Position numbers and translations under genes: made by a program. A stretch of DNA of 56,383 nucleotides from Halococcus hamelinensis 100A6 (lineage in GTDB: Archaea; Halobacteriota; Halobacteria; Halobacteriales; Halococcaceae), in the NCBI RefSeq assembly GCF_000336675.1, contig NZ_AOMB01000031.1, positions 36,720 to 93,102 of the forward strand, in the 5' to 3' direction. The notes under the pieces are model-generated. The model worked only from the letters and a program-made list of their open reading frames with translations. It was not told where the DNA came from and did no database searches. Of this stretch, positions 1 to 56,383 are shown in pieces. The stretch's first letter is position 1. Each line of letters opens with the position of its first letter.

Positions 1-1
1 G

Positions 2-238
2 GGCTGGGCGGCGATCACGGTCTCGGCGCTCGTGGTCGGGGTCGCCGTCGGTGCCTCGTCGGCGTTCGCCTACGAACTCGGGGTGACCGTTCCGGTCATG
101 GTCGTCGGCCACGCGTTACTGGGGCTGGTCGAGGGGGCGATCACGGCCGCCGTCTACGGCTCCGTCGTGAACGCCCGACCGGACCTCGTCCTCGGGCGGT
201 TCGCGGACGACCCGGTCTCGCCGGAGGTGGACCTGTGA
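2..238 (+). CDS. cbiM: Energy-coupling factor Co/Ni transporter substrate-binding membrane subunit CbiM, C-terminal part
   Basis: This is the last 78 codons of a protein whose start lies outside the window. The visible part is almost entirely hydrophobic, with two helices and a short hydrophilic tail (DDPVSPEVDL). The motif GHALLGLVEGAIT is typical of the last helices of CbiM, the membrane subunit that binds Co(II) or Ni(II). The stop codon overlaps the GTG start of the next gene (GTGA), and the following genes encode CbiN-like, CbiQ and CbiO proteins, so this is the first gene of an ECF metal-transport operon. The identification rests on the operon as much as on the fragment. A second, complete cbiM lies at 45919-46599. 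Confidence 0.8.
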   Translation, partial: GWAAITVSALVVGVAVGASSAFAYELGVTVPVMVVGHALLGLVEGAITAAVYGSVVNARPDLVLGRFADDPVSPEVDL

Positions 239-534
239 GCACTGTCCGGACGAACCCGTGGGTCCGCCGGGCGTGTCTCGGCGTGCTGGTCCTCGTCGTC
301 CTGGCTCCCGTGTTCGGCTGGGCGTCGGGGGCCGTCGGCTACGCCGAACCGCTCGAGAACGCCGCCGAGATGACGGGGGCTGCCGATGCCGCCGTCACGG
401 TCCACGCCGGGGTCCTCCCCGACTACGCGGTCCCCGGTCTTGGCGCGCCGCTCGGCACGCTGGTCTCGGCGCTCGTCGGTGCGGCGCTGACGCTCGGTGT
501 CGCCGTCGGGGTCGGCCGGCTCCTCGAACGGTGA
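235..534 (+). CDS. cbiN: CbiN-like (PDGLE-type) small membrane subunit of Co/Ni ECF transporter
   Basis: This 99-residue protein has an N-terminal helix (about residues 14-34), an extracytoplasmic segment and a C-terminal helix (about 72-95). That is the layout of CbiN/PDGLE accessory subunits, which work with CbiM in metal capture. The segment EPLENAAEMTGA resembles the PDGLE motif, in which a conserved Leu-Glu pair follows the first helix. The GTG start overlaps the cbiM stop, and the stop overlaps the GTG start of cbiQ, so the three genes are translationally coupled. Sequence similarity in this family is weak, and the name depends on position between cbiM and cbiQ. Confidence 0.75.
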   Translation: MSTVRTNPWVRRACLGVLVLVVLAPVFGWASGAVGYAEPLENAAEMTGAADAAVTVHAGVLPDYAVPGLGAPLGTLVSALVGAALTLGVAVGVGRLLER

Positions 535-1343
535 CCGGGGTCATCGCGGCGTCCGTCGAAACGATCACGACCGCGCTTCGAGCCGTCTTCGCCGCCGAAC
601 GGGTCGCGACCAGTGACGGTTTCTTACAACGGCGTGACCCTCGCGCCTCGCTCCTCTCGATCTCGGGGCTCGCGCTGGCCACGATGCTCACACGGACGCT
701 CGCGGTCGTGGTCGCGCTCGGTCTCGTGACGGTCGCGCTCGCGTGGCTGTCCGCCGTCCCGCTGCGCCGACTCCTCGCGCGCTCGGCGGTCGTCCCGCTC
801 GCGTCCGCGTTCGTCGTCCTCCCGCAGGTCGTACTGTTCCCGGGCGATCCGCTCGTGGAGGTGGTCGGCGTGACCGTCACCGAGGCGGGCGTCGCGTACG
901 TCGTCCTGTTCACGTTGCGTGTCGGCGTCGGTGTCGCCTTCCTCTCGCTGATCGTGATGACGACGCCGTTCTCGGCCGTGGTCGCGGCGATGCGGGAACT
1001 CCGGATCCCGGTCGCGCTCGTCTGGACCATCGCCGTGACCTATCGGTACCTGTTCCTGTTCTTCGACGAGCTACAGCGGCTGATCCTGGCGCGGAACAGC
1101 CGAACGACCGGGGACTCGGGTATCCGTGGCGGCTGGCGCGACGCGAAGGGGATCGCGGGCACGTTTCTGTTGCGAACCCTCGACCGTGGCGAACGCGTCG
1201 GCCGCGGGATGCGGGCCCGTGGCGGTGCGCGGCCGCCATCACCGTACGGCCGCTCGCGAACCCTCGACGCCACCGACTACGCGCTGGTCGCGCTGGCCGT
1301 CGTCGCCGTCGTCGGGTCGGGGGTGGTCCGATGGGGCCCGTGA
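531..1343 (+). CDS. cbiQ: ECF transporter transmembrane T-component CbiQ
   Basis: This 270-residue membrane protein is the T-component that couples ATP hydrolysis to metal movement. The GTG at 531 was chosen because it overlaps the preceding stop codon and gives the normal CbiQ length; the open frame continues upstream only as overlap with the previous gene. Several hydrophobic helices lie between about residues 45 and 160, then a helix at the C-terminus. The cytoplasmic coupling region contains ARNSRTTG and RGMRARGG, corresponding to the Ala-Arg-Gly type motifs that contact the ATPase. It overlaps cbiO by 13 nt. The gene is clearly a CbiQ family member; the transported metal (Co or Ni) is not decided by sequence. 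Confidence 0.88.
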   Translation: MTGVIAASVETITTALRAVFAAERVATSDGFLQRRDPRASLLSISGLALATMLTRTLAVVVALGLVTVALAWLSAVPLRRLLARSAVVPLASAFVVLPQVVLFPGDPLVEVVGVTVTEAGVAYVVLFTLRVGVGVAFLSLIVMTTPFSAVVAAMRELRIPVALVWTIAVTYRYLFLFFDELQRLILARNSRTTGDSGIRGGWRDAKGIAGTFLLRTLDRGERVGRGMRARGGARPPSPYGRSRTLDATDYALVALAVVAVVGSGVVRWGP

Positions 1344-2131
1344 TCGAGGCACGGGAGCTGACACACGAGTATCCGGACGGAACGACGGCGGTCCGGGACG
1401 TGACCCTCGCCATCGAGGCGGGCGAACGGGTCGCGGTCGTCGGCGCGAACGGGTCGGGCAAGAGCACGCTCCAGCTCGTCCTCGGGGGGCTCGTCGAGCC
1501 GTCGGCCGGGACGGTGGAGTACTTCGGCGAGACGACCGACGCCGAAGCGGTCAGGGACCGGCTCGGCGTGCTGCTCCAGGACCCGAACGACTACCTCTTC
1601 AACACCACCGTCCGCGAGGACCTCGAATACGGCCCGGCACAGCTCGGGATGTCACGGGAGACGGCGGACCGACGGGTGGCGGCGCTCGCCGACGAACTCG
1701 GGCTTCGTGGGCTGCTGGAACGACCGCCGTTTCGGCTTTCGGGCGGCGAGAAGCAGCGGGCGGCGCTCGCGAGCGTTCTCGCGTTCGACCCCGACGTCCT
1801 CCTGCTCGACGAACCGTTCGGTGCCGTCGATGCCCACTATCGAGAGCGGATTCGAAAGCTGGTGACCGACCACGAGGGGACCGTGGTGCTGTTCACGCCG
1901 TCGCTCGACGCCGTCCCCGAGGTCGCCGAGCGCGTCGTCGTCGTCGGGCAGGACGGCACCGTCGTCGCGGACGGCTCCGTTCGGGACGTCCTGACGGACG
2001 GCTCGCTGTTGACCGAAAACGGGCTCCGACCGCCGGCGACGGTGCGGCTCTTCGAGGGGATCCTCGACGCGGCCGAGCTTCCCCTGACCGTCGCGGCGGC
2101 ACGACGGCGTCTCCTCCGTGAGGAGCGGTAG
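1331..2131 (+). CDS. cbiO: ECF transporter ATPase CbiO, with atypical H-loop
   Basis: This 266-residue ABC ATPase energises the CbiMNQ complex from the cytoplasmic face. Walker A is GANGSGKST (residues 38-46), the Q-loop glutamine is at about 83 (LLQDPND), the signature is LSGGE (136-140), and Walker B is VLLLDE (156-161). The switch-histidine position is unusual. Most CbiO proteins read THDLD there, whereas this one reads FTPSLD, so Pro190 replaces the histidine. The paralogue at 43865-44767 keeps THDLD. The start ATG lies inside the end of cbiQ. If only one ATPase serves this transporter, the missing histidine should lower or alter ATP turnover; partnering with the other CbiO is an alternative. 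Confidence 0.9.
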   Translation: MGPVIEARELTHEYPDGTTAVRDVTLAIEAGERVAVVGANGSGKSTLQLVLGGLVEPSAGTVEYFGETTDAEAVRDRLGVLLQDPNDYLFNTTVREDLEYGPAQLGMSRETADRRVAALADELGLRGLLERPPFRLSGGEKQRAALASVLAFDPDVLLLDEPFGAVDAHYRERIRKLVTDHEGTVVLFTPSLDAVPEVAERVVVVGQDGTVVADGSVRDVLTDGSLLTENGLRPPATVRLFEGILDAAELPLTVAAARRRLLREER

Positions 2132-2304
2132 CGGACGCCCCGGGGTTCGGCGGCGGATCCGGTTGCACGCGCTCGATTACCGCCCTCCACGGAGCGGTCG
2201 CGACGGAAGCTCTCTCGTTCCGTCACAGTGGTTCGACGAATCGGGTGTTGTATTCGACACGAAAATCACATGGATTTTATGGTATCCCGGACGTCGATCA
2301 CAGA

Positions 2305-2312
2305 TTTAAATA
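2305..2312 (+). promoter_or_regulatory. TATA box of gntP-type permease gene
   Basis: The sequence TTTAAATA is centred about 28 nt upstream of the ATG at 2336. This spacing implies transcription starting at or just before the ATG, that is, a leaderless mRNA. Confidence 0.65.
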
Positions 2313-2335
2313 GGGGTTGTGTAGAATCGTCGTTG

Positions 2336-3739
2336 ATGGGTATTAACGAGGTAGGATCCGGACTGCTCCAAACGGGTATCGTTCCAGCGCCGCTCCTGGC
2401 GCTGGTCGTCGGCACGGTCATCGTCATCCTCCTATTGGCGTGGCTAGACGTTCCGGCGTTTCTCGGGCTGATAATCGCCGCGTTCGCCGTCGGGTTGGTC
2501 GCGCCACAGGTCGCGCTCGGGAACGTGCCGACGCGGATCGCGGAGGCGTTCGGTGAGAACATGGTCGGTATCGGGATCCCGATCCTGATGGCGGCGATAA
2601 TCGGGAAATCGATGACCGACAGCGGTGCCGCCCAGCGGATCGTCCGAGGATTCGAGTCGCTCACCGGGCGGGACCGCGCCGAATACTCGCTGTTCGGGAG
2701 CAGTTTCGTGATCGCGATCCCGGTCTTCTTCGACAACGTCCTCTACTTGCTGACGCCGCTCGCGCGTACCGCGGCGGCGCGGATGGAGGACAACTACACG
2801 CTCTATCTCATCGCCGTCGCCGGCGCGGGGGTCGTCACCCACGGGTTCGTGCCGCCGACGCCCGGCCCGCTCGCGGCCGCGGACCAGCTCAGCGCGAACC
2901 TCGGCACGACCATCGTGGTCGGGCTGATGGTGGGGCTCCCGACCGCCGCGCTCGTCAGCATCGGCTTCGGGAAGTGGATCAACAGCCGCATGGACATCCC
3001 GCTCCGGGACTCGATGGGGATGACGACCGACGAGCTCGAGACGATGAGCACGATGTCGACCGACCGGCTGCCGGGGATCGTCGAGTCCCTCCTGCCGATC
3101 GTCATCGCCGTCGGCTTCATCGGCGCGAACACCACCGCGAGCAACATCTTCGGCGTCGGTGGCCAGCTCGGCGCGGTCATGAGCTTCGTCGGCGACGTGA
3201 ACTTCTCGCTGACGCTCGCGGCGGTCGTGGCGGCGATCACCTTCTACCGCGAGAGTTCCCTCGACCGGACCGACTGGGGTGAGGAGCTCACGCAGGCGCT
3301 CCAGAGCGGTGGGAACATCGCGGCGATCACCGCCGCGGGTGGCGCGTTCGGGGCGATGCTCGCCGCCGCGGGCATCGGCGAGTACATCGCGGGCATCCTC
3401 AGCGGCTTCGGGCTCGGGATCCTCGTCACGGCGTGGGTGATCGCGACCGCGGTCCGCATCGTCCAGGGGTCGGCGACCGTCGCGATCCTCACGACCGCCG
3501 GGATCGTCGCTCCGCTCGCCGGCGGGTTCGAGCCGAACGCCGCCTACCTCGTGATGGCGATCGGCGCGGGTGCGACGACCTTCTCGTGGTACAACGACAG
3601 CGGCTTCTGGATCATCAAGGAGCTCGGCGGGCTCACCCAGGTCGAGACCCTCAAGACCTGGAGCGTCGCCACGACGCTCGTCTCGGTGTTCGGGTTCGCC
3701 TTCACCGTCCTGTTCTCGACGTTCCTCCCCCTGAGCTGA
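2336..3739 (+). CDS. GntP family permease (gluconate/organic acid:H+ or Na+ symporter)
   Basis: This 467-residue protein has about 12 hydrophobic helices. The segments ILMAAIIGKSMTDSGAA, FDNVLYLLTPLA and HGFVPPTPGPLAAA match the GntP/GntT family, which imports gluconate and related sugar acids or small organic acids. The C-terminal part carries the typical WYNDSGFWIIK motif. The ATG at 2336 was chosen over upstream in-frame starts because it removes a non-family extension and lies at leaderless distance from a TATA box. The gene stands alone between the cbi operon and a convergent membrane-protein gene, so the exact substrate cannot be inferred from neighbours. Confidence 0.88.
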   Translation: MGINEVGSGLLQTGIVPAPLLALVVGTVIVILLLAWLDVPAFLGLIIAAFAVGLVAPQVALGNVPTRIAEAFGENMVGIGIPILMAAIIGKSMTDSGAAQRIVRGFESLTGRDRAEYSLFGSSFVIAIPVFFDNVLYLLTPLARTAAARMEDNYTLYLIAVAGAGVVTHGFVPPTPGPLAAADQLSANLGTTIVVGLMVGLPTAALVSIGFGKWINSRMDIPLRDSMGMTTDELETMSTMSTDRLPGIVESLLPIVIAVGFIGANTTASNIFGVGGQLGAVMSFVGDVNFSLTLAAVVAAITFYRESSLDRTDWGEELTQALQSGGNIAAITAAGGAFGAMLAAAGIGEYIAGILSGFGLGILVTAWVIATAVRIVQGSATVAILTTAGIVAPLAGGFEPNAAYLVMAIGAGATTFSWYNDSGFWIIKELGGLTQVETLKTWSVATTLVSVFGFAFTVLFSTFLPLS

Positions 3740-3774
3740 GGCGGGAGTCGGGTATTTCTGGAGTGGGACTGGCG

Positions 3775-4107
3775 CTACGAGCGTCGCTGTGAGAGCCAGC
3801 CGCTCGCCGCCCACGCGCTCGCCATGACCGCATCGAACGTCGCGAGGCGACGAGAGGTCGCGCTGTAGCCGGCGAGAAACACCATGCTGAGGGCGTGGAG
3901 CGCGTCGATACACGTCCCCGCCGTCCGCCATCCGTCGGTGTGCGTTCGACCCACCGTGAGCGCCTGGAGAACGTGTCTCGCGCCCAGGAGACGGCCGACG
4001 GCCACGGCTCGCGACGACCGCTCGCCGGTGACGCGTTCGACGATGGGTCCCGACGCGACGACCAGCAACGCGCCGTAGACGCAGCGGGCGACGGCGAGCC
4101 GTCTCAT
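3775..4107 (-). CDS. Small membrane protein of unknown function
   Basis: This 110-residue protein starts MRRLAVARCVYG. It contains three or so weakly hydrophobic segments and the motif GRLLGARHVLQAL, which recurs in haloarchaeal membrane proteins of unknown role. The ATG at 4107 overlaps the TGA of the upstream SDR gene (ATGA), which indicates co-transcription and translational coupling. The same frame stays open far upstream, but only as a shadow of the SDR and GH15 genes; the coupled start gives the only plausible protein. No catalytic motif is visible. A role with the SDR enzyme is possible from the operon but is not shown by the sequence. Confidence 0.65.
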   Translation of the reverse strand: MRRLAVARCVYGALLVVASGPIVERVTGERSSRAVAVGRLLGARHVLQALTVGRTHTDGWRTAGTCIDALHALSMVFLAGYSATSRRLATFDAVMASAWAASGWLSQRRS

Positions 4108-5132
4108 TCGGTCTCGGTCGGCTCGGCCCCGTCGTCGCTCCCGCCGACCCAGAGACGTGCGAACAACGTGACGAGCAGCGCCGCGACGACGCCGATCGAC
4201 CGGCGGTGCTTCGCGAGCTGGAGCTGGCGGCTGGTCGGGATCGCGCGCTCGTCGAACGGCCCGTGCGCGCCCGCGTCGCCCTCGACGGGGTCGAAGAGGT
4301 TGTCGGGGCGGTCGGGGTCGTAGTCGAGGTCCGAGAACTGGCCGCCGTAGGCGGTCCGTGCGAGGTAGCGGTCGACGAACCACGGCACGAGCTTGTTCCC
4401 CCAGATGGTCTTCAGCGACGCGCGGCCGACGTAGAGCTCCCGACGGCGGTTGTAGGAGACCCAGTGGATCGCGTCGGCGGCGACCTCGGGCTGGTAGATC
4501 GGAGGAACGGGTTGGGGATACTCGTCGACGTGGCCCCGGCAGTGCTCGAACTGGGGGGTGTTGAGCCCCGGGAGCTGGACCATCGAGATATCGACGTCGG
4601 AGTCGTCGTGGATGAGTTCGGTCCTGAGGGACTCGGTCATCCCGCGGATCGCGAACTTCGAGCCGCTGTAGGCCGACTGGAGCGGGATCCCGCGATACGA
4701 CATCGCCGACCCGACCTGGACGAGCTTCCCCTCGTCGCGCGGTACCATCCGTGAGAGCGCGGCCCGCGAACCGTTGACGGCCCCGAGGTACGTGACCGCC
4801 GTGACGCGGTTGTACTCCTCGGGGTCGACGTCGAGGAACTCCGCGAAGACGGTCGTCATCGCGTCGTTGATCCAGACGTCGATCGGGCCGAACTCCTCCT
4901 CGACCGCGTCGGCGGCGTTCTCGACCTCCTCGTGTTCGGTGACGTCGGTCTGCACCGCGAGCGCCTCGCCGCCCGCCTCCTCGACGTCCTCCTTCGTGGC
5001 GTCGAGGCCGTCCTCGCCCCGCGCGAGCAGGCCGACGTGCGCGCCGTCCTCGCCGAACTTCCGGGCGGTCGCCCGTCCGATACCCGAGGTCGCGCCGGTG
5101 ATGACGACCACGTCGGCGTCGTCCGACGTCAC
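4104..5132 (-). CDS. Short-chain dehydrogenase/reductase with C-terminal membrane anchor
   Basis: This 342-residue SDR has the classical cofactor motif TGATSGIG (residues 12-19), a catalytic Ser142 (GSAMSY) and the YxxxK pair Tyr155 and Lys159 (SAYSGSKFA). The usual NNAG structural motif reads NDAM (89-92), a less common variant. After the Rossmann domain (to about 240) the protein has a 100-residue extension that ends in one hydrophobic helix (IGVVAALLVTLFARLWV), so it is probably membrane-anchored. The cofactor is probably NAD(P)H and the substrate unknown; lipid or steroid-like ketones are common for membrane-bound SDRs, but this is inference. It is followed by a coupled small membrane-protein gene. 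Confidence 0.88.
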   Translation of the reverse strand: MTSDDADVVVITGATSGIGRATARKFGEDGAHVGLLARGEDGLDATKEDVEEAGGEALAVQTDVTEHEEVENAADAVEEEFGPIDVWINDAMTTVFAEFLDVDPEEYNRVTAVTYLGAVNGSRAALSRMVPRDEGKLVQVGSAMSYRGIPLQSAYSGSKFAIRGMTESLRTELIHDDSDVDISMVQLPGLNTPQFEHCRGHVDEYPQPVPPIYQPEVAADAIHWVSYNRRRELYVGRASLKTIWGNKLVPWFVDRYLARTAYGGQFSDLDYDPDRPDNLFDPVEGDAGAHGPFDERAIPTSRQLQLAKHRRSIGVVAALLVTLFARLWVGGSDDGAEPTETE

Positions 5133-5258
5133 GGTTCGACCCTCGCAGTTCGTGGTGTGGGTTCGGCCATACGACTGTCCGACCGTCCGCCCGTCGCGAG
5201 TTTATCCGGACGGCTTGCGAATACACATCGGCTAAGACCCTGCGAAAACGGGGATAGA

Positions 5259-5268
5259 AGGTTATACC
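5259..5268 (+). promoter_or_regulatory. TATA-like element upstream of GH15 gene
   Basis: AGGTTATACC is centred about 30 nt before the ATG at 5294, and nearly 100 nt before the GH15 start at 5362. The predicted transcript therefore begins near 5290, just ahead of a 23-codon leader ORF. Confidence 0.5.
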
Positions 5269-5293
5269 CGTCGCACGGTCGATGGATCGACCA

Positions 5294-5365
5294 ATGAGTT
5301 CGACTGTCCGCTCGGTCGACGTATCGCCCGACGAACGACGGATGCCGGTGCCGCGAGACCGATGA
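5294..5365 (+). CDS. Possible 23-residue leader peptide coupled to GH15 gene
   Basis: A 23-codon frame starts with ATG at 5294 (MSSTVRSVDV...) and ends at TGA 5363-5365, overlapping the ATG of the GH15 gene (ATGA). It begins about 30 nt after a TATA-like element, where a leaderless transcript would start. The peptide is charged and has no recognised motif. It could be a translated leader that delivers ribosomes to the GH15 start, or a chance open frame in GC-rich DNA. Confidence 0.3.
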   Translation: MSSTVRSVDVSPDERRMPVPRDR

Positions 5366-7191
5366 GCGGGTACAAACCGCTCGCCGACTACGGGCTGATC
5401 GGCAACCTCGAGACCTGCGCGCTCGTCGGTCGCGACGGCGCGATCGACTGGTGTTGTCTCCCGCGGCTCAACTCCTCGTCGGTCTTCGCCGCGGTCCTCG
5501 ACGCCGAGCGCGGCGGCCGGTTCACCATCCAGCCGACGAACGAGTTCGAGGCCGAACAGCAGTACATGGAGCGCACCAACGTGCTCCAGACCACCTTCCA
5601 CACCGACTCCGGGACCGCGACGGTGACGGACTTCATGCCGCTCTCGGCGGGCAACGACGGCAACCAGCCCAAGGTCCGGGGGCTCTACCGCGAGGTGGCC
5701 TGCACCGACGGCAGCGTGGACCTCGAGGTCGCGTTCGAGCCGCGATTCGACTACGCCCGCTCCGAGACCGAAGTCGAGTCGATCGACGGCGGCGTGGTGG
5801 CGACCGGCGAAGCTCGACGGATCGCGCTGTCGAGCCCGGTCGACCTCGACGCCGACGGCGACTCCGCCTCCGCGTCGTACTCGCTCGACGCCCACGATTC
5901 GGGCTGGTTCGTGCTCGAATACGGTACCCGGGCTCCACGGGAGCCCGAGGCGTGTGAACGGCTGCTCGACGATACCGTCGAGTTCTGGCGCGATTGGACC
6001 CACTCCTGTGACGGCGAGGACTGTCCGTTCGCGGGCTACAACCACGACGCCGTGGTGCGTTCGGAGCTCGCGCTCAAACTCCTCACGTACCAGGGAACCA
6101 GCGGCATCACCGCCGCCCCCACGACGTCGCTCCCCGAGGTGGTCGGCGGGGTCAGGAACTGGGACTACCGCTACAACTGGATCCGTGACGGCGCGTTCAC
6201 CGTGCGAGCGTTCGCCAACCTCGGCGACATCCAGGAGGCCGTCGACTACCTCGACGACTTCCTCCGGCTGAGCCGCGAGGTCGACCCGAGCGAGATGCAG
6301 CCGCTCTACGGCCTCCAGCACGACTCGACCTACGAGGAGACCGAACTCGACCACCTCGAAGGCTATCGGGAGTCGTCCCCCGTCCGGATCGGTAACGGCG
6401 CGGCCGACCAGCTCCAGCTCGGGATGTACGGCGAGCTCGTGCTCGCGATCCACCAGCTCTCGTGGTCCGACCGGGAGATCGCGGGCGACGACTGGACCGC
6501 GATCCGGGAGATCGTGGAGTTCGTTCGCGAGGCGTGGGAGCGCCCCGACGCGGGCATCTGGGAGATGCGGAGCGGACCGAAACAGTTCGTCCACTCGAAG
6601 GCGATGTGCTGGGTCGCGATCGACCGCGCGATCGAGATGGCCGACGAACACGGCTTCGACGCGCCGCTCGACGACTGGCGCGCCGACAGGGAGGAGATAA
6701 AGGAGACGGTCATCGAACGCGGCTTCGACGAGGAGCGCAACACCTTCACCCAGGCGTTCGACGACGACCAGCTCGACGGCTCCCTCCTCCTGCTCCCGCT
6801 CTCGGGCTTTCTCGACTTCGACGACCCGCGGATCCAGGGCACCATCGAGTCGGTCCGCGAGGAGCTCACGACCGACGACGGGCTGGTCTATCGCTACGAG
6901 GACGACGACCTGCCGGGACAGGAGGGAACCTTCGTGCTCTGTTCGTTCTGGCTCGTCGACTGCCTCGCGCTGATGGGCGAGGTCGAGCGCGCACACGAGG
7001 TCTACGACACCCTCTGTGGGTACACCAGCCCGCTCGGGCTCGTCTCCGAGGAGATCGATCCCGACTCGGGCGAACTGCTCGGGAACTACCCGCAGGCGTT
7101 CAGCCACATCGGCCTCGTCAACAGCGCGCTCTACCTCCACGAGGCCGAAACCGGCGGGGCCGTCGAGCCGTTCCAGACGCAGTCGCCGTGA
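5362..7191 (+). CDS. Glycoside hydrolase family 15 protein (glucoamylase/trehalase-like)
   Basis: This 609-residue protein hydrolyses alpha-linked glucosides from the non-reducing end; the family includes glucoamylases and archaeal trehalases. The N-terminal beta-sandwich domain begins KPLADYGLIGNLETCAL and contains RDGAIDWCCLPR. The catalytic (alpha/alpha)6 barrel contains RNWDYRYNWIRDGAF, the general acid Glu401 in GIWEMRSG, and the second catalytic glutamate Glu521 in GQEGTFVLCSFWL. The segment SPVRIGNGAA lines the substrate site. No signal peptide is visible, so it is probably cytoplasmic and acts on storage or compatible-solute glucosides. The start ATG overlaps the stop of a short leader ORF. 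Substrate choice between oligosaccharides and trehalose remains open. Confidence 0.92.
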   Translation: MSGYKPLADYGLIGNLETCALVGRDGAIDWCCLPRLNSSSVFAAVLDAERGGRFTIQPTNEFEAEQQYMERTNVLQTTFHTDSGTATVTDFMPLSAGNDGNQPKVRGLYREVACTDGSVDLEVAFEPRFDYARSETEVESIDGGVVATGEARRIALSSPVDLDADGDSASASYSLDAHDSGWFVLEYGTRAPREPEACERLLDDTVEFWRDWTHSCDGEDCPFAGYNHDAVVRSELALKLLTYQGTSGITAAPTTSLPEVVGGVRNWDYRYNWIRDGAFTVRAFANLGDIQEAVDYLDDFLRLSREVDPSEMQPLYGLQHDSTYEETELDHLEGYRESSPVRIGNGAADQLQLGMYGELVLAIHQLSWSDREIAGDDWTAIREIVEFVREAWERPDAGIWEMRSGPKQFVHSKAMCWVAIDRAIEMADEHGFDAPLDDWRADREEIKETVIERGFDEERNTFTQAFDDDQLDGSLLLLPLSGFLDFDDPRIQGTIESVREELTTDDGLVYRYEDDDLPGQEGTFVLCSFWLVDCLALMGEVERAHEVYDTLCGYTSPLGLVSEEIDPDSGELLGNYPQAFSHIGLVNSALYLHEAETGGAVEPFQTQSP

Positions 7192-7276
7192 CTCGAGGGT
7201 GGGTGCGGCGCGTGGATACGTCCTCAGGATCCGGCTCGGGTCGGTCGGTTACCGGAAACGAGGTCGGGACTCCGCT

Positions 7277-7288
7277 GGGTATTTACCC
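7277..7288 (+). promoter_or_regulatory. TATA-like element with inverted repeat upstream of coxA
   Basis: GGGTATTTACCC is a GGGTA/TACCC inverted repeat around TT and also looks like an archaeal TATA box. It is centred about 27 nt before the ATG of a 34-codon leader ORF and about 125 nt before coxA. Confidence 0.5.
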
Positions 7289-7308
7289 CCACCGCTCCAG
7301 TTCCGGGT

Positions 7309-7413
7309 ATGCATCGTTCCGCGTTCGCACCGAGACGGCAGACGCGATCGCTTGAACCGGCAAGCGAAACGATCGAGCGGGCGGCCGTTCTCGATACGAC
7401 CGTGCCATGCTGA
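7309..7413 (+). CDS. Possible 34-residue leader ORF overlapping coxA start
   Basis: A 34-codon frame starts with ATG at 7309 (MHRSAFAPRRQ...) and ends with TGA at 7411-7413, overlapping the first seven bases of coxA (ATGCTGA). It begins at leaderless distance from the TATA-like element at 7277-7288. The product is basic at the N-terminus and has no recognised domain. It may be a translated leader or a chance frame. Confidence 0.33.
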   Translation: MHRSAFAPRRQTRSLEPASETIERAAVLDTTVPC

Positions 7414-9215
7414 ACGCGACGATCCTCGTCGCCGCCGTGCTCGGCCTCGCGCTCGCGGGCTTCGTCTGGCGTTCGTACACCGCCCAGACCACGGCCGGTA
7501 CGCCGGCGACCGACGGGGGATTCCTGCCCGAGAGCGCCGGCACCGAGACGGGGGCCGAAACCGAGGCGAAGGTCGGCGGCATCACGCGCTGGCTCACCAC
7601 CACCGACCACCGCGACATCGGGATCATGTACATCGTCTTCGGGACGATCGCCGCGATCTGGGGCGGCGTCGACGCGATGATGATCCGGACCGAACTCCTC
7701 ACCCCGCAGGCCGACGTCTGGACCGCGGGCACCTACGACGCCCTCTTCACCACCCACGGGCTGACGATGTTGATCCTGTTCGTCACCCCCGTCTTCTTCG
7801 GGATCGCGAACTACTTCCTCCCCCTCCTCATCGGGGCCGACGACCTCGCCTTCCCCCGGATCAACCTGCTCGGCTTCTGGATGCTGCCGCCCGCGCTCGT
7901 GTTGATCCGCGGCGGGCTCATCGTCAGCATGACGGCGAAGTTCCTCGGGCTGTTCGTCCCGCTCGACGCGATCGACTTCCTGTTCGCGATCCAGCCGCCC
8001 GAGATCGGCTGGTACATGTACGCGCCGCTGTCGCTCCAATCGGCCAACCCGCAGGTCGACTTCATGCTGCTCGGCCTCCACCTCTCGGGGATCGCGACGG
8101 TGCTCGCGTCGGTCAACTTCATCATCACGGTGTTCACCGAGAAGAGCGACGAGGTGTCGTGGGCCGACCTCGACCTGTTCACCTGGACGCTCGTCACCAC
8201 CGCCGGGATCGCCCTGCTCGCGTTCTCGGTGCTCGGGAGCGCGCTCATCATGCTCCTCCTCGACCGGAACTTCGGGACGACCTTCTTCGCGCTCGAACAG
8301 GGCGGCGCGATCCTCTGGCAACACATCTTCTGGTTCTGGGGCCATCCGGAGGTCTACATCATCGTGTTGCCGGGCTTCGGGCTGATGAGCCTCATCCTCC
8401 CGAAGTTCTCGGGCCGAACCCTGTTCGGTCGCCGATTCGTGATCTACTCGACGTTCGCGATCGGTGTGCTCTCGTTCGGCGTGTGGGCCCACCACATGTT
8501 CACGACGGGTATCGACCCCCGGATCCGTGCGAGCTTCATGGCGGTCTCGCTCGCGATCGCCATCCCCAGTGCGATCAAGGAGTTCAACTGGATCACCACG
8601 ATCTGGAAGGGGCGGGTCAGGCTGACCGCCCCCATGCTGTTCTGCGTCGGCGGCCTGAGCACGTTCGTGATCGGCGGCATCACGGGCGTGTTCCTCGCGG
8701 CGATCCCCATCGACATCCTCTATCACGACACCTACTACGTCGTGGGTCACTTCCACATGATCCTGATGGGCGTGATCCCGTTCATGATGATGGCCGCGAG
8801 CTACTACTGGTTCCCGATCATCACGGGCAAGATGTACAACCAGCCGCTCGCGCGCTTTCAGGCGGTCACGATGGTCATCGGGGTGCTCGTGACGTTCGGC
8901 GCGATGCTCATCACCGGCGCGCTCGGGCTTCCCCGACGGTACGCGACCTACCCCGCCGAGTTCACGGGGCTGATGGAGGTCACCACCATCGGTGCCTACG
9001 TCATCGGTATCAGCGTGCTGCTCTGGCTCTACAACATGCTCCGCTCGTACTGGGCGGGCGAGCGCGTCACCGAGGCCGACGTCTGGGACCTGAAGGAGAC
9101 CGGGCAGTTCACCCGCGAGTGGCAGTGGTTCGAGAAACAGCTCGCCGAGCGCTACGCCACCGACGGCGGTTCGGCCGAAACTGACACGGACGAAGCCCCG
9201 AGGACCGACGGATGA
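7407..9215 (+). CDS. coxA: Heme-copper terminal oxidase subunit I (cytochrome c oxidase aa3 type)
   Basis: This 602-residue membrane protein reduces O2 to water and pumps protons. The family core starts near residue 55 (WLTTTDHRDIG). Expected ligands are present: His117 (TTHGLTM) for low-spin heme; His313 and cross-linked Tyr317 in WGHPEVY, with Glu315 of the A-type proton path; His362/His363 (AHHMF) for CuB; and His448 and His450 (VGHFHM) for the high-spin and low-spin hemes. An extra N-terminal helix precedes a flexible Ala/Thr/Glu-rich linker (about residues 25-50), and the C-terminal tail is acidic. The stop overlaps the ATG of the next gene. The A-type motifs separate it from ba3 oxidases; cytochrome c versus halocyanin as donor is not decided. 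Confidence 0.96.
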   Translation: MLNATILVAAVLGLALAGFVWRSYTAQTTAGTPATDGGFLPESAGTETGAETEAKVGGITRWLTTTDHRDIGIMYIVFGTIAAIWGGVDAMMIRTELLTPQADVWTAGTYDALFTTHGLTMLILFVTPVFFGIANYFLPLLIGADDLAFPRINLLGFWMLPPALVLIRGGLIVSMTAKFLGLFVPLDAIDFLFAIQPPEIGWYMYAPLSLQSANPQVDFMLLGLHLSGIATVLASVNFIITVFTEKSDEVSWADLDLFTWTLVTTAGIALLAFSVLGSALIMLLLDRNFGTTFFALEQGGAILWQHIFWFWGHPEVYIIVLPGFGLMSLILPKFSGRTLFGRRFVIYSTFAIGVLSFGVWAHHMFTTGIDPRIRASFMAVSLAIAIPSAIKEFNWITTIWKGRVRLTAPMLFCVGGLSTFVIGGITGVFLAAIPIDILYHDTYYVVGHFHMILMGVIPFMMMAASYYWFPIITGKMYNQPLARFQAVTMVIGVLVTFGAMLITGALGLPRRYATYPAEFTGLMEVTTIGAYVIGISVLLWLYNMLRSYWAGERVTEADVWDLKETGQFTREWQWFEKQLAERYATDGGSAETDTDEAPRTDG

Positions 9216-9781
9216 GCGACGACACGGACCTCCAGGGCGAGGACCAGGGGGACTTCGAGGAGCACTTCGCGCCCGTCATCCGGAGCGTCTGGCGAACGAT
9301 GACCAGCCGGTCGGTCCAGACCTACACGATATCGTTCGTCGGGATGATCGTTCTCTCGGCCAGCATCGGCGGCGTCATCCTCGGGCCCTACGCCGCGATC
9401 CAGCCGACCTACGGGCTCTGTGACAGACCGATCGTCGAGGTCTACTCGCCGACGGACACCGCGGAGCTCACGGCCGGCGACGACCCGCCGAACTTCAGGC
9501 AGTTCTCGTACGACGAACTCACGTCGGCGGAGCAGGAGACCTTCGATGAGGCCCGGACGAGCGCGCTCCAGGAGGCCGAACTCGACGGACGAACGGCGCA
9601 CTTCGAGGAGCTTCGCAACGGCTCCGTCGTGACCTACGAGGGTGAGTCGTACTACACCGTCGTCGCGTCGCTCGACGACTGTGTCGACGAGACCGCGTTC
9701 AACGTGCCGCTCAGCATCGTCGGGGTCGTCGTGGGGCTCGGCCTCTCGGCCGCCCCCGGGCTCCGGCGATGGTTCAACTAA
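9212..9781 (+). CDS. Oxidase-linked membrane protein of unknown function with two hydrophobic helices
   Basis: This 189-residue protein overlaps coxA by 4 nt (ATGA), so it is coupled to subunit I. One helix spans about residues 41-62 and a second about 168-185; between them is an acidic extracytoplasmic domain of about 100 residues. Cys70 (YGLCDRP) and a cysteine near position 156 (LDDCVDE) could form a disulfide or bind metal. No known domain is recognised. Coupling to coxA suggests an accessory oxidase subunit or assembly factor, but the sequence itself does not show this. Confidence 0.75.
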   Translation: MSDDTDLQGEDQGDFEEHFAPVIRSVWRTMTSRSVQTYTISFVGMIVLSASIGGVILGPYAAIQPTYGLCDRPIVEVYSPTDTAELTAGDDPPNFRQFSYDELTSAEQETFDEARTSALQEAELDGRTAHFEELRNGSVVTYEGESYYTVVASLDDCVDETAFNVPLSIVGVVVGLGLSAAPGLRRWFN

Positions 9782-9785
9782 CCCC

Positions 9786-10307
9786 ATGACCGAGTACTCG
9801 ATCCACCGACCACGATTCACGGGAACCACCAGGAACGACTGGGTGTTCCCGACCGAACAGGACTTCGATACGAGCGACCTCTCGGCCGCCGCCGACCGGT
9901 TTCTGGTGTCGGCCTCGGGCTTCGAAGAACCAGACTCGCTCGACGACCTCTACCTCCCGGTCGTCGACCGCCGGAACGAGCTCAGCCTCAACGCGCTCTT
10001 CGCGGCGCGGGAGGGCCCCTACGATGCCGACCAGATCCCGGACCTCGATGCGGACACGCGGGCGGAGCTCGACGCCCTCATCGACGACCTCGGCACCGAA
10101 CACTTCGAGGAGTACCAAGAGGTCGTCGTGAGCAATGCCGACTGGGCGGCCGCGACGAGCGGCACACCCGCGAACCCGGCCGGCGGCGTGGTCGGCAACG
10201 CCATCACGCCCGCCGAGGCCTCTTACTCCTCGACGGGTGCGACGATCGGACTGGTCTTTCTCGCGGTGGCGACGGTCGCGGTGAACTGGCTTCGTAGCCG
10301 CCGGTAG
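9786..10307 (+). CDS. Tail-anchored acidic protein of unknown function in oxidase cluster
   Basis: This 173-residue protein starts at ATG 9786, 4 nt after the previous stop. It is hydrophilic and acidic for about 145 residues, with no cysteines. It ends with one hydrophobic helix (GATIGLVFLAVATVAVNW) followed by RSRR, which is the pattern of a tail-anchored protein. The open frame reaches upstream into the preceding gene, but the ATG after the stop is the natural start. Tight spacing behind coxA and its coupled neighbour suggests an oxidase accessory role. I recognise no family. Confidence 0.75.
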   Translation: MTEYSIHRPRFTGTTRNDWVFPTEQDFDTSDLSAAADRFLVSASGFEEPDSLDDLYLPVVDRRNELSLNALFAAREGPYDADQIPDLDADTRAELDALIDDLGTEHFEEYQEVVVSNADWAAATSGTPANPAGGVVGNAITPAEASYSSTGATIGLVFLAVATVAVNWLRSRR

Positions 10308-10323
10308 ACCCGGGACCGAACGA

Positions 10324-10857
10324 TTACTGAAACGTCGTTCCGACGAAGGCGATGTCGGTACGCGGTTCGGCGTACTCGAAGGCCAGCCCCATGACGAGCC
10401 CGTAGAGACACTGCCCGATGAAGGTGAGCACGAGGAACAGCGGGAGGCTCACGTTGGGGCTGTAGAAGGCGATCGCGAAGCCCGCCCAGCCGATCGCCGC
10501 GAACGTTATCCCGGAGACCGCCATCCGCCAGCCGGGGAGGTACTCGTGGAGCGCCGCGAACAGGAACGGCCACGTCGTCATCCCGCCGCCGACGAAGATG
10601 AGGTAGCCGAGCACCGGGTCGCCCTCGCCCGCGAGCGGGTCGCTCAGCCCGGCCATGACGGCCATCTCGCCGAACTGGACGGGGTCGAACGCGTCGAGAA
10701 AGAGGGCGAGGGCCAGCACCGCCGAGAAGGCCAGCGTACCGAGCCCGCCGGCGATCCCGCCGACGAGTCCACCGACCACGATACGTCGGAGGTCGCCCCG
10801 CGCCTTGCTTTCGGATTCGCCGGTAACCTCTTCGACGAGTGAGCCCGTGTCGGCCAT
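10324..10857 (-). CDS. DUF6789-like membrane protein in oxidase cluster
   Basis: This 177-residue membrane protein has four hydrophobic helices after a 25-residue acidic N-terminus. The glycine-rich first helix (GGLVGGIAGGLGTLAF) and the GGGMTTWPFLFAALHEYLPG segment resemble the DUF6789 family of archaeal membrane proteins as I remember it; this was not searched. It lies on the strand opposite coxA and coxB and has its own TATA-like element (GGCTTTTGC) about 28 nt upstream of the ATG. The role is unknown. Repeated association of such proteins with heme-copper oxidase genes would support an assembly function, but that is inference. Confidence 0.75.
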   Translation of the reverse strand: MADTGSLVEEVTGESESKARGDLRRIVVGGLVGGIAGGLGTLAFSAVLALALFLDAFDPVQFGEMAVMAGLSDPLAGEGDPVLGYLIFVGGGMTTWPFLFAALHEYLPGWRMAVSGITFAAIGWAGFAIAFYSPNVSLPLFLVLTFIGQCLYGLVMGLAFEYAEPRTDIAFVGTTFQ

Positions 10858-10933
10858 GCGAGCGTTTACGGCCGGGGTAGCAAAAGCCCCTCGCCCGGGG
10901 AACCACGGGCCGACGGTTCTGGCCGACGACAGC

Positions 10934-10941
10934 AGATACTT
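10934..10941 (+). promoter_or_regulatory. TATA-like element of coxB
   Basis: AGATACTT lies about 30 nt before the coxB ATG at 10968, consistent with an almost leaderless transcript. It is a weak match to the TATA consensus. Confidence 0.4.
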
Positions 10942-10967
10942 GTGCGGGCCCCTCCGATCGTAGCTCG

Positions 10968-11783
10968 ATGAACCGCAGACAGGCGACGGCCGGGGTGGTG
11001 CTGGCGGCGTTTCTGACGATCGCTGTCGAGCCGGTCGCCGCGCAGTCGGTCAACAAGACCCTGATCGAGAGCCTGAACCGACAGCTCCTCTACGTCGCCG
11101 TGCCCCTCGCGATACTCGTCGAGGTGATCCTGTTCTACGCCGTCTGGAAACACAAGGACAACGACGACCCCTCGCCGACGAAGGAGAACCGCTCGCTCGA
11201 GATCACGTGGACGATCGCCACCGCGATCATCCTGCTGTTCGTCGGGTTCGCGTCGTACAACATCCTCACGGACCCGTACATCTCGCCCTCGCTGACCGAA
11301 CAGGAGCAGGCCCTCGGCGGCGACCAGAACCTCGAAGGGGCCGTCATGCCCGCGAGCGACGACGACGCGGTCATCGTTCGGACGATCGCCTACCAGTGGG
11401 GCTGGGACTTCGTCTACCCCGAGGAGAACGTCACGACCGACAACGTAACCGTGGTTCCAGCGAACACGGACGTCTACTATCATCTGACGTCGCGTGACGT
11501 GTTACACGCCTTCCACGCGCCCGAGCTCGGGCTGAAGATGGACACCATCCCCGGTCAGTACAACACCATCCGGACCAACATCACCGAACCGGGCACCTAC
11601 CGGGTCTACTGTTCGGAGTTCTGTGGCGCGGGCCACTCCCGGATGTACGCCAACCTCACGGTCGTGAGCCAGGACCGGTACCAGGCGTGGCTGTCGAATC
11701 AGAACCGGACCGACGTCCCGACGCGGGTGAGCGCGGAGAACGCGACCAACGTCACCGCGTCGGTCGCCGCTCCGCCGGCCTGA
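10968..11783 (+). CDS. coxB: Heme-copper oxidase subunit II with CuA site
   Basis: This 271-residue protein receives electrons at its binuclear CuA centre and passes them to subunit I. A cleavable signal-like helix ends at VAAQ (residue 26), and two transmembrane helices follow (about 39-61 and 78-99). The extracytoplasmic cupredoxin domain has all CuA ligands: His180 (DVLHAF), Cys215, Glu217, Cys219, His223 and Met226 in YCSEFCGAGHSRM. The QWGWDF motif, in the electron entry region, is present. The C-terminus is Asn/Thr-rich with several N-glycosylation sequons. The gene is separated from coxC by an IS-like scar that begins just after its stop codon. Confidence 0.95.
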   Translation: MNRRQATAGVVLAAFLTIAVEPVAAQSVNKTLIESLNRQLLYVAVPLAILVEVILFYAVWKHKDNDDPSPTKENRSLEITWTIATAIILLFVGFASYNILTDPYISPSLTEQEQALGGDQNLEGAVMPASDDDAVIVRTIAYQWGWDFVYPEENVTTDNVTVVPANTDVYYHLTSRDVLHAFHAPELGLKMDTIPGQYNTIRTNITEPGTYRVYCSEFCGAGHSRMYANLTVVSQDRYQAWLSNQNRTDVPTRVSAENATNVTASVAAPPA

Positions 11784-11789
11784 ACTTTT

Positions 11790-12484
11790 ACGTGAAGAAT
11801 CAGGCGCTAAAGCCTCACCGTTCACGGCGGGGATACAGCGTCCCCAGAACGCTTCGCGTCTCGTCAACGGCCGTCCGCTCTGTTCGTGACCTTCCGAAAC
11901 TGCCGGAGCTGCGATAATTAGCCTTTCTGAGTGCCCATCAGCTGTCGGTAATACGATTTCTGTATTCAGTGTGAAGTGTGCAACGAGTCCGCTCCGTACA
12001 TAGTTACGGTGCTGGGACTGAATACAACTTCTGCGCTACCAACTACTGTTTTCATAGCTGGGAGAGCGCAGGCTCAACGAGTGACGGACGGGCTGCGAAG
12101 GAGAACGGCACCATGCTACACTTCCCGTGAACAAAATAGCCGTATTCACACCAACTGCTATCGTGCGGTATCGAGCGCGGCACGTCCGCGCCCATACCGG
12201 GACGATCGGACGATCTTCGACAACCCACCACACTCAGCGAACGACCGTCGCCGGAGGTGGTGAGCGATGCGACAGAAGTACCGCCGAGTCGAGTCGGGGA
12301 TCGACGACCGCCCGGACGCCCCGCCGAAAGACGGTGTGTCCGGGTATGGCGTCCCGAACGAGTGGAGTACCGGGGGCGTGGCACTCGCTCTGGACGAACG
12401 AACCTCCGTCCACGAACCTGAAACTCCCAACCCAACGTTGCGGTGCGGCCGTGGGAATCCTCGCCCTTCAGCGCGGGGAGGACG
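11790..12484 (+). mobile_element. Degraded IS200/IS605-like element between coxB and coxC
   Basis: This 0.7 kb stretch contains no intact gene. Its left side has a subterminal hairpin, CCTCACCG-TTCA-CGGCGGGG (11813-11832), and its right side has a related hairpin, CCTCGCCCTTCAGCGCGGGG followed by AGG (12459-12482). Paired hairpins of this kind resemble the ends and the guide-RNA-like 3' terminus of haloarchaeal IS200/IS605 (tnpB-type) elements as I remember them. Interior base composition is less GC-rich than the flanking cox genes (AT-rich tracts around 11910-12060). The right hairpin is followed almost at once by the coxC stop codon. Element type and exact ends need a comparison with intact copies. 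Confidence 0.45.
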
Positions 12485-12512
12485 TCAAAGCGAGAACTCG
12501 GCTCCGAAGTAG
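12267..12512 (+). pseudogene. Possible C-terminal fragment of an IS605-type TnpB
   Basis: An 81-codon frame begins MRQKYRRVESG and includes VSGYGVPNEWSTGG and TSVHEPETPNPTL. It ends across the right hairpin as RGNPRPSARGGRQ. This pattern, in which the protein end is encoded by the terminal hairpin, is common for haloarchaeal TnpB. The catalytic RuvC core and zinc ribbon are absent, so it could only be a remnant. The assignment is from memory of similar C-termini, and a chance frame cannot be excluded. Confidence 0.35.
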
Positions 12513-13342
12513 AGCAGCGCGATGATGAAGATCCAGACGACGTCGACGAAGTGCCAGTAGTACGACACCGTCACCATCGAGGTGTCCCGCCCGTCCGAGA
12601 GCTGGCCGAGCAGGCCGCGGGCGAACAGGATGCCGAGGAAGATCGTTCCGGCGAGAACGTGGAGGCCGTGGAGCCCCGTGAGACCGAAGAACGCGCTCCC
12701 GAAGATCCCGGTCGTGAAGGTGAAGCCCTCGTGGACGACCAGGGTGTAGTACTCGTATATCTGGCCCGAGACGAAGATCACGCCGAGCAGTATCGTGACG
12801 CCGAGCAGGCCGAGAAAGCCCCGCCGGTTGCCCTCTTCGAGCCCCTGGTGGGCGTAGTGGAGGGTGAAGCTGCTCGCCACCAGCGCGACCGTGTTGACGA
12901 TCAACACCGGCGTGAGGAGTTCGGGGAGTTCGCCCGGGGGCCACTGGTCGACCCGGATGAAGGCGTAGTAGACGAACCCCGCCGAGAACGTCGCGATGTC
13001 GGTCAGGATGAACAGGATCATCGCGCCGCGAAGCGCCCCGGGCTCGCGACCCTCGGTGCTCCGGGTCCAGAAGTCGACGAGGAAGCCCTGGTAGAACCAG
13101 CCGAACGCGCCCGCGATGAATCCCAGCGATCCGAGGGCGAACACCACCGGCCCGATCGTCGGCGGTATCGGCGCGTTCTCGCCGGTCCCGAAGAAGTAGA
13201 GCCCGGCTCCGAAGTAGAGCCCGATCAGCCCGATCGTACAGGCGACGGGCCACCACGTCGCTTCCTCGTGCCCGGTGGGGAAGTCGCGCCACAGGGCCTC
13301 GTCCTCGCCGGTTTCCTCGGCCGTCTCGCTCGTCGTCCCCAT
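12485..13342 (-). CDS. coxC: Heme-copper oxidase subunit III
   Basis: This 285-residue protein with seven hydrophobic helices is subunit III, which stabilises subunit I and proton uptake. Family signatures include the SGQIYEYY segment, FFGLTGLHGLHVLAGT and the C-terminal SYYWHFVDVVWIFIIALLY. The ATG at 13342 was chosen (MGTTSETAEE) because a TATA box sits 26 nt upstream; an upstream in-frame start would fall before it. It is transcribed toward coxB, so the oxidase genes are not in one operon. The stop codon lies 2 nt beyond the end of an IS-like terminal hairpin, so the native C-terminus may have been trimmed or replaced. Confidence 0.94.
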   Translation of the reverse strand: MGTTSETAEETGEDEALWRDFPTGHEEATWWPVACTIGLIGLYFGAGLYFFGTGENAPIPPTIGPVVFALGSLGFIAGAFGWFYQGFLVDFWTRSTEGREPGALRGAMILFILTDIATFSAGFVYYAFIRVDQWPPGELPELLTPVLIVNTVALVASSFTLHYAHQGLEEGNRRGFLGLLGVTILLGVIFVSGQIYEYYTLVVHEGFTFTTGIFGSAFFGLTGLHGLHVLAGTIFLGILFARGLLGQLSDGRDTSMVTVSYYWHFVDVVWIFIIALLYFGAEFSL

Positions 13343-13363
13343 ACCCCCCGATTGCGTCGAGAC

Positions 13364-13373
13364 GGATAAAAAC
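13364..13373 (-). promoter_or_regulatory. TATA box of coxC
   Basis: On the minus strand the sequence TGTTTTTATCC lies about 26 nt before the coxC ATG at 13342, fitting a leaderless transcript. Confidence 0.6.
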
Positions 13374-13452
13374 ACCCCGCCTGCGGCCGTCGACGGGTAC
13401 GGCTTCACAAACTAAATGACGCCGGTGCCCGTGGAGGGAAACGAACCTCCTC

Positions 13453-13674
13453 ATGTCGTCGCCCGAATCCCCGCCGGTGCTGGAGCCCACCTGGAGAACT
13501 GCCTTCGGACTGGCCGCGGTCACCACCGGCTATCTCGTCGCGCTCGTGGGTATCGCCGTGTACGCGTGGGCCGAGGTCCACGCCATCGCGTTCGTCCCGA
13601 CGCTCGCGGTCTCGGTCGTCGGCTTCCTCGTGATGGTCGCCGGCGGCGGGTTGGTCTGGCGCGAACGGACCTGA
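13453..13674 (+). CDS. Small two-helix membrane protein, oxidase-associated
   Basis: This 73-residue protein (MSSPESPPVLEPTW...) has two hydrophobic helices (about 19-41 and 46-66) with little else, and ends WRERT. It lies divergently from coxC, and its stop codon directly abuts the stop of the convergent small gene at 13675. Small two-helix proteins of this kind often accompany haloarchaeal oxidases and may be subunit IV-like, but there is no recognisable motif. The coding call rests on membrane-protein composition and tight packing between genes. Confidence 0.65.
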   Translation: MSSPESPPVLEPTWRTAFGLAAVTTGYLVALVGIAVYAWAEVHAIAFVPTLAVSVVGFLVMVAGGGLVWRERT

Positions 13675-13974
13675 TTACTCCGCGTCGTCCGCTTCGCCGT
13701 CAATCCCCGTGGCGACACTGCTGATCTTGGCCGCCGTCCCCGAGCTGCCGGTCTGGTCGGCCTCGGCGATGATCCGGCCCGTGACGTAGGTGGTGACCGC
13801 GAGCACCACGAACGGGATCACCAGCAGGCCGAGGCTGGTCCCGACCGCCATCGCGTCGGCCGGAAACGGGTCGGCTAGGATGAACAGCGCGAAGAAGAAG
13901 ATGATCATCCCCATCGGAATGAAGTTGACCGTGAGGTCGAGCAGGGTCTCCCGGTTGAACACTCGGTCGGCCAT
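13675..13974 (-). CDS. DUF6684-like small membrane protein
   Basis: This 99-residue protein starts MADRVFNRETLLDLTVNFIP. It has two helices (about 18-36 and 42-65) and a polar, acidic tail. Its opening and the PMGMIIFFF segment match, from memory, the DUF6684 family of haloarchaeal proteins found beside cytochrome oxidase genes. A TATA-like CTACATAACC lies about 28 nt upstream of the ATG on the minus strand. The long frame extending upstream is a shadow of nasD. It is probably an accessory factor for the oxidase; function not established. Confidence 0.75.
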   Translation of the reverse strand: MADRVFNRETLLDLTVNFIPMGMIIFFFALFILADPFPADAMAVGTSLGLLVIPFVVLAVTTYVTGRIIAEADQTGSSGTAAKISSVATGIDGEADDAE

Positions 13975-14143
13975 GTGGAGGTCGGTACGCGCTCGGGGGT
14001 TATGTAGGTTGAGATACCGACGGCGACCGTCGGGCGTTCGATTTGTGTACGAATACCTTATACACTGCTGTACAAACCTCCATTCATTGTGTATTGGACG
14101 GTCGACTCCGAAAATAGAGAATAAATTCAGATTGTTTGCGGAC

Positions 14144-14154
14144 ACGTTTATGTA
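14144..14154 (+). promoter_or_regulatory. TATA-like element of the nasD operon
   Basis: ACGTTTATGTA lies about 29 nt before a GTG at 14178 and about 95 nt before the nasD ATG, so a leader of about 70 nt is predicted. A second TATA-like stretch (CCTTATACA, near 14056-14064) lies inside a GTGTA/TACAC inverted repeat at 14045-14065. Either could be used, perhaps under nitrogen control. Confidence 0.4.
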
Positions 14155-14177
14155 CCCACTCCGCTGTGGGTCGAAGC

Positions 14178-14237
14178 GTGACGACGACCATGTCAGGACG
14201 AACGCTTCGCGAGAAACCACCGGTATCGACGGAATAA
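14178..14237 (+). CDS. Possible 19-residue leader ORF upstream of nasD
   Basis: A frame of 19 codons runs from GTG 14178 (or ATG 14190 in the same frame) to TAA 14235-14237, ending 7 nt before the nasD ATG. Its GTG sits where a leaderless mRNA from the TATA element at 14144-14154 would begin. It has no recognised motif. It may be a leader peptide or a chance frame. Confidence 0.3.
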   Translation: MTTTMSGRTLREKPPVSTE

Positions 14238-14244
14238 CCCCACG

Positions 14245-16014
14245 ATGGTTCACAAAAAGGAGGAGTGGAAGGAGGGATTGTACGGCGACGAGGTGCGCGA
14301 GAGACTGATCGAGTTCGCCGAATCGGGCTGGGAGTCGATCCCGGAGGACGAACGCGAGGTGTGGTTCTCGCGATTCAAGTTCTGGGGGGTCTTCCACCAC
14401 CGGTCGGGCCAGGAGAGCTACTTCATGATGCGGCTCACCAACTGCGGCGGGCTCCTCGAACCCGGCCAGCTCCGCGCCATCGCCGAGGTCGCCCGGGAGT
14501 ACGCGACCGGGCCCGTGGACAACCCCGAGTTCGGCAACGGCTGGCTTGACTTCACCACCCGCCAGTCGGTCCAGCTCCACTGGATCAAGCTCGAAGACGT
14601 CCCCGAGATCTGGGAGAAACTCGAAGCGGTCGGGGTCTCCAGTCGCTCGTCGGGTGGGGACACCATGCGGAACGTCTCGGGCTGTCCGGTCGCGGGCAAG
14701 GACGCCAACGAGTACGTCGAGACCCGGCCGTTGCTCGACGAGATTCAAGCGGACCTCCGGGGCGACAACGCGCTCGCGAACATGCCCCGGAAGTTCAACA
14801 TCTCGGTCACGGGCTGTCGGGAGGGCTGTGCCCAGGACTCGATCAACGGCGTGGCGCTCGAACCCGCGCGAAAGCTCGTCGATGATGGTGAAACAGTTCG
14901 AGGCTTCAACATGCGTGTCGGCGGGGGCCTCGGCGGACGCGAACCTCGGCGGGCGCGCTCGCTCGACGTCTTCGTCGAACCCGAACACGCCTACGAGGCA
15001 GTCCGGGCGTTCGTCGAGCTCTACCACGCCGAGGGCAACCGGGAGAACCGGCGCAAAAACAGGTCTAGATTCTTCGTCGACGACTGGGGAACCGAGAAGA
15101 TCCGGGAGGAAATGGCCGAGAAGGTGGACTTCGACCTCGCGTACGGCGGGACGGACCTCCGGAAGGAGTACACCTACAACGCCGGCCGGGCCGACGAGGC
15201 GGGCCGACACGACCACGTCGGCGTCCACGAACAGCCCGACGGACGGTACTACGTCGGCCTGAACACGCCCGTCGGACGGGTGCCGGCCGACGAGGCGCTC
15301 GAACTCGCCGACCTCGCCGACGAGTACGGCAGTGGTGAAGTCAGACTCACCCGGCGGCAGAACCCACTCTTGATGGACGTCCCCGAGGAGCGACTCGACG
15401 ACCTGCTCGCCGAACCGCTGCTCGACGTCCACTCGACGGACCCCGACGTGTTCGTGCGCGGGGCGATGGCGTGTACGGGAACCGAGTTCTGCTCGCTGGC
15501 GCTCACCGAGACCAAAGCCCGGATGGCGGCGACGCTCCGGTGGCTCCAGACGAACGTCGACATGCCTGAGAATGTCTCCCAGGTCAAGATGCACTTCTCG
15601 GGCTGTACCGCCGACTGCGGGCAGGCGCTGACCGCCGACATCGGGCTCCAGGGGATGCGCGCCCGGAAGGACGGCGAGATGGTCGAGGCGATGGACGTCG
15701 GCGTGGGTGGTGGCATCGGTCCGGACCCCGCGTTCATCGACTGGGTCCACCAGCGCGTCCCGGCCGACGAGGTTCCGGGGATGATCAAGAACCTCCTCGA
15801 CGGGTTCGTGGCGCTCCGGGAGGACGGACAGACGTTCCGGGAGTGGGTCGAATCCACGGGCGAAGGAACCATCGCCGAGCTCGCCCAGCCCGAGGAGACC
15901 GACTACGTGGACCCCTGCCTCACCGACGCGAAGCAGTCGTGGTATCCGTTCGAGGACGGCGATGGTCCGGCCCCGACCGCCGCCGACGGGACCCCAATGG
16001 AGGCCGACGATTGA
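14245..16014 (+). CDS. nasD: Ferredoxin-dependent assimilatory nitrite reductase (siroheme)
   Basis: This 589-residue enzyme reduces nitrite to ammonium with six electrons from ferredoxin. It has the internally duplicated nitrite/sulfite reductase fold. The siroheme-[4Fe-4S] ligands are Cys410 and Cys416 (ACTGTEFC) and Cys454 and Cys458 (GCTADC), the CX5C...CX3C pattern. First-half signatures include NVSGCPVAG and the SVTGCREGCAQD segment. The opening VHKKEEWKEGLYGD is typical of haloarchaeal nitrite reductases. A ferredoxin-sulfite reductase is the main alternative, but the following nasA and narK genes favour nitrite. The gene heads the operon nasD, small protein, nasA, narK. Confidence 0.92.
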   Translation: MVHKKEEWKEGLYGDEVRERLIEFAESGWESIPEDEREVWFSRFKFWGVFHHRSGQESYFMMRLTNCGGLLEPGQLRAIAEVAREYATGPVDNPEFGNGWLDFTTRQSVQLHWIKLEDVPEIWEKLEAVGVSSRSSGGDTMRNVSGCPVAGKDANEYVETRPLLDEIQADLRGDNALANMPRKFNISVTGCREGCAQDSINGVALEPARKLVDDGETVRGFNMRVGGGLGGREPRRARSLDVFVEPEHAYEAVRAFVELYHAEGNRENRRKNRSRFFVDDWGTEKIREEMAEKVDFDLAYGGTDLRKEYTYNAGRADEAGRHDHVGVHEQPDGRYYVGLNTPVGRVPADEALELADLADEYGSGEVRLTRRQNPLLMDVPEERLDDLLAEPLLDVHSTDPDVFVRGAMACTGTEFCSLALTETKARMAATLRWLQTNVDMPENVSQVKMHFSGCTADCGQALTADIGLQGMRARKDGEMVEAMDVGVGGGIGPDPAFIDWVHQRVPADEVPGMIKNLLDGFVALREDGQTFREWVESTGEGTIAELAQPEETDYVDPCLTDAKQSWYPFEDGDGPAPTAADGTPMEADD

Positions 16015-16015
16015 G

Positions 16016-16309
16016 ATGAACCGGCGCTCCCTCGACGTCACCTCGCGAACCACGTTCGACCACCTCCCGGCGCGCGCCGAGGGCGACGGCTGGCGTCACG
16101 AGTCGATCGCCGTCCTCGACGTCGAATCGCCGCGCGGCGAGGACCGGGTCGAGCTCGGGTTCGAGCTCGACGGAGGTACGGAAATCCTCCCGCATCACGT
16201 CGACCGCGTGCCGCTCGCGCCCGACCAGGCGCGGAGCCTCGCGGCCGACCTCGAAGCCGCCGCGGCGGCCGCCGAACGGGGCGAGGCGATGGTCAGCAGG
16301 AGGGGGTGA
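16016..16309 (+). CDS. Small acidic protein in nitrate assimilation operon (DUF6360-like)
   Basis: This 97-residue soluble protein starts 1 nt after the nasD stop (MNRRSLDVTSRTTF) and ends 1 nt before nasA. A beta-rich N-terminal half is followed by an Ala-rich helix (residues about 72-90). It may belong to a small haloarchaeal family such as DUF6360, which I name with low certainty. Its fixed place between the nitrite and nitrate reductase genes suggests a dedicated role, for example as an assembly chaperone or electron-transfer adaptor. No cofactor-binding residues are visible, since there are no cysteines. Confidence 0.7.
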   Translation: MNRRSLDVTSRTTFDHLPARAEGDGWRHESIAVLDVESPRGEDRVELGFELDGGTEILPHHVDRVPLAPDQARSLAADLEAAAAAAERGEAMVSRRG

Positions 16310-16310
16310 G

Positions 16311-18452
16311 ATGGGCGAGCCGGTACCGACGACCTGTATGCGGTGTGCGGTCGGCTGTGGCCACGTTCACGAGGGGGTTGACGTCGGCCACGGCATCGCG
16401 TCGGTCCAGGGCGACGTCGCCCATCCCGTCAACAAGGGGCTCGCGTGCCCGCGTGGCATTCGCGAGAGCGCGAACCCGAGCGGCGAGTGGCTAACTCGGC
16501 CGAAGGTCCGCCGCGACGGCGACCTCGTCTCGACGACGTGGGACGTGGCGCTCGACCGGGTGGCCACGGCGTTCGAGACGGTTCTCGAAACCGATCCGGA
16601 CGGTCTCGCGGTACTGGGCAGTGGCCAGCAGACGAACGAGGCGGCGTACGCACTGGGGAAACTGGCCCGCGGCGGCTTTGGAACCCGGTTCTACGACGCG
16701 AACACGACCCTGTGCATGGCGAGCGCGGTGACGGCCTACTACGACGCCTTCGGGAGCGACGCCCCACCACCCACGTACGACGATATTCCCGACGCCCGAA
16801 CCCACCTCGTGTGGGGGGCGAATCCCGCCGTCGCTCATCCCGTGATGTTCCGGTGGATCGCGGGGAGCGCCCGCGATGACGACAGCCGGCTCGTCGTCGT
16901 GGACCCGGTCGAGACGGCGACGGCCGAGCGGGCGGACATCCATGTGAACCTCGCGCCGGGTGGCGACCTCGCGCTCGCGCGGGCCGTTCTCGCGCGCGTT
17001 CTCGACCGGGACCTCGTGGATCGCGACTTCATCGAGAGCGCGACCGACGGGTTCGGAGCGCTCCGCGACGGGCTTCCAGCGGCCGAATCGGCGGCCGCGA
17101 CCGCCAGTGTGTCGCTCGACGAACTGGACGCGCTCGTCGAGGCGCTCGCCGACCCGACGCTGCTCTACTGGGGCATGGGGATCAATCAGAGCAGCCGTGG
17201 GACGGCGGCTGCGCGGGCGCTGATCGACCTCTGTATGGCGACCGGCAACATGGGTCCGGGTTCCGGTCCGTTCTCGCTCACCGGCCAGGCCAACTCGATG
17301 GGGGCCCGGGTCTGCTCCTCGAAGGGAACCTGGCCGGGCCACCGCGACTTCGCCGACCCCGACGAACGCGCCGCTGTTGCGGACGTGTGGGGGATCCCGG
17401 AAGAACGACTCCCGGCGGACACCGGTCCCGGTCCCGTGGGGATCGTCGAGGCCATCGACGACGGTCCGGTCGAGGCGGTCTGGGCGGTGGCGACGAACCC
17501 GGTCGCGGGACTCCCCGACGCGACGACGGCCCAGGATCGACTCGACGACGCCTTTCTGGTCGTCCAGGACGCCTTCCGGAGCGAGACCGCCGACCTCGCG
17601 GACGTGGTGTTGCCGGCGGCGACCTGGGGCGAGTCGTCGGGGACCACGACGAACATGGAACGAACCGTCTCGCGCGTCCGCGCCGCGACCGCGCCGCCCT
17701 CCGGGGTCAGAACCGATCTCGACATCGTCACGACCGTCGGGGACCGACTCGTTCCCGACCTGTTCGACGCTCACGACCCGGAGGGGGTCTTCGAGGAGTT
17801 CGTCGGACTCACGAGCGGAACCGACGCCGATTGCTCGGGCATCAGCTACGACCGTCTGGAGCGCGAGCGAGCGGTGCGCTGGCCAGCGCCCGATCCGGAC
17901 TCGTCGGGCGGCTACCGCTACTACGACCCCGATTCGGGGTCGGATGCCTGGGAGTTTCCGACCGCGACGGGTCGCGCGCGGTTCTCGACCGGGTTCGGCG
18001 GCGACGATCCCGAACCGACGACCGATGCGTACCCGCTCACCCTGACGACGGCCCGCGAGGCCGACGCCTACAACACCGGCGTCAGAACCCGTGACTCGGT
18101 CGACGAACCTGGCGAACCCGCCGCGCGCGTCAACCCGACGACCCTCGACCGGTTCGCCGGGTCCGGCGACGACCGACTGACCGTCGAATCGAGACGGGCC
18201 TCGATCCCGGTGTCGACGGTTCCCGATCCGGCGATCCCGGAGGGGATGGTCTGGCTGCCGGTCCACCACCCCGCGACCAACCGGCTCACGATCCCTGCCA
18301 CCGACCCCGAATCGAACGAACCCAACTACAAGCAGTGTGCGGTCCGCCTCGTCGCCGCCGATCGCTCGGTCGGCACCAGTGTCGCTCCTGCGGTGCTTCA
18401 GGACGGCGGGGTAGCGCGTCCACTCGGTAGCGAGAGCGGGGTGGGTGAATGA
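16311..18452 (+). CDS. nasA: Assimilatory nitrate reductase, molybdopterin oxidoreductase family (copy 1)
   Basis: This 713-residue cytoplasmic enzyme reduces nitrate to nitrite. An N-terminal [4Fe-4S] cluster is bound by Cys9, Cys12, Cys16 and Cys46 (CMRCAVGC...ACPRG). The molybdopterin domain follows, with [20 protein letters not shown], an N-T-T-L-C-M segment whose cysteine is the likely Mo ligand, and [10 protein letters not shown]. The C-terminal cofactor-binding domain ends with the conserved NYKQCAVRL. There is no Tat signal, which fits an assimilatory enzyme. It is tightly packed after the small gene and overlaps narK (ATGA). A close paralogue lies inverted at 19956-22127. Confidence 0.92.
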
Positions 18453-19768
18453 GCCTCGTCAGGATGACGAAGTGGCGGACGTTGCTGCTCGCGACCGTGA
18501 GCTTCAACTTCTCCTTTCTGATCTGGTTCTCGTTCGCGCCCTTTACCGGCCCGATGGCCGCGGAGTTCGGGCTCTCGCTCGCCGAGATCGGGATCCTCGC
18601 GAGCGCGAACATCTGGCTCGCGCCGTTCGGCCGGATCCTGACCGGGTGGCTCTCCGATAAGTACGGCGCACCCGTCGTGTTCGCGATCGTGCTCGGCTAC
18701 GTCGGCGTCTTCTCTATCGTCAGTGCGTTCGCCCAGAGCTACGCGCTCTTCTTCGTCGTGCGCCTGATCGTCGCCACCGCGGGGATCACGTTCGTGATCG
18801 GCATCCAACACGTCTCGGAGTGGTTCGAGGAGGAACGTCTCGGCACCGCCGAGGGCGTCTACGCGGGGATCGGTAACGCCGGGGCGGCGGCGGGTGCGCT
18901 GTTGCTTCCGCGGATCTTCGGCGCGAACTGGAGCGGCCCGTTGTTCGAGACCAACTGGCGGGCGGCCTTCTTCTACACCGGTGTGGTCTCGATCCTGCTC
19001 GCGGTCGTCTACTACGCGATCGGCGAGGCGGCGTCGAGCGAGGAGCGCCGGCAGGCTACCGCCGACAACGCCAGCCTCAAGCAGTGGATCTACACCGCCA
19101 CGCGGTACGGTACCGTGGTGCTCGCGCTCGGCTACGTCATGAGTTTTGGGCTCGAACTCTCGATGAACGGGTGGCTCGCGACCTACTACCGCGAGGGCTT
19201 CGGGACGAGCAACCTCGTGCTCGCGAGCACGTTCGCGGCGACGTTCTCGCTCGCGGCGGGCCTGCTCCGGCCGTTCGGCGGCTACATCAGCGACGTGCTC
19301 GCCCGGCGAGAGCGGGACATTCTCCCTTTCTTCGAGGGTCGCTACCGCGAACAGTGGACGTTCGTCTCGCTCGCGCTCATCGTCGTCACGATGATAGGGA
19401 TGACGCTGGCGGGGCTCTCGGGCGTGCTGTTGCTCGCGGTCGGTGCGGGCTTCCTCGTCGGGGCGGCGTGTGCGTTCGCCGAGGGTGCGATCTTCGCGCA
19501 GGTCCCGGCGATGTTCCCGAACAGTTCGGGGACGGTCTCGGGCGTCGTCGGCGGGATCGGTACCGTCGGCGGGATCGCCTTCCCGCTGGTCTACTCCTCG
19601 ACGCTCATGCCGAACCTCCACCTCGGCTACGCGCTCGTCGCCCTCGTCGTGATGGTGCCGATCGTGGCGATCAACGCGTGGGTCTACCGGCCCCACCTCG
19701 CTCGCCGCGCGAACGTCGATGGGTTCTTCGACCGGAGCGGCGACGGCCAGCCAGCTACCGACGACTGA
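18449..19768 (+). CDS. narK: NarK-type nitrate/nitrite transporter (major facilitator)
   Basis: This 439-residue MFS protein has about 12 helices. NarK-family features include the start [15 protein letters not shown], the [13 protein letters not shown] loop (MFS motif A) and the nitrate-signature-like glycine runs [12 protein letters not shown] and [12 protein letters not shown]. Its conserved arginines and the operon with nasD and nasA support nitrate uptake (NasB/NarK in haloarchaeal terms). The start codon overlaps the nasA stop, so the genes are translationally coupled. It ends 188 nt before the convergent second nasA gene. Nitrite export is an alternative role within the same family. Confidence 0.93.
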
Positions 19769-19875
19769 CCGAGCGCCACGGCTCACGTTCGAAACTCGAC
19801 GATCCTCGTTTTCGGACGCCCGGACGATTCGATGGCGAAATCGAACTCGTCCACATCTGAACGAGAGATAGTTCT

Positions 19876-19943
19876 CACCCACCAGACCATCCGCCCTACC
19901 CAAACCCACCTAATCCACCTACTCAACCCACCTGACCCACCCA
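19876..19943. repeat. CCCACC-rich degenerate short repeats between convergent genes
   Basis: A 68-nt stretch carries about six copies of CCCACC or CCACCT separated by 3-6 nt of variable sequence. It lies between the narK stop and the end of the second nasA. It encodes nothing convincing and shows strong strand asymmetry (almost no G on the plus strand). It may be slippage-generated or part of a bidirectional termination region. Confidence 0.5.
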
Positions 19944-19955
19944 ATACTGGCCGAC

Positions 19956-22127
19956 TCAGGCGGGTTTCGACGCCCACTGTTCGGCGACGACGAGTCGCAC
20001 CGCGCACTGTTTGTAGTTCGGTTCCTTCGATTCGGGGTCGAGTGCCGGGATCGTCAACTCGTTCGTTACGGGGTGATGGACCGGCAACCAGACCAGTCCC
20101 TCGGGGACGGCGGGGTCCGGATCGAGGGTCACGGGCACCGACCCGCGGCGCGATTCGACCCGCGTATCCGGACTCGGGTCCGAGCCGATACCGTCGCCGA
20201 ACGCCGCCACCGTCTCGGGGTTGACGCGGGCGACCGGCCTCGACGAATCGGATCCCTGCGAGCGGACGCCCGTGTTGTAGCGATCCGGCCGTCGTCCGGT
20301 CGTCAGCGTGAGCGGGTACGTCTCGGTGAGCGGCTCGGCGAGGTCGCCGGCGACACCCCACGAGAACCGCGCCCGGCCGGTCGGCATCGGGAACCGCCAC
20401 TCGATTCCGTCCGCCGTTTCGCAGCAGTACCGGTAGCCGCCCGCCGAGTCGGTGTCGGGCGCAGGCCAGCGCACCGCGTGTTCGCGCTCCAGACGGTCGT
20501 AGCTGATCCCCGAGCAGTCGGCTGCCGTTCCCGCCGTGAGGTCGACGCACTCGTCGAACACCGCCGGTGGCGTGGTGGCCTCGAACAGCCCCGGCGAGAG
20601 CCGCTCGCCCACCGTCGTTATCAGCGCGAGGTCGGTCGGGACCCCGCCCGGGGCGTCGGTCGCGGCGCGAACCCGCGAGATCCGACGGTCCATGTTCGTC
20701 GTGGTCCCCTCGACCTCACCCCAGGTCGCCGCCGGCAACACCACGTCTGCGAACTCGACCGTCTCGTTCCGAAAGGCGTCTTGAACCACCAAGAACACGT
20801 CCTCGAACCGCTCGCGAACGGCGCGTTTGTCGGGCAGCGCCGTGACGGGGTTCGACGCGACCGTCCAGAGGGCGTCGACGTCCGTGCCGGCTCCCTCGAC
20901 GACCCCGACGGGGCCAGGCCCGGACGTGTCCGGCAGGCGCTCGACGGGGATCCCCCAGTGGTCGGCGACGGTGGCGCGCTCGTCGGGGTCCGTGAAGTCA
21001 CGGTGGCCCGGCCAGGTCCCCTTCGAGGAGAACGACCGCGCGCCGAGGGAGTTGGCCTGCCCGGCGAGCGAGAACGGGCCGCTTCCCGGTCTGAGATTCC
21101 CCGTCGCGAGACAGAGGTCGATCAGCGCTCCCGCCGTCTCGGTTCCCTGGACGCTCTGGTTGACGCCCATCCCCCAGTAGAGCAGGGTTCGCTGCGTGAG
21201 GGCGGCGGCGAGGGTCTCGACCGCATCGAGGGTGACGCCGGCTGCCGCGGCGGCGGTCGCCGGATCGGGAAGATCGCGAACGAGCTTCCCGAACCGCGTG
21301 GTCGCCCGTTCGATGAACGGCGCGTCGATCCGGTCGGTGTCGACGACCTGGGCGAGGACGGCACGCGCGAGCGCGAGGTCGCCGCCTGGGGCGGGACTGA
21401 TGTGAGCCTCCGCCCGCTCGGCCGTCTCCGTCTCGACCGGATCCACCACGACCAGCTCGCTGCCGGGTCGATTCGCGCTGTCGTGAACCCAATCGAACAG
21501 TACCGGATGAGCGACGGCGGGATTCGCCCCCCACACGAGGTGGGTCTCCGCCTCGGGGATGTCGTCGTAGGTGCAGGGTGGCGCGTCGCTCCCGAACGCG
21601 TTGCGATAAGCGACGACGGCGCTCGCCATGCACAGGGTCGTGTTCGCGTCGTAGTTCTCGGTCCCGAACCCGCCGCGGGCGAGCTTTCCAAGCGCGTACG
21701 CCGCCTCGTTCGTCTGCTGGCCGCTTCCGAGGACGGCGAGTCGGTTCGGGTCGACCTCCAAAATCCTCTCGAACTCGTCGACGACCCGACCCATCGCCAC
21801 GTCCCACGACGTCGGAACCAGTTCGTCGCCGTTCCTGACGAGGGGACGGGTCAACCGATCGCCACACGGGGCCTGCGTCTCGCCGGTACCGCGATGGCAG
21901 ACGGCACCCTCGTTGACCGGATGGCCGGCGTCGCCGCGGACGGTGTCGAGACCCCGACCGGACGTGACGCCACGCTCGACGAACCCACAGCCGACCGCAC
22001 ACCGCATACAGGTCGTCGAGACGGGTCGGCTCACGCTACGGTCCCGTTCCCCCGCGTCGACTCCTTCGGGTTTGGCCCATCGTGAGATCCACGGAACGAT
22101 CGGAACCGTCCAAACACGGTGTGCCAT
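19956..22127 (-). CDS. nasA: Assimilatory nitrate reductase, molybdopterin oxidoreductase family (copy 2)
   Basis: This protein of up to 723 residues is a close paralogue of the copy at 16311-18452, with long identical stretches such as [20 protein letters not shown]. Its cluster ligands are Cys40, Cys43, Cys47 and a fourth in GAVCHRG. The start is uncertain. ATG 22127 lies at a suitable distance from a TATA element, but residues 1-31 have no counterpart in the paralogue, and GTG 22034 (VSRPVSTTCMRC) aligns with its N-terminus. The gene stands alone, converging on narK, with its own promoter. It may be a second nitrate reductase with different regulation, or may act on another oxyanion. Confidence 0.9.
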   Translation of the reverse strand: MAHRVWTVPIVPWISRWAKPEGVDAGERDRSVSRPVSTTCMRCAVGCGFVERGVTSGRGLDTVRGDAGHPVNEGAVCHRGTGETQAPCGDRLTRPLVRNGDELVPTSWDVAMGRVVDEFERILEVDPNRLAVLGSGQQTNEAAYALGKLARGGFGTENYDANTTLCMASAVVAYRNAFGSDAPPCTYDDIPEAETHLVWGANPAVAHPVLFDWVHDSANRPGSELVVVDPVETETAERAEAHISPAPGGDLALARAVLAQVVDTDRIDAPFIERATTRFGKLVRDLPDPATAAAAAGVTLDAVETLAAALTQRTLLYWGMGVNQSVQGTETAGALIDLCLATGNLRPGSGPFSLAGQANSLGARSFSSKGTWPGHRDFTDPDERATVADHWGIPVERLPDTSGPGPVGVVEGAGTDVDALWTVASNPVTALPDKRAVRERFEDVFLVVQDAFRNETVEFADVVLPAATWGEVEGTTTNMDRRISRVRAATDAPGGVPTDLALITTVGERLSPGLFEATTPPAVFDECVDLTAGTAADCSGISYDRLEREHAVRWPAPDTDSAGGYRYCCETADGIEWRFPMPTGRARFSWGVAGDLAEPLTETYPLTLTTGRRPDRYNTGVRSQGSDSSRPVARVNPETVAAFGDGIGSDPSPDTRVESRRGSVPVTLDPDPAVPEGLVWLPVHHPVTNELTIPALDPESKEPNYKQCAVRLVVAEQWASKPA

Positions 22128-22147
22128 CCAACCATTTTGAGCGCGAT

Positions 22148-22176
22148 ACCGGCGAGATAGATATAAGAATGCCGGT
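22148..22176 (-). promoter_or_regulatory. Promoter of second nasA with TATA box inside an inverted repeat
   Basis: A perfect 6-bp inverted repeat, ACCGGC (22148-22153) and GCCGGT (22171-22176), flanks a 17-nt spacer that holds the minus-strand TATA-like sequence CTTATATC. The TATA centre is about 35-38 nt upstream of ATG 22127. A repressor bound to the repeat would cover the TATA box. Confidence 0.45.
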
Positions 22177-22264
22177 GAAAATACGAAATATTACGTCGTG
22201 TATTCTCACCACACGTTCAATACATCGTTCCTTGGGATATCCTAATATTCCCGCCGCCGTCCGG

Positions 22265-23230
22265 TCATTCGAGCGCGGATTCCGGCGCGTCGCCGCGCAG
22301 CATCGCGCGGAACATCGCCTCGAAGCGCTCGCCGTCGAACGATTCGATCACCCTCGTTCGGGGTTCCTCCTCCGTCAGCCCGTTCTCGTCGACGGCCGAG
22401 TAGCCCCGCGTGAGTCCTTCGCGGTCGTCGACGGCGACGTGGTACGTTCCGGCTTCCTCCACCAGCGACGGCGCGACGACGGCCGCCATCGTGGCGGGGT
22501 CGGGCTGGGTCGCCACGTCCTCGCCGTGGGTCTCGCGGTTGAACGCCCGGCCCGCGTTCGCTATCTCGCCGAACAGCTCCCCGAACTCGGTCCCGATCCC
22601 CGCGAACTCGTCGAGGGTGTCGCCGTCGAAGGTGGCGTCGCGGACCGAGACGCCCCAGTCGAACAGCGTGACGTCGAGTTCGCGGACCACCTTCCGGGCG
22701 GCGTGGGGGTCGACCCAGAAGTTGTACTCGGCGGCCGGGGTGACGTTGCCGGGACAGTTCGCGTTCCCGCCCATCACCCAGACCGAATCGAGGAGCTCCC
22801 CGAGGTCGGGCTCCCGCCGGAGCGCGAGCGCGACGTTCGTCAGCGGCGCGAGGCAGACCAGGGTGAGCTCGCCGGGGTTCTCGCGCGCCCGCTCGACGAT
22901 GAAGTCGGGGCCGTAGGCGTCGCCCGAGGGGATGTCGGTCTCGGGGAACCGTTCGCCGCCCAGCCCACCCTCGCCGTGGATGTGGTCGGCGTGCTCGAAG
23001 GGGACGAGCAACGGCCCCCTCGCCCCCTCGAAGACGGTCACGTCGTCCACCCCCGCGAGGTCGAGGGTGTACTTCGCGTTCTCGACCTGCCGGTCGAACG
23101 CGACGTTGCCCGCGCCGATCGTGACCCCCTCGATCGTGACCCGGTCGGTGGCGGCGGCGAGCAGGAGGGCCTGGCTGTCGTCGCCGGCGGTGTCGGTATC
23201 GACGATGACCTGGCGTGGTCGGTCGGACAT
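22265..23230 (-). CDS. Inosine-uridine preferring nucleoside hydrolase family protein (copy 1)
   Basis: This 321-residue protein belongs to the IUNH family, which hydrolyses the N-glycosidic bond of ribonucleosides to free base and ribose. The Ca2+-binding aspartate cluster reads DTDTAGDD (residues 11-18), a slight variation of the usual DxDxGxDD. Further family motifs are VMGGN, the PAAEYNFWVDPHAA segment and a C-terminal HVAVDD. The ATG at 23230 (MSDRPRQVIVD) was chosen because it places the aspartates at the standard position. It lies divergently from a sugar dehydrogenase gene, which suggests use of the released pentose. A paralogue is at 54873-55811. Substrate preference cannot be told from sequence. 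Confidence 0.9.
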   Translation of the reverse strand: MSDRPRQVIVDTDTAGDDSQALLLAAATDRVTIEGVTIGAGNVAFDRQVENAKYTLDLAGVDDVTVFEGARGPLLVPFEHADHIHGEGGLGGERFPETDIPSGDAYGPDFIVERARENPGELTLVCLAPLTNVALALRREPDLGELLDSVWVMGGNANCPGNVTPAAEYNFWVDPHAARKVVRELDVTLFDWGVSVRDATFDGDTLDEFAGIGTEFGELFGEIANAGRAFNRETHGEDVATQPDPATMAAVVAPSLVEEAGTYHVAVDDREGLTRGYSAVDENGLTEEEPRTRVIESFDGERFEAMFRAMLRGDAPESALE

Positions 23231-23330
23231 GGCGGTGGTACCGTCGTCCGGGTGAAATACGTGCGCTTTCCCGACTCGCTGTCGATGGGTTCCCGGTCCC
23301 ACGTCGGGACCCGCTCGGCCGGCTTCCGGT

Positions 23331-23340
23331 GGTATATTAT
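23331..23340 (+). promoter_or_regulatory. TATA box of Gfo6-like dehydrogenase gene
   Basis: GGTATATTAT is centred about 26 nt before the ATG at 23362, consistent with a leaderless transcript. Confidence 0.65.
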
Positions 23341-23361
23341 GGGGACTCTCGTGGATGCCGT

Positions 23362-24450
23362 ATGGAGCTTCAGCGGTACTTCGAGGGATTCAACGACCGC
23401 GACTGGGAACCCGAGGTCGAACCGGCGGACGGACCGCTCCGGCTCGCCATCGTCGGCCTCGGCGGCTACGCCCGCGACCGCGCGCTGCCGGCGATCGAAC
23501 GGACGGCCCGGTGTGAGACGACGGTCGCCGTGAGCGGGTCGCCCGAAAAGGTCGAGACCGTCGCCTCGCGGTTCGACGTCGACCGCACGCTCGATTACGA
23601 GGCGTTCCACGCCGGCGAGGCCGCCGACGCCTACGACGCGGTCTACGTCTCGACGCCGCCGGCACACCACCTCGCGGCCGCCGAGACGGCCGCCGAGCAC
23701 GGCAAGCACGTTCTGTGCGAGAAACCCATGGACGTGAACACGGAACGCGCCGAGCGGATGGTCGAGGTCTGTGACGACGCCGGCGTGGCGTTGATGGTCG
23801 CCTACCGGCTCCACGCCGAACCGGCCTACCGACGGCTCCGGGAGCTGATCGGGGACGGGTTCATCGGCGACCCGGTCCAGGTCCACGGCGCGTTCTCGCT
23901 CGACCTCCTCGGCCGAACGGAGGTCTCGGCGGCCGACGTCTGGCGGATCGACCCCGAGGTCGCCGGCGGCGGCGCGCTGATGGACCTCGGGATCTATCCC
24001 CTGAACACCGCCCGATTCCTGCTCGACGCCGACCCGGTCGCGGTCCAGGCGACGACGGCCGCCCCGGACGAGGCGTTCGACGGCGTCGACGAACACGTCG
24101 CGTTCCAGGTCTCCTTCCCGGACGACGCGGTGGGTTCGTTCTCGGCGAGCTTCAACGCCCACCGGGACAGCCAGCTGAAGGTCGTCGGAACCGAGGGGCG
24201 GGTGACCGTCGATTCGGCGTTCGGCGGGCTGGTCGACCGCGAGGTCGTCGTCGAGCGCGGCGAGATGCACGCCGCGTTCACGGGGCCGTACGTCGACGAG
24301 ATCGAAGAGCAGTTCGAGTACTTCGGGACGCGGGTGCTGCACGGCGAACCGATCGAACCCGACGGCGTGCACGGACTGGTCGACATCGCGGTCGCCGACG
24401 CCGTCTACGAGTCGGCGGCGACCGGGGGTCGGGTCGGTCTCGACGGGTAG
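23362..24450 (+). CDS. Gfo/Idh/MocA sugar dehydrogenase, similar to haloarchaeal D-xylose 1-dehydrogenase
   Basis: This 362-residue NAD(P)-dependent oxidoreductase has an N-terminal Rossmann motif near residue 33 (VGLGGYARDRALPAIE), the catalytic Lys of the CEKPMDV motif, and the GGGALMDLGIYPLN segment of the substrate domain. The opening, MELQRYFEGFNDRDWEPE, closely resembles my memory of the Haloferax D-xylose 1-dehydrogenase (Gfo6). The gene starts at leaderless distance from a TATA box. It precedes another Gfo family gene and a sugar ABC transporter. The other genes of oxidative pentose degradation are not in the window, so xylose or another aldose is likely but not proven. Confidence 0.87.
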   Translation: MELQRYFEGFNDRDWEPEVEPADGPLRLAIVGLGGYARDRALPAIERTARCETTVAVSGSPEKVETVASRFDVDRTLDYEAFHAGEAADAYDAVYVSTPPAHHLAAAETAAEHGKHVLCEKPMDVNTERAERMVEVCDDAGVALMVAYRLHAEPAYRRLRELIGDGFIGDPVQVHGAFSLDLLGRTEVSAADVWRIDPEVAGGGALMDLGIYPLNTARFLLDADPVAVQATTAAPDEAFDGVDEHVAFQVSFPDDAVGSFSASFNAHRDSQLKVVGTEGRVTVDSAFGGLVDREVVVERGEMHAAFTGPYVDEIEEQFEYFGTRVLHGEPIEPDGVHGLVDIAVADAVYESAATGGRVGLDG

Positions 24451-24515
24451 TTGGTGAAAACACGAGCCGGTGGCGGGACCCCGAAACCTAAGACGGCCTC
24501 GGCTGTAGCCCCGAT

Positions 24516-25628
24516 ATGGGACTCAAGATCGGCGTCCTCGGCTACCGGTTCATGGGCAAGGCTCACTCGAACGCGTTCGCGCGGCTCCCGCTGTTCTTCC
24601 CCGACGCGCCCGACGTCGAGCGCCACACCCTCGTCGGCCGCGACGAGGAGGCGCTCGCCGACGCCGCCGACCGGTTCGGCTTCGCACACACCGCGACGGA
24701 CTGGGAGACCGCCATCGACGACGTCGACGTCTTCTACAACCTCGGCCCGAACCACGTCCACCCCGAACCGTCGATCGCGGCGCTCGAAGCCGACGTCCCA
24801 ACCTTCTGCGAGAAACCGCTCGCACCGACGGTCGAGGACGCGGGACGGATGGCCGAGGCGGCGGCGGCGAGCGACGCGGTCGCGGGCTGTGCGTTCAACT
24901 ACCGGTTCGTGCCGGCGATCCAGTACGCGAAGAACCTGATCGACGCGGGCGAGATCGGCGAGATACGACAGGTCCGCGGGAGCTACCTCCAGGACTGGGG
25001 GGCGGACCCCGAGGACCCCTGGACGTGGCGGATGGACGCGGACCTCGCGGGCGCGGGCGCGCTCGGCGACCTCGGGGCGCACACGGTTGACCTCGCGCGA
25101 TTCCTCGTGAGCGATCAGGCAGGCGACATCGAGCGGGTGAGTGGGCACCTCGAAACGTTCGTCGAGGAGCGCCCGACGGGTGAGGGCGAGACCAAGCCCG
25201 TCACTGTCGACGACGCCTACACCGCACAAGCCGCGTTCGAGAACGGCGCGACGGGTACCTTCGAGGCCTCGCGGGTCGCGATGGGCCACAAGAACGACCA
25301 CTCGATCGCGGTCCACGGGTCGGAGGGGAGCCTCGCGTTCTCGCTCGAACGCCTCAACGAACTCGAGGTGCTTCGGGGCGACGGGCGGGGGTACGAGACG
25401 GTGCTCGTGACCGACGAGAGCGACCCCTACGTCGAACACTGGTGGCCGCCGGGCCACGTCCTCGGCTGGGAGCACACGTTCGTCCACGAGGACTACGAGT
25501 TCCTCTCGGCGGTGCGCGACGGCGGGTCGTTCGAACCCTCCTTCGAGTCCGCCTTCGGCGTCCAGCGCGTGCTCGACGCGATCGAGCGGAGCGACACGGC
25601 CGGCGAGTGGGTCGACGTCGATGCGTAG
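24516..25628 (+). CDS. Gfo/Idh/MocA family oxidoreductase
   Basis: This 370-residue protein has the cofactor motif GVLGYRFMGKAHSNAF at the N-terminus and the catalytic Lys in FCEKPLAP. The substrate-domain segment contains GALGDLGAHTVDLARFL, typical of the inositol 2-dehydrogenase/levoglucosan dehydrogenase branch. A TATA-like AAACCTAAG lies about 28 nt upstream of the ATG, so it has its own promoter. It sits between another Gfo enzyme and a CUT1 ABC transporter, suggesting oxidation of the imported sugar, polyol or derivative. The exact substrate is unknown. Confidence 0.9.
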   Translation: MGLKIGVLGYRFMGKAHSNAFARLPLFFPDAPDVERHTLVGRDEEALADAADRFGFAHTATDWETAIDDVDVFYNLGPNHVHPEPSIAALEADVPTFCEKPLAPTVEDAGRMAEAAAASDAVAGCAFNYRFVPAIQYAKNLIDAGEIGEIRQVRGSYLQDWGADPEDPWTWRMDADLAGAGALGDLGAHTVDLARFLVSDQAGDIERVSGHLETFVEERPTGEGETKPVTVDDAYTAQAAFENGATGTFEASRVAMGHKNDHSIAVHGSEGSLAFSLERLNELEVLRGDGRGYETVLVTDESDPYVEHWWPPGHVLGWEHTFVHEDYEFLSAVRDGGSFEPSFESAFGVQRVLDAIERSDTAGEWVDVDA

Positions 25629-25685
25629 TCGTCGGGCCCCCGTCCCTCGAAATGCCCCCACCTTCCCCTGGGCTTGCTGCCACTA

Positions 25686-25695
25686 GGTATAAGTA
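25686..25695 (+). promoter_or_regulatory. TATA box of ABC transporter operon
   Basis: GGTATAAGTA is centred about 25 nt before the ATG at 25715. This is the only clear promoter before the substrate-binding protein and would serve the five tightly spaced genes downstream. Confidence 0.65.
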
Positions 25696-25714
25696 GGCGT
25701 ATGCAGTCCTAACA

Positions 25715-27172
25715 ATGATGAGAGATGAAGGCGATCCACAACGGATCCCGTCCGACCGGGACGTCTCCCGTCGGGCGTTCGTGAAGACGGCCGGTGTGGC
25801 GGGAGCCGCGGTCAGTCTCGCGGGTTGTACCGTCGGCGGAACGGAGACGAGTTCGAACTCCATCCGCTGGATAAGCAGCAACGATATGGCCGGCGAGAGC
25901 GACGCGGTCAAGCAGGCGCTCCGCAACGCGGGGATGTCGAACGACGTCGACCTCGAGATCGTGGCGGGACCGGCGAACACCGACCAGCGCCAGTCCCAGT
26001 ACACCCGGTGGCTCTCCGCCGACCTCGAAGAGCCCGCCCTCCTCGATATGGACAGCGGCTGGGCGCTCAACTTCATCAACCGCGACCAGCTCCTCAACCT
26101 CAGCGACGAACTCCCCGAGAACCTCCTGAATCGGATCGAGAACAAGTACTTCTCGGCCAGCGTCAACACCGCGCGGGGCGACAACAACGACCTCTACGCG
26201 GTACCGATGTACCCCGACTTCGCCACCATGCTCTACCGAAAGGACCTGGTGCAGCAGGCGGGCTACAACCCCGAACAGGAGAACTGGGCGACCGAGTCGA
26301 TGCGCTGGAAGAAGTTCTCGAAGGTCGTCGCGGACACCAAACGACAGTCGGGGGTCAACTACGGCTTCGGTTTCCAGGGCAACCTCTACGAGGGGCTCTC
26401 GTGCTGTGATTTCAACGAGTTCATGACGAGCTGGGGCGGGGCGTACTTCGGCGGTCGGGACACCCTGTTGGGCCCCGTCGGCGAGCGGCCCGTGACGGTG
26501 AACCAGGAGCCCGTTATCAACGCGATCAAGATGCTGAAGACGTTCGTCTTCGGCTCGAACGCGCCCGACACCCTGAACGGCTACGAACAGATCTCGCCGA
26601 ACGCGGTGTTGAGCTGGATCGAGGACTCCTCGCTCTCGCCCTTCACCGCCGGGAACATGGTCGCGCTCCGCAACTGGCCCTACGCCATCGCGGCGGCCGG
26701 GGCCGAGGACGCGCTCGGGGACAGGCTCGGCGTGATGCCGATCCCCTACGCCGTCACCGAGCAACAATCGAACTTCAAGGACATCGGCGGACCGACGGCG
26801 GCGCTCGGTGGCTGGCACATCGGCGTGAACCCGAACACCCCCCAGCGGGAACAGGCGATGGAGGTGATCGAAGCGCTGACCCAGCCCTCCTTCCAGCTCG
26901 AACTGTTCGAGCTCCTCGGGCTCCTCCCGCCGAATCAGGAGCTCCTCAACACGCGGCGGGCGCGACAGATCCCGGTCGTCGGGAACTACATCGAGACGCT
27001 CCAGGTCGCGGGCCGGAACGCGATCCCGCGACCGGTGAGCGTGGTCTGGCCCCAGCAATCGGGCAAGATCGCCCAGCAGGTCCACGCGGGGATGGACGGC
27101 TCGACCCCGCCACAGCAGGCGATGGACACGCTCCAGAGCCAGCTCACCGCGATCGAAAACTACAACGGATAA
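25715..27172 (+). CDS. Sugar ABC transporter substrate-binding lipoprotein (CUT1 type)
   Basis: This 485-residue extracytoplasmic protein captures a sugar and delivers it to the permease. Its N-terminus has a twin-arginine motif (SRRAFVK, Arg19-Arg20) and a lipobox ending at Cys38 (SLAGC), so it is a Tat-exported lipoprotein, as usual in haloarchaea. The mature part has the family 1 binding-protein fold (PF01547/PF13416 type), with YAVPMYPDFATMLYRKDLV and WPYAIAAA motifs. It starts MMRDEG; the second ATG is equally possible. Two permease genes and an ATPase gene follow with 1-4 nt spacing. Maltose, trehalose or other glucosides are typical substrates; none is proven. Confidence 0.9.
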   Translation: MMRDEGDPQRIPSDRDVSRRAFVKTAGVAGAAVSLAGCTVGGTETSSNSIRWISSNDMAGESDAVKQALRNAGMSNDVDLEIVAGPANTDQRQSQYTRWLSADLEEPALLDMDSGWALNFINRDQLLNLSDELPENLLNRIENKYFSASVNTARGDNNDLYAVPMYPDFATMLYRKDLVQQAGYNPEQENWATESMRWKKFSKVVADTKRQSGVNYGFGFQGNLYEGLSCCDFNEFMTSWGGAYFGGRDTLLGPVGERPVTVNQEPVINAIKMLKTFVFGSNAPDTLNGYEQISPNAVLSWIEDSSLSPFTAGNMVALRNWPYAIAAAGAEDALGDRLGVMPIPYAVTEQQSNFKDIGGPTAALGGWHIGVNPNTPQREQAMEVIEALTQPSFQLELFELLGLLPPNQELLNTRRARQIPVVGNYIETLQVAGRNAIPRPVSVVWPQQSGKIAQQVHAGMDGSTPPQQAMDTLQSQLTAIENYNG

Positions 27173-27175
27173 CCC

Positions 27176-28159
27176 ATGGCAACGGAACAATCAACCGAAC
27201 GAGGTGCACAGAGCGGCGGCGCGTACACCCGCCTGGTTCGCTGGGTGGAGGGCCTGAGCGAGGCGGCGTTCGCCTATCTCCTCCTGGTCCCCGCGTTTCT
27301 CGTGCTCGCGGTGATCGCCTTCTGGCCGCTGGTGAGCACGTTCAACATGTCGCTGCACGCCGACAGCATCAGCGGTGCGGCCCAGATCGGCGAGTTCGTC
27401 GGTTTCGAGAACTACGTCAACCTCCTCACCGGGAAGCTCGACACCGTCGCGCTGCCCCAGCCCTTCCTCGACCCCACACAGCCGTTCCAGAGCGCGCTCG
27501 TGGTCACCCTGATTTTCACCATCGCCAGCGTCTTCTTCGAGACGATCATCGGCTTCGGACAGGCGCTGGTGCTCGACCAGGACTTCCGCGGCCGGCGCTG
27601 GGTCCGGGTCGCGATCATCATCCCGTGGGCGGTCCCCATCGTGATCCAGGGGATGATCTTCTTCCTGCTCTTCCAACCCGGTATCGGCTTCGGCGTCGAC
27701 ATCGTCCAGGCGCTCGGGATGTCCGGCACCCCGCTGGTCGACAGCGCCGAGGCGCTTCCCATCCTGATCCTCGCCGACGTCTGGAAGACCAGCGCGTTCA
27801 TGGCGCTGTTGATCCTCGCGGGGCTCCAGAGCGTCGACCGCAGCCTCTACGACGTCGCGAAGGTCGCCGGGGCCTCGCGGTGGCAGCAGTTCAAGATGAT
27901 CACCTTCCCGCTGGTGCTGCCGACGGTGATCGTCGCGGTGCTCTTCCGGACGATCGACGCGATGCGGATCTACGGCCTGATCGAGACCACGTCGAGCTGT
28001 ACCACGGTGCCCTCGCTGTCGTGCCTCGTGGTCTCGACGTTCAGCACGCGGCGGTACGGGACCGCTTCGGCGGTGGCGTTCGTGACGGCGGCGATCATCG
28101 GCATCGTGGTCTCGTTCTACATCGTCAAGTACTGGCGCGACTCCCAGGAGGGGATCTGA
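27176..28159 (+). CDS. Sugar ABC transporter permease, MalF-like
   Basis: This 327-residue membrane protein has six main helices, beginning at about residue 32 (AYLLLVPAFLVLAVIAFWPL). The cytoplasmic EAA loop, which docks with the ATPase, reads YDVAKVAGASRWQQFKMITFPLVLP. It starts 3 nt after the binding-protein stop. The C-terminal segment TTSSCTTVPSLSCLVVS holds three cysteines in an extracytoplasmic loop, which is unusual for this family. It pairs with the permease at 28161 as the MalF/MalG-type heterodimer. Confidence 0.92.
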   Translation: MATEQSTERGAQSGGAYTRLVRWVEGLSEAAFAYLLLVPAFLVLAVIAFWPLVSTFNMSLHADSISGAAQIGEFVGFENYVNLLTGKLDTVALPQPFLDPTQPFQSALVVTLIFTIASVFFETIIGFGQALVLDQDFRGRRWVRVAIIIPWAVPIVIQGMIFFLLFQPGIGFGVDIVQALGMSGTPLVDSAEALPILILADVWKTSAFMALLILAGLQSVDRSLYDVAKVAGASRWQQFKMITFPLVLPTVIVAVLFRTIDAMRIYGLIETTSSCTTVPSLSCLVVSTFSTRRYGTASAVAFVTAAIIGIVVSFYIVKYWRDSQEGI

Positions 28160-28160
28160 G

Positions 28161-29096
28161 ATGGCGAGCGCACAGTCCGGGGACGCCCAGACCGACGACG
28201 ACGCCGGACCGCTCACCCGGTGGGTCCAGGGGTCGATCAGCAACCCCGACCGGACCTACCGCGCGATGTTCTACGTCGTGACGATCTTCTTCCTCGTCAC
28301 GACGCTGTTCCCGTTCTACTGGCTGATCGTGCTCGCGCTCACGCCCGAGAGCGCCATCGTGAACATGGGGCTGCTCCCGAAGGGATTCAACCCCGGGGCG
28401 TTCGTCACCATCTTCGAGCGTCTCCCGTTCCACATCTACCTCTTCAACAGCTTCGTGCTCGCGCTCGGGACGACGGTCATCGTCCTCGCGCTGGCGAGCC
28501 TCGCGGGCTACGTCTTCGGCCGGCTCTCCTTCCCCGGTCGGGGGCTGTTGATGATCCTCGTGCTCGCGATCTCGTACTTCCCGCCGGCGGCGTTCTTGCT
28601 CCCGCTGTTCCGGCTGTTCACCGGGAACGTCGAGATATTTGGCCTCAGCAGTCCGATGCTGTTCAACACGCCGGGCGCGATGGTGCTGCCGTTCAGCGCG
28701 CTGTTCCTCCCGCTGTCGATCTTCATCCTCACCACGTTCTACGGCCAGATCCCCGACGGGCTGGAGGACGCCGCGCGGGTCGAGGGCACCACCCGACTCG
28801 GCGCGCTCTTCCGGGTGATCATCCCGCTTTCGGCACCGGGCGTGGCCACCGCGGGCGTGCTCACCTTCATCAGCGTCTACAACGAGTTCTTCTTCTCCTT
28901 CCTGATGACCGACGGGCAAGCCCAGAACTGGGCCCCGCTCGTCTGGGGCATCCTGGGCTATCAGACCCAGTACACCGCATCGTACAACCTGATGGCGGCG
29001 GCGAGCATCGTCGGCGTCCTCCCGGTGGCGATCCTCGTGGTCGTCGCCCAGGAACGAATCGTCAGCGGTCTCACCAGCGGCGCGCTCAAGGAGTAA
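28161..29096 (+). CDS. Sugar ABC transporter permease, MalG-like
   Basis: This 311-residue membrane protein has six helices, and its EAA loop reads GLEDAARVEGTTRLGALFRVIIPL. It ends with SGLTSGALKE, the typical MalG C-terminus. The ATG is 1 nt after the stop of the partner permease, and the ATPase gene follows 4 nt after its own stop, so all are one operon. The N-terminal 40 residues are hydrophilic and acidic. It is the second membrane subunit for the same imported sugar. Confidence 0.93.
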   Translation: MASAQSGDAQTDDDAGPLTRWVQGSISNPDRTYRAMFYVVTIFFLVTTLFPFYWLIVLALTPESAIVNMGLLPKGFNPGAFVTIFERLPFHIYLFNSFVLALGTTVIVLALASLAGYVFGRLSFPGRGLLMILVLAISYFPPAAFLLPLFRLFTGNVEIFGLSSPMLFNTPGAMVLPFSALFLPLSIFILTTFYGQIPDGLEDAARVEGTTRLGALFRVIIPLSAPGVATAGVLTFISVYNEFFFSFLMTDGQAQNWAPLVWGILGYQTQYTASYNLMAAASIVGVLPVAILVVVAQERIVSGLTSGALKE

Positions 29097-29100
29097 CACC

Positions 29101-30288
29101 ATGGCACAAGTCACCCTCAACAACGTCACGAAACGCTACGACGACATCGTTGCCGTCGACGACATGAACCTCGAGATCCCCGACGGCGAGTTCGTCACGC
29201 TCGTCGGCCCGTCGGGCTGTGGGAAGTCCACCACGATGGAGACCGTCGCCGGGCTCACGATCCCCACCGAGGGCGAGATCTACATCGGCGACCGGGAGGT
29301 CACGAACCTCCCGCCGAAGGACCGCGGCATCGCGATGGTCTTCCAGAACATCGCACTCTTCCCCCACATGGACGTCTACGACAACATCTCCTTCGGGCTC
29401 CGGCTCCGGAACTTCGACAAGGACGAGACCGACCGCCGGGTCGACCGCGCGGCCGAGACCGTCCAGATGGAGGGGATGCTCGACCGGATGCCGAGCGAGA
29501 TGTCGGGCGGCCAGCGCCAGCGGGTCGCGATCGCCCGCGCGCTGGTGCGCGAACCCGACGTCTTCCTGATGGACGAACCGCTCGCCAACCTCGACGCCAA
29601 ACTCAGAGTTCACATGCGGACCGAGCTCCAGCGGATCCACCGCGAGCTCGGGACCACCATCATCTACGTGACCCACGACCAGGCCGAGGCGATGACGATG
29701 TCGGATCGGATCGCGGTGATCAACGACGGCAAGCTCCAGCAGATCGCCCCGCCGCTGACCTGCTACAACGAGCCCGCGAACCAGTTCGTGGCGGGCTTCA
29801 TCGGCTCGCCGAGCATGAACTTCCTGCGCGGGACGGTCGGGGGGAACGGCTTCGAATCCGAGTTCGTCGACGTCCAGTTCGACCCCGGAGCGATGAACGT
29901 GAGCCAGGACGAGCCGGTCACGATGGGGATCCGACCCGAGGACGTCTACCCAACCGATACGGCCGGATCGGTCGCGAACCCCACCACCGAGGTCGAGGTC
30001 ACGACCGACGTGCTGGAGCCGATGGGCGATGAGATCTTCGTCTACCTCCTGCTCGCCGACGAGGCCGCCGACACGGACCTGGAGGACCCCGGAGCGGGCG
30101 GGAACCAGCTCCTGATGAGCGTCGACCCCGCCTCCGACATCAGCGAGGACCAGACGATGCGGGTGGTGCTCGATCGCGAGAAGGTCCACCTGTTCGACGC
30201 CGAGACGGGCGACGCGCTCGAACACGGGCTGGTGAAACCAACAGGGACCGAGAGCCCGACCGGCACCGAAGCCGAGGGCGACGACTGA
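29101..30288 (+). CDS. Sugar ABC transporter ATPase, MalK/UgpC-like
   Basis: This 395-residue ATPase powers the CUT1 transporter. Walker A is GPSGCGKST (near residues 38-46), the Q-loop is VFQNIALFPHMDV, the signature is MSGGQRQRVAIARAL (Met instead of the usual Leu), Walker B is VFLMDEPLANLD, and the switch histidine is present in YVTHDQAE. A TOBE/MOP-type regulatory domain follows residue 240. The C-terminus is longer and more acidic than in bacterial MalK, with an insertion (ADEAADTDLEDPGAGGN) that probably reflects salt adaptation. It is the last component of the complete transporter. Confidence 0.94.
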   Translation: MAQVTLNNVTKRYDDIVAVDDMNLEIPDGEFVTLVGPSGCGKSTTMETVAGLTIPTEGEIYIGDREVTNLPPKDRGIAMVFQNIALFPHMDVYDNISFGLRLRNFDKDETDRRVDRAAETVQMEGMLDRMPSEMSGGQRQRVAIARALVREPDVFLMDEPLANLDAKLRVHMRTELQRIHRELGTTIIYVTHDQAEAMTMSDRIAVINDGKLQQIAPPLTCYNEPANQFVAGFIGSPSMNFLRGTVGGNGFESEFVDVQFDPGAMNVSQDEPVTMGIRPEDVYPTDTAGSVANPTTEVEVTTDVLEPMGDEIFVYLLLADEAADTDLEDPGAGGNQLLMSVDPASDISEDQTMRVVLDREKVHLFDAETGDALEHGLVKPTGTESPTGTEAEGDD

Positions 30289-30290
30289 CG

Positions 30291-30494
30291 ATGGTGACGG
30301 AGATCGGGCTGGTCTACGTCGTCGGGATGTCGTTGCTGTTCGTCTTCTGGGCCTACGGCCTCGTCTCGTTCGTGCTCGACGTCAAGCACAAGTTCGTCCC
30401 GCTCGCGCGCCAGTACGTCCGGGGGCGGCGCAACGAGAAGGAAGAGGCGGCGCGCGAGGCGGAACGAGAGGAGCGCGAACAGCAGCTCTACTGA
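30291..30494 (+). CDS. Small single-helix membrane protein downstream of ABC ATPase
   Basis: This 67-residue protein starts 2 nt after the ATPase stop. A single hydrophobic helix spans about residues 5-30 (GLVYVVGMSLLFVFWAYG). A strongly charged tail follows (RRNEKEEAAREAEREE), probably helical. Tight spacing indicates membership of the transporter operon. It resembles other tiny membrane proteins that associate with transporters, but no family is recognised. It could stabilise the permease or link it to another enzyme; this is inference from position. Confidence 0.7.
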   Translation: MVTEIGLVYVVGMSLLFVFWAYGLVSFVLDVKHKFVPLARQYVRGRRNEKEEAAREAEREEREQQLY

Positions 30495-30575
30495 AGGGAG
30501 TCGGGGAATCGACCTTCGCGGGCGATATCGCCACGATTCGCCACGCTTATGCGGTGTTCGCTCCCGTTCTCACGG

Positions 30576-31583
30576 GTGACAGACGACACTCGACTTCGAG
30601 TCGGTCTCATCGGAACGGGCTACATCGGAACCTTCGTCGGCGGCCAGTTCGACCGCCACCGCGACGCGACGGTGAGCGCCATCACCGAGATCGACGAGGA
30701 GCGCCGCGAGCGAACCGCGGAGTCGTTCTCGGTTCCGGAGGACACGCTCTACGACGACTACCGGGAGATGCTCGACGACGCCGCGCTCGACGCGATCCTC
30801 ATCGGCACGCCCCACACCCTCCACTACGAGCAGGTGCTCGCGGGGCTCGACCACGGGCTCCACGTGTTCTGTGACAAACCGCTCGCGACGGACTTAGAGC
30901 ACGCGACGGAGATCACCGAACGGTTCGAGGACTCGGATCGGACCCTGATGGTGGGCTATCAGCGCCACCTCAACCCCTCCTTCATCGCGGCCCGCGACCG
31001 GTTCGCGGAGTCGCCACCCCGATGGATCACGGCCGAAATCACCCAGAACTGGCTGCCGCGGTTCGTCGACGCCTGGCGGACCGACCCCGACCTCTCGGGC
31101 GGCGGGATGCTCTACGACACGGGCAGCCACCTCCTCGACGCGGTGCTCTGGACCAGCGGCCTCGACCCCGTGCGGGTCTCCTCGAAGATGACGTTCGTCG
31201 ACGACGCGGAGCGCGTCGACAGCGAGGCCACGGTCCTGATCGAGTTCGCGAACGGCGCGACCGCGAACGTCACGGTTTCGGGCGATCTGCCCTGCGTCCG
31301 CGAGCACGTCCACCTCTGGGACGACGACGGCGCGGTCTCGCTCGACGGCCGCCAGTGGGAGCCCCGACAGGTCACCGAGATCGACGACGAGAACACCGAG
31401 TCCATCCCGTACATCGACCACGACAACCAGACCACCAAGGCCGAAGCGTTCATCACCGCGATCGAGAACGGCTCGGAACCGCCCGCGACGGCACGCGACG
31501 CGCTCGCCGTCACGGCAGTCACCGAGGCCGCCTACGAGTCCGCGCGCGCCGACGGCGACTGGGTCGACGTCGACCTCGACTGA
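30576..31583 (+). CDS. Gfo/Idh/MocA family oxidoreductase
   Basis: This 335-residue NAD(P)-dependent dehydrogenase has the motif VGLIGTGYIGTFVGGQF, a catalytic Lys in FCDKPLAT and the GGGMLYDTGSHLLDAVLW segment. The GTG at 30576 was preferred over ATG 30549 because a TATA-like CTTATG lies about 27 nt upstream of the GTG and the ATG falls inside that promoter. It follows the ABC transporter operon and is the third Gfo family member within 8 kb. Oxidation of the imported sugar, polyol or derivative is likely; the substrate is not identified. Confidence 0.88.
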   Translation: MTDDTRLRVGLIGTGYIGTFVGGQFDRHRDATVSAITEIDEERRERTAESFSVPEDTLYDDYREMLDDAALDAILIGTPHTLHYEQVLAGLDHGLHVFCDKPLATDLEHATEITERFEDSDRTLMVGYQRHLNPSFIAARDRFAESPPRWITAEITQNWLPRFVDAWRTDPDLSGGGMLYDTGSHLLDAVLWTSGLDPVRVSSKMTFVDDAERVDSEATVLIEFANGATANVTVSGDLPCVREHVHLWDDDGAVSLDGRQWEPRQVTEIDDENTESIPYIDHDNQTTKAEAFITAIENGSEPPATARDALAVTAVTEAAYESARADGDWVDVDLD

Positions 31584-31621
31584 GCCGGGCCCGTCGGAAG
31601 TTTCCGATCCTCAACTCCGCG

Positions 31622-31939
31622 CTACACGTTTCTGATGCCGAGCACGACCACGACGACACAGACGACCACCGCGACCAGCGTGACGCCGAGCAGGACCGGC
31701 CAGAGGGCGTCGAGCAGCGCCGGGCCGCCGGAGCGGACGACCCGCGACCCCGAATCGAGCGCGGTCGAGGCGGTGCTCGCGATGGCACCGCCGAACGCCG
31801 CCGCGACCACGACCGCCATCTGTACCAGTGAGCCGTACCGTCGCCAGGGCGACGTCTCGGTCTCCTCGTCGTCGGTATCGCCGCGAAAGCGCTCCCGGAG
31901 GCGGTGGAGTCGTTCCCGTACGGCATCCGCAGGGCTCAT
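31622..31939 (-). CDS. Small membrane protein of unknown function
   Basis: This 105-residue protein (MSPADAVRERLHRLRERF...) begins with a charged amphipathic helix and an acidic stretch. Two hydrophobic helices follow, about 38-58 and 80-103 (LLGVTLVAVVVCVVVVVLG). An AT-rich TATA-like element (AAATTTTAG) lies about 30 nt upstream on the minus strand, in the space shared with the divergent tmcA gene. There is no known domain. Confidence 0.68.
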   Translation of the reverse strand: MSPADAVRERLHRLRERFRGDTDDEETETSPWRRYGSLVQMAVVVAAAFGGAIASTASTALDSGSRVVRSGGPALLDALWPVLLGVTLVAVVVCVVVVVLGIRNV

Positions 31940-32044
31940 CTCGTCCCGAGTTCGTGACGGATCGACTAAAATTTTCGGTCGCTGTCAGAAGCCCGACGGC
32001 CCGGCGAACGACGCACCCATGTCGGTCCGTTCCCAGACGGTGGT

Positions 32045-34288
32045 ATGACCGCCGACCTCGCGGCCGCGCTCCGCGACGAGGCACGCCGGGCGAACCAGCG
32101 TCGGCTCCTCGTGCTCGCGGGTGCGCACGAGGCGTGTCGCTCGGCGGCCCGCGAGGCCCTCGCCGGTGCCGGGATCGACGACGCCGCGACGACGCTGGTC
32201 GCCACTCGTGAGGGCGCAGCGCTCGGCTGCGAACGGGTCGCGCCGAAGAACGCCGACGCGCTCCTCGGGACCACCCGCGAGTGCGTGGTGCTCGACTGTC
32301 ACGACGAGTGCCGCCCGAACGCGCTCGGTCGCGCGGTGGGTGCGGTCGACGGCGGCGGGCTGTTCGTCCTCCTCACCCCGCCGCTCGACGACTGGCCGGA
32401 CCGACGGGACGGCTTCGACGCCACGCTCGCGGTGACGCCGTTCGACGCCGACGACGTGGCGGGGAACTTCAGAAGCCGCCTCGTGGAGACGCTCCGCACC
32501 CACCGCGGTATCGCCATCGTGGACGTCGATACCGGAACCGTCGAACGCGACGGCCGCACCGACCCGTCGCCACAATCTCCCGGATCCGCACCGTCGGTCC
32601 CCGTCGACAGCGAGTTCCCGCGCGCCGCCTACGAGGCGTGTCTGACCGCCGACCAGGCCGACTGTCTCGACGCGTTCGAGCGCCTCCGAACCCCCGGCAA
32701 CGCGCTGGTGGTCGAGGCCGACCGGGGTCGCGGGAAGTCGAGCGCCGCCGGACTCGCGGCCGGCGCGTTCGCCGCCGCCGGGCAGCGGGTCGTCGTGACC
32801 GCACCGGGCTTCGAGAGCGCCGGTGCGGTCTTCGAGCGTGCACGAAGTCTCCTCGGTTCGATCGATGCGCTCGCGGGGTCGGACCGCGACGACCGACCGC
32901 ACCGGGTCGACGCCGTGAGCGGCGGCCAGGTACGTTTCGAATCGCCGAGTGTCGCTGTCGAGAGCGCCGCCTCGGCCGACCTCGTCGTGGTCGACGAGGC
33001 CGCCGCCCTCCCCGTCGATCTCCTCGAGGGTTTCCTCGACACCCCGGCCGTCGCGTTCGTCACCACCGTCCACGGCTACGAGGGCGCGGGCCGCGGCTTC
33101 TCGGTCCGTTTTCGCGGCCGACTCGACGATTCCACCCTCGACGTCGCCGAGTCTCGGCTCGACGAGCCGATCAGGTACGCCGCGGGCGACCCGGTCGAGG
33201 TCTGGGCGTTCCGGGCGCTGTGTCTCGACGCGCGACCCCCGGTCGACCCGCTCGTCACCGACGCCACCCCGGGGACCGTGACGTACGAACGGCTGGATCC
33301 GAGGGGCCTGCTCGCGGACGAACACCGGCTCCGGGAGGCGTTCGGGCTGCTCGTCGCGGCCCACTACCGCACCGAACCGAACGACCTCGCGCGCCTGCTC
33401 GACGCGCCGAACGTCTCGGTGCACGTCCTGCTCCAGGAGGGCCACGTCGTCTCGGTCGCGTTGCTCGCACGCGAGGGCGGTCTCCCCGCCGACCGCCGCC
33501 GCGCGGTCTACGAGGGCAGCCGGATCAAAGGCCACCTCCTCCCGGACGTGCTCACGAGCCAGCTCCGCGACGAGGGGGCGGGGGTCACGGTGGGCCAGCG
33601 CGTGCTCCGGATCGCCACCCACGACGCGGCCCGCTCGCGCGGGCTCGGGTCGTGCCTCCTCGATTCGGTCCGCGAACGCATCGAGACCGACTGGCTCGGC
33701 GTTGGCTACGGCGCGACGCCGGAGCTGGTCGACTTCTGGCGGCGAAACGGCTTCTCGACGGTCTACCTCGCCACCACGCGCAACGAACGAAGCGGCGAAC
33801 ACTCCGTCCTGATGCTCGACCCGCTCACCGACGACGGGGAGGCCCTCCGCGACCGCCACGCGCAGTGGTTCGTCGAGCGGGTCGGCGGCACGCTCTCAGA
33901 CTCGCTTCGGGAACTCGACCCCGACATCGTCCGGGCCGTTCTCGCCGCTACCCCCACTACCGCCGACCACGACTGCTCGCCCTACGAGTGGCGGGTCGTC
34001 GCGAGCGCGGCCCACGGCCCCGGGCTCGCGAAGACCCATCCCCACGTCTTCCGGCGGGTCGCGCTCGCCCACCTCACCGACCCCGGGAGCACCGCGCTGT
34101 CGGCCCGCGAGGAGCGGCTGCTGGTGATGCGCGTCCTCCAGTCACGACCCACTTCGGTGATCGCCGCCGAACTCGGCTACGACTCCCAGCGGGAGTGCCT
34201 CCGCGGGCTCGGGGACGCCTACGAATCCCTGATCGAACGCTACGGCGACGAGGCGGCACGGGCCGAACGCGCCCGCTACGTCGACTGA
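32045..34288 (+). CDS. tmcA: tRNA(Met) cytidine acetyltransferase TmcA
   Basis: This 747-residue enzyme uses ATP and acetyl-CoA to make N4-acetylcytidine, classically at the wobble position of elongator tRNA(Met); archaeal homologues may act on further RNAs. Domains in order are an N-terminal module, an RNA helicase-like ATPase domain with Walker A ADRGRGKSS near residue 227 and the Walker B-like LVVVDEAAALP, a GNAT acetyltransferase domain (around RIATHDAARSRGLGSCLL), and a C-terminal helical RNA-binding part. Family signatures include TTVHGYEGAGRGFSVRF and GSRIKGHLLPDVL. The length is normal. The gene is monocistronic, divergent from a small membrane-protein gene. Confidence 0.95.
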   Translation: MTADLAAALRDEARRANQRRLLVLAGAHEACRSAAREALAGAGIDDAATTLVATREGAALGCERVAPKNADALLGTTRECVVLDCHDECRPNALGRAVGAVDGGGLFVLLTPPLDDWPDRRDGFDATLAVTPFDADDVAGNFRSRLVETLRTHRGIAIVDVDTGTVERDGRTDPSPQSPGSAPSVPVDSEFPRAAYEACLTADQADCLDAFERLRTPGNALVVEADRGRGKSSAAGLAAGAFAAAGQRVVVTAPGFESAGAVFERARSLLGSIDALAGSDRDDRPHRVDAVSGGQVRFESPSVAVESAASADLVVVDEAAALPVDLLEGFLDTPAVAFVTTVHGYEGAGRGFSVRFRGRLDDSTLDVAESRLDEPIRYAAGDPVEVWAFRALCLDARPPVDPLVTDATPGTVTYERLDPRGLLADEHRLREAFGLLVAAHYRTEPNDLARLLDAPNVSVHVLLQEGHVVSVALLAREGGLPADRRRAVYEGSRIKGHLLPDVLTSQLRDEGAGVTVGQRVLRIATHDAARSRGLGSCLLDSVRERIETDWLGVGYGATPELVDFWRRNGFSTVYLATTRNERSGEHSVLMLDPLTDDGEALRDRHAQWFVERVGGTLSDSLRELDPDIVRAVLAATPTTADHDCSPYEWRVVASAAHGPGLAKTHPHVFRRVALAHLTDPGSTALSAREERLLVMRVLQSRPTSVIAAELGYDSQRECLRGLGDAYESLIERYGDEAARAERARYVD

Positions 34289-34298
34289 GTCGTTCCGC

Positions 34299-34658
34299 TC
34301 AGCCGACGAGCTGGAGGAGGAGCCACGCCAGCCCGATCGCCCCGAGCGAGCCGACGAGGTTCGCGGCGGCGTTCGCGACGGCCCGGTCCCAGTCGTCGGC
34401 CTCGGCCAGCTGGAAGGTCTCGACCGAGAACGACGAGAAGGTCGTGAACGAGCCGCAGGCCCCGGTACCGACGAGGAGCGCGACGTCGCCGCCCACGCCG
34501 GCGAACGTCACCAGTCCGAGCACGAAGCTCCCGACGACGTTGACCGTGAGCGTCCCAAGCGGGTAGTTCGCGTTCAGCCGCTGGCCGACGTAGCTCCGAC
34601 AGAGCGCACCGATGGCCCCGCCGGTACCGACGAGGTGTGCGGGGTGGATGTCGATCAC
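34299..34658 (-). CDS. crcB: Fluoride channel subunit CrcB/Fluc (second gene)
   Basis: This 119-residue four-helix protein exports fluoride as half of a dual-topology channel. Fluc motifs are GGAIGALCRSYVGQ, GTLTVNVVGSFVLG and GSFTTFSSFSVE. The GTG at 34658 overlaps the TGA of the upstream crcB (GTGA), so the two are coupled. In organisms with two adjacent crcB genes the proteins form antiparallel heterodimers, unlike the single dual-topology homodimer; that is family knowledge. It is co-regulated with its partner by the fluoride riboswitch upstream. Confidence 0.92.
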   Translation of the reverse strand: MIDIHPAHLVGTGGAIGALCRSYVGQRLNANYPLGTLTVNVVGSFVLGLVTFAGVGGDVALLVGTGACGSFTTFSSFSVETFQLAEADDWDRAVANAAANLVGSLGAIGLAWLLLQLVG

Positions 34659-35056
34659 GCGCTCGCCCCCCGTTGGCCCGTCTCGACACGGCGGGCGAGC
34701 GCGCGGCCCGCGAACACGCCCGCGAAGCCGAGAACGTAGGTCGCGACGACGTTGCCGACCATCAGGAGCGGCGCGTCGAGGAGAACGGTTTGAACGCCGA
34801 ACGTGCTGTAGGTCGTGAGCGAGGAGAGAAAGCCCGTGGTGAGGACCAATTGCGTCCGTTCGGCGAGGATCCCCGTGTAGATGGCCTCGTAGAGGACGAA
34901 CCCGAGCACGAAACTCCCGAGGACGTTGACCGCGAGCGTCCCTACCGGTCCCGGGACCAGCGTGGCGACGAAGTATCTGCAGTTCGCGCCGGAGAAGCCG
35001 CCGATGGCGATCAGGACGACCGATTCGAGCGTTCGGAGCGGGTGGGTGTCGGGCAT
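34655..35056 (-). CDS. crcB: Fluoride channel subunit CrcB/Fluc (first gene)
   Basis: This 133-residue four-helix protein pairs with the next gene product. Motifs are GGFSGANCRYFVA, GTLAVNVLGSFVLG and GFLSSLTTYSTFGVQ, where the conserved Asn and the Thr/Ser/Phe residues line the fluoride path. The ATG lies only 12 nt after the end of the riboswitch core, close enough for fluoride to control translation initiation directly. The N-terminus MPDTHPLRTLESV differs from the second subunit, consistent with opposite membrane orientation; charge distribution would have to be analysed to prove this. Confidence 0.93.
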   Translation of the reverse strand: MPDTHPLRTLESVVLIAIGGFSGANCRYFVATLVPGPVGTLAVNVLGSFVLGFVLYEAIYTGILAERTQLVLTTGFLSSLTTYSTFGVQTVLLDAPLLMVGNVVATYVLGFAGVFAGRALARRVETGQRGASA

Positions 35057-35068
35057 GGCTGGCTGGAG

Positions 35069-35121
35069 AAGGAGTCATCAGCTGGAAACCCAGCGGTTGG
35101 GGCAGGCGGACTCCATCGCCC
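35069..35121 (-). promoter_or_regulatory. Fluoride riboswitch (crcB motif)
   Basis: Read on the minus strand, the leader of crcB contains GGGCGATGGAGTCCGCC, then AACCGCTGGGTTTCC, then AGCTGATGACTCC. These match the conserved parts of the crcB RNA motif: the GGCGATGG-GT-CGCC stem-loop, and the CTGATGACTCC segment that closes the pseudoknot and the fluoride pocket. The core starts at the predicted transcription start and ends 12 nt before the ATG. This placement leaves little room for a terminator, so translational control is the likely output. The downstream fluoride channel genes confirm the biological logic. Confidence 0.9.
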
Positions 35122-35144
35122 GATGAAGCCCCTGGGCGGCTGGC

Positions 35145-35153
35145 GCATTTAGG
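35145..35153 (-). promoter_or_regulatory. TATA box of riboswitch-crcB transcript
   Basis: On the minus strand CCTAAATGC lies about 26 nt before the 5' edge of the fluoride aptamer (near 35122). The aptamer would therefore occupy the very 5' end of the mRNA. Confidence 0.55.
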
Positions 35154-35212
35154 CGTTGAGGAACGTCGCGAGAGGTCGGTGGAGTTTACTCCCGTCGCCC
35201 GGGAGACCGAAC

Positions 35213-35695
35213 ATGGTCGAACCCCTCGCGCTGGTCGCCCTCGGGGTCCTCGTGCTCGCCGTCGTCGGCAGCCTCTTTCCCCTGATACCGGGCGCGCTCC
35301 TCTCGCTCGTCGGCGTCTACGGCTACTGGTACGCCACGGGCTACACCCAGCCCGGGCTCGCGCTGCTCGCCGCGCTCACCGTCATCGGCGTGCTCGCGTT
35401 CGTCGCCGACTACTTCTCGGGGGCCATCTCGGCTGCCGCCGGTGGCGGGTCGCTGGTGACGAGCGCCCTCGCCGGGGTCGTGGGGCTCGTCCTCTTCTTC
35501 CTCACCGGCCCGCTCGGACTCGTGGTCGGGGTCGTCGTCACCGTCTTCGCCGCCGAGTTCTACCGCCACGGCGACCCGATCCGGGGTGCCCGAACCGCCG
35601 CCTACACCGTGGTCGGGATGCTCACCTCGACGGTCGTCCAGTTCCTGTTGACCCTCACGATACTCGTGGCGATGCTCGCCGTGGCGTTTCTCTGA
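35213..35695 (+). CDS. DUF456 family membrane protein
   Basis: This 160-residue membrane protein with four to five helices has the DUF456 pattern: the GSLFPLIPGALLSLVGVYGYWY segment, then GVLAFVADYFSGAISAAAGGGS and the FFLTGPLGLVVG loop. The ATG at 35213 (MVEPLALV) was chosen because a TATA-like GAGTTTACTC lies about 27 nt upstream. The family is widespread in archaea and bacteria without assigned function. It is divergent from the fluoride channel operon, with no evident link to it. Confidence 0.85.
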   Translation: MVEPLALVALGVLVLAVVGSLFPLIPGALLSLVGVYGYWYATGYTQPGLALLAALTVIGVLAFVADYFSGAISAAAGGGSLVTSALAGVVGLVLFFLTGPLGLVVGVVVTVFAAEFYRHGDPIRGARTAAYTVVGMLTSTVVQFLLTLTILVAMLAVAFL

Positions 35696-35733
35696 ACGGA
35701 ATTGGAGCACTCGGCGACCGAGATCGACAGGAG

Positions 35734-36981
35734 TTACGACGTCGCCAGCACGCGAACGACGTCGGCGAGAACGTGGGTCGCGGTCGCGCAGTCCGACCAG
35801 TCCGTCCACTCCTGTGGCGAGTGCGAGACGCCGCCGACGGACGGGGCGAACAGGAGGCCGGCGTCGGTCACGCGTGCGACGTTCGCGGTGTCGTGCATCG
35901 CGGCCGAATGGAGCCCGATCGCGGAGACGTCACAGTCCCCCGCGGCCATCTCGACGGCGGCGATACAGTTCGGGCTCAGCGGTGTCGGCGGGACGTCGCG
36001 ATACCGGTCGAGTTCGGTGACGACGCCGCGTTCGCGTTCGAGCCGTGCGAGGCTCGAACGACAGCCGGAGACGACGTCGTTCATGCGGTCGTGGTCGACG
36101 TCCCGGATGTCGAGTTCGAGACGTGCCTCGCCCGGGACGATGTTGCGGGCGTTCGGCTCGACCGTGAGCTCCCCGGCCGTTCCGACCGTCGTTCCGCTCT
36201 CGCGTGCGTGCTCGGTCGCGACGCGTTCGAGGTCGAGGACGAACTCCGCGGCGGCGCAGAACGCGTCCGTGCGGTCCCGCATCGCGGTCGATCCGGCGTG
36301 GTTCGCCTCGCCGTCGATCGTCACGGTGGCGTTCGCAATCCCAGTGATCGAGTCGACGACCCCGACCGTCGCGTTCGCCTCGACCAGTCGAGTGTCCTGC
36401 TCGATGTGGAGCTCCAGCCAGCCGTCCCACCCGCTCGCGTCGATCGTGTCCTCGCCGGCGAAGCCGATATCGCGAAGCCGATCCGCGAGCGAGATCCCGT
36501 CGTCGTCGACGAGTTCGAGTGCGTCCGTGGGGCTACAGCGGCCCGTCGCGACCGACGACCCGAGCGTTCCTCTCCCGAATCGTCCACCCTCTTCCTCGGT
36601 GAAGCAGACGACTTCGAGCGGCCGTCCCACGTCGGCGTCGCTCTCGCGGATCGAACGAACGGCTTCCAGCGCCCCATAGACGCCGAGCGGGCCGTCGAAG
36701 ATCCCGCCGGTGTCGACCGAGTCGAGGTGGCTCCCGGCCGCTATCGGCGGGGTCGCGGGGTCACAGCCGACCGGCGTCCACTGACCGGCGATGTTGCCGA
36801 CGCGGTCGACCCGGACATCGAGACCGGTGGCCTCCAGCCGTTCGACGAAGTACTCCCGTGCCCGCCGGTCGCTCTCGGTGCCGGTGAACAGCGTTCGTCC
36901 CCGGCCTTCCACCCCTGAGACGGCCCCGAACGAACCGTTCGTTTCGAGATCCGCTCGGAGACGCTCCTGGTCGACGTTCAT
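35734..36981 (-). CDS. M20 family amidohydrolase, hydantoinase/carbamoylase type
   Basis: This 415-residue zinc hydrolase belongs to the N-carbamoyl-L-amino-acid hydrolase/allantoate amidohydrolase/beta-ureidopropionase group. Metal-site motifs are GSHLDSV (His85), GGIFDG (Asp96), FTEEEGGRF (Glu130/131), LHIEQD and a late His in LHSAAMHDT. The dimerisation lid carries HAGSTAMRDRTDAF, typical of carbamoylases. The ATG at 36981 lies 26 nt after a TATA-like GGTTATC. It precedes a second M20 enzyme, a creatininase-family gene and other genes of a catabolic island. The natural substrate could be a carbamoyl amino acid, an ureido compound or allantoate. Confidence 0.88.
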   Translation of the reverse strand: MNVDQERLRADLETNGSFGAVSGVEGRGRTLFTGTESDRRAREYFVERLEATGLDVRVDRVGNIAGQWTPVGCDPATPPIAAGSHLDSVDTGGIFDGPLGVYGALEAVRSIRESDADVGRPLEVVCFTEEEGGRFGRGTLGSSVATGRCSPTDALELVDDDGISLADRLRDIGFAGEDTIDASGWDGWLELHIEQDTRLVEANATVGVVDSITGIANATVTIDGEANHAGSTAMRDRTDAFCAAAEFVLDLERVATEHARESGTTVGTAGELTVEPNARNIVPGEARLELDIRDVDHDRMNDVVSGCRSSLARLERERGVVTELDRYRDVPPTPLSPNCIAAVEMAAGDCDVSAIGLHSAAMHDTANVARVTDAGLLFAPSVGGVSHSPQEWTDWSDCATATHVLADVVRVLATS

Positions 36982-37109
36982 GGACGGTCTCGGATTGCGG
37001 GGGAGATAACCCTGTACCTGCGATTCGAGCCACAGTCGTTTCCCGAACGAACCCGGATGATCTCGGACGAACCCGAATCCGAGAATCGGGGGCAGCGGCG
37101 GTGTCGAGC

Positions 37110-38372
37110 TCAGCAGTCGCGGATGGCCGCCGCGACGGTGTCGATACCGATCCCGAGGGAGGCCTCGTCGATGTCGAAGCGTGCGGTGTGATGGCCGTAG
37201 GGGTTGCTCGCTCCGATGCCGACGTAGGTCGCGTTCCCGCCCAGTTCCTGAACGCGTTCGATGAGATACGAGGCGTCCTCGCTCGCCCCGATGTCCTCCC
37301 GACGGGCGACCTCCGTCACGCCCTCGACCGACCGCGCGGCGTCCGCGACGATGTCGACCGCCGCCTCGTCCGCCGTGAACGTCGTCGTCTTCCCGTACAA
37401 CGACGTCTCGACGGAGACCTCGTGCATTCCGGCGGCGTGTTCGACTATCCGTTCGACCTCCTCGAGCATGTACTCGTTTATCGCCGCCGTCTTCCCGCGG
37501 ACCTCGACGCGCATCCGCGCCAGCTCGGAGATGACGTTCTGTGCGTTCGGCGAGTGGACCTGCCCGACGTTGACCCTGGTCGCGCCGTCCTCGTGGCGCG
37601 GGATCGCGTAGACGTTCTGGATGGCCGTCGTCGCGGCCTGCAACGCGTTCCTGCCCGCCTGTGGGGCCTTCCCCGCGTGGGACGACTCCCCGGTGAACAC
37701 GACGTCCACCTTCGCGTTGGAGAGGGGCCGTTCGTAGCCGGCGACGACCCGACCGGTCTCGTTGTCCAGCCCGAGGTGGAGGGCGAACAGATAGTCGATA
37801 CCGGTCAGATGCTCGGTTTCGCTCATCGGCAGCCCGCCGCGTCCGCCCTCCTCGGCGGGCTGGAAGAACACGCGGAGCGTTCCATCGAACGCGTCGCCGT
37901 CGTCGATCTCGCGGGCGACGCCGACCCCGATCGCGGTGTGGCCGTCGTGTCCACACGCGTGCATCTCGTCGGGGTGGCGGCTGGCGAATCCCTCGCTGAC
38001 CGGGTAGTGTGACTCGTCGCTCGCCTCCGGGCGTTCGAGCGCGTCCATATCGACGCGGAGGCCGACGACGGGGCCGTCACCGAACGCCTTCTCGGCGACC
38101 AGTCCGGTGACGCCGTCCATTCGTTCGAGATAGGCCTCGGGTGCATCCTCGTCGCGGGCCCGCTGTTCGGCGGCTTCGACCTCGTCCGCGGAGGGCACAC
38201 CGAGTCGTTGGTCGACGTCGATAGCGTCGCCACCGAGCGAGACCGTGTAGCCACGGTCCGCGAGTTCCTCGGCGACGAGCGCGGTCGTTCGGAACTCCTT
38301 CCAGCCCGCTTCGGGGTAGGTGTGGAGGTCACGACGGAGTTCGGTCGGGGTCAGGTCGCTGATCGCTGCCAT
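37110..38372 (-). CDS. M20 family aminoacylase/amidohydrolase (AbgA/AbgB-like, M20D)
   Basis: This 420-residue enzyme hydrolyses N-acyl or N-aminobenzoyl amino acids. It begins with the M20D signature LHTYPEAGWKEF, then the metal-binding HACGHDGHTAIG (Cys140, His142) and AEEGGRGG (Glu174/175). Residues 230-350 form the dimerisation domain (VFTGESSHAGKAPQAGRNAL). An insertion of about 30 residues (around 60-88) separates it from common IAA-aminoacylases and is shared with aminobenzoyl-glutamate utilisation proteins. A TATA box (GGTTTATACAC, near 38393-38403) gives a leaderless start. It diverges from the creatininase-family gene with only about 107 nt between. Confidence 0.88.
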   Translation of the reverse strand: MAAISDLTPTELRRDLHTYPEAGWKEFRTTALVAEELADRGYTVSLGGDAIDVDQRLGVPSADEVEAAEQRARDEDAPEAYLERMDGVTGLVAEKAFGDGPVVGLRVDMDALERPEASDESHYPVSEGFASRHPDEMHACGHDGHTAIGVGVAREIDDGDAFDGTLRVFFQPAEEGGRGGLPMSETEHLTGIDYLFALHLGLDNETGRVVAGYERPLSNAKVDVVFTGESSHAGKAPQAGRNALQAATTAIQNVYAIPRHEDGATRVNVGQVHSPNAQNVISELARMRVEVRGKTAAINEYMLEEVERIVEHAAGMHEVSVETSLYGKTTTFTADEAAVDIVADAARSVEGVTEVARREDIGASEDASYLIERVQELGGNATYVGIGASNPYGHHTARFDIDEASLGIGIDTVAAAIRDC

Positions 38373-38479
38373 ATCCTCTCCCCCCGTGCAGCGTGTATAA
38401 ACCTGCCCACTGTCGGCCGAGTCGCTGGATACCGTGTTCGTTGTGGAAGAGTGATATGGTCTCCCGGTGATGGTGGTGG

Positions 38480-39295
38480 ATGGAGCATCACTGGGTCGGT
38501 GAACCGGCGGTGTCGTGGGCCGCGATGACCTACGCCAACGTTCTGGACGTCGCCGAGAGGGACGGCTCGATACTGGTCGTCCCCACTGGAAGCCTCGAAC
38601 AGCACGGGTTCCACCTCCCGACCGCGACGGACTCGATCCTGGTGAACGCGGTCGCGCAGGAAGGCGCGACCCGGACCTCCGAGACGGTGCCGGTCGTCGT
38701 CACACCGCCGATCTGGACCGGTCGGTCGCCGCACCACCTCTCGCTCGGCGGCACCGTCTCGCTCGATACGCGGGGTTTGCTGGAAACGCTGCGTCAGGTC
38801 GCCGAGACGGCGCTTCGAAACGGATTCGACGCGCTGGTGTTCCTCAACGGCCACGGCGGGAACGCCTCCGTCGTCACCGACGCCGTCAGCGAGGTGGGGA
38901 CCGCTCACCCATCCGTGGAAGTCCTTGGGCTCACGTACTTCTCGCTGGCCGCGGACGTCGTCGACGGGATCCGCGACAGCCCCACCGGCGGGGTCTCACA
39001 CGGGGGCGAGTTCGAGACCTCCCTGATGCTACACGTCTGCCCGGAGCTGGTTCGCGAGGACCGGATCACCGGCACTCGCCGCGACGAACCTTACGACGCG
39101 GCTCGACAGGACCTGTTCGTCGACGGCCCGCTAGCGGTCCATCGCGAGTTCGACGAGTACAGCGACTCCGGGGCCGTCGGCGACCCGGAGCAGGCCAGCG
39201 ACTCCAAGGGACGCGAGCTCTACGACCACATCGCGGCCAATCTCGGGGACCTGCTCACGGTGATTCACGACCAAAACGAGGCGCGTTCGAACTGA
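38480..39295 (+). CDS. Creatininase family protein
   Basis: This 271-residue metal-dependent amidohydrolase contains the family motifs GSLEQHGFHLPTATD (Glu40, His42, Asp51), GRSPHHLSLGGTVSLD, NGHGGN (123-128) and HGGEFETS (174-181), which provide the binuclear metal site. The family includes creatinine amidohydrolase, formamidase-like enzymes in riboflavin synthesis, and inosose hydrolases, so the name does not fix the substrate. A TATA-like AGTGATATGG lies about 25 nt before the ATG. Divergence from two M20 hydrolase genes suggests successive cleavage of a cyclic or N-acyl amide. Confidence 0.9.
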   Translation: MEHHWVGEPAVSWAAMTYANVLDVAERDGSILVVPTGSLEQHGFHLPTATDSILVNAVAQEGATRTSETVPVVVTPPIWTGRSPHHLSLGGTVSLDTRGLLETLRQVAETALRNGFDALVFLNGHGGNASVVTDAVSEVGTAHPSVEVLGLTYFSLAADVVDGIRDSPTGGVSHGGEFETSLMLHVCPELVREDRITGTRRDEPYDAARQDLFVDGPLAVHREFDEYSDSGAVGDPEQASDSKGRELYDHIAANLGDLLTVIHDQNEARSN

Positions 39296-39364
39296 CCCCT
39301 CGACGAGCGGTTCGGATGGTCGGCCCGCTCATCGAATCACGCTTTCAACCGCGTGTCGGGTGTT

Positions 39365-40534
39365 TCACTCGGGGTCGGCAGTCGGTTCGGACCGATACTC
39401 CTCGACTCGGTGTCGCTCGATCGCCTCGGTGTCGACGGTCACGCCCAGCCCGGGGTCGTCGGGCACGCTCAGCCGTCCGTCATCGAACTCGAACGGCGAT
39501 TCGATGACGGCGTCCGCCCACGCGTAGTAGACCGTATCCGGCGGGAGGGCGATCGCCGGCGTCGTCGCGACCGTCTGCAGGATCGCCGCCGTCTTGATGC
39601 CCAGGTCGCGCCCCGAGTGGTGGGAGAGCGAGATGCCGAGCGCGGACGCGACACCGACCTGGCGTTTGAGTCGCAGGATGCCACCCATCGAGAGGAGTTC
39701 GACGACACCCACGTCGACCGCGTCCTCCCTGGCGAGGTGGAGCATGTTGTGTGGGTAGTAGAGGTCCTCGTTCACGGCGATCGGGGTCGTCAGCCGCTGT
39801 CGGAGCCGCTTGAGGGTGCCGAAACTGTCGACGCGGACCGGTTGTTCGAGATACTGGAGATAGATCTCGGCGTCCTCCAACCGTGCCCCCACTCGCACCG
39901 CGTCCTCGAAGCTGTAGCCCTGGTTCGGGTCCAGGCGGAACTCCAGTTCGCCGTCGACCGCGTCGTGCATGGCCCGGATACGCTCGACGTCGAAGCGCCA
40001 GTCCCGACCCGCCTTCGTCTTCAGCACCTCGAACCCGTTCTCGGCGGCCTGTCGCGCGATCCGTCGTGACTCCTCGATATCGACGACCCCGAGCGCGAAC
40101 GCGAACGGCACCTCGTCGATGTACTTCCCGCCCAGGAGTCTGTGGACCGGCTCGCCGAGATGCTTCCCCCAGGCGTCCCACATCGCCATCTCCACGCCGG
40201 CGACGAAGGTCTGGACGTTCGCGTTGTAGTAGGCGAGCGTGAACGAGTTCCGGTCGATGGCCTGGAGGAAGGCTTCTATCTCCCAGACCTCCCGGCCGAC
40301 GACGTACGGCGCGATCAGTTTCTCGAACACGGACCGGACCACGTCGACCGACCCCATCGTCGGGAGCATCTCACCCCAACCGGTGACCCCGTCGTCGGTC
40401 TCCAGCCGGAGGAGGACGCGTGGCTGCACCGACCGGCTGCTGTCCTGTCGTGCGTAGGAGCCGAGCCCCCCGTCCTCGCTTCGTGGGCTGAAGCGCACTT
40501 CGATGGGTATCGCCTCTAGGTCGGTGATCGTCAT
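39365..40534 (-). CDS. Enolase superfamily enzyme (glucarate dehydratase-like / MR-MLE)
   Basis: This 389-residue protein has the capping domain and a (beta/alpha)7beta barrel. Catalytic elements are the KxK motif Lys172-Thr-Lys174 (LKTKAG), metal ligands Asp202 (LDPNQG), Glu230 (YLEQP) and the NED triplet at 255-257, and His305/His306 in SHHSGRD. The C-terminal stretch ending DDPGLGVTVD resembles glucarate dehydratase. Such enzymes abstract the proton alpha to a carboxylate, giving sugar-acid dehydration or racemisation. A TATA-like GACTTTTAG lies about 29 nt upstream of the ATG. The neighbouring hydrolases make an amino-acid derivative or a sugar acid possible substrates. Confidence 0.87.
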   Translation of the reverse strand: MTITDLEAIPIEVRFSPRSEDGGLGSYARQDSSRSVQPRVLLRLETDDGVTGWGEMLPTMGSVDVVRSVFEKLIAPYVVGREVWEIEAFLQAIDRNSFTLAYYNANVQTFVAGVEMAMWDAWGKHLGEPVHRLLGGKYIDEVPFAFALGVVDIEESRRIARQAAENGFEVLKTKAGRDWRFDVERIRAMHDAVDGELEFRLDPNQGYSFEDAVRVGARLEDAEIYLQYLEQPVRVDSFGTLKRLRQRLTTPIAVNEDLYYPHNMLHLAREDAVDVGVVELLSMGGILRLKRQVGVASALGISLSHHSGRDLGIKTAAILQTVATTPAIALPPDTVYYAWADAVIESPFEFDDGRLSVPDDPGLGVTVDTEAIERHRVEEYRSEPTADPE

Positions 40535-40649
40535 CTACCCTGCCCGCTCACCCCGCGGGGCTAAAAGTCATCGGTGAGCCGCGACGGCCGTCCGCAGCCC
40601 CTCTATTCCGCCGGGACGAGAACGGGTCGTGGCGATTTTTCACCGAATC

Positions 40650-40659
40650 GGTTTAACTA
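40650..40659 (+). promoter_or_regulatory. TATA box of CapA-family gene
   Basis: GGTTTAACTA is centred about 26 nt before the ATG at 40681, giving a leaderless transcript. Confidence 0.6.
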
Positions 40660-40680
40660 CCGCTTCGCCGTAGGGGACGT

Positions 40681-42057
40681 ATGTCAGGATCCGAACGGTC
40701 GACGTTCTCGATCGCGCTCGGCGGCGATGCGATCCTCGTCCAACGGTGGTCCGCGCTGGAACGGCCGGGGCTCGAACGGTTGGTGGAGCCGATCCGGGAC
40801 GCCGACGCGGCCGTGGTCAACCTCGAAACCCTCCTCCACGACTTCGAGGCCCCACCCAGCGCCGCCAGCGGGGGAACCTATATGCGGGCCCCGCCGTGGG
40901 TGGCGGACGAACTCGTGTGGGCCGGCTTCGACCTCTTCAGCGCAGCCACGAACCACACGGGGGACTACGGTGTCGGTGGGGTCCAAACCACGATGCGCGC
41001 CCTCGACGAGCGGGGCATCGCCTCCGCCGGTCTGGGGGAGAACCTGGCGCTCGCCCGAGCCCCTGCCTATCGGGATACCGCCGCCGGTCGGATCGGGCTC
41101 GTCTCGGCCTGCTCGACGATGACCCCTGGAAGCGCGGCCGGCGAACAGCGACCCGACGTGGGCGGTCGGCCGGGGCTCAACCCGCTCCGGCTGGAGACGA
41201 CCTTCGGCGTGAGCCCCGAGCAGTTCGACCGGGTGAAGGCGCTGAGCGCTCACCTCGGTCTCGATGCGGTCAAGGAGAGTCTACGACGGTTCAATCCGGA
41301 GGCGTACTTCTCGAACGAGAACGACTCGACGTTCTCCTTTTTCAACCCCGGCGGGGCACACGTCGGAACATCGCTCACGTTCGCGGTCAGCGACGACCCG
41401 GGCGTTTGTCAGACCCCACAGGCGCGGGACCGCGACGCAAACCTGAACCAGATCCGCCGTGCGGCCCGGCAGTCGGACTGGGTCGTCGCCAGCCTCCACA
41501 GCCATGAGGGGGAGAACGGGGCGGTCAACGACGCCTCGGTGCCGGCGTTCGTCGAACGGTACGCCCGCTCGTGCATCGACGCCGGGGCGGACGTGTTCGT
41601 CACCCACGGTTCGCACGTGCTCGGCCCGATCGAGGTCTACGACGGCCGCCCGATATTCTACGGCCTGGGTAACCTCGTCTTCCAGAGTGAGCTGGTCGAG
41701 CGCCTCCCGGCGGAGATCTACCACCGATACGGGCTGGACCACTCGGCGCTCCCGCCGGACGTCTACGACGCCCGTACCCTGGACGAGGACGGCGAGTTCG
41801 TCGGGGCGCTCGGGAATCGGGCGTACTACGAGAGCGTGGTGCCGCGCTGTCGGTTCGAGGACGGTACGCTCGACGGCATCGAACTCTACCCGATCTCCCT
41901 ACAGCTCGATAGCTCGCCCCCCGAACGGGGGCTGCCCGTTCGAGCGACCGGCACCGTCGGAACGCGGATCCTAGAGCGGCTGCAGGAGCTATCGACGAAG
42001 TACGACACGACGATCGAGACCGACGGTAACGTCGGCGAGATCAGAGCCGAGGAGTAG
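40681..42057 (+). CDS. CapA family metallophosphoesterase-like protein, apparently soluble
   Basis: This 458-residue protein has the PGA_cap/CapA fold. Motifs in order are ALGGDAIL (first metal ligands), VVNLETLL, FSAATNHTGDYG, SLHSHEGENG and THGSHVLGPIEVYDGRPIFYGLGN, the last two placing catalytic histidines. CapA proteins linked to poly-gamma-glutamate synthesis are membrane-anchored. Here there is neither signal peptide nor membrane helix, and no synthetase genes (CapB/CapC) are nearby. A cytoplasmic hydrolase acting in a catabolic pathway is therefore more likely than capsule formation. It is followed by a sodium:solute symporter gene that has its own promoter. Confidence 0.85.
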   Translation: MSGSERSTFSIALGGDAILVQRWSALERPGLERLVEPIRDADAAVVNLETLLHDFEAPPSAASGGTYMRAPPWVADELVWAGFDLFSAATNHTGDYGVGGVQTTMRALDERGIASAGLGENLALARAPAYRDTAAGRIGLVSACSTMTPGSAAGEQRPDVGGRPGLNPLRLETTFGVSPEQFDRVKALSAHLGLDAVKESLRRFNPEAYFSNENDSTFSFFNPGGAHVGTSLTFAVSDDPGVCQTPQARDRDANLNQIRRAARQSDWVVASLHSHEGENGAVNDASVPAFVERYARSCIDAGADVFVTHGSHVLGPIEVYDGRPIFYGLGNLVFQSELVERLPAEIYHRYGLDHSALPPDVYDARTLDEDGEFVGALGNRAYYESVVPRCRFEDGTLDGIELYPISLQLDSSPPERGLPVRATGTVGTRILERLQELSTKYDTTIETDGNVGEIRAEE

Positions 42058-42273
42058 CCCGCCCGCCGTAGTCCAGCCCACCGCGAACCGTCGCGAGGTT
42101 TCCCTCGAACGTGTCACTCGGCGGGATTTCGCGCGATGCACCAGCCTCTCGGCGCATCGGTGGGCGACGTATCCCGCCCGGAACTGATGGTATTCGACGT
42201 TTTTCCGGTGGGATGGGAACTCGATGGCAGCGACCGCACTATTGTCGAGGAGACGTCCAACGGTGGAACAAAG

Positions 42274-42284
42274 TATTTATATAG
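42274..42284 (+). promoter_or_regulatory. TATA box of sodium:solute symporter gene
   Basis: TATTTATATAG is centred 26 nt before the ATG at 42305. A GGAGGTG stretch directly before the ATG resembles a Shine-Dalgarno sequence but would be at the transcript edge and too close to function normally. Confidence 0.65.
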
Positions 42285-42304
42285 TGTACAGTCGCCGGAG
42301 GTGT

Positions 42305-43813
42305 ATGGTACAGACGGTCATACTAGCAACGGTCGTCATCTACCTCCTCGGGATGCTGGCGGTCGGGTTCTACTTCCAGCAGAAGGGGATGGAGGACATC
42401 ACGGACTTCTTCCTGGCGGGGAAGGGCGCACCGTGGTACCTGGTCGCCCTCTCGTTCTTCGCGACGGCGATCGGGGCGGGGGGGACCATCGGGCTCGTCG
42501 CGGGGACGTTCGAGTCCGAGAGCATCACCGAGTTCTGGAGCTACGGTATCACGCTCGCGAGTTCGTTCGTCGTCGCGTTCCTGCTGGGTCGGAAGCTCCC
42601 GAACACGAAGAACATCACCATCCCATCGCTGCTCGAGGACCGCTACGACGAGCGGACGCGGGTCATCGCGGTACCGTTCTACATCCTCCGGTTCGTGAGC
42701 ACGCTCGCGGCCCAGTGGCTGGCGGCGGGGACCATCATCAGTTTCATCTTCGCCGACACGTTGACCGTCACGCAGGGGGCCATCATCGGTGCGGTCATCA
42801 TCACGATATACACGGCGGCGGGCGGGATGAGCGCGGTGATGTGGACCGACTTTATCCAGGGCGTGCTGTTGTTCGTCGGGCTGTGGGTCGTCGCGATAGT
42901 GGCGATCGGCGACTTCGGCGGTTTCTCCGCCATGACGACCCAGGTCACGGCCGTCGCGCCGCAGGCATTCGACCTGTTCGCGCTGAACTGGACGCTCATC
43001 GCGGCGTACATCGTGACGCTCGTCCCCTCGCTGCTGGTTCGCCAGGGCTACCTCCAGCGGATCATGTCGGCTCGAAGCCCGAGGGACGGGTTCATCGGCG
43101 CGAACCTGAACGGTATCATCGGCTTCGCGTACATCCCGGTGCCGCTGCTCATCGGTGCGATGGGTCTGGTGATGTACGCCGACATCGATAACCCGCAGTT
43201 CATCCTTCCACAGATGATGCGGGACCTCCTGCCGACGTGGTTGGCCGCGATCCTCCTCGCGGCGCTGGTGGCCGCGATCATGAGCAGCGGCGATAGCTTC
43301 CTGCTCTCCGGCGCGTCGAACTTCGTCGACGACATCTACCTACGCTACCTCAACCCCGACGCCAGCAACAGACGACAGCGGCGGGTCTCCCGGATCGCCG
43401 TCGTCGGGCTGATGGTCGGCTCGTTGTTCCTCTCGATCATCCTCCCGAACATCATCGACCTGATCGTCTTCGGCGCGCTCGCGCTCACCGGCGGCGTCCT
43501 CGTCCCCTGGCTCGCTGCGTTCTACTGGCCCCGCGGGACGACGGACGGGGCGTTCTGGAGCCTCGCTATCGGTGCCAGCGCGACGGTGGCGTGGTGGTGG
43601 ATCGGCTACTTCGCGGACACCAGCGAGTATCTGGGACTCCACCCGATATTCATCGGGCTCCCGCTGTCGATCGTCCTCTTCTTCGCCATCTCTCTGCTTC
43701 AGGAGCCGGAGTACGAGAACGCGCTCCGGACGGCGCGAAAGCACGAACTCACGTCGCTTGAAGAACGCACACTCAGGGCGATGGACGAGTCCGCCGAAAC
43801 GTACGACGAGTAG
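42305..43813 (+). CDS. Sodium:solute symporter family protein
   Basis: This 502-residue transporter has about 13 helices. SSS-family features are FFLAGKGAPWYLVALSFFATAIG near the N-terminus, AAGGMSAVMWTDFIQGVLL in the core, and LAALVAAIMSSGDSFLLSGAS, the conserved region containing Na+-site serines. The ATG at 42305 (MVQTVILA) was preferred because it follows the TATA box at leaderless distance; upstream in-frame starts would add a non-family segment. It is most likely the importer for the compound degraded by the neighbouring hydrolases. The family covers sugars, amino acids, urea, pantothenate and organic acids, so the substrate is open. Confidence 0.9.
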   Translation: MVQTVILATVVIYLLGMLAVGFYFQQKGMEDITDFFLAGKGAPWYLVALSFFATAIGAGGTIGLVAGTFESESITEFWSYGITLASSFVVAFLLGRKLPNTKNITIPSLLEDRYDERTRVIAVPFYILRFVSTLAAQWLAAGTIISFIFADTLTVTQGAIIGAVIITIYTAAGGMSAVMWTDFIQGVLLFVGLWVVAIVAIGDFGGFSAMTTQVTAVAPQAFDLFALNWTLIAAYIVTLVPSLLVRQGYLQRIMSARSPRDGFIGANLNGIIGFAYIPVPLLIGAMGLVMYADIDNPQFILPQMMRDLLPTWLAAILLAALVAAIMSSGDSFLLSGASNFVDDIYLRYLNPDASNRRQRRVSRIAVVGLMVGSLFLSIILPNIIDLIVFGALALTGGVLVPWLAAFYWPRGTTDGAFWSLAIGASATVAWWWIGYFADTSEYLGLHPIFIGLPLSIVLFFAISLLQEPEYENALRTARKHELTSLEERTLRAMDESAETYDE

Positions 43814-43864
43814 GTCGGTTTTCGGTTTTCGAGCGTCTGCGGCGGTCGCTGTCGACCGAGCGCG

Positions 43865-44767
43865 TCAGTCGGTCGGTTCCGTACCCGTGTGAGCGACCGC
43901 TCCGCCGTCCGTCCCCGCCGACCCTTCGTCGAGCAACGCGACGAGTTCGGTCTCGGTGACGGGCCGTGCGTCGGTCTCCAGCCCCGCATCACGCGCGATC
44001 CGAACCGTGCTCGGTGGGTGGAGATTCGCCCGCTCCAGCAGGTCGTCGTCGTAGAAGACCTCCTGCGGGGTGGCGCTGCTGACGACGCCCCCGTCGGCCA
44101 TCACACAGACCCGGTCGGCGATCGCGGCCGCGGTGTCGAGGTCGTGTGTCGAGAGGACGACGCTGATCCCCTCGGCGTCGATCCGGCGGATCCGGTCGGC
44201 GACCAGCCGCGAGCGCTCGGGGTCGAGCCCGGCGAACGGCTCGTCGAGCACGATCACGCTCGGTTCGAGCACCAGCACGCCGGCGAGCCCGACGAGCCGT
44301 TTCTCGCCGCCGCTCAGGTAGTGCGGGATACGGTCTTCGAGGTGGCTCGCGTCCACGGTCGCGAGCGCCTCGCGGGCCCGCCGCTCCGCCTCGTCGGCGG
44401 GCACGCCGTAGTTGTGGAGCCCGAACAGCACGTCGTCCAGGACCGTGGGGGCGACGATCTGCGTGTCGGCGTCCTGGAAGACGAAGCCGACCTCCCGACG
44501 GGCGTGGGCCTTGTTCTCGTTCGTGACCGCCTGGCCGGTCACGCGGAGTTCGCCCTCGTCGGGCACGAGCGTCGCGTTGAGGTGTTCGAGCAGCGTCGAC
44601 TTCCCCGAACCGTTGCCGCCGACCAGCGCGACGACCTCGTCGGGGTGGACCGCGAACTCGACGTCGTGCATTCCGACGGTTCCGTCGGGGTAGGTGTGGG
44701 CTTCACAGCGGAGGGCGACCAGTGGCTCGGCTTCGTTCACACCGTCGGTCGTCGTGCGCTCGCTCAT
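43865..44767 (-). CDS. cbiO: ECF transporter ATPase CbiO (second system)
   Basis: This 300-residue ABC ATPase has the standard motifs: Walker A GGNGSGKST, Q-loop VFQDADTQI, signature LSGGEKRLVGLAGVL, Walker B VIVLDEPFAGLD and the switch histidine in LSTHDLD. A C-terminal extension of about 60 residues after VFYDDDLLERANLHPPS ends in an acidic, Gly/Thr-rich tail. It is the last gene of the operon cbiM-cbiN-like-cbiQ-cbiO on this strand. Its ATG overlaps the cbiQ stop. Unlike the CbiO at 1331-2131, all catalytic residues are intact. Confidence 0.92.
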   Translation of the reverse strand: MSERTTTDGVNEAEPLVALRCEAHTYPDGTVGMHDVEFAVHPDEVVALVGGNGSGKSTLLEHLNATLVPDEGELRVTGQAVTNENKAHARREVGFVFQDADTQIVAPTVLDDVLFGLHNYGVPADEAERRAREALATVDASHLEDRIPHYLSGGEKRLVGLAGVLVLEPSVIVLDEPFAGLDPERSRLVADRIRRIDAEGISVVLSTHDLDTAAAIADRVCVMADGGVVSSATPQEVFYDDDLLERANLHPPSTVRIARDAGLETDARPVTETELVALLDEGSAGTDGGAVAHTGTEPTD

Positions 44768-45579
44768 ATCGTCACCACCCCGTAGGAGACCACGAGCGCG
44801 TAGGCGACGACGAGGGCGAACAGCCCAACGACCACGGCGACCTCCCTCGCTGGCGGTCGTTGGACGTCGCTGTAGAGGGTGATGTCGCCCTCGTAGCCGC
44901 GCGCCTCCATCGACTTGACGAGCCGTTCGGAGCGCTCGATGGCGGTCAGCATCGTCATCCCGAGGATACGTGCGTAGAGCCGCCTGTTCGCCCAGAACTC
45001 CCCGAGGTTCGCCCCGCGTGCGAGCGCGCTCTTCACCAGGTCTTCGAGGGTTTCGAGCATGACGAAGGTGAACCGGTAGGTCAACAGCGCGACCTGGTCG
45101 ATCGGCGCGGGGAGCACCCGCCCGAGGAGGTAGGCGACGTCGGTGTACGTCGTCGTCATCGACGCCGTGAGCGTGAACGTCACGACCGTCAGCGACCGGC
45201 AGGTCAGCTCGGCGAACAGCGCGGCCCCCGCCCACGTCACCGAGAGGTCGCCGAGCGGGGTCGCGAGCGCACCGAGGATCGGCGTTCCGGGTTCGAGGAA
45301 GGCGAGCGGCCCGGCCACCGAGACGATGAACAGCATCGGCAGCGTGTACCACCGAACCAGCCGTCGGTACGGCAGGTCGGCGATCCCGTAGACGAGGAGG
45401 GTTGCGGCGTAGAGACCGACGAGAACCGCGAGCGAGTCCACGACGGTGACGGCGAGAACGAGCACGGCGACGACGCCGAGCTTGGTCCAGGGGTTCACCC
45501 GGTGGAGCGGGCTGTCGCGGTGTTCGGCGTACGCGGTGATCAGTCGCGGGTCGGGGACGTGATTCGAGAGCGTCGCCAT
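44764..45579 (-). CDS. cbiQ: ECF transporter transmembrane T-component CbiQ (second system)
   Basis: This 271-residue membrane protein starts MATLSNHVPDPRL. The open frame continues upstream only as a shadow of other genes; ATG 45579 is 4 nt after the preceding stop. CbiQ features are HRVNPWTKLGVV in the first cytoplasmic part and the coupling-helix motifs KSALARGANLG and KSMEARGYEG (the Ala-Arg-Gly type signatures that contact CbiO). It overlaps cbiO (ATGA). The ARG motifs here are closer to consensus than in the CbiQ at 531-1343. Confidence 0.92.
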   Translation of the reverse strand: MATLSNHVPDPRLITAYAEHRDSPLHRVNPWTKLGVVAVLVLAVTVVDSLAVLVGLYAATLLVYGIADLPYRRLVRWYTLPMLFIVSVAGPLAFLEPGTPILGALATPLGDLSVTWAGAALFAELTCRSLTVVTFTLTASMTTTYTDVAYLLGRVLPAPIDQVALLTYRFTFVMLETLEDLVKSALARGANLGEFWANRRLYARILGMTMLTAIERSERLVKSMEARGYEGDITLYSDVQRPPAREVAVVVGLFALVVAYALVVSYGVVTI

Positions 45580-45583
45580 TCGC

Positions 45584-45919
45584 TCAGACCGCGTCCTGGC
45601 CGTCGTCGTGGTCCCCGTCGCTCCCGCTCCGATACCGGACGGCGTAGAGGTAGAGTCCAACCCCGATAACGACGAGGACGAGGACGATCGCGACGTACTC
45701 CGTGACGAGTCCACCCTTGCTGATCGGCCCGGCGATGACGACACCGCGTCCGAGGTCGACGAGCGGCCCGCCGCCCTCCCGTGCACCCTGCTGGAGCGCC
45801 TGTCCGAACCGTTCGGCGTAGGGGAGCGCGCCCCCGGTCGACGTGAAGCCGTAGAGTCCGGCGACCAGACAGACCGCGAGCAACCCGGCGAGTCCGCCGT
45901 ACTGCTTCCAGCGCCGCAT
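45584..45919 (-). CDS. cbiN: CbiN-like small membrane subunit (second system)
   Basis: This 111-residue protein has an N-terminal helix (GGLAGLLAVCLVAGLYGF), an extracytoplasmic loop and a C-terminal helix (YVAIVLVLVVIGVGLYLYAV), followed by an acidic tail. This is the CbiN/PDGLE layout, although the loop (YAERFGQALQQGAREGG) does not contain a clear PDGLE motif. Its ATG overlaps the cbiM stop by one base (TGATG). Function as the small metal-capture subunit is inferred from position between cbiM and cbiQ. Confidence 0.78.
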   Translation of the reverse strand: MRRWKQYGGLAGLLAVCLVAGLYGFTSTGGALPYAERFGQALQQGAREGGGPLVDLGRGVVIAGPISKGGLVTEYVAIVLVLVVIGVGLYLYAVRYRSGSDGDHDDGQDAV

Positions 45920-46599
45920 CAGGCGCTCACCCCGTCGGCCGTCTCGCGTTCCGTGCGGGTCACACCGGGAACGAGGTCGGGCCGGATCGAGGCGAGGAAC
46001 TGGACGATGAAGCCGGTCAGCAGCCCCTCGACGACGGCCACGCCGAGGTTGAGCCCGACCATGCCGGCGACGGCGATGGCGAGGTCCGAACGGGGGAGGG
46101 CGCTGCCGTTGACCCCGGAGACCACGATGATGACCCCCATCAGGACCGCGCCCGCGGAGAGCCCGAGCGTGGCGGCGCTCGCGCTCGCCGGGAAGACGTC
46201 CCAGTCCGTCCTCATCAACGTTCGGAAGGCGTAGTAGGCGATGATGGCCTCGGTCGCGTTGACGAGCACGTTCGCGCCGAGCAGCCCGACCGCGCCGTGG
46301 CCGAGCGCCGCGGAGAAGACGTTGACCACGAGCGCGATGACCGCCCCGAGCAGCGGCCCGGCGAGGATGCCGACGAGCCCGGTGAGGTTCATGTGGATCC
46401 CGCCCCAGACCGGGAGGTTGAGCTGGAAGACCGCGAAGCTCGCCGCGGCACCGATGCCCGCGAGCGCGACCTGGCTGGTTTTGATCCCGTTCTTTCGAAC
46501 ACGGTACGTGGCGACCCCGAGGAGTCCGATGCCAAGAACGCTCCAGAGGACGAGCGCCCACAGCGGGAACGACCCCTCGCCGAGGTGGATGTGTGCCAT
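45919..46599 (-). CDS. cbiM: ECF transporter Co/Ni substrate-binding subunit CbiM (second system)
   Basis: This 226-residue membrane protein starts MAHIHLGEGSFPLW. In CbiM/NikM proteins the N-terminal amine and early histidines bind Co(II) or Ni(II), so the conserved His3 and His5 fit. Further family features are the GGIHMNLTGLVGILAGP segment with another metal-ligand candidate His, and NVFSAALGHGAVGLLGANV. About six helices are visible. Its start codon overlaps a perfect palindrome that may be an operator. It is the first gene of a four-gene operon with coupled starts. Cobalt for cobalamin and nickel for urease or hydrogenase are the two possible cargoes. Confidence 0.93.
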   Translation of the reverse strand: MAHIHLGEGSFPLWALVLWSVLGIGLLGVATYRVRKNGIKTSQVALAGIGAAASFAVFQLNLPVWGGIHMNLTGLVGILAGPLLGAVIALVVNVFSAALGHGAVGLLGANVLVNATEAIIAYYAFRTLMRTDWDVFPASASAATLGLSAGAVLMGVIIVVSGVNGSALPRSDLAIAVAGMVGLNLGVAVVEGLLTGFIVQFLASIRPDLVPGVTRTERETADGVSA

Positions 46600-46617
46600 A
46601 TCGATTGCTAATCGATA
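46599..46617. promoter_or_regulatory. Perfect palindrome at cbiM start codon, candidate metal-responsive operator
   Basis: TATCGATT-GCT-AATCGATA is an 8-bp perfect inverted repeat with a 3-nt spacer. Its outer base is the T of the cbiM ATG on the minus strand, and it lies directly downstream of the TATA-like element. A regulator bound here would block transcription start. Archaeal NikR sites have a different consensus, so the binding protein is unknown. Confidence 0.5.
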
Positions 46618-46624
46618 CTAGTAA

Positions 46625-46632
46625 GATAATAA
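46625..46632 (-). promoter_or_regulatory. TATA-like element of second cbi operon
   Basis: On the minus strand TTATTATC is centred about 29 nt before the cbiM ATG at 46599. It lies inside a GTAAG/CTTAC inverted repeat (46621-46625 and 46634-46638). Confidence 0.5.
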
Positions 46633-46655
46633 CCTTACGCATAGCGAGGGTGCTG

Positions 46656-46675
46656 TTTGTAAAAATTTGTAAAAA
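46656..46675. repeat. Tandem direct repeat TTTGTAAAAA x2
   Basis: Two exact adjacent copies of the 10-mer TTTGTAAAAA lie 57-76 nt upstream of the cbiM ATG in an AT-rich stretch, behind the TATA element. The spacing of one helical turn would place two proteins on the same face of the DNA. Confidence 0.55.
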
Positions 46676-46806
46676 CCGTTGGTCGTGTTGATAGTGTAGT
46701 TTCGAGTAGGCGCGCCCGTTCGAACGTGTCGCGAGTTCGGGAGCAGCCTCCTCGCAGGTCGAGAGGGATGCTGCGAGGGGTTTCGAGGGGGTTCGGAAGG
46801 ACGGTC

Positions 46807-47001
46807 TCAGTCGTACATCGCCGTCGGGTCGTCCGGGAAGTCGAGCTGGTGTTCCTCCGTCGCCTTCAGCTGCCAGTGGCGAACTCGGGTCTGGTAGAGC
46901 TGCATCGCCATCTCGTTGACCGCGTCCATCTCGCTCTCGCGGGCGATCTCCTCCGCGTCCTCGATGCTCATCTTCATGAGCTTCTTGTAGAAATCCTTCA
47001 T
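46807..47001 (-). CDS. Small conserved-looking acidic protein
   Basis: This 64-residue soluble protein starts MKDFYKKLMKMS. It is largely helical and acidic (EDAEEIARESEMDAVNEM) and ends DFPDDPTAMYD. The long frame upstream is not plausible protein, so ATG 47001 was chosen. The helix-rich, charged composition and the aromatic end suggest a real haloarchaeal small protein, but I recognise no family. Nothing in the neighbourhood indicates a function. Confidence 0.6.
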   Translation of the reverse strand: MKDFYKKLMKMSIEDAEEIARESEMDAVNEMAMQLYQTRVRHWQLKATEEHQLDFPDDPTAMYD

Positions 47002-47201
47002 CGACGTCCTCGGCGTTCGATGCGGGGCCGACCCTTTTGAGGGGCTCGACATGGCCCGGCTCGACGGCACCCGTTCGCGGGGGAACGACCATCGTCCGGC
47101 GTGTGAGGCCGGTCGATCCGTCGCGGGGTGAACCGACGGGTTCGATGCGGGCGGAACGTTCATTGTCGATCGGTGCAAATCCCCGTTCAGGAGTGGTAAA
47201 T

Positions 47202-47504
47202 GTGTACGCACACCACGGCATCGACGAGGAGGAGGGCTCATCCGAGACCGAGCACGAACCGAACCCGGTGACGACCGTCGGCTGGACCGAACACCACACG
47301 TGTGCCGTCGGGAGTCTCGTGCTCGCCATCGCGCTCTCGGGGCTGCTCTATCCGGTGCTAGTCGGGCTCACCGAATCCTTCGGGGTCCTCTCCACGACCG
47401 CGCTCGTCGCGACGGTCATCGTCGTCTGGAGCCTGGGGTGGATCGGGCTCGAACTCCTCTGGGAGTGGCGGGCCGGTCGGTGGCAGGCGGCTCGCGACCG
47501 ATAG
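47202..47504 (+). CDS. Small two-helix membrane protein of unknown function
   Basis: This protein of about 100 residues (VYAHHGIDEEEG...) has an acidic, histidine-containing N-terminus. Helices lie at about 35-58 and 64-86 (TTALVATVIVVWSLGWIGLELL), with a basic end (WRAGRWQAARDR). The GTG at 47202 is a choice among several in-frame GTG codons; no strong TATA box decides it. The membrane pattern and codon usage support a real gene. Function unknown. Confidence 0.5.
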   Translation: MYAHHGIDEEEGSSETEHEPNPVTTVGWTEHHTCAVGSLVLAIALSGLLYPVLVGLTESFGVLSTTALVATVIVVWSLGWIGLELLWEWRAGRWQAARDR

Positions 47505-47565
47505 CTCGCAGAAACCCCGACCCCGACTCACACCGCTCGGTCGACCCCCGACCCCGGTCCGCCGG

Positions 47566-48330
47566 TCAGGAAACCGTCCCGAGTTTGCCGACCTGTCGGC
47601 GCGCGAGTCGGGTCAGTCGCCGAAGGACCGGGTTTCGGTTGCCGGTTCCGCCGGTGGCTACCGCGCTCGGGCCGGGGGTGGTGTACGTCATCCGGAACAC
47701 GTGGTCGTTCGCGACGACCTCGATGTCGGTCGCCGCGCCAGCCCACCACGCGAACGCGGTCTCGCCGACCGTCGGCGTCGCGGTCTCGATACCGTCCATC
47801 GCCCGATAGCGTTCGGGGAGGTTGCCGAGCGAACACGTCCCCCCGAGGTTGGCCAGCGATTCGCCCTCGCAAGGCCAGAGCCGCGTCCGAAGCTTCGCCG
47901 AGGGTTCTCGGACCATCCCGTAGACCGCGGTGATGGTCCCGTTCCCGCGCTCGGTCGGTGCGTCCCTGTAGCGCCACCGCTCGCCCACTTCCTCCGCCAG
48001 TAGTAATCGATTCGCGGGTGGGTCCGGCGTCGCCCGCGCCGTCTCGGTTCGTGGTGCTGCCGTCGTCGTGGGTCGCGCCGTCGGTCGTCGCGTTGGCGTC
48101 GAGCGCGCCGTCGGATCCACGCTGGGGCGCTCGGTGGTCTGAGGGGTCGACGTCCCGTCGGTTTGTGCGCCGGGGTCGGGACGCTGCGTGCTCGCCTCGG
48201 TCGCGGACGACCCCGAGTCGCCGGCGCTCCCGCTGGAGAGCTCGTCCGGGATCGCGACCGACCCACAGCCCGCGACGGCGACGGCACCGAGGACCGCGCC
48301 GGCACGTTCGAGGAGCGCGCGCCTATCCAT
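47566..48330 (-). CDS. Predicted Tat lipoprotein of unknown function
   Basis: This 254-residue protein begins MDRRALLERAG and has a hydrophobic stretch ending in the lipobox AGC (Cys22), so it is probably a Tat-exported, lipid-anchored surface protein. Residues 25-105 are a low-complexity Ser/Thr/Pro/Arg linker (PTARSTPTRRPTARPTTT). A globular domain of about 130 residues follows, with one cysteine pair (WPCEGE and GTCSLG), likely a disulfide. No known domain is recognised. A second ATG four codons upstream gives the alternative start MAPTMDRR. Confidence 0.72.
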   Translation of the reverse strand: MDRRALLERAGAVLGAVAVAGCGSVAIPDELSSGSAGDSGSSATEASTQRPDPGAQTDGTSTPQTTERPSVDPTARSTPTRRPTARPTTTAAPRTETARATPDPPANRLLLAEEVGERWRYRDAPTERGNGTITAVYGMVREPSAKLRTRLWPCEGESLANLGGTCSLGNLPERYRAMDGIETATPTVGETAFAWWAGAATDIEVVANDHVFRMTYTTPGPSAVATGGTGNRNPVLRRLTRLARRQVGKLGTVS

Positions 48331-48538
48331 GGTCGGAGCCACGGTCGGCGGAACCGGCCGGATACGCGTCGGTCACCGTGTTACCGTTCCCGAGTCGCCG
48401 CAGACGGTCGTATCCGGTTCCGGTCCATGTTCGTGACCGGATCCTCCGCCTCCCGAACACCTGAGGCTGTCGGTCGGACGACGTTTCGGGCGGCCCGGCG
48501 GGCGGCATCGGTTCGTCGGAGTCGGGTTTCCTAACCAC

Positions 48539-48967
48539 TCACTCGGTCGTGGACCGCCCCGAGCGCGTGTACCGCCAAGCCCAGAGGACCAGCACGCCCT
48601 GGAGCGGGAGCCGTGCCCAGAGCCCCGCTTCGGCGAGCCCGCGAGCACGGTCGGGGACCGACTCGGGGACCATCCCGCTGGTCGCCATGTGGACGTTCGC
48701 CGGGAACACCGCGACCAGCAGCGCCACGATCCCCCAGGCCGAGAGCGAGCGCGTTCGCCGGATCGTGACCCCGACCCCGAAAACGACCTCGGCGAGCCCG
48801 GAGAGGTAGACGAGCGCCACCGGACGGGGGAGGGACGGTGGAACGATCCGGGCGAACGCCTTCGGGACGAGGAAGTGGAGCACGCCCGCGACCACGTAGA
48901 CGAACCCCATCACGATGCACAGCGGACGTTCGAACCCGATCCTCGCACCGTCGGTGTCGGTAGCCAT
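48539..48967 (-). CDS. DoxX-like membrane protein
   Basis: This 142-residue protein has four hydrophobic helices. The segment VMGFVYVVAGVLHFLVPKAFARIVPP and the following YLSGLAEVVFGVGV match the DoxX/DoxX-like superfamily as commonly seen in archaeal and bacterial four-helix proteins. The ATG at 48967 (MATDTDGARIGF) removes an implausible upstream extension. The family includes a quinone-linked thiosulfate oxidoreductase subunit, but most members have no proven role, and no partner gene is present here. Confidence 0.78.
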   Translation of the reverse strand: MATDTDGARIGFERPLCIVMGFVYVVAGVLHFLVPKAFARIVPPSLPRPVALVYLSGLAEVVFGVGVTIRRTRSLSAWGIVALLVAVFPANVHMATSGMVPESVPDRARGLAEAGLWARLPLQGVLVLWAWRYTRSGRSTTE

Positions 48968-49113
48968 GGGACACGTATCGAGCGGAACGGGATAGCCTTT
49001 GGCTCGGCTCACACCGGGTCTTCGAGGACCTCGAATCCGGAACGGTCGGGTGGTCGCCGACGACGGTGACCGGCCGCAGGAACCCTTTTGGTGCCGACGC
49101 GGGATGACGATCC

Positions 49114-50565
49114 ATGTCGGATATTCCGTTCGCCACCGCGACGTCGCTCGCACGGCGGGTCCGCGCGGGCGACCTGTCGCCGGTCGACGTCGTCGAGGCG
49201 TACCTCGACCGGACCGCCGCCCGCAACGACGTCACGAACGCCTACGTCACGCTCATCGAGGACGATGCCCGCGAGCGTGCCCACGAGGTCGGAGCGGCGG
49301 TCGAGCGCGGCGAGGACCCGGGCCCGCTCGCCGGGGTGCCGGTCGCGCTCAAGGACCTCTTCGGCTACAAGGCGGGCGTCCCGGCGACGATGGGGTCGGC
49401 GGCGGTCGGGGAGTTCGTCCCCGAGGAGAGCGCCGTCGTCACCGAACGCCTCGAAGCCGCTGGCGCGGTCGTCATCGGCACGACGAACGCCCCGGAGTTC
49501 GGCCACAAACTCGTCACGGAGAACCCGCTCCACGGCCGGACGGGAACCCCCTTCGACCCCGAGCGGGTTTCCGGCGGGTCGTCGGGCGGCAGCGCGGCCG
49601 CCGTGGCCGACGGCCTCGCGGCGTTCGCCCAGGGTTCGGACATGGGGGGCTCGATACGCGTTCCCGCCACCTTCTGTGGCGTCTACGGGATCAAGCCCTC
49701 CTTCGGCCGGGTGCCGACCGCCACCCGGCCCGACGGGTTCGCTCTGTCGACCCCCTTCACGAGCATCGGCCCGCTCGCGCGCACCGTCGAGGACGCCGCG
49801 CTCGCGCTCGACGTCCTCTCGGGGCCACACCCCCGCGACCCGTACAGTCTCCCCGAGTCGACGGGCTCCTACCGTGACGCGCTCGACCGCGACACGCAGG
49901 ATCTCAGCGTGGCGTACAGCCCCGACCTCGGGATCTTCGACGTCGCCGAGCGCGTCGCCGACGTCACCGACGACGCGCTCTCCGACCTCGCGGGGGTCGT
50001 GGACGGGGTCGACCGAACCGATCCGCCCTACGACGGGACGCTCTCGAACCTCCGATACGCGTTCACGGGGATCTCGACCGTCGTGTTCGCGTCGATGGTC
50101 GACGGTTTCGAGGCCGAGGGCCTCATCGGCGACGGCGACCGCGAGCGGCTCTCGTCCTCGGTGCGGACGATGGTCCGGATCGGCGAGGACTCCGACGCGG
50201 TCTCGTACAAGCGCGCCGACCGCCCACGAACCGACTTCTACGACGCCGTCGAGACGATTTTCGACGAGTACGACCTATTGGTGACCCCGACGACGGCGGT
50301 GCCCCCGTTCGAACACGGGCAGGACGGTCCCCAAGAGATCGACGGCCGGTCGGTCGCGAACCCGGTCGTGGACTGGTGTCTCACCTGGCCGTTCAACCTC
50401 ACCGGGCACCCGGTCGCGTCGGTACCGGCGGGGTTCGTCGACGGGCTGCCGGTCGGGCTGCAAGTCGTCGGTCGGCGACACGCCGACGAGACGGTGCTCG
50501 CGGCGAGCGCCGCGCTCGAACGTGTCCGGCCCTGGCAGGACACCTATCCCGGACGGAGCTCGTAG
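49114..50565 (+). CDS. Amidase signature family protein
   Basis: This 483-residue hydrolase has the full Ser-cisSer-Lys catalytic set: Lys80 in VALKDLF, the GGSSGGS loop at residues 154-160 holding the cis-serine, and the nucleophile Ser180 in GSDMGGSIRVPA. It is not GatA in context, since no gatB or gatC is adjacent. It begins MSDIPFATATSLARRVRAG, a typical amidase start. Likely substrates are aliphatic or aryl amides, with ammonia as product. It lies outside the hydrolase island at 36-44 kb but could contribute to similar chemistry. Confidence 0.92.
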   Translation: MSDIPFATATSLARRVRAGDLSPVDVVEAYLDRTAARNDVTNAYVTLIEDDARERAHEVGAAVERGEDPGPLAGVPVALKDLFGYKAGVPATMGSAAVGEFVPEESAVVTERLEAAGAVVIGTTNAPEFGHKLVTENPLHGRTGTPFDPERVSGGSSGGSAAAVADGLAAFAQGSDMGGSIRVPATFCGVYGIKPSFGRVPTATRPDGFALSTPFTSIGPLARTVEDAALALDVLSGPHPRDPYSLPESTGSYRDALDRDTQDLSVAYSPDLGIFDVAERVADVTDDALSDLAGVVDGVDRTDPPYDGTLSNLRYAFTGISTVVFASMVDGFEAEGLIGDGDRERLSSSVRTMVRIGEDSDAVSYKRADRPRTDFYDAVETIFDEYDLLVTPTTAVPPFEHGQDGPQEIDGRSVANPVVDWCLTWPFNLTGHPVASVPAGFVDGLPVGLQVVGRRHADETVLAASAALERVRPWQDTYPGRSS

Positions 50566-50685
50566 CTCGTTTCGAATCCATTCACCGCCGCCGACGACGA
50601 ACGACCGGTCCCCTTCGTCCGCCGTTCGATCGGGCGTTGCGTCCGCAACCCGCGGCTTTTTGCGTTTTCGTGCCCTCGATCGCTC

Positions 50686-52356
50686 GTGGAATATTCGCAG
50701 CTCGTCGAGTGTTACGACCGTCTCGACGCCACCCCGTCGACGCTCGAGAAGACGGCCATCCTCGCCGAGCTGTTCGCCGACGCCGGCGACCTCCTGCCGG
50801 AGCTCACCGGGCTCGCCCGCGGGCGGGTCTTCGCCTCGTGGGAGCCCGACGACCTCGGCGTCTCGTCGTCGCTGACGGTTCGCGCCCTGAGCGACGCCAC
50901 GGGCGTCGACGCCGACCGGATCGGTGACTGGCGACGCGAGACGGGCGATCTCGGCGACGCCGCGGCGAAAGCGGTCGAGAACCGCGTCCAGACGACGCTG
51001 TTCTCGGGAAGCCTCTCGGTTCGGCGGGTCTACGACACGCTTCGCGGCCTCGCCACGTACGAGGGACCGGGCAGCCAGACCCGGGCGACCGACGATATCG
51101 CCGATCTGCTCGGGGACGCGAGCTCCGACGAGGCCCGGTACGTCGTCCGGACCATCGTGGGGACGATGCGACTGGGCGTCGGGGAGGGCACCATCCGCGA
51201 CGCGCTCGCGAGGGCGTTCCTCGACGACGCCGACGACGCGGTCCGGGCGGTCGAACGCGCCTACGAGGTCACGAATGACTTTCGAGTGGTCGGCGAGACG
51301 GCCCGTGACCGGGGTCGTGAGGGACTCGACGAGCTCGAAGCCGAGCTCTTCCGACCGGTGAAGGCCATGCTGGCGCGGAAAGCGGAAGGTCTCGAGGACG
51401 CGCTGGAGTCGATCGAACGACCGCTGCTCGAATACAAGTACGACGGGATGCGGGTGAAGATCCACGTCGACGGCGACGAGATCCGGGTGTTCACCCGCCG
51501 GCTCGAAGACGTCACCGAACAGTTCCCGGACGTCGTCGAGGCGGTTCGGGACGAGGTGACCGCGGAAACGGCGGTCGTCGAAGCCGAGGTGGTGGGCTAC
51601 GACCCCGAGACCGGCCGGCCGATACCGTTTCAGGAGTTCTCGAAGCGCATCAAGCGCAAGACCGACATCGACGAACTCGCGGCCGCGCACCCGGTCACGG
51701 TCCACGCCTTCGACCTGCTCTATCACGACGACGACCCGCTCGTCGAAGCGGCGCTCTCGGACCGACTCTCACGCCTCGAAGCGGTCATCGACCCCGGAAG
51801 CGAGACGGTCGTGCGCGCCGAACACGTTCGCACCGACGCGCTCGAAACGGCAGAGGAGTTCTACGGGGACGCGCTCGACGCCGGCCAGGAGGGCCTGATG
51901 GTGAAGAACCTCGATGCGGGCTACCAGCCGGGCTCGCGGGTCGGCTACATGCTGAAGGTCAAACCCACGATGGAGCCGCTCGACCTCGTCGTGGTCCAGG
52001 CCAAGTGGAGCGCGGGCCGCAAGAGCGAGTGGCTGGGACGACTACGACTGGCCTGCTGGGACGCCGACTGCGAGGAACTCCGCGAGGTCGGGCGGATGTT
52101 CTCCGGGCTCACGGACGCCGAGCTCCGCGAGATAACCGAGAAGCTCGAACCCCTCATCGAGTCCGTGGAGGGTCGGACGGCGAAACTCCGCCCGGAGGTG
52201 GTCGTCGAGGTCGAGTACGAGGCGATACAGGAGTCCACGAAATACGATTCGGGCTACGCACTCCGCTTCCCCCGGTTCGGCGGCTTTCGCGACGACCTCG
52301 GCCCCGAGGACGCCGACCGGTTCGAACGGGTGAAACGGCTCTACGAGGACCAATGA
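50686..52356 (+). CDS. lig: ATP-dependent DNA ligase
   Basis: This 556-residue enzyme seals nicks in DNA. The N-terminal DNA-binding domain covers residues 1-215, including GTMRLGVGEGTIRDALA. The adenylation domain has the nucleophile Lys251 in EYKYDGMR, with motifs EAEVVGYD (III), EGLMVKN (IV) and LKVKP (V). The OB-fold domain completes the C-terminus, with FPRFGGFRDDL. The GTG start at 50686 is supported by an AT-rich TATA-like element (GCTTTTTGCG) about 30 nt upstream. The length is normal for archaeal replicative ligase. It is followed by a metallo-beta-lactamase nuclease gene. Confidence 0.95.
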   Translation: MEYSQLVECYDRLDATPSTLEKTAILAELFADAGDLLPELTGLARGRVFASWEPDDLGVSSSLTVRALSDATGVDADRIGDWRRETGDLGDAAAKAVENRVQTTLFSGSLSVRRVYDTLRGLATYEGPGSQTRATDDIADLLGDASSDEARYVVRTIVGTMRLGVGEGTIRDALARAFLDDADDAVRAVERAYEVTNDFRVVGETARDRGREGLDELEAELFRPVKAMLARKAEGLEDALESIERPLLEYKYDGMRVKIHVDGDEIRVFTRRLEDVTEQFPDVVEAVRDEVTAETAVVEAEVVGYDPETGRPIPFQEFSKRIKRKTDIDELAAAHPVTVHAFDLLYHDDDPLVEAALSDRLSRLEAVIDPGSETVVRAEHVRTDALETAEEFYGDALDAGQEGLMVKNLDAGYQPGSRVGYMLKVKPTMEPLDLVVVQAKWSAGRKSEWLGRLRLACWDADCEELREVGRMFSGLTDAELREITEKLEPLIESVEGRTAKLRPEVVVEVEYEAIQESTKYDSGYALRFPRFGGFRDDLGPEDADRFERVKRLYEDQ

Positions 52357-52417
52357 CCAGCCGAAAGACACGAACGAGTCGTCCCGTGCGACCCGCGTGT
52401 TTGGAGGAACCGCCCCG

Positions 52418-53425
52418 ATGAGCGGTGCCGTCAGCCTCCGGGACGGCGTTCGAATCGAACTCTCGACGGGCGAGACGTTCGTCGCGGACGCCACCGAGCC
52501 CGCGGCGGACATCGTGGGACTGAGCCACGCCCACGGCGACCACCTCTACACGCGCGCTCCCGAGGCGGTGGTCTGCTCCGACGTCACGGCCCGGCTGGCG
52601 AACGCCCGCCGTGAGGACGAGGGACCGCTCACTCGAACCACCCATCCGCGAGTCGATCAGGTCCCGGCGGGCCACGTTCCGGGCTCCCGAGCGACGATCG
52701 TCGACGACCCGGACGGGACGACCTACCTCTACACGGGTGACTTCTCGCCGCGCTCGCGGTTCGTGCTCGACGGGTTCGACGCCGCCGCCGTCGCGGACGA
52801 GTACGACGTGGACGTCCTGATCACCGAGACGACCTACGGAGAACCCAAGTACGTCTTCGACGACCAGGACGTGCTCGAAGCGCGTATCGTCGACTGGTTG
52901 GACGAGACCCACGAAACGCCCGTCCTGCTCTTCGGCTACACCCTGGGTCGCGCCCAGGAACTCGAACTCCTGGTCGGGCGCTCGGACCGCGAGCGGCTGT
53001 TCGTCACCGATGCCACGGCGCGACTGAACGCGATCATCGAGGACGCCTGTGACGTCGACTTCGGGGCCGAACGCTACGAGGAGGCGACCACGCTTGGGGC
53101 GGGCGACGCGTTGCTCCTCCCGGCACAGACGAACCGGCTCTCGTTCGTCGACTCGATCGCCGAGTCGACCGGGGCGCTGAAAGCGGGCTTTTCGGGGTGG
53201 GCCATCGAGGAGTCGTTCAAGTATCGGGGGAGCTACGACGAGACGTTCGTGCTCTCGGACCACAGCGACTTCTCGGAGCTGGTCGACACCGTCGAGACGC
53301 TGGAGCCCGAGCGAGTCTACACCCAGCACGGCTTCGCCGACGCGTTCGCGACCCACCTCGAAACCGAGTTCGACCTCACGGCGCGGTCGCTGAAGAACAA
53401 CCAGACCGCGCTGAGCGACTTCTGA
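52418..53425 (+). CDS. SNM1-like metallo-beta-lactamase exonuclease, DNA-ligase-linked
   Basis: This 335-residue protein has the metal motif SHAHGDH (His37, His39, Asp41, His42), a further His in PAGHVPGSRA, the Asp of YTGDFSPRSRF and late motifs LSDHSDF and TQHGF. This is the beta-CASP/SNM1 arrangement of nucleic-acid nucleases. The ATG at 52418 was chosen because GGAGG lies 10 nt upstream. Bacterial genomes often place a ligase-associated exonuclease of this kind next to an ATP-dependent ligase, and the same pairing is seen here. RNA 3'-end processing is the alternative role for archaeal homologues. Confidence 0.87.
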   Translation: MSGAVSLRDGVRIELSTGETFVADATEPAADIVGLSHAHGDHLYTRAPEAVVCSDVTARLANARREDEGPLTRTTHPRVDQVPAGHVPGSRATIVDDPDGTTYLYTGDFSPRSRFVLDGFDAAAVADEYDVDVLITETTYGEPKYVFDDQDVLEARIVDWLDETHETPVLLFGYTLGRAQELELLVGRSDRERLFVTDATARLNAIIEDACDVDFGAERYEEATTLGAGDALLLPAQTNRLSFVDSIAESTGALKAGFSGWAIEESFKYRGSYDETFVLSDHSDFSELVDTVETLEPERVYTQHGFADAFATHLETEFDLTARSLKNNQTALSDF

Positions 53426-53617
53426 GGGGCGTGTTCGCCCGTTCACCACGCGAACGGACGGCCGTCTCTCCCGTACTCGCTTCCGGCTATCGTTCGACGA
53501 GGGCGATGCTCGTCTCCCGACCCCTCCCGAGCCACGAAAGCGGATAGAACCCAGGACGACGATAGTTTTTTCATCACGGAACGCGGTGTACGATTACGTG
53601 CGTCGGCACGCAAAACT

Positions 53618-54793
53618 ATGACAGACGATACCACCAACTCCGAGGAGGGGGTCCTCGAACTCGTCGGGCGAGTCGAAGGTCAGGTTCGCTCACGACGGGA
53701 AATGATGGGCGACGCGCTCAAAGTCGGGGCCGGTGTGACCGCGCTCTCGGCGCTCGGTGCCGGGACCGTCGCCGCAAACGACGACTCGAGTTCGGGTTCG
53801 GGTTCGGACGACGACCCCAGCGACGTCGACATCCTGAACTACGCGCTCGCGCTCGAACACCTCGAATACGCCTTCTACGACGAGTTCCTCGCCGACCACT
53901 CCGAGCGGGAGGTCGAGAGCTCGGCGGTCGCGAACTACTTCGCGCGACCGACGCTCCAGTACTCGGTCTACCAGCAGATCGAGGACGTCAGGGACCACGA
54001 GAAGGCCCACGTCGACGCGCTCACCGAGACCATCGAGCAGCTCGGTGGGACGCCCGTCGAACCCGCCGACTACGAGTTCCCGTACGACTCGATGGAGGAG
54101 TTCGTCGCCGTCGCCGACCGCCTCGAAACCGTCGGGGTCTCGGCCTACGCCGGCGCGGCACCCATGATCGACAGCGAGGAGGTCCTCAAGGCCGCACTCT
54201 CGATCCACAGCGTCGAGGCCAACCACTCGACGTACTTCCAGCTCCTCCACCTCCAGCGTCCCGCGCCGAACGCGTTCAACCCGGCGCGGACGATGGACCA
54301 GGTGCTCCCGATCGCCAAGCAGTTCATCGTCGGTGCCGAGGGCGGCAGCGGCGACGACTCCGAGGGTGACGACGCCGACGTGATCCGCCAGACCACCGTC
54401 CAGCTCTCGGGCGACAAGGAAGTCCCGCCGGTCGACACCGACGCCAGCGGCGAGGCGGGGCTCACGCTCGTCAGGCGACAGGACGGCAGCTACGCGGTGC
54501 GATACGACCTCTCGGTGATGAACATCGAGGACGTCACGGCGGCCCACTTCCATCTCGGCGGGTCCGAGGAGAACGGCCCGGTCGTCGCCTTCCTCTACGG
54601 TCCGAACGAGGACGGCACCAGCGAGGACGGCCAGATCGCGAGCGGCACGATCACGGAGTCAGACCTCGTGGGGCCGCTCGAAGGCAAGACCGTCGCCGAC
54701 CTGCAGTCGATGGCCGACGAGGGGCTCTACGTGAACGTTCACACCAAAGCCAACCCCGACGGCGAGCTCCGCGGCCAGGTCCCGCTCGAATAG
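53618..54793 (+). CDS. Ferritin-like domain protein fused to a CHRD domain
   Basis: This 391-residue exported protein has an RSRREMM twin-arginine-like motif and a hydrophobic signal segment (about 36-54), then a Ser/Gly/Asp linker. A four-helix ferritin-like domain (about 68-235) has candidate metal ligands in LEHLEYAFYDEF, DHEKAHVDAL and SVEANHSTYF. A C-terminal CHRD domain (about 265-391) begins TTVQLSGDKEVPPVDT and contains AAHFHLGG and VNVHTKANPDGELRGQV. Each domain is common in haloarchaea, but the fusion is unusual. It may combine metal or redox chemistry with cell-surface binding. The lack of a lipobox suggests a secreted or weakly attached protein. Confidence 0.85.
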   Translation: MTDDTTNSEEGVLELVGRVEGQVRSRREMMGDALKVGAGVTALSALGAGTVAANDDSSSGSGSDDDPSDVDILNYALALEHLEYAFYDEFLADHSEREVESSAVANYFARPTLQYSVYQQIEDVRDHEKAHVDALTETIEQLGGTPVEPADYEFPYDSMEEFVAVADRLETVGVSAYAGAAPMIDSEEVLKAALSIHSVEANHSTYFQLLHLQRPAPNAFNPARTMDQVLPIAKQFIVGAEGGSGDDSEGDDADVIRQTTVQLSGDKEVPPVDTDASGEAGLTLVRRQDGSYAVRYDLSVMNIEDVTAAHFHLGGSEENGPVVAFLYGPNEDGTSEDGQIASGTITESDLVGPLEGKTVADLQSMADEGLYVNVHTKANPDGELRGQVPLE

Positions 54794-54824
54794 CTGCCCA
54801 GTCGATAACGCCGATTCACACCTA

Positions 54825-54840
54825 ACGGGTCGCGACCCGT
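54825..54840 (+). terminator. Palindrome and T-rich stretch after ferritin-CHRD gene
   Basis: ACGGGTCGCGACCCGT is a perfect 16-nt palindrome 32 nt after the stop codon, followed by CCCTTCTTTCG. It lies between convergent genes and could help transcription termination in both directions. Archaeal termination usually relies on T-rich tracts, and only a short one is present. Confidence 0.35.
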
Positions 54841-54872
54841 CCGACCCTTCTTTCGCGTAATGATTTCGTCCG

Positions 54873-55811
54873 CTAGTACGTTTCGAGCGCCTCCAGAAAC
54901 GTCTCGACGAACGCCTCGGTATCGATGTCGAGCGCGACGTGGGTGTTCGGAGCCTCGACGTTCGGCCACTCGTCGTTCACCCCACGAACGTCGGCGACCG
55001 TTCGACCGTAGGTCGACTCGCCCCTCGTCTCCACGGTCGCGAAGGTGTACTCGGTGTCGAGGATCCCCGGGTCGACGACCTCGGCGACGGCACACGCGTC
55101 GTGGATCGGGACGCCGTCTCGCTCGAACGAGGCCTCGTGGACGTCGAGGAAGTAGGTCAACAGGTCCGCGACGACCGTCGTGACCTCGGTGTTCAGTTCG
55201 CGGATCCGTGTCACGTGGTCACGGTCGAGGCGGGCCTTGCGGGTGACGTTCAGCCCGACCATCGTGACGTCGACGTCGGCTTCGAAGACCACCTTCGCCG
55301 CCTCCGGGTCGGCGAAGACGTTGAACTCCGCGGCCGGCGTGACGTTCCCGTCCCCGGTGGTGCCACCCATCAGCACTATCCGCTCGATATCGTCGACGAC
55401 GTCCGGATGCTTCCGGAGCGCGACGGCGACGTTCGTGAGCGGCCCGACGGGCCCGATGTGGAGCGCCCCGCTCTCGGCGGCGGTTTCGACGATCGTCTCG
55501 ACGGCGTGTCGTTCGATCGGTTCCGTTCCCGGCTCGGGGAGATCCGCCCCGTCGAGGCCGCTCTCGCCGTGGACCCAGCCGGCGGTGACCTGGTCGCGAA
55601 CCAGCGGGGCTCCCATACCGCGGGCGACGGGGACGTCGGTGCGGTCGGCCAGGGTCAGCACGCGGCAGGCGTTTCGAGTCGTCTTTTCGATCGTCTGGTT
55701 GCCGGCGACCGTCGTGACGGCCGTGAGGTCGACCCGGTCGGACGCGAGCGCGAGTAAGAGCGCCATCGCGTCGTCGTGGCCCGGGTCGCAGTCGACGAGG
55801 AGGTCCTTCAT
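54873..55811 (-). CDS. Inosine-uridine preferring nucleoside hydrolase family protein (copy 2)
   Basis: This 312-residue IUNH enzyme has the exact calcium-site motif DCDPGHDDAMAL (residues 7-18), LMGGTTGDGNVTPAAEFNVFADPEAA and the C-terminal HDACAVAEVV, as in canonical nucleoside hydrolases. The ATG at 55811 was chosen over GTG 55829 because the TATA box at 55832-55842 is about 26 nt upstream of the ATG but adjacent to the GTG. Its motifs fit the family better than the paralogue at 22265-23230. It diverges from an aldo/keto reductase gene. The expected reaction is nucleoside to base plus ribose for salvage or catabolism. Confidence 0.92.
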   Translation of the reverse strand: MKDLLVDCDPGHDDAMALLLALASDRVDLTAVTTVAGNQTIEKTTRNACRVLTLADRTDVPVARGMGAPLVRDQVTAGWVHGESGLDGADLPEPGTEPIERHAVETIVETAAESGALHIGPVGPLTNVAVALRKHPDVVDDIERIVLMGGTTGDGNVTPAAEFNVFADPEAAKVVFEADVDVTMVGLNVTRKARLDRDHVTRIRELNTEVTTVVADLLTYFLDVHEASFERDGVPIHDACAVAEVVDPGILDTEYTFATVETRGESTYGRTVADVRGVNDEWPNVEAPNTHVALDIDTEAFVETFLEALETY

Positions 55812-55831
55812 GGCCCCGTTGGAAGCCACGC

Positions 55832-55842
55832 CGATAAATAGC
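55832..55842 (-). promoter_or_regulatory. TATA box of nucleoside hydrolase copy 2
   Basis: On the minus strand CTATTTATCGG lies about 26 nt before the ATG at 55811, giving a leaderless transcript and deciding the start codon. Confidence 0.65.
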
Positions 55843-55883
55843 CGTCCACTCCGGGGGTCCGAGAGCGACGGTCTACGGAACGA

Positions 55884-55891
55884 CTAATACC
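55884..55891 (+). promoter_or_regulatory. TATA-like element of aldo/keto reductase gene
   Basis: CTAATACC is centred about 25 nt before the GTG at 55912 and supports that GTG as a leaderless start. Confidence 0.5.
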
Positions 55892-55911
55892 CTCCCCCGA
55901 GTTCGGCGGCT

Positions 55912-56383
55912 GTGGCTATCCCATCCGTCTCCCTCCCGAACGGCGACGAGCTACCGATGGTCGGGCTCGGCACCGGCGGGCTCGGCACCGAGGCCGTCCG
56001 AACCGCCCTCGACATCGGCTACACCCGCCTCGACACGGCCGAAGCCTACGGCAACGAGGCCGAGATCGGCGAGGCGATCGCCGACGAGGACCGCGAGGAG
56101 CTCTTTCTCACTTCGAAGGTCCGTCCCGCGAACCTCCACTACGAGTCGGTGATCGAGGCTTGCGAGGCCTCGATCGACCGGCTCGGCACCGACTACCTCG
56201 ACCTCTATTTGATCCACTGGCCGAACCCCGCCATCTCGCTGCGCGAGACCCTCGACGCGATGGAGACGCTCCACGACGAGGGCAAGGTCCGGAACGTGGG
56301 CGTCTCGAACTTCAGCGCCTACCAGCTCAGCAACGCCCTCCACATCGCGGACGTGCCGATCGCCCTCAACCAGGTCGAGTTCC
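55912..56383 (+). CDS. Aldo/keto reductase, N-terminal part (runs off the window)
   Basis: The first 157 codons of an aldo/keto reductase are visible, starting at GTG (VAIPSVSLPNGDELP). The TIM-barrel family motifs are present: MVGLGTGGLG, then the catalytic tetrad Asp in RLDTAEAYGNE with its Tyr, Lys in LTSKVRP and His in LIHWPNP, and the GKVRNVGVSNFS signature. NADPH-dependent reduction of aldehydes or ketones is expected. The C-terminal cofactor loop lies outside the window. It is divergent from a nucleoside hydrolase gene; substrate unknown. Confidence 0.92.
   Translation, partial: MAIPSVSLPNGDELPMVGLGTGGLGTEAVRTALDIGYTRLDTAEAYGNEAEIGEAIADEDREELFLTSKVRPANLHYESVIEACEASIDRLGTDYLDLYLIHWPNPAISLRETLDAMETLHDEGKVRNVGVSNFSAYQLSNALHIADVPIALNQVEF

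Follow-up and report, generated by a model that had tools for sequence, protein, structure and literature searches.

How might a fluoride-sensing RNA control a channel operon in a haloarchaeon, where mRNAs are mostly leaderless? The question is raised by the crcB1-crcB2 locus of Halococcus hamelinensis 100A6, which lies on a stretch of 56,383 nucleotides that was analysed as a whole and is referred to here as the window. The reading that we prefer, with a probability of roughly 0.6, is that the RF01734 leader of this locus acts as a translational ON switch by competition between the spacer and the aptamer, and that the CrcB pair downstream is probably an antiparallel heterodimer. The presence of a fluoride ON switch in the window is likely.

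The original prediction had recognized all conserved blocks of the crcB RNA motif in the minus-strand leader and had named an Rfam covariance search as its check. In this search, RF01734 matched over its full length (model positions 1-64 of 64) at 35129-35062(-) with 49.3 bits, compared with a gathering score of 34 bits (E = 1.1e-10, computed in the 56-kb window), and the blocks were present as quoted. The fluoride aptamer was the sole Rfam family above threshold in the window, and a genome search with RF01734 returned only this one in Halococcus hamelinensis 100A6. The ligand-site residues A6, U7, G8, U38, A40, U41, and G42 and the linchpin U48 are complete, in a residue numbering that we take to follow the T. 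petrophila aptamer structure, and Watson-Crick pairing holds throughout the six-pair pseudoknot. The fluoride-locked state requires the A40-U48 linchpin (PMC8752731). Judged from its sequence, the identity of this element as a fluoride aptamer is certain, and it is an ordinary member of RF01734 (Table 1). Its end was originally placed 12 nt before the ATG; the distances to the ATG (35056) are 14 nt from the end of the pseudoknot 3' strand, 13 nt from the end of the core, and 5 nt from the end of the Rfam model.

Table 1. Coordinates of the features of the crcB1-crcB2 locus in the window.
Feature	Position	Strand	Evidence or remark
tmcA	32045-34288		convergent with the crcB unit, closes it
crcB2, 119-aa Fluc subunit, GTG start, TTFSSF box	34299..34658	-	PF02537 6e-26; TIGR00494 above cut-off
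crcB1, 133-aa Fluc subunit, TTYSTF box (Tyr83, Phe86)	34655..35056	-	PF02537 2e-19; NF010820 above cut-off
Spacer UUCUCCAGCCAGCC	35057..35070	-	CAGCC box at 35057-35061, adjacent to the ATG
Aptamer core, P1 to linchpin U48	35070..35121	-	RF01734 match 35062-35129, 49.3 bits
Pseudoknot 3' strand GACUCC (G42-C47)	35071..35076	-	six positions paired in 67/67 leaders, compensatory changes
P2 hairpin GCUGG/CCAGC	35081..35094	-	sequence and RF01734 alignment
P1 hairpin GGGCG (35121-35117)/CGCCU (35108-35104), loop holds the 5' pseudoknot strand	35104..35121	-	RF01734 alignment; pairs in 63-67/67 leaders
Pseudoknot 5' strand GGAGUC (G8-C13)	35109..35114	-	six positions paired in 67/67 leaders, compensatory changes
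TATA-like box TAAAT	35147..35151	-	sequence; 31 nt before P1
DUF456 gene	35156-35695 as listed, ATG near 35213		divergent from the crcB unit

The two genes are coupled, the start of crcB2 overlapping the stop of crcB1 by 4 nt (GTGA), and the genome holds no other crcB genes. Both proteins pass the curated NCBIfam CrcB models, match PF02537, and are similar to solved Fluc channels. The interval first assigned to the locus, 34655-35156, contains the aptamer and crcB1 as proposed; crcB2 (34299-34658) is represented in it by its first codon only.

The usual distance from a TATA box to the transcription start is about 26 nt, and, counted from the position of the TAAAT box, a start at about 35123 (+/-2), some 3 nt before P1, is therefore plausible. 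In the 30 non-Natrialbaceae leaders described below, the A/T content likewise peaks at -34 to -30 before P1. The crcB1-crcB2 mRNA would accordingly carry a leader of about 67 nt, consisting of the aptamer and the spacer and nearly nothing more, and would thus be leadered, not leaderless. The proposal that the aptamer occupies the extreme 5' end of the predicted mRNA is supported by the RF01734 match and by the A/T peak in the relatives; the description of the transcript as leaderless-type does not fit the inferred leader.

The arrangement had also been regarded as a one-off exception among haloarchaea, which is not the case: RF01734 matches were found in 66 of the 391 genomes of the haloarchaeal class, 34 of them above the cut-off, and in 31 of 86 genera, nearly all directly upstream of a crcB1-crcB2 pair. 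The 107 leaders assembled comprise 67 distinct ones, 37 of the Natrialbaceae type and 30 others; because these are related, the counts given here lack independence and the p-values come out too low. The six pseudoknot pairs are standard in 67/67 distinct leaders, with exchanges among A-U, G-C, and C-G at pair 10-45 and between U-A and C-G at pair 12-43, which is strong evidence of a selected RNA fold. A6, U7, G8, A40, and G42 are invariant, and U48 is present in 66/67. Residue U41 is replaced by C in 38 of the 67, 37 of which are of the Natrialbaceae type. The aptamer is also kept in seven other Halococcus genomes, where changes are limited to tolerated positions.

The Natrialbaceae aptamers (L035-L068 and others) combine U41C with a variable and often long P2, keep the other ligand-site residues, and mostly score below the Rfam cut-off, at about 25-39 bits. 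In the B. cereus riboswitch, U41A abolishes the response (PMC11077080). Upstream of crcB1 in L077, L084, L091, L102, L106, L108, and L116, the aptamer is degenerate, in some cases with U38C and U41C; these sequences suggest repeated loss of the switch with retention of crcB1. Two further aptamers are relics: that of L007 stands before a truncated crcB1, and that of L013 has no crcB after it. Halobaculum roseum and Halogeometricum pallidum each have a further fluoride aptamer about 415 nt upstream (L031:1254-1323, L032:1785-1854), which is followed by a small hydrophobic ORF of 68 aa (MGQQDT...). This ORF has no match in Pfam and may be a new gene related to fluoride. On the methanogen side, the genes downstream of fluoride aptamers in the relatives L173, L178, and L182 encode a member of a Na+/H+ exchanger family, prenyltransferase-like toroid proteins, and a dynamin-like GTPase.

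Between the aptamer and the start codon, the spacer is short, with a median of 15 nt from the pseudoknot to the ATG and 11-21 nt in 66/67 leaders. The Shine-Dalgarno motifs GGAGG and GAGGT each occur in 0/67 spacers, compared with 18/312 and 16/312 control gene starts, respectively, the control starts having been taken as the first ATG in each long open frame and not from annotated genes. The window spacer likewise contains no Shine-Dalgarno sequence, and a platform that masks such a sequence was rejected on these grounds. Many methanogen relatives in the same phylum, read by eye, have short spacers with SD-like GGAG or GAGG. The pentamer CAGCC, which is not SD-like and is the reverse complement of the P2 3' arm GGCUG, adjoins the ATG in 35/67 leaders, compared with 2/312 control starts.

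In addition, a helix of 5 bp with the aptamer 3' strand that touches the AUG was found in 32/37 Natrialbaceae-type leaders (control, 11%) and in 13/30 others (control, 8%). The longest competing helices reach 10 bp (L060), 9 bp (L048), and 8 bp (L002 and L125), and the competing stem of L004 takes in the AU of the start codon. The energy of the spacer/aptamer hairpin, calculated like all folding energies here under standard in vitro conditions (37 C) and not for the molar KCl of a cell, was lower than in 500/500 spacer shuffles and lower than with real control spacers. The base facing residue 41 is A where this residue is U (2/2) and G where it is C (12/17), so that U41C of the Natrialbaceae is matched in the competing strand in these 12 cases. 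Between the sister sequences L017 and L046, GAUGAC/GUCAUC is exchanged for GACGAC/GUCGUC. When spacers were swapped among the non-Natrialbaceae leaders, the energies were nearly equal (-8.1 with the own spacer and -7.9 with another), indicating weak lineage-specific covariation other than at position 41; as a result of the conserved aptamer strand, the swap does not discriminate outside the Natrialbaceae. Accessibility, modelled for locked versus free leaders, showed only a modest mean gain, from 0.45 to 0.56.

The mechanism that we propose runs as follows. Without fluoride, the spacer touching the start codon would pair with the P2 3' arm and the junction (GGCUGA(U/C)G), which make up the aptamer's 3' half. 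The resulting anti-aptamer hairpin would block ribosome access and at the same time break the aptamer. Fluoride would lock the aptamer and thereby free the start-codon side, and the CrcB1/CrcB2 heterodimer made from the mRNA would let fluoride out.

The best-studied bacterial fluoride riboswitches work by transcriptional control (PMC11077080, PMC13273304), and the haloarchaeal leaders could do the same if fluoride prevented termination immediately past the aptamer, whether by an intrinsic signal with a U-tract or by a factor. A U4 run after the pseudoknot in 7/67 leaders would agree with this. However, nearly all leaders leave only the 11-21 nt noted above for such a site, T5 runs occur in 0/67 leaders and T4 runs in 0/37 Natrialbaceae leaders, and the window spacer has no U-tract. 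A terminator-like site sought in the window was not found, nor was a hairpin with a U-tract that overlaps the aptamer 3' strand, and a terminator-type platform was rejected. Control by termination is therefore improbable. We regard as unlikely, though less so, a translational switch without a dedicated hairpin, in which the aptamer, once unlocked, would directly obstruct the ribosome together with its loose 3' end and CAGCC would be a conserved ribosome contact or start-context motif. The rarity of CAGCC before the ATG of control genes argues against such a motif, and spacers lacking CAGCC often carry other complements to the aptamer (GAGUCAU in L004, UCGUCAG in L005, and GUCAUC in L017). What speaks for it is the window itself, which has no competing helix above chance and retains CAGCC despite pairing over only 4 bp with the Halococcus P2 arm.

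For the window, this pairing (GCUG/CAGC) between the CAGCC box and the aptamer 3' strand is so short because the Halococcus P2 3' arm reads CAGCUG instead of GGCUG, and 32% of control starts equal it. In the minimum-free-energy fold, the 5'-end UCGGGCG pairs with UGCCCGA over the start codon; this helix of 7 bp is the best of the window leader anywhere, and 28% of controls match it. Both were rejected as the competing helix, being at chance level, and the whole window leader folds no better than its shuffles (z -0.19). In the Halococcus relatives L020, L022, and L027, codons 3-6 of crcB1 can form a 10-bp helix with the 5' pseudoknot strand; such a complement is rare in controls and is absent from the window. 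The weak pairing also bears on whether the window aptamer is a decaying relic that exerts no present regulation in Halococcus hamelinensis, for which the degenerate aptamers of the relatives offer a precedent. Against decay stand the intact ligand-site residues and pseudoknot pairs of the window and the restrained changes in the seven other Halococcus genomes, and we consider a relic very improbable. Under the spacer/aptamer competition that we prefer, the weakness of the 4-bp pairing suggests that the OFF state in the window may be another fold.

The original prediction derived an antiparallel heterodimer from the two coupled crcB genes, and the charges of the proteins agree with it. Positive charges lie on the termini and loop 2 in CrcB1 (mean bias +5.4) and on loops 1 and 3 in CrcB2 (-3.9); the bias is opposite in 37/38 pairs, and that of the window pair is +5 and -3. 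An opposite charge bias together with an antiparallel heterodimer has been described for La1/La2, likewise a tandem CrcB pair (PMC3755343). From this bias, CrcB1 and CrcB2 are probably the subunits of an antiparallel heterodimer through which fluoride exits. Unlike La1/La2-type Fluc proteins, haloarchaeal CrcB1 nearly always has Tyr at the first Phe-box position, TTYSTF replacing TTFSTF in 59/62 sequences, including that of the window. Each Fluc pore is built with one Phe from each subunit, and one dead and one active pore have been suggested for other Fluc heterodimers. In Fluc-Ec2, the equivalent change F80Y abolishes transport (PMC5636608). Since each pore shares Phe residues from both subunits, the pore formed by Tyr83 of CrcB1 and the second Phe of CrcB2 may be dead and the other active.

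In P1, P2, the pseudoknot, the ligand-site residues, and the position upstream of crcB, the haloarchaeal leaders resemble other members of RF01734 (crcB motif), from which they differ in having neither a terminator nor a Shine-Dalgarno sequence between the aptamer and the start codon. According to a 2021 paper (PMC8241225), the T. kodakarensis fluoride switch (Speed et al. 2018) is the one natural riboswitch of archaea to have been determined by experiment, and it is presumed there to be translational; it too is an archaeal fluoride aptamer with presumed translational control, but in another lineage, and it precedes TK0513, not crcB (PMC4247193). In the theophylline riboswitches of Haloferax volcanii, the start codon is likewise masked without ligand and freed by it; these are, however, synthetic, and the masked part includes a Shine-Dalgarno sequence (PMC8241225). 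A study of haloarchaeal transcription start sites termed control by structured leaders untypical for haloarchaea (PMC4983044). No description of a haloarchaeal fluoride-riboswitch group or platform was found in the literature searched, a limited collection.

The chances are about even that the leaders constitute an SD-free family of haloarchaeal translational riboswitches, in which an aptamer is joined to a start-touching spacer of about 15 nt that competes with P2, and which has been retuned by a fixed U41C change in the Natrialbaceae. The SD-free platform and the Natrialbaceae U41C could be the new parts. If this reading is true, the leaders would bring start-codon choice by haloarchaeal ribosomes on a leadered mRNA under the control of a ligand and provide a fluoride-inducible genetic tool for haloarchaea, and the natural U41C variant would probe to what extent the fluoride site is really needed.
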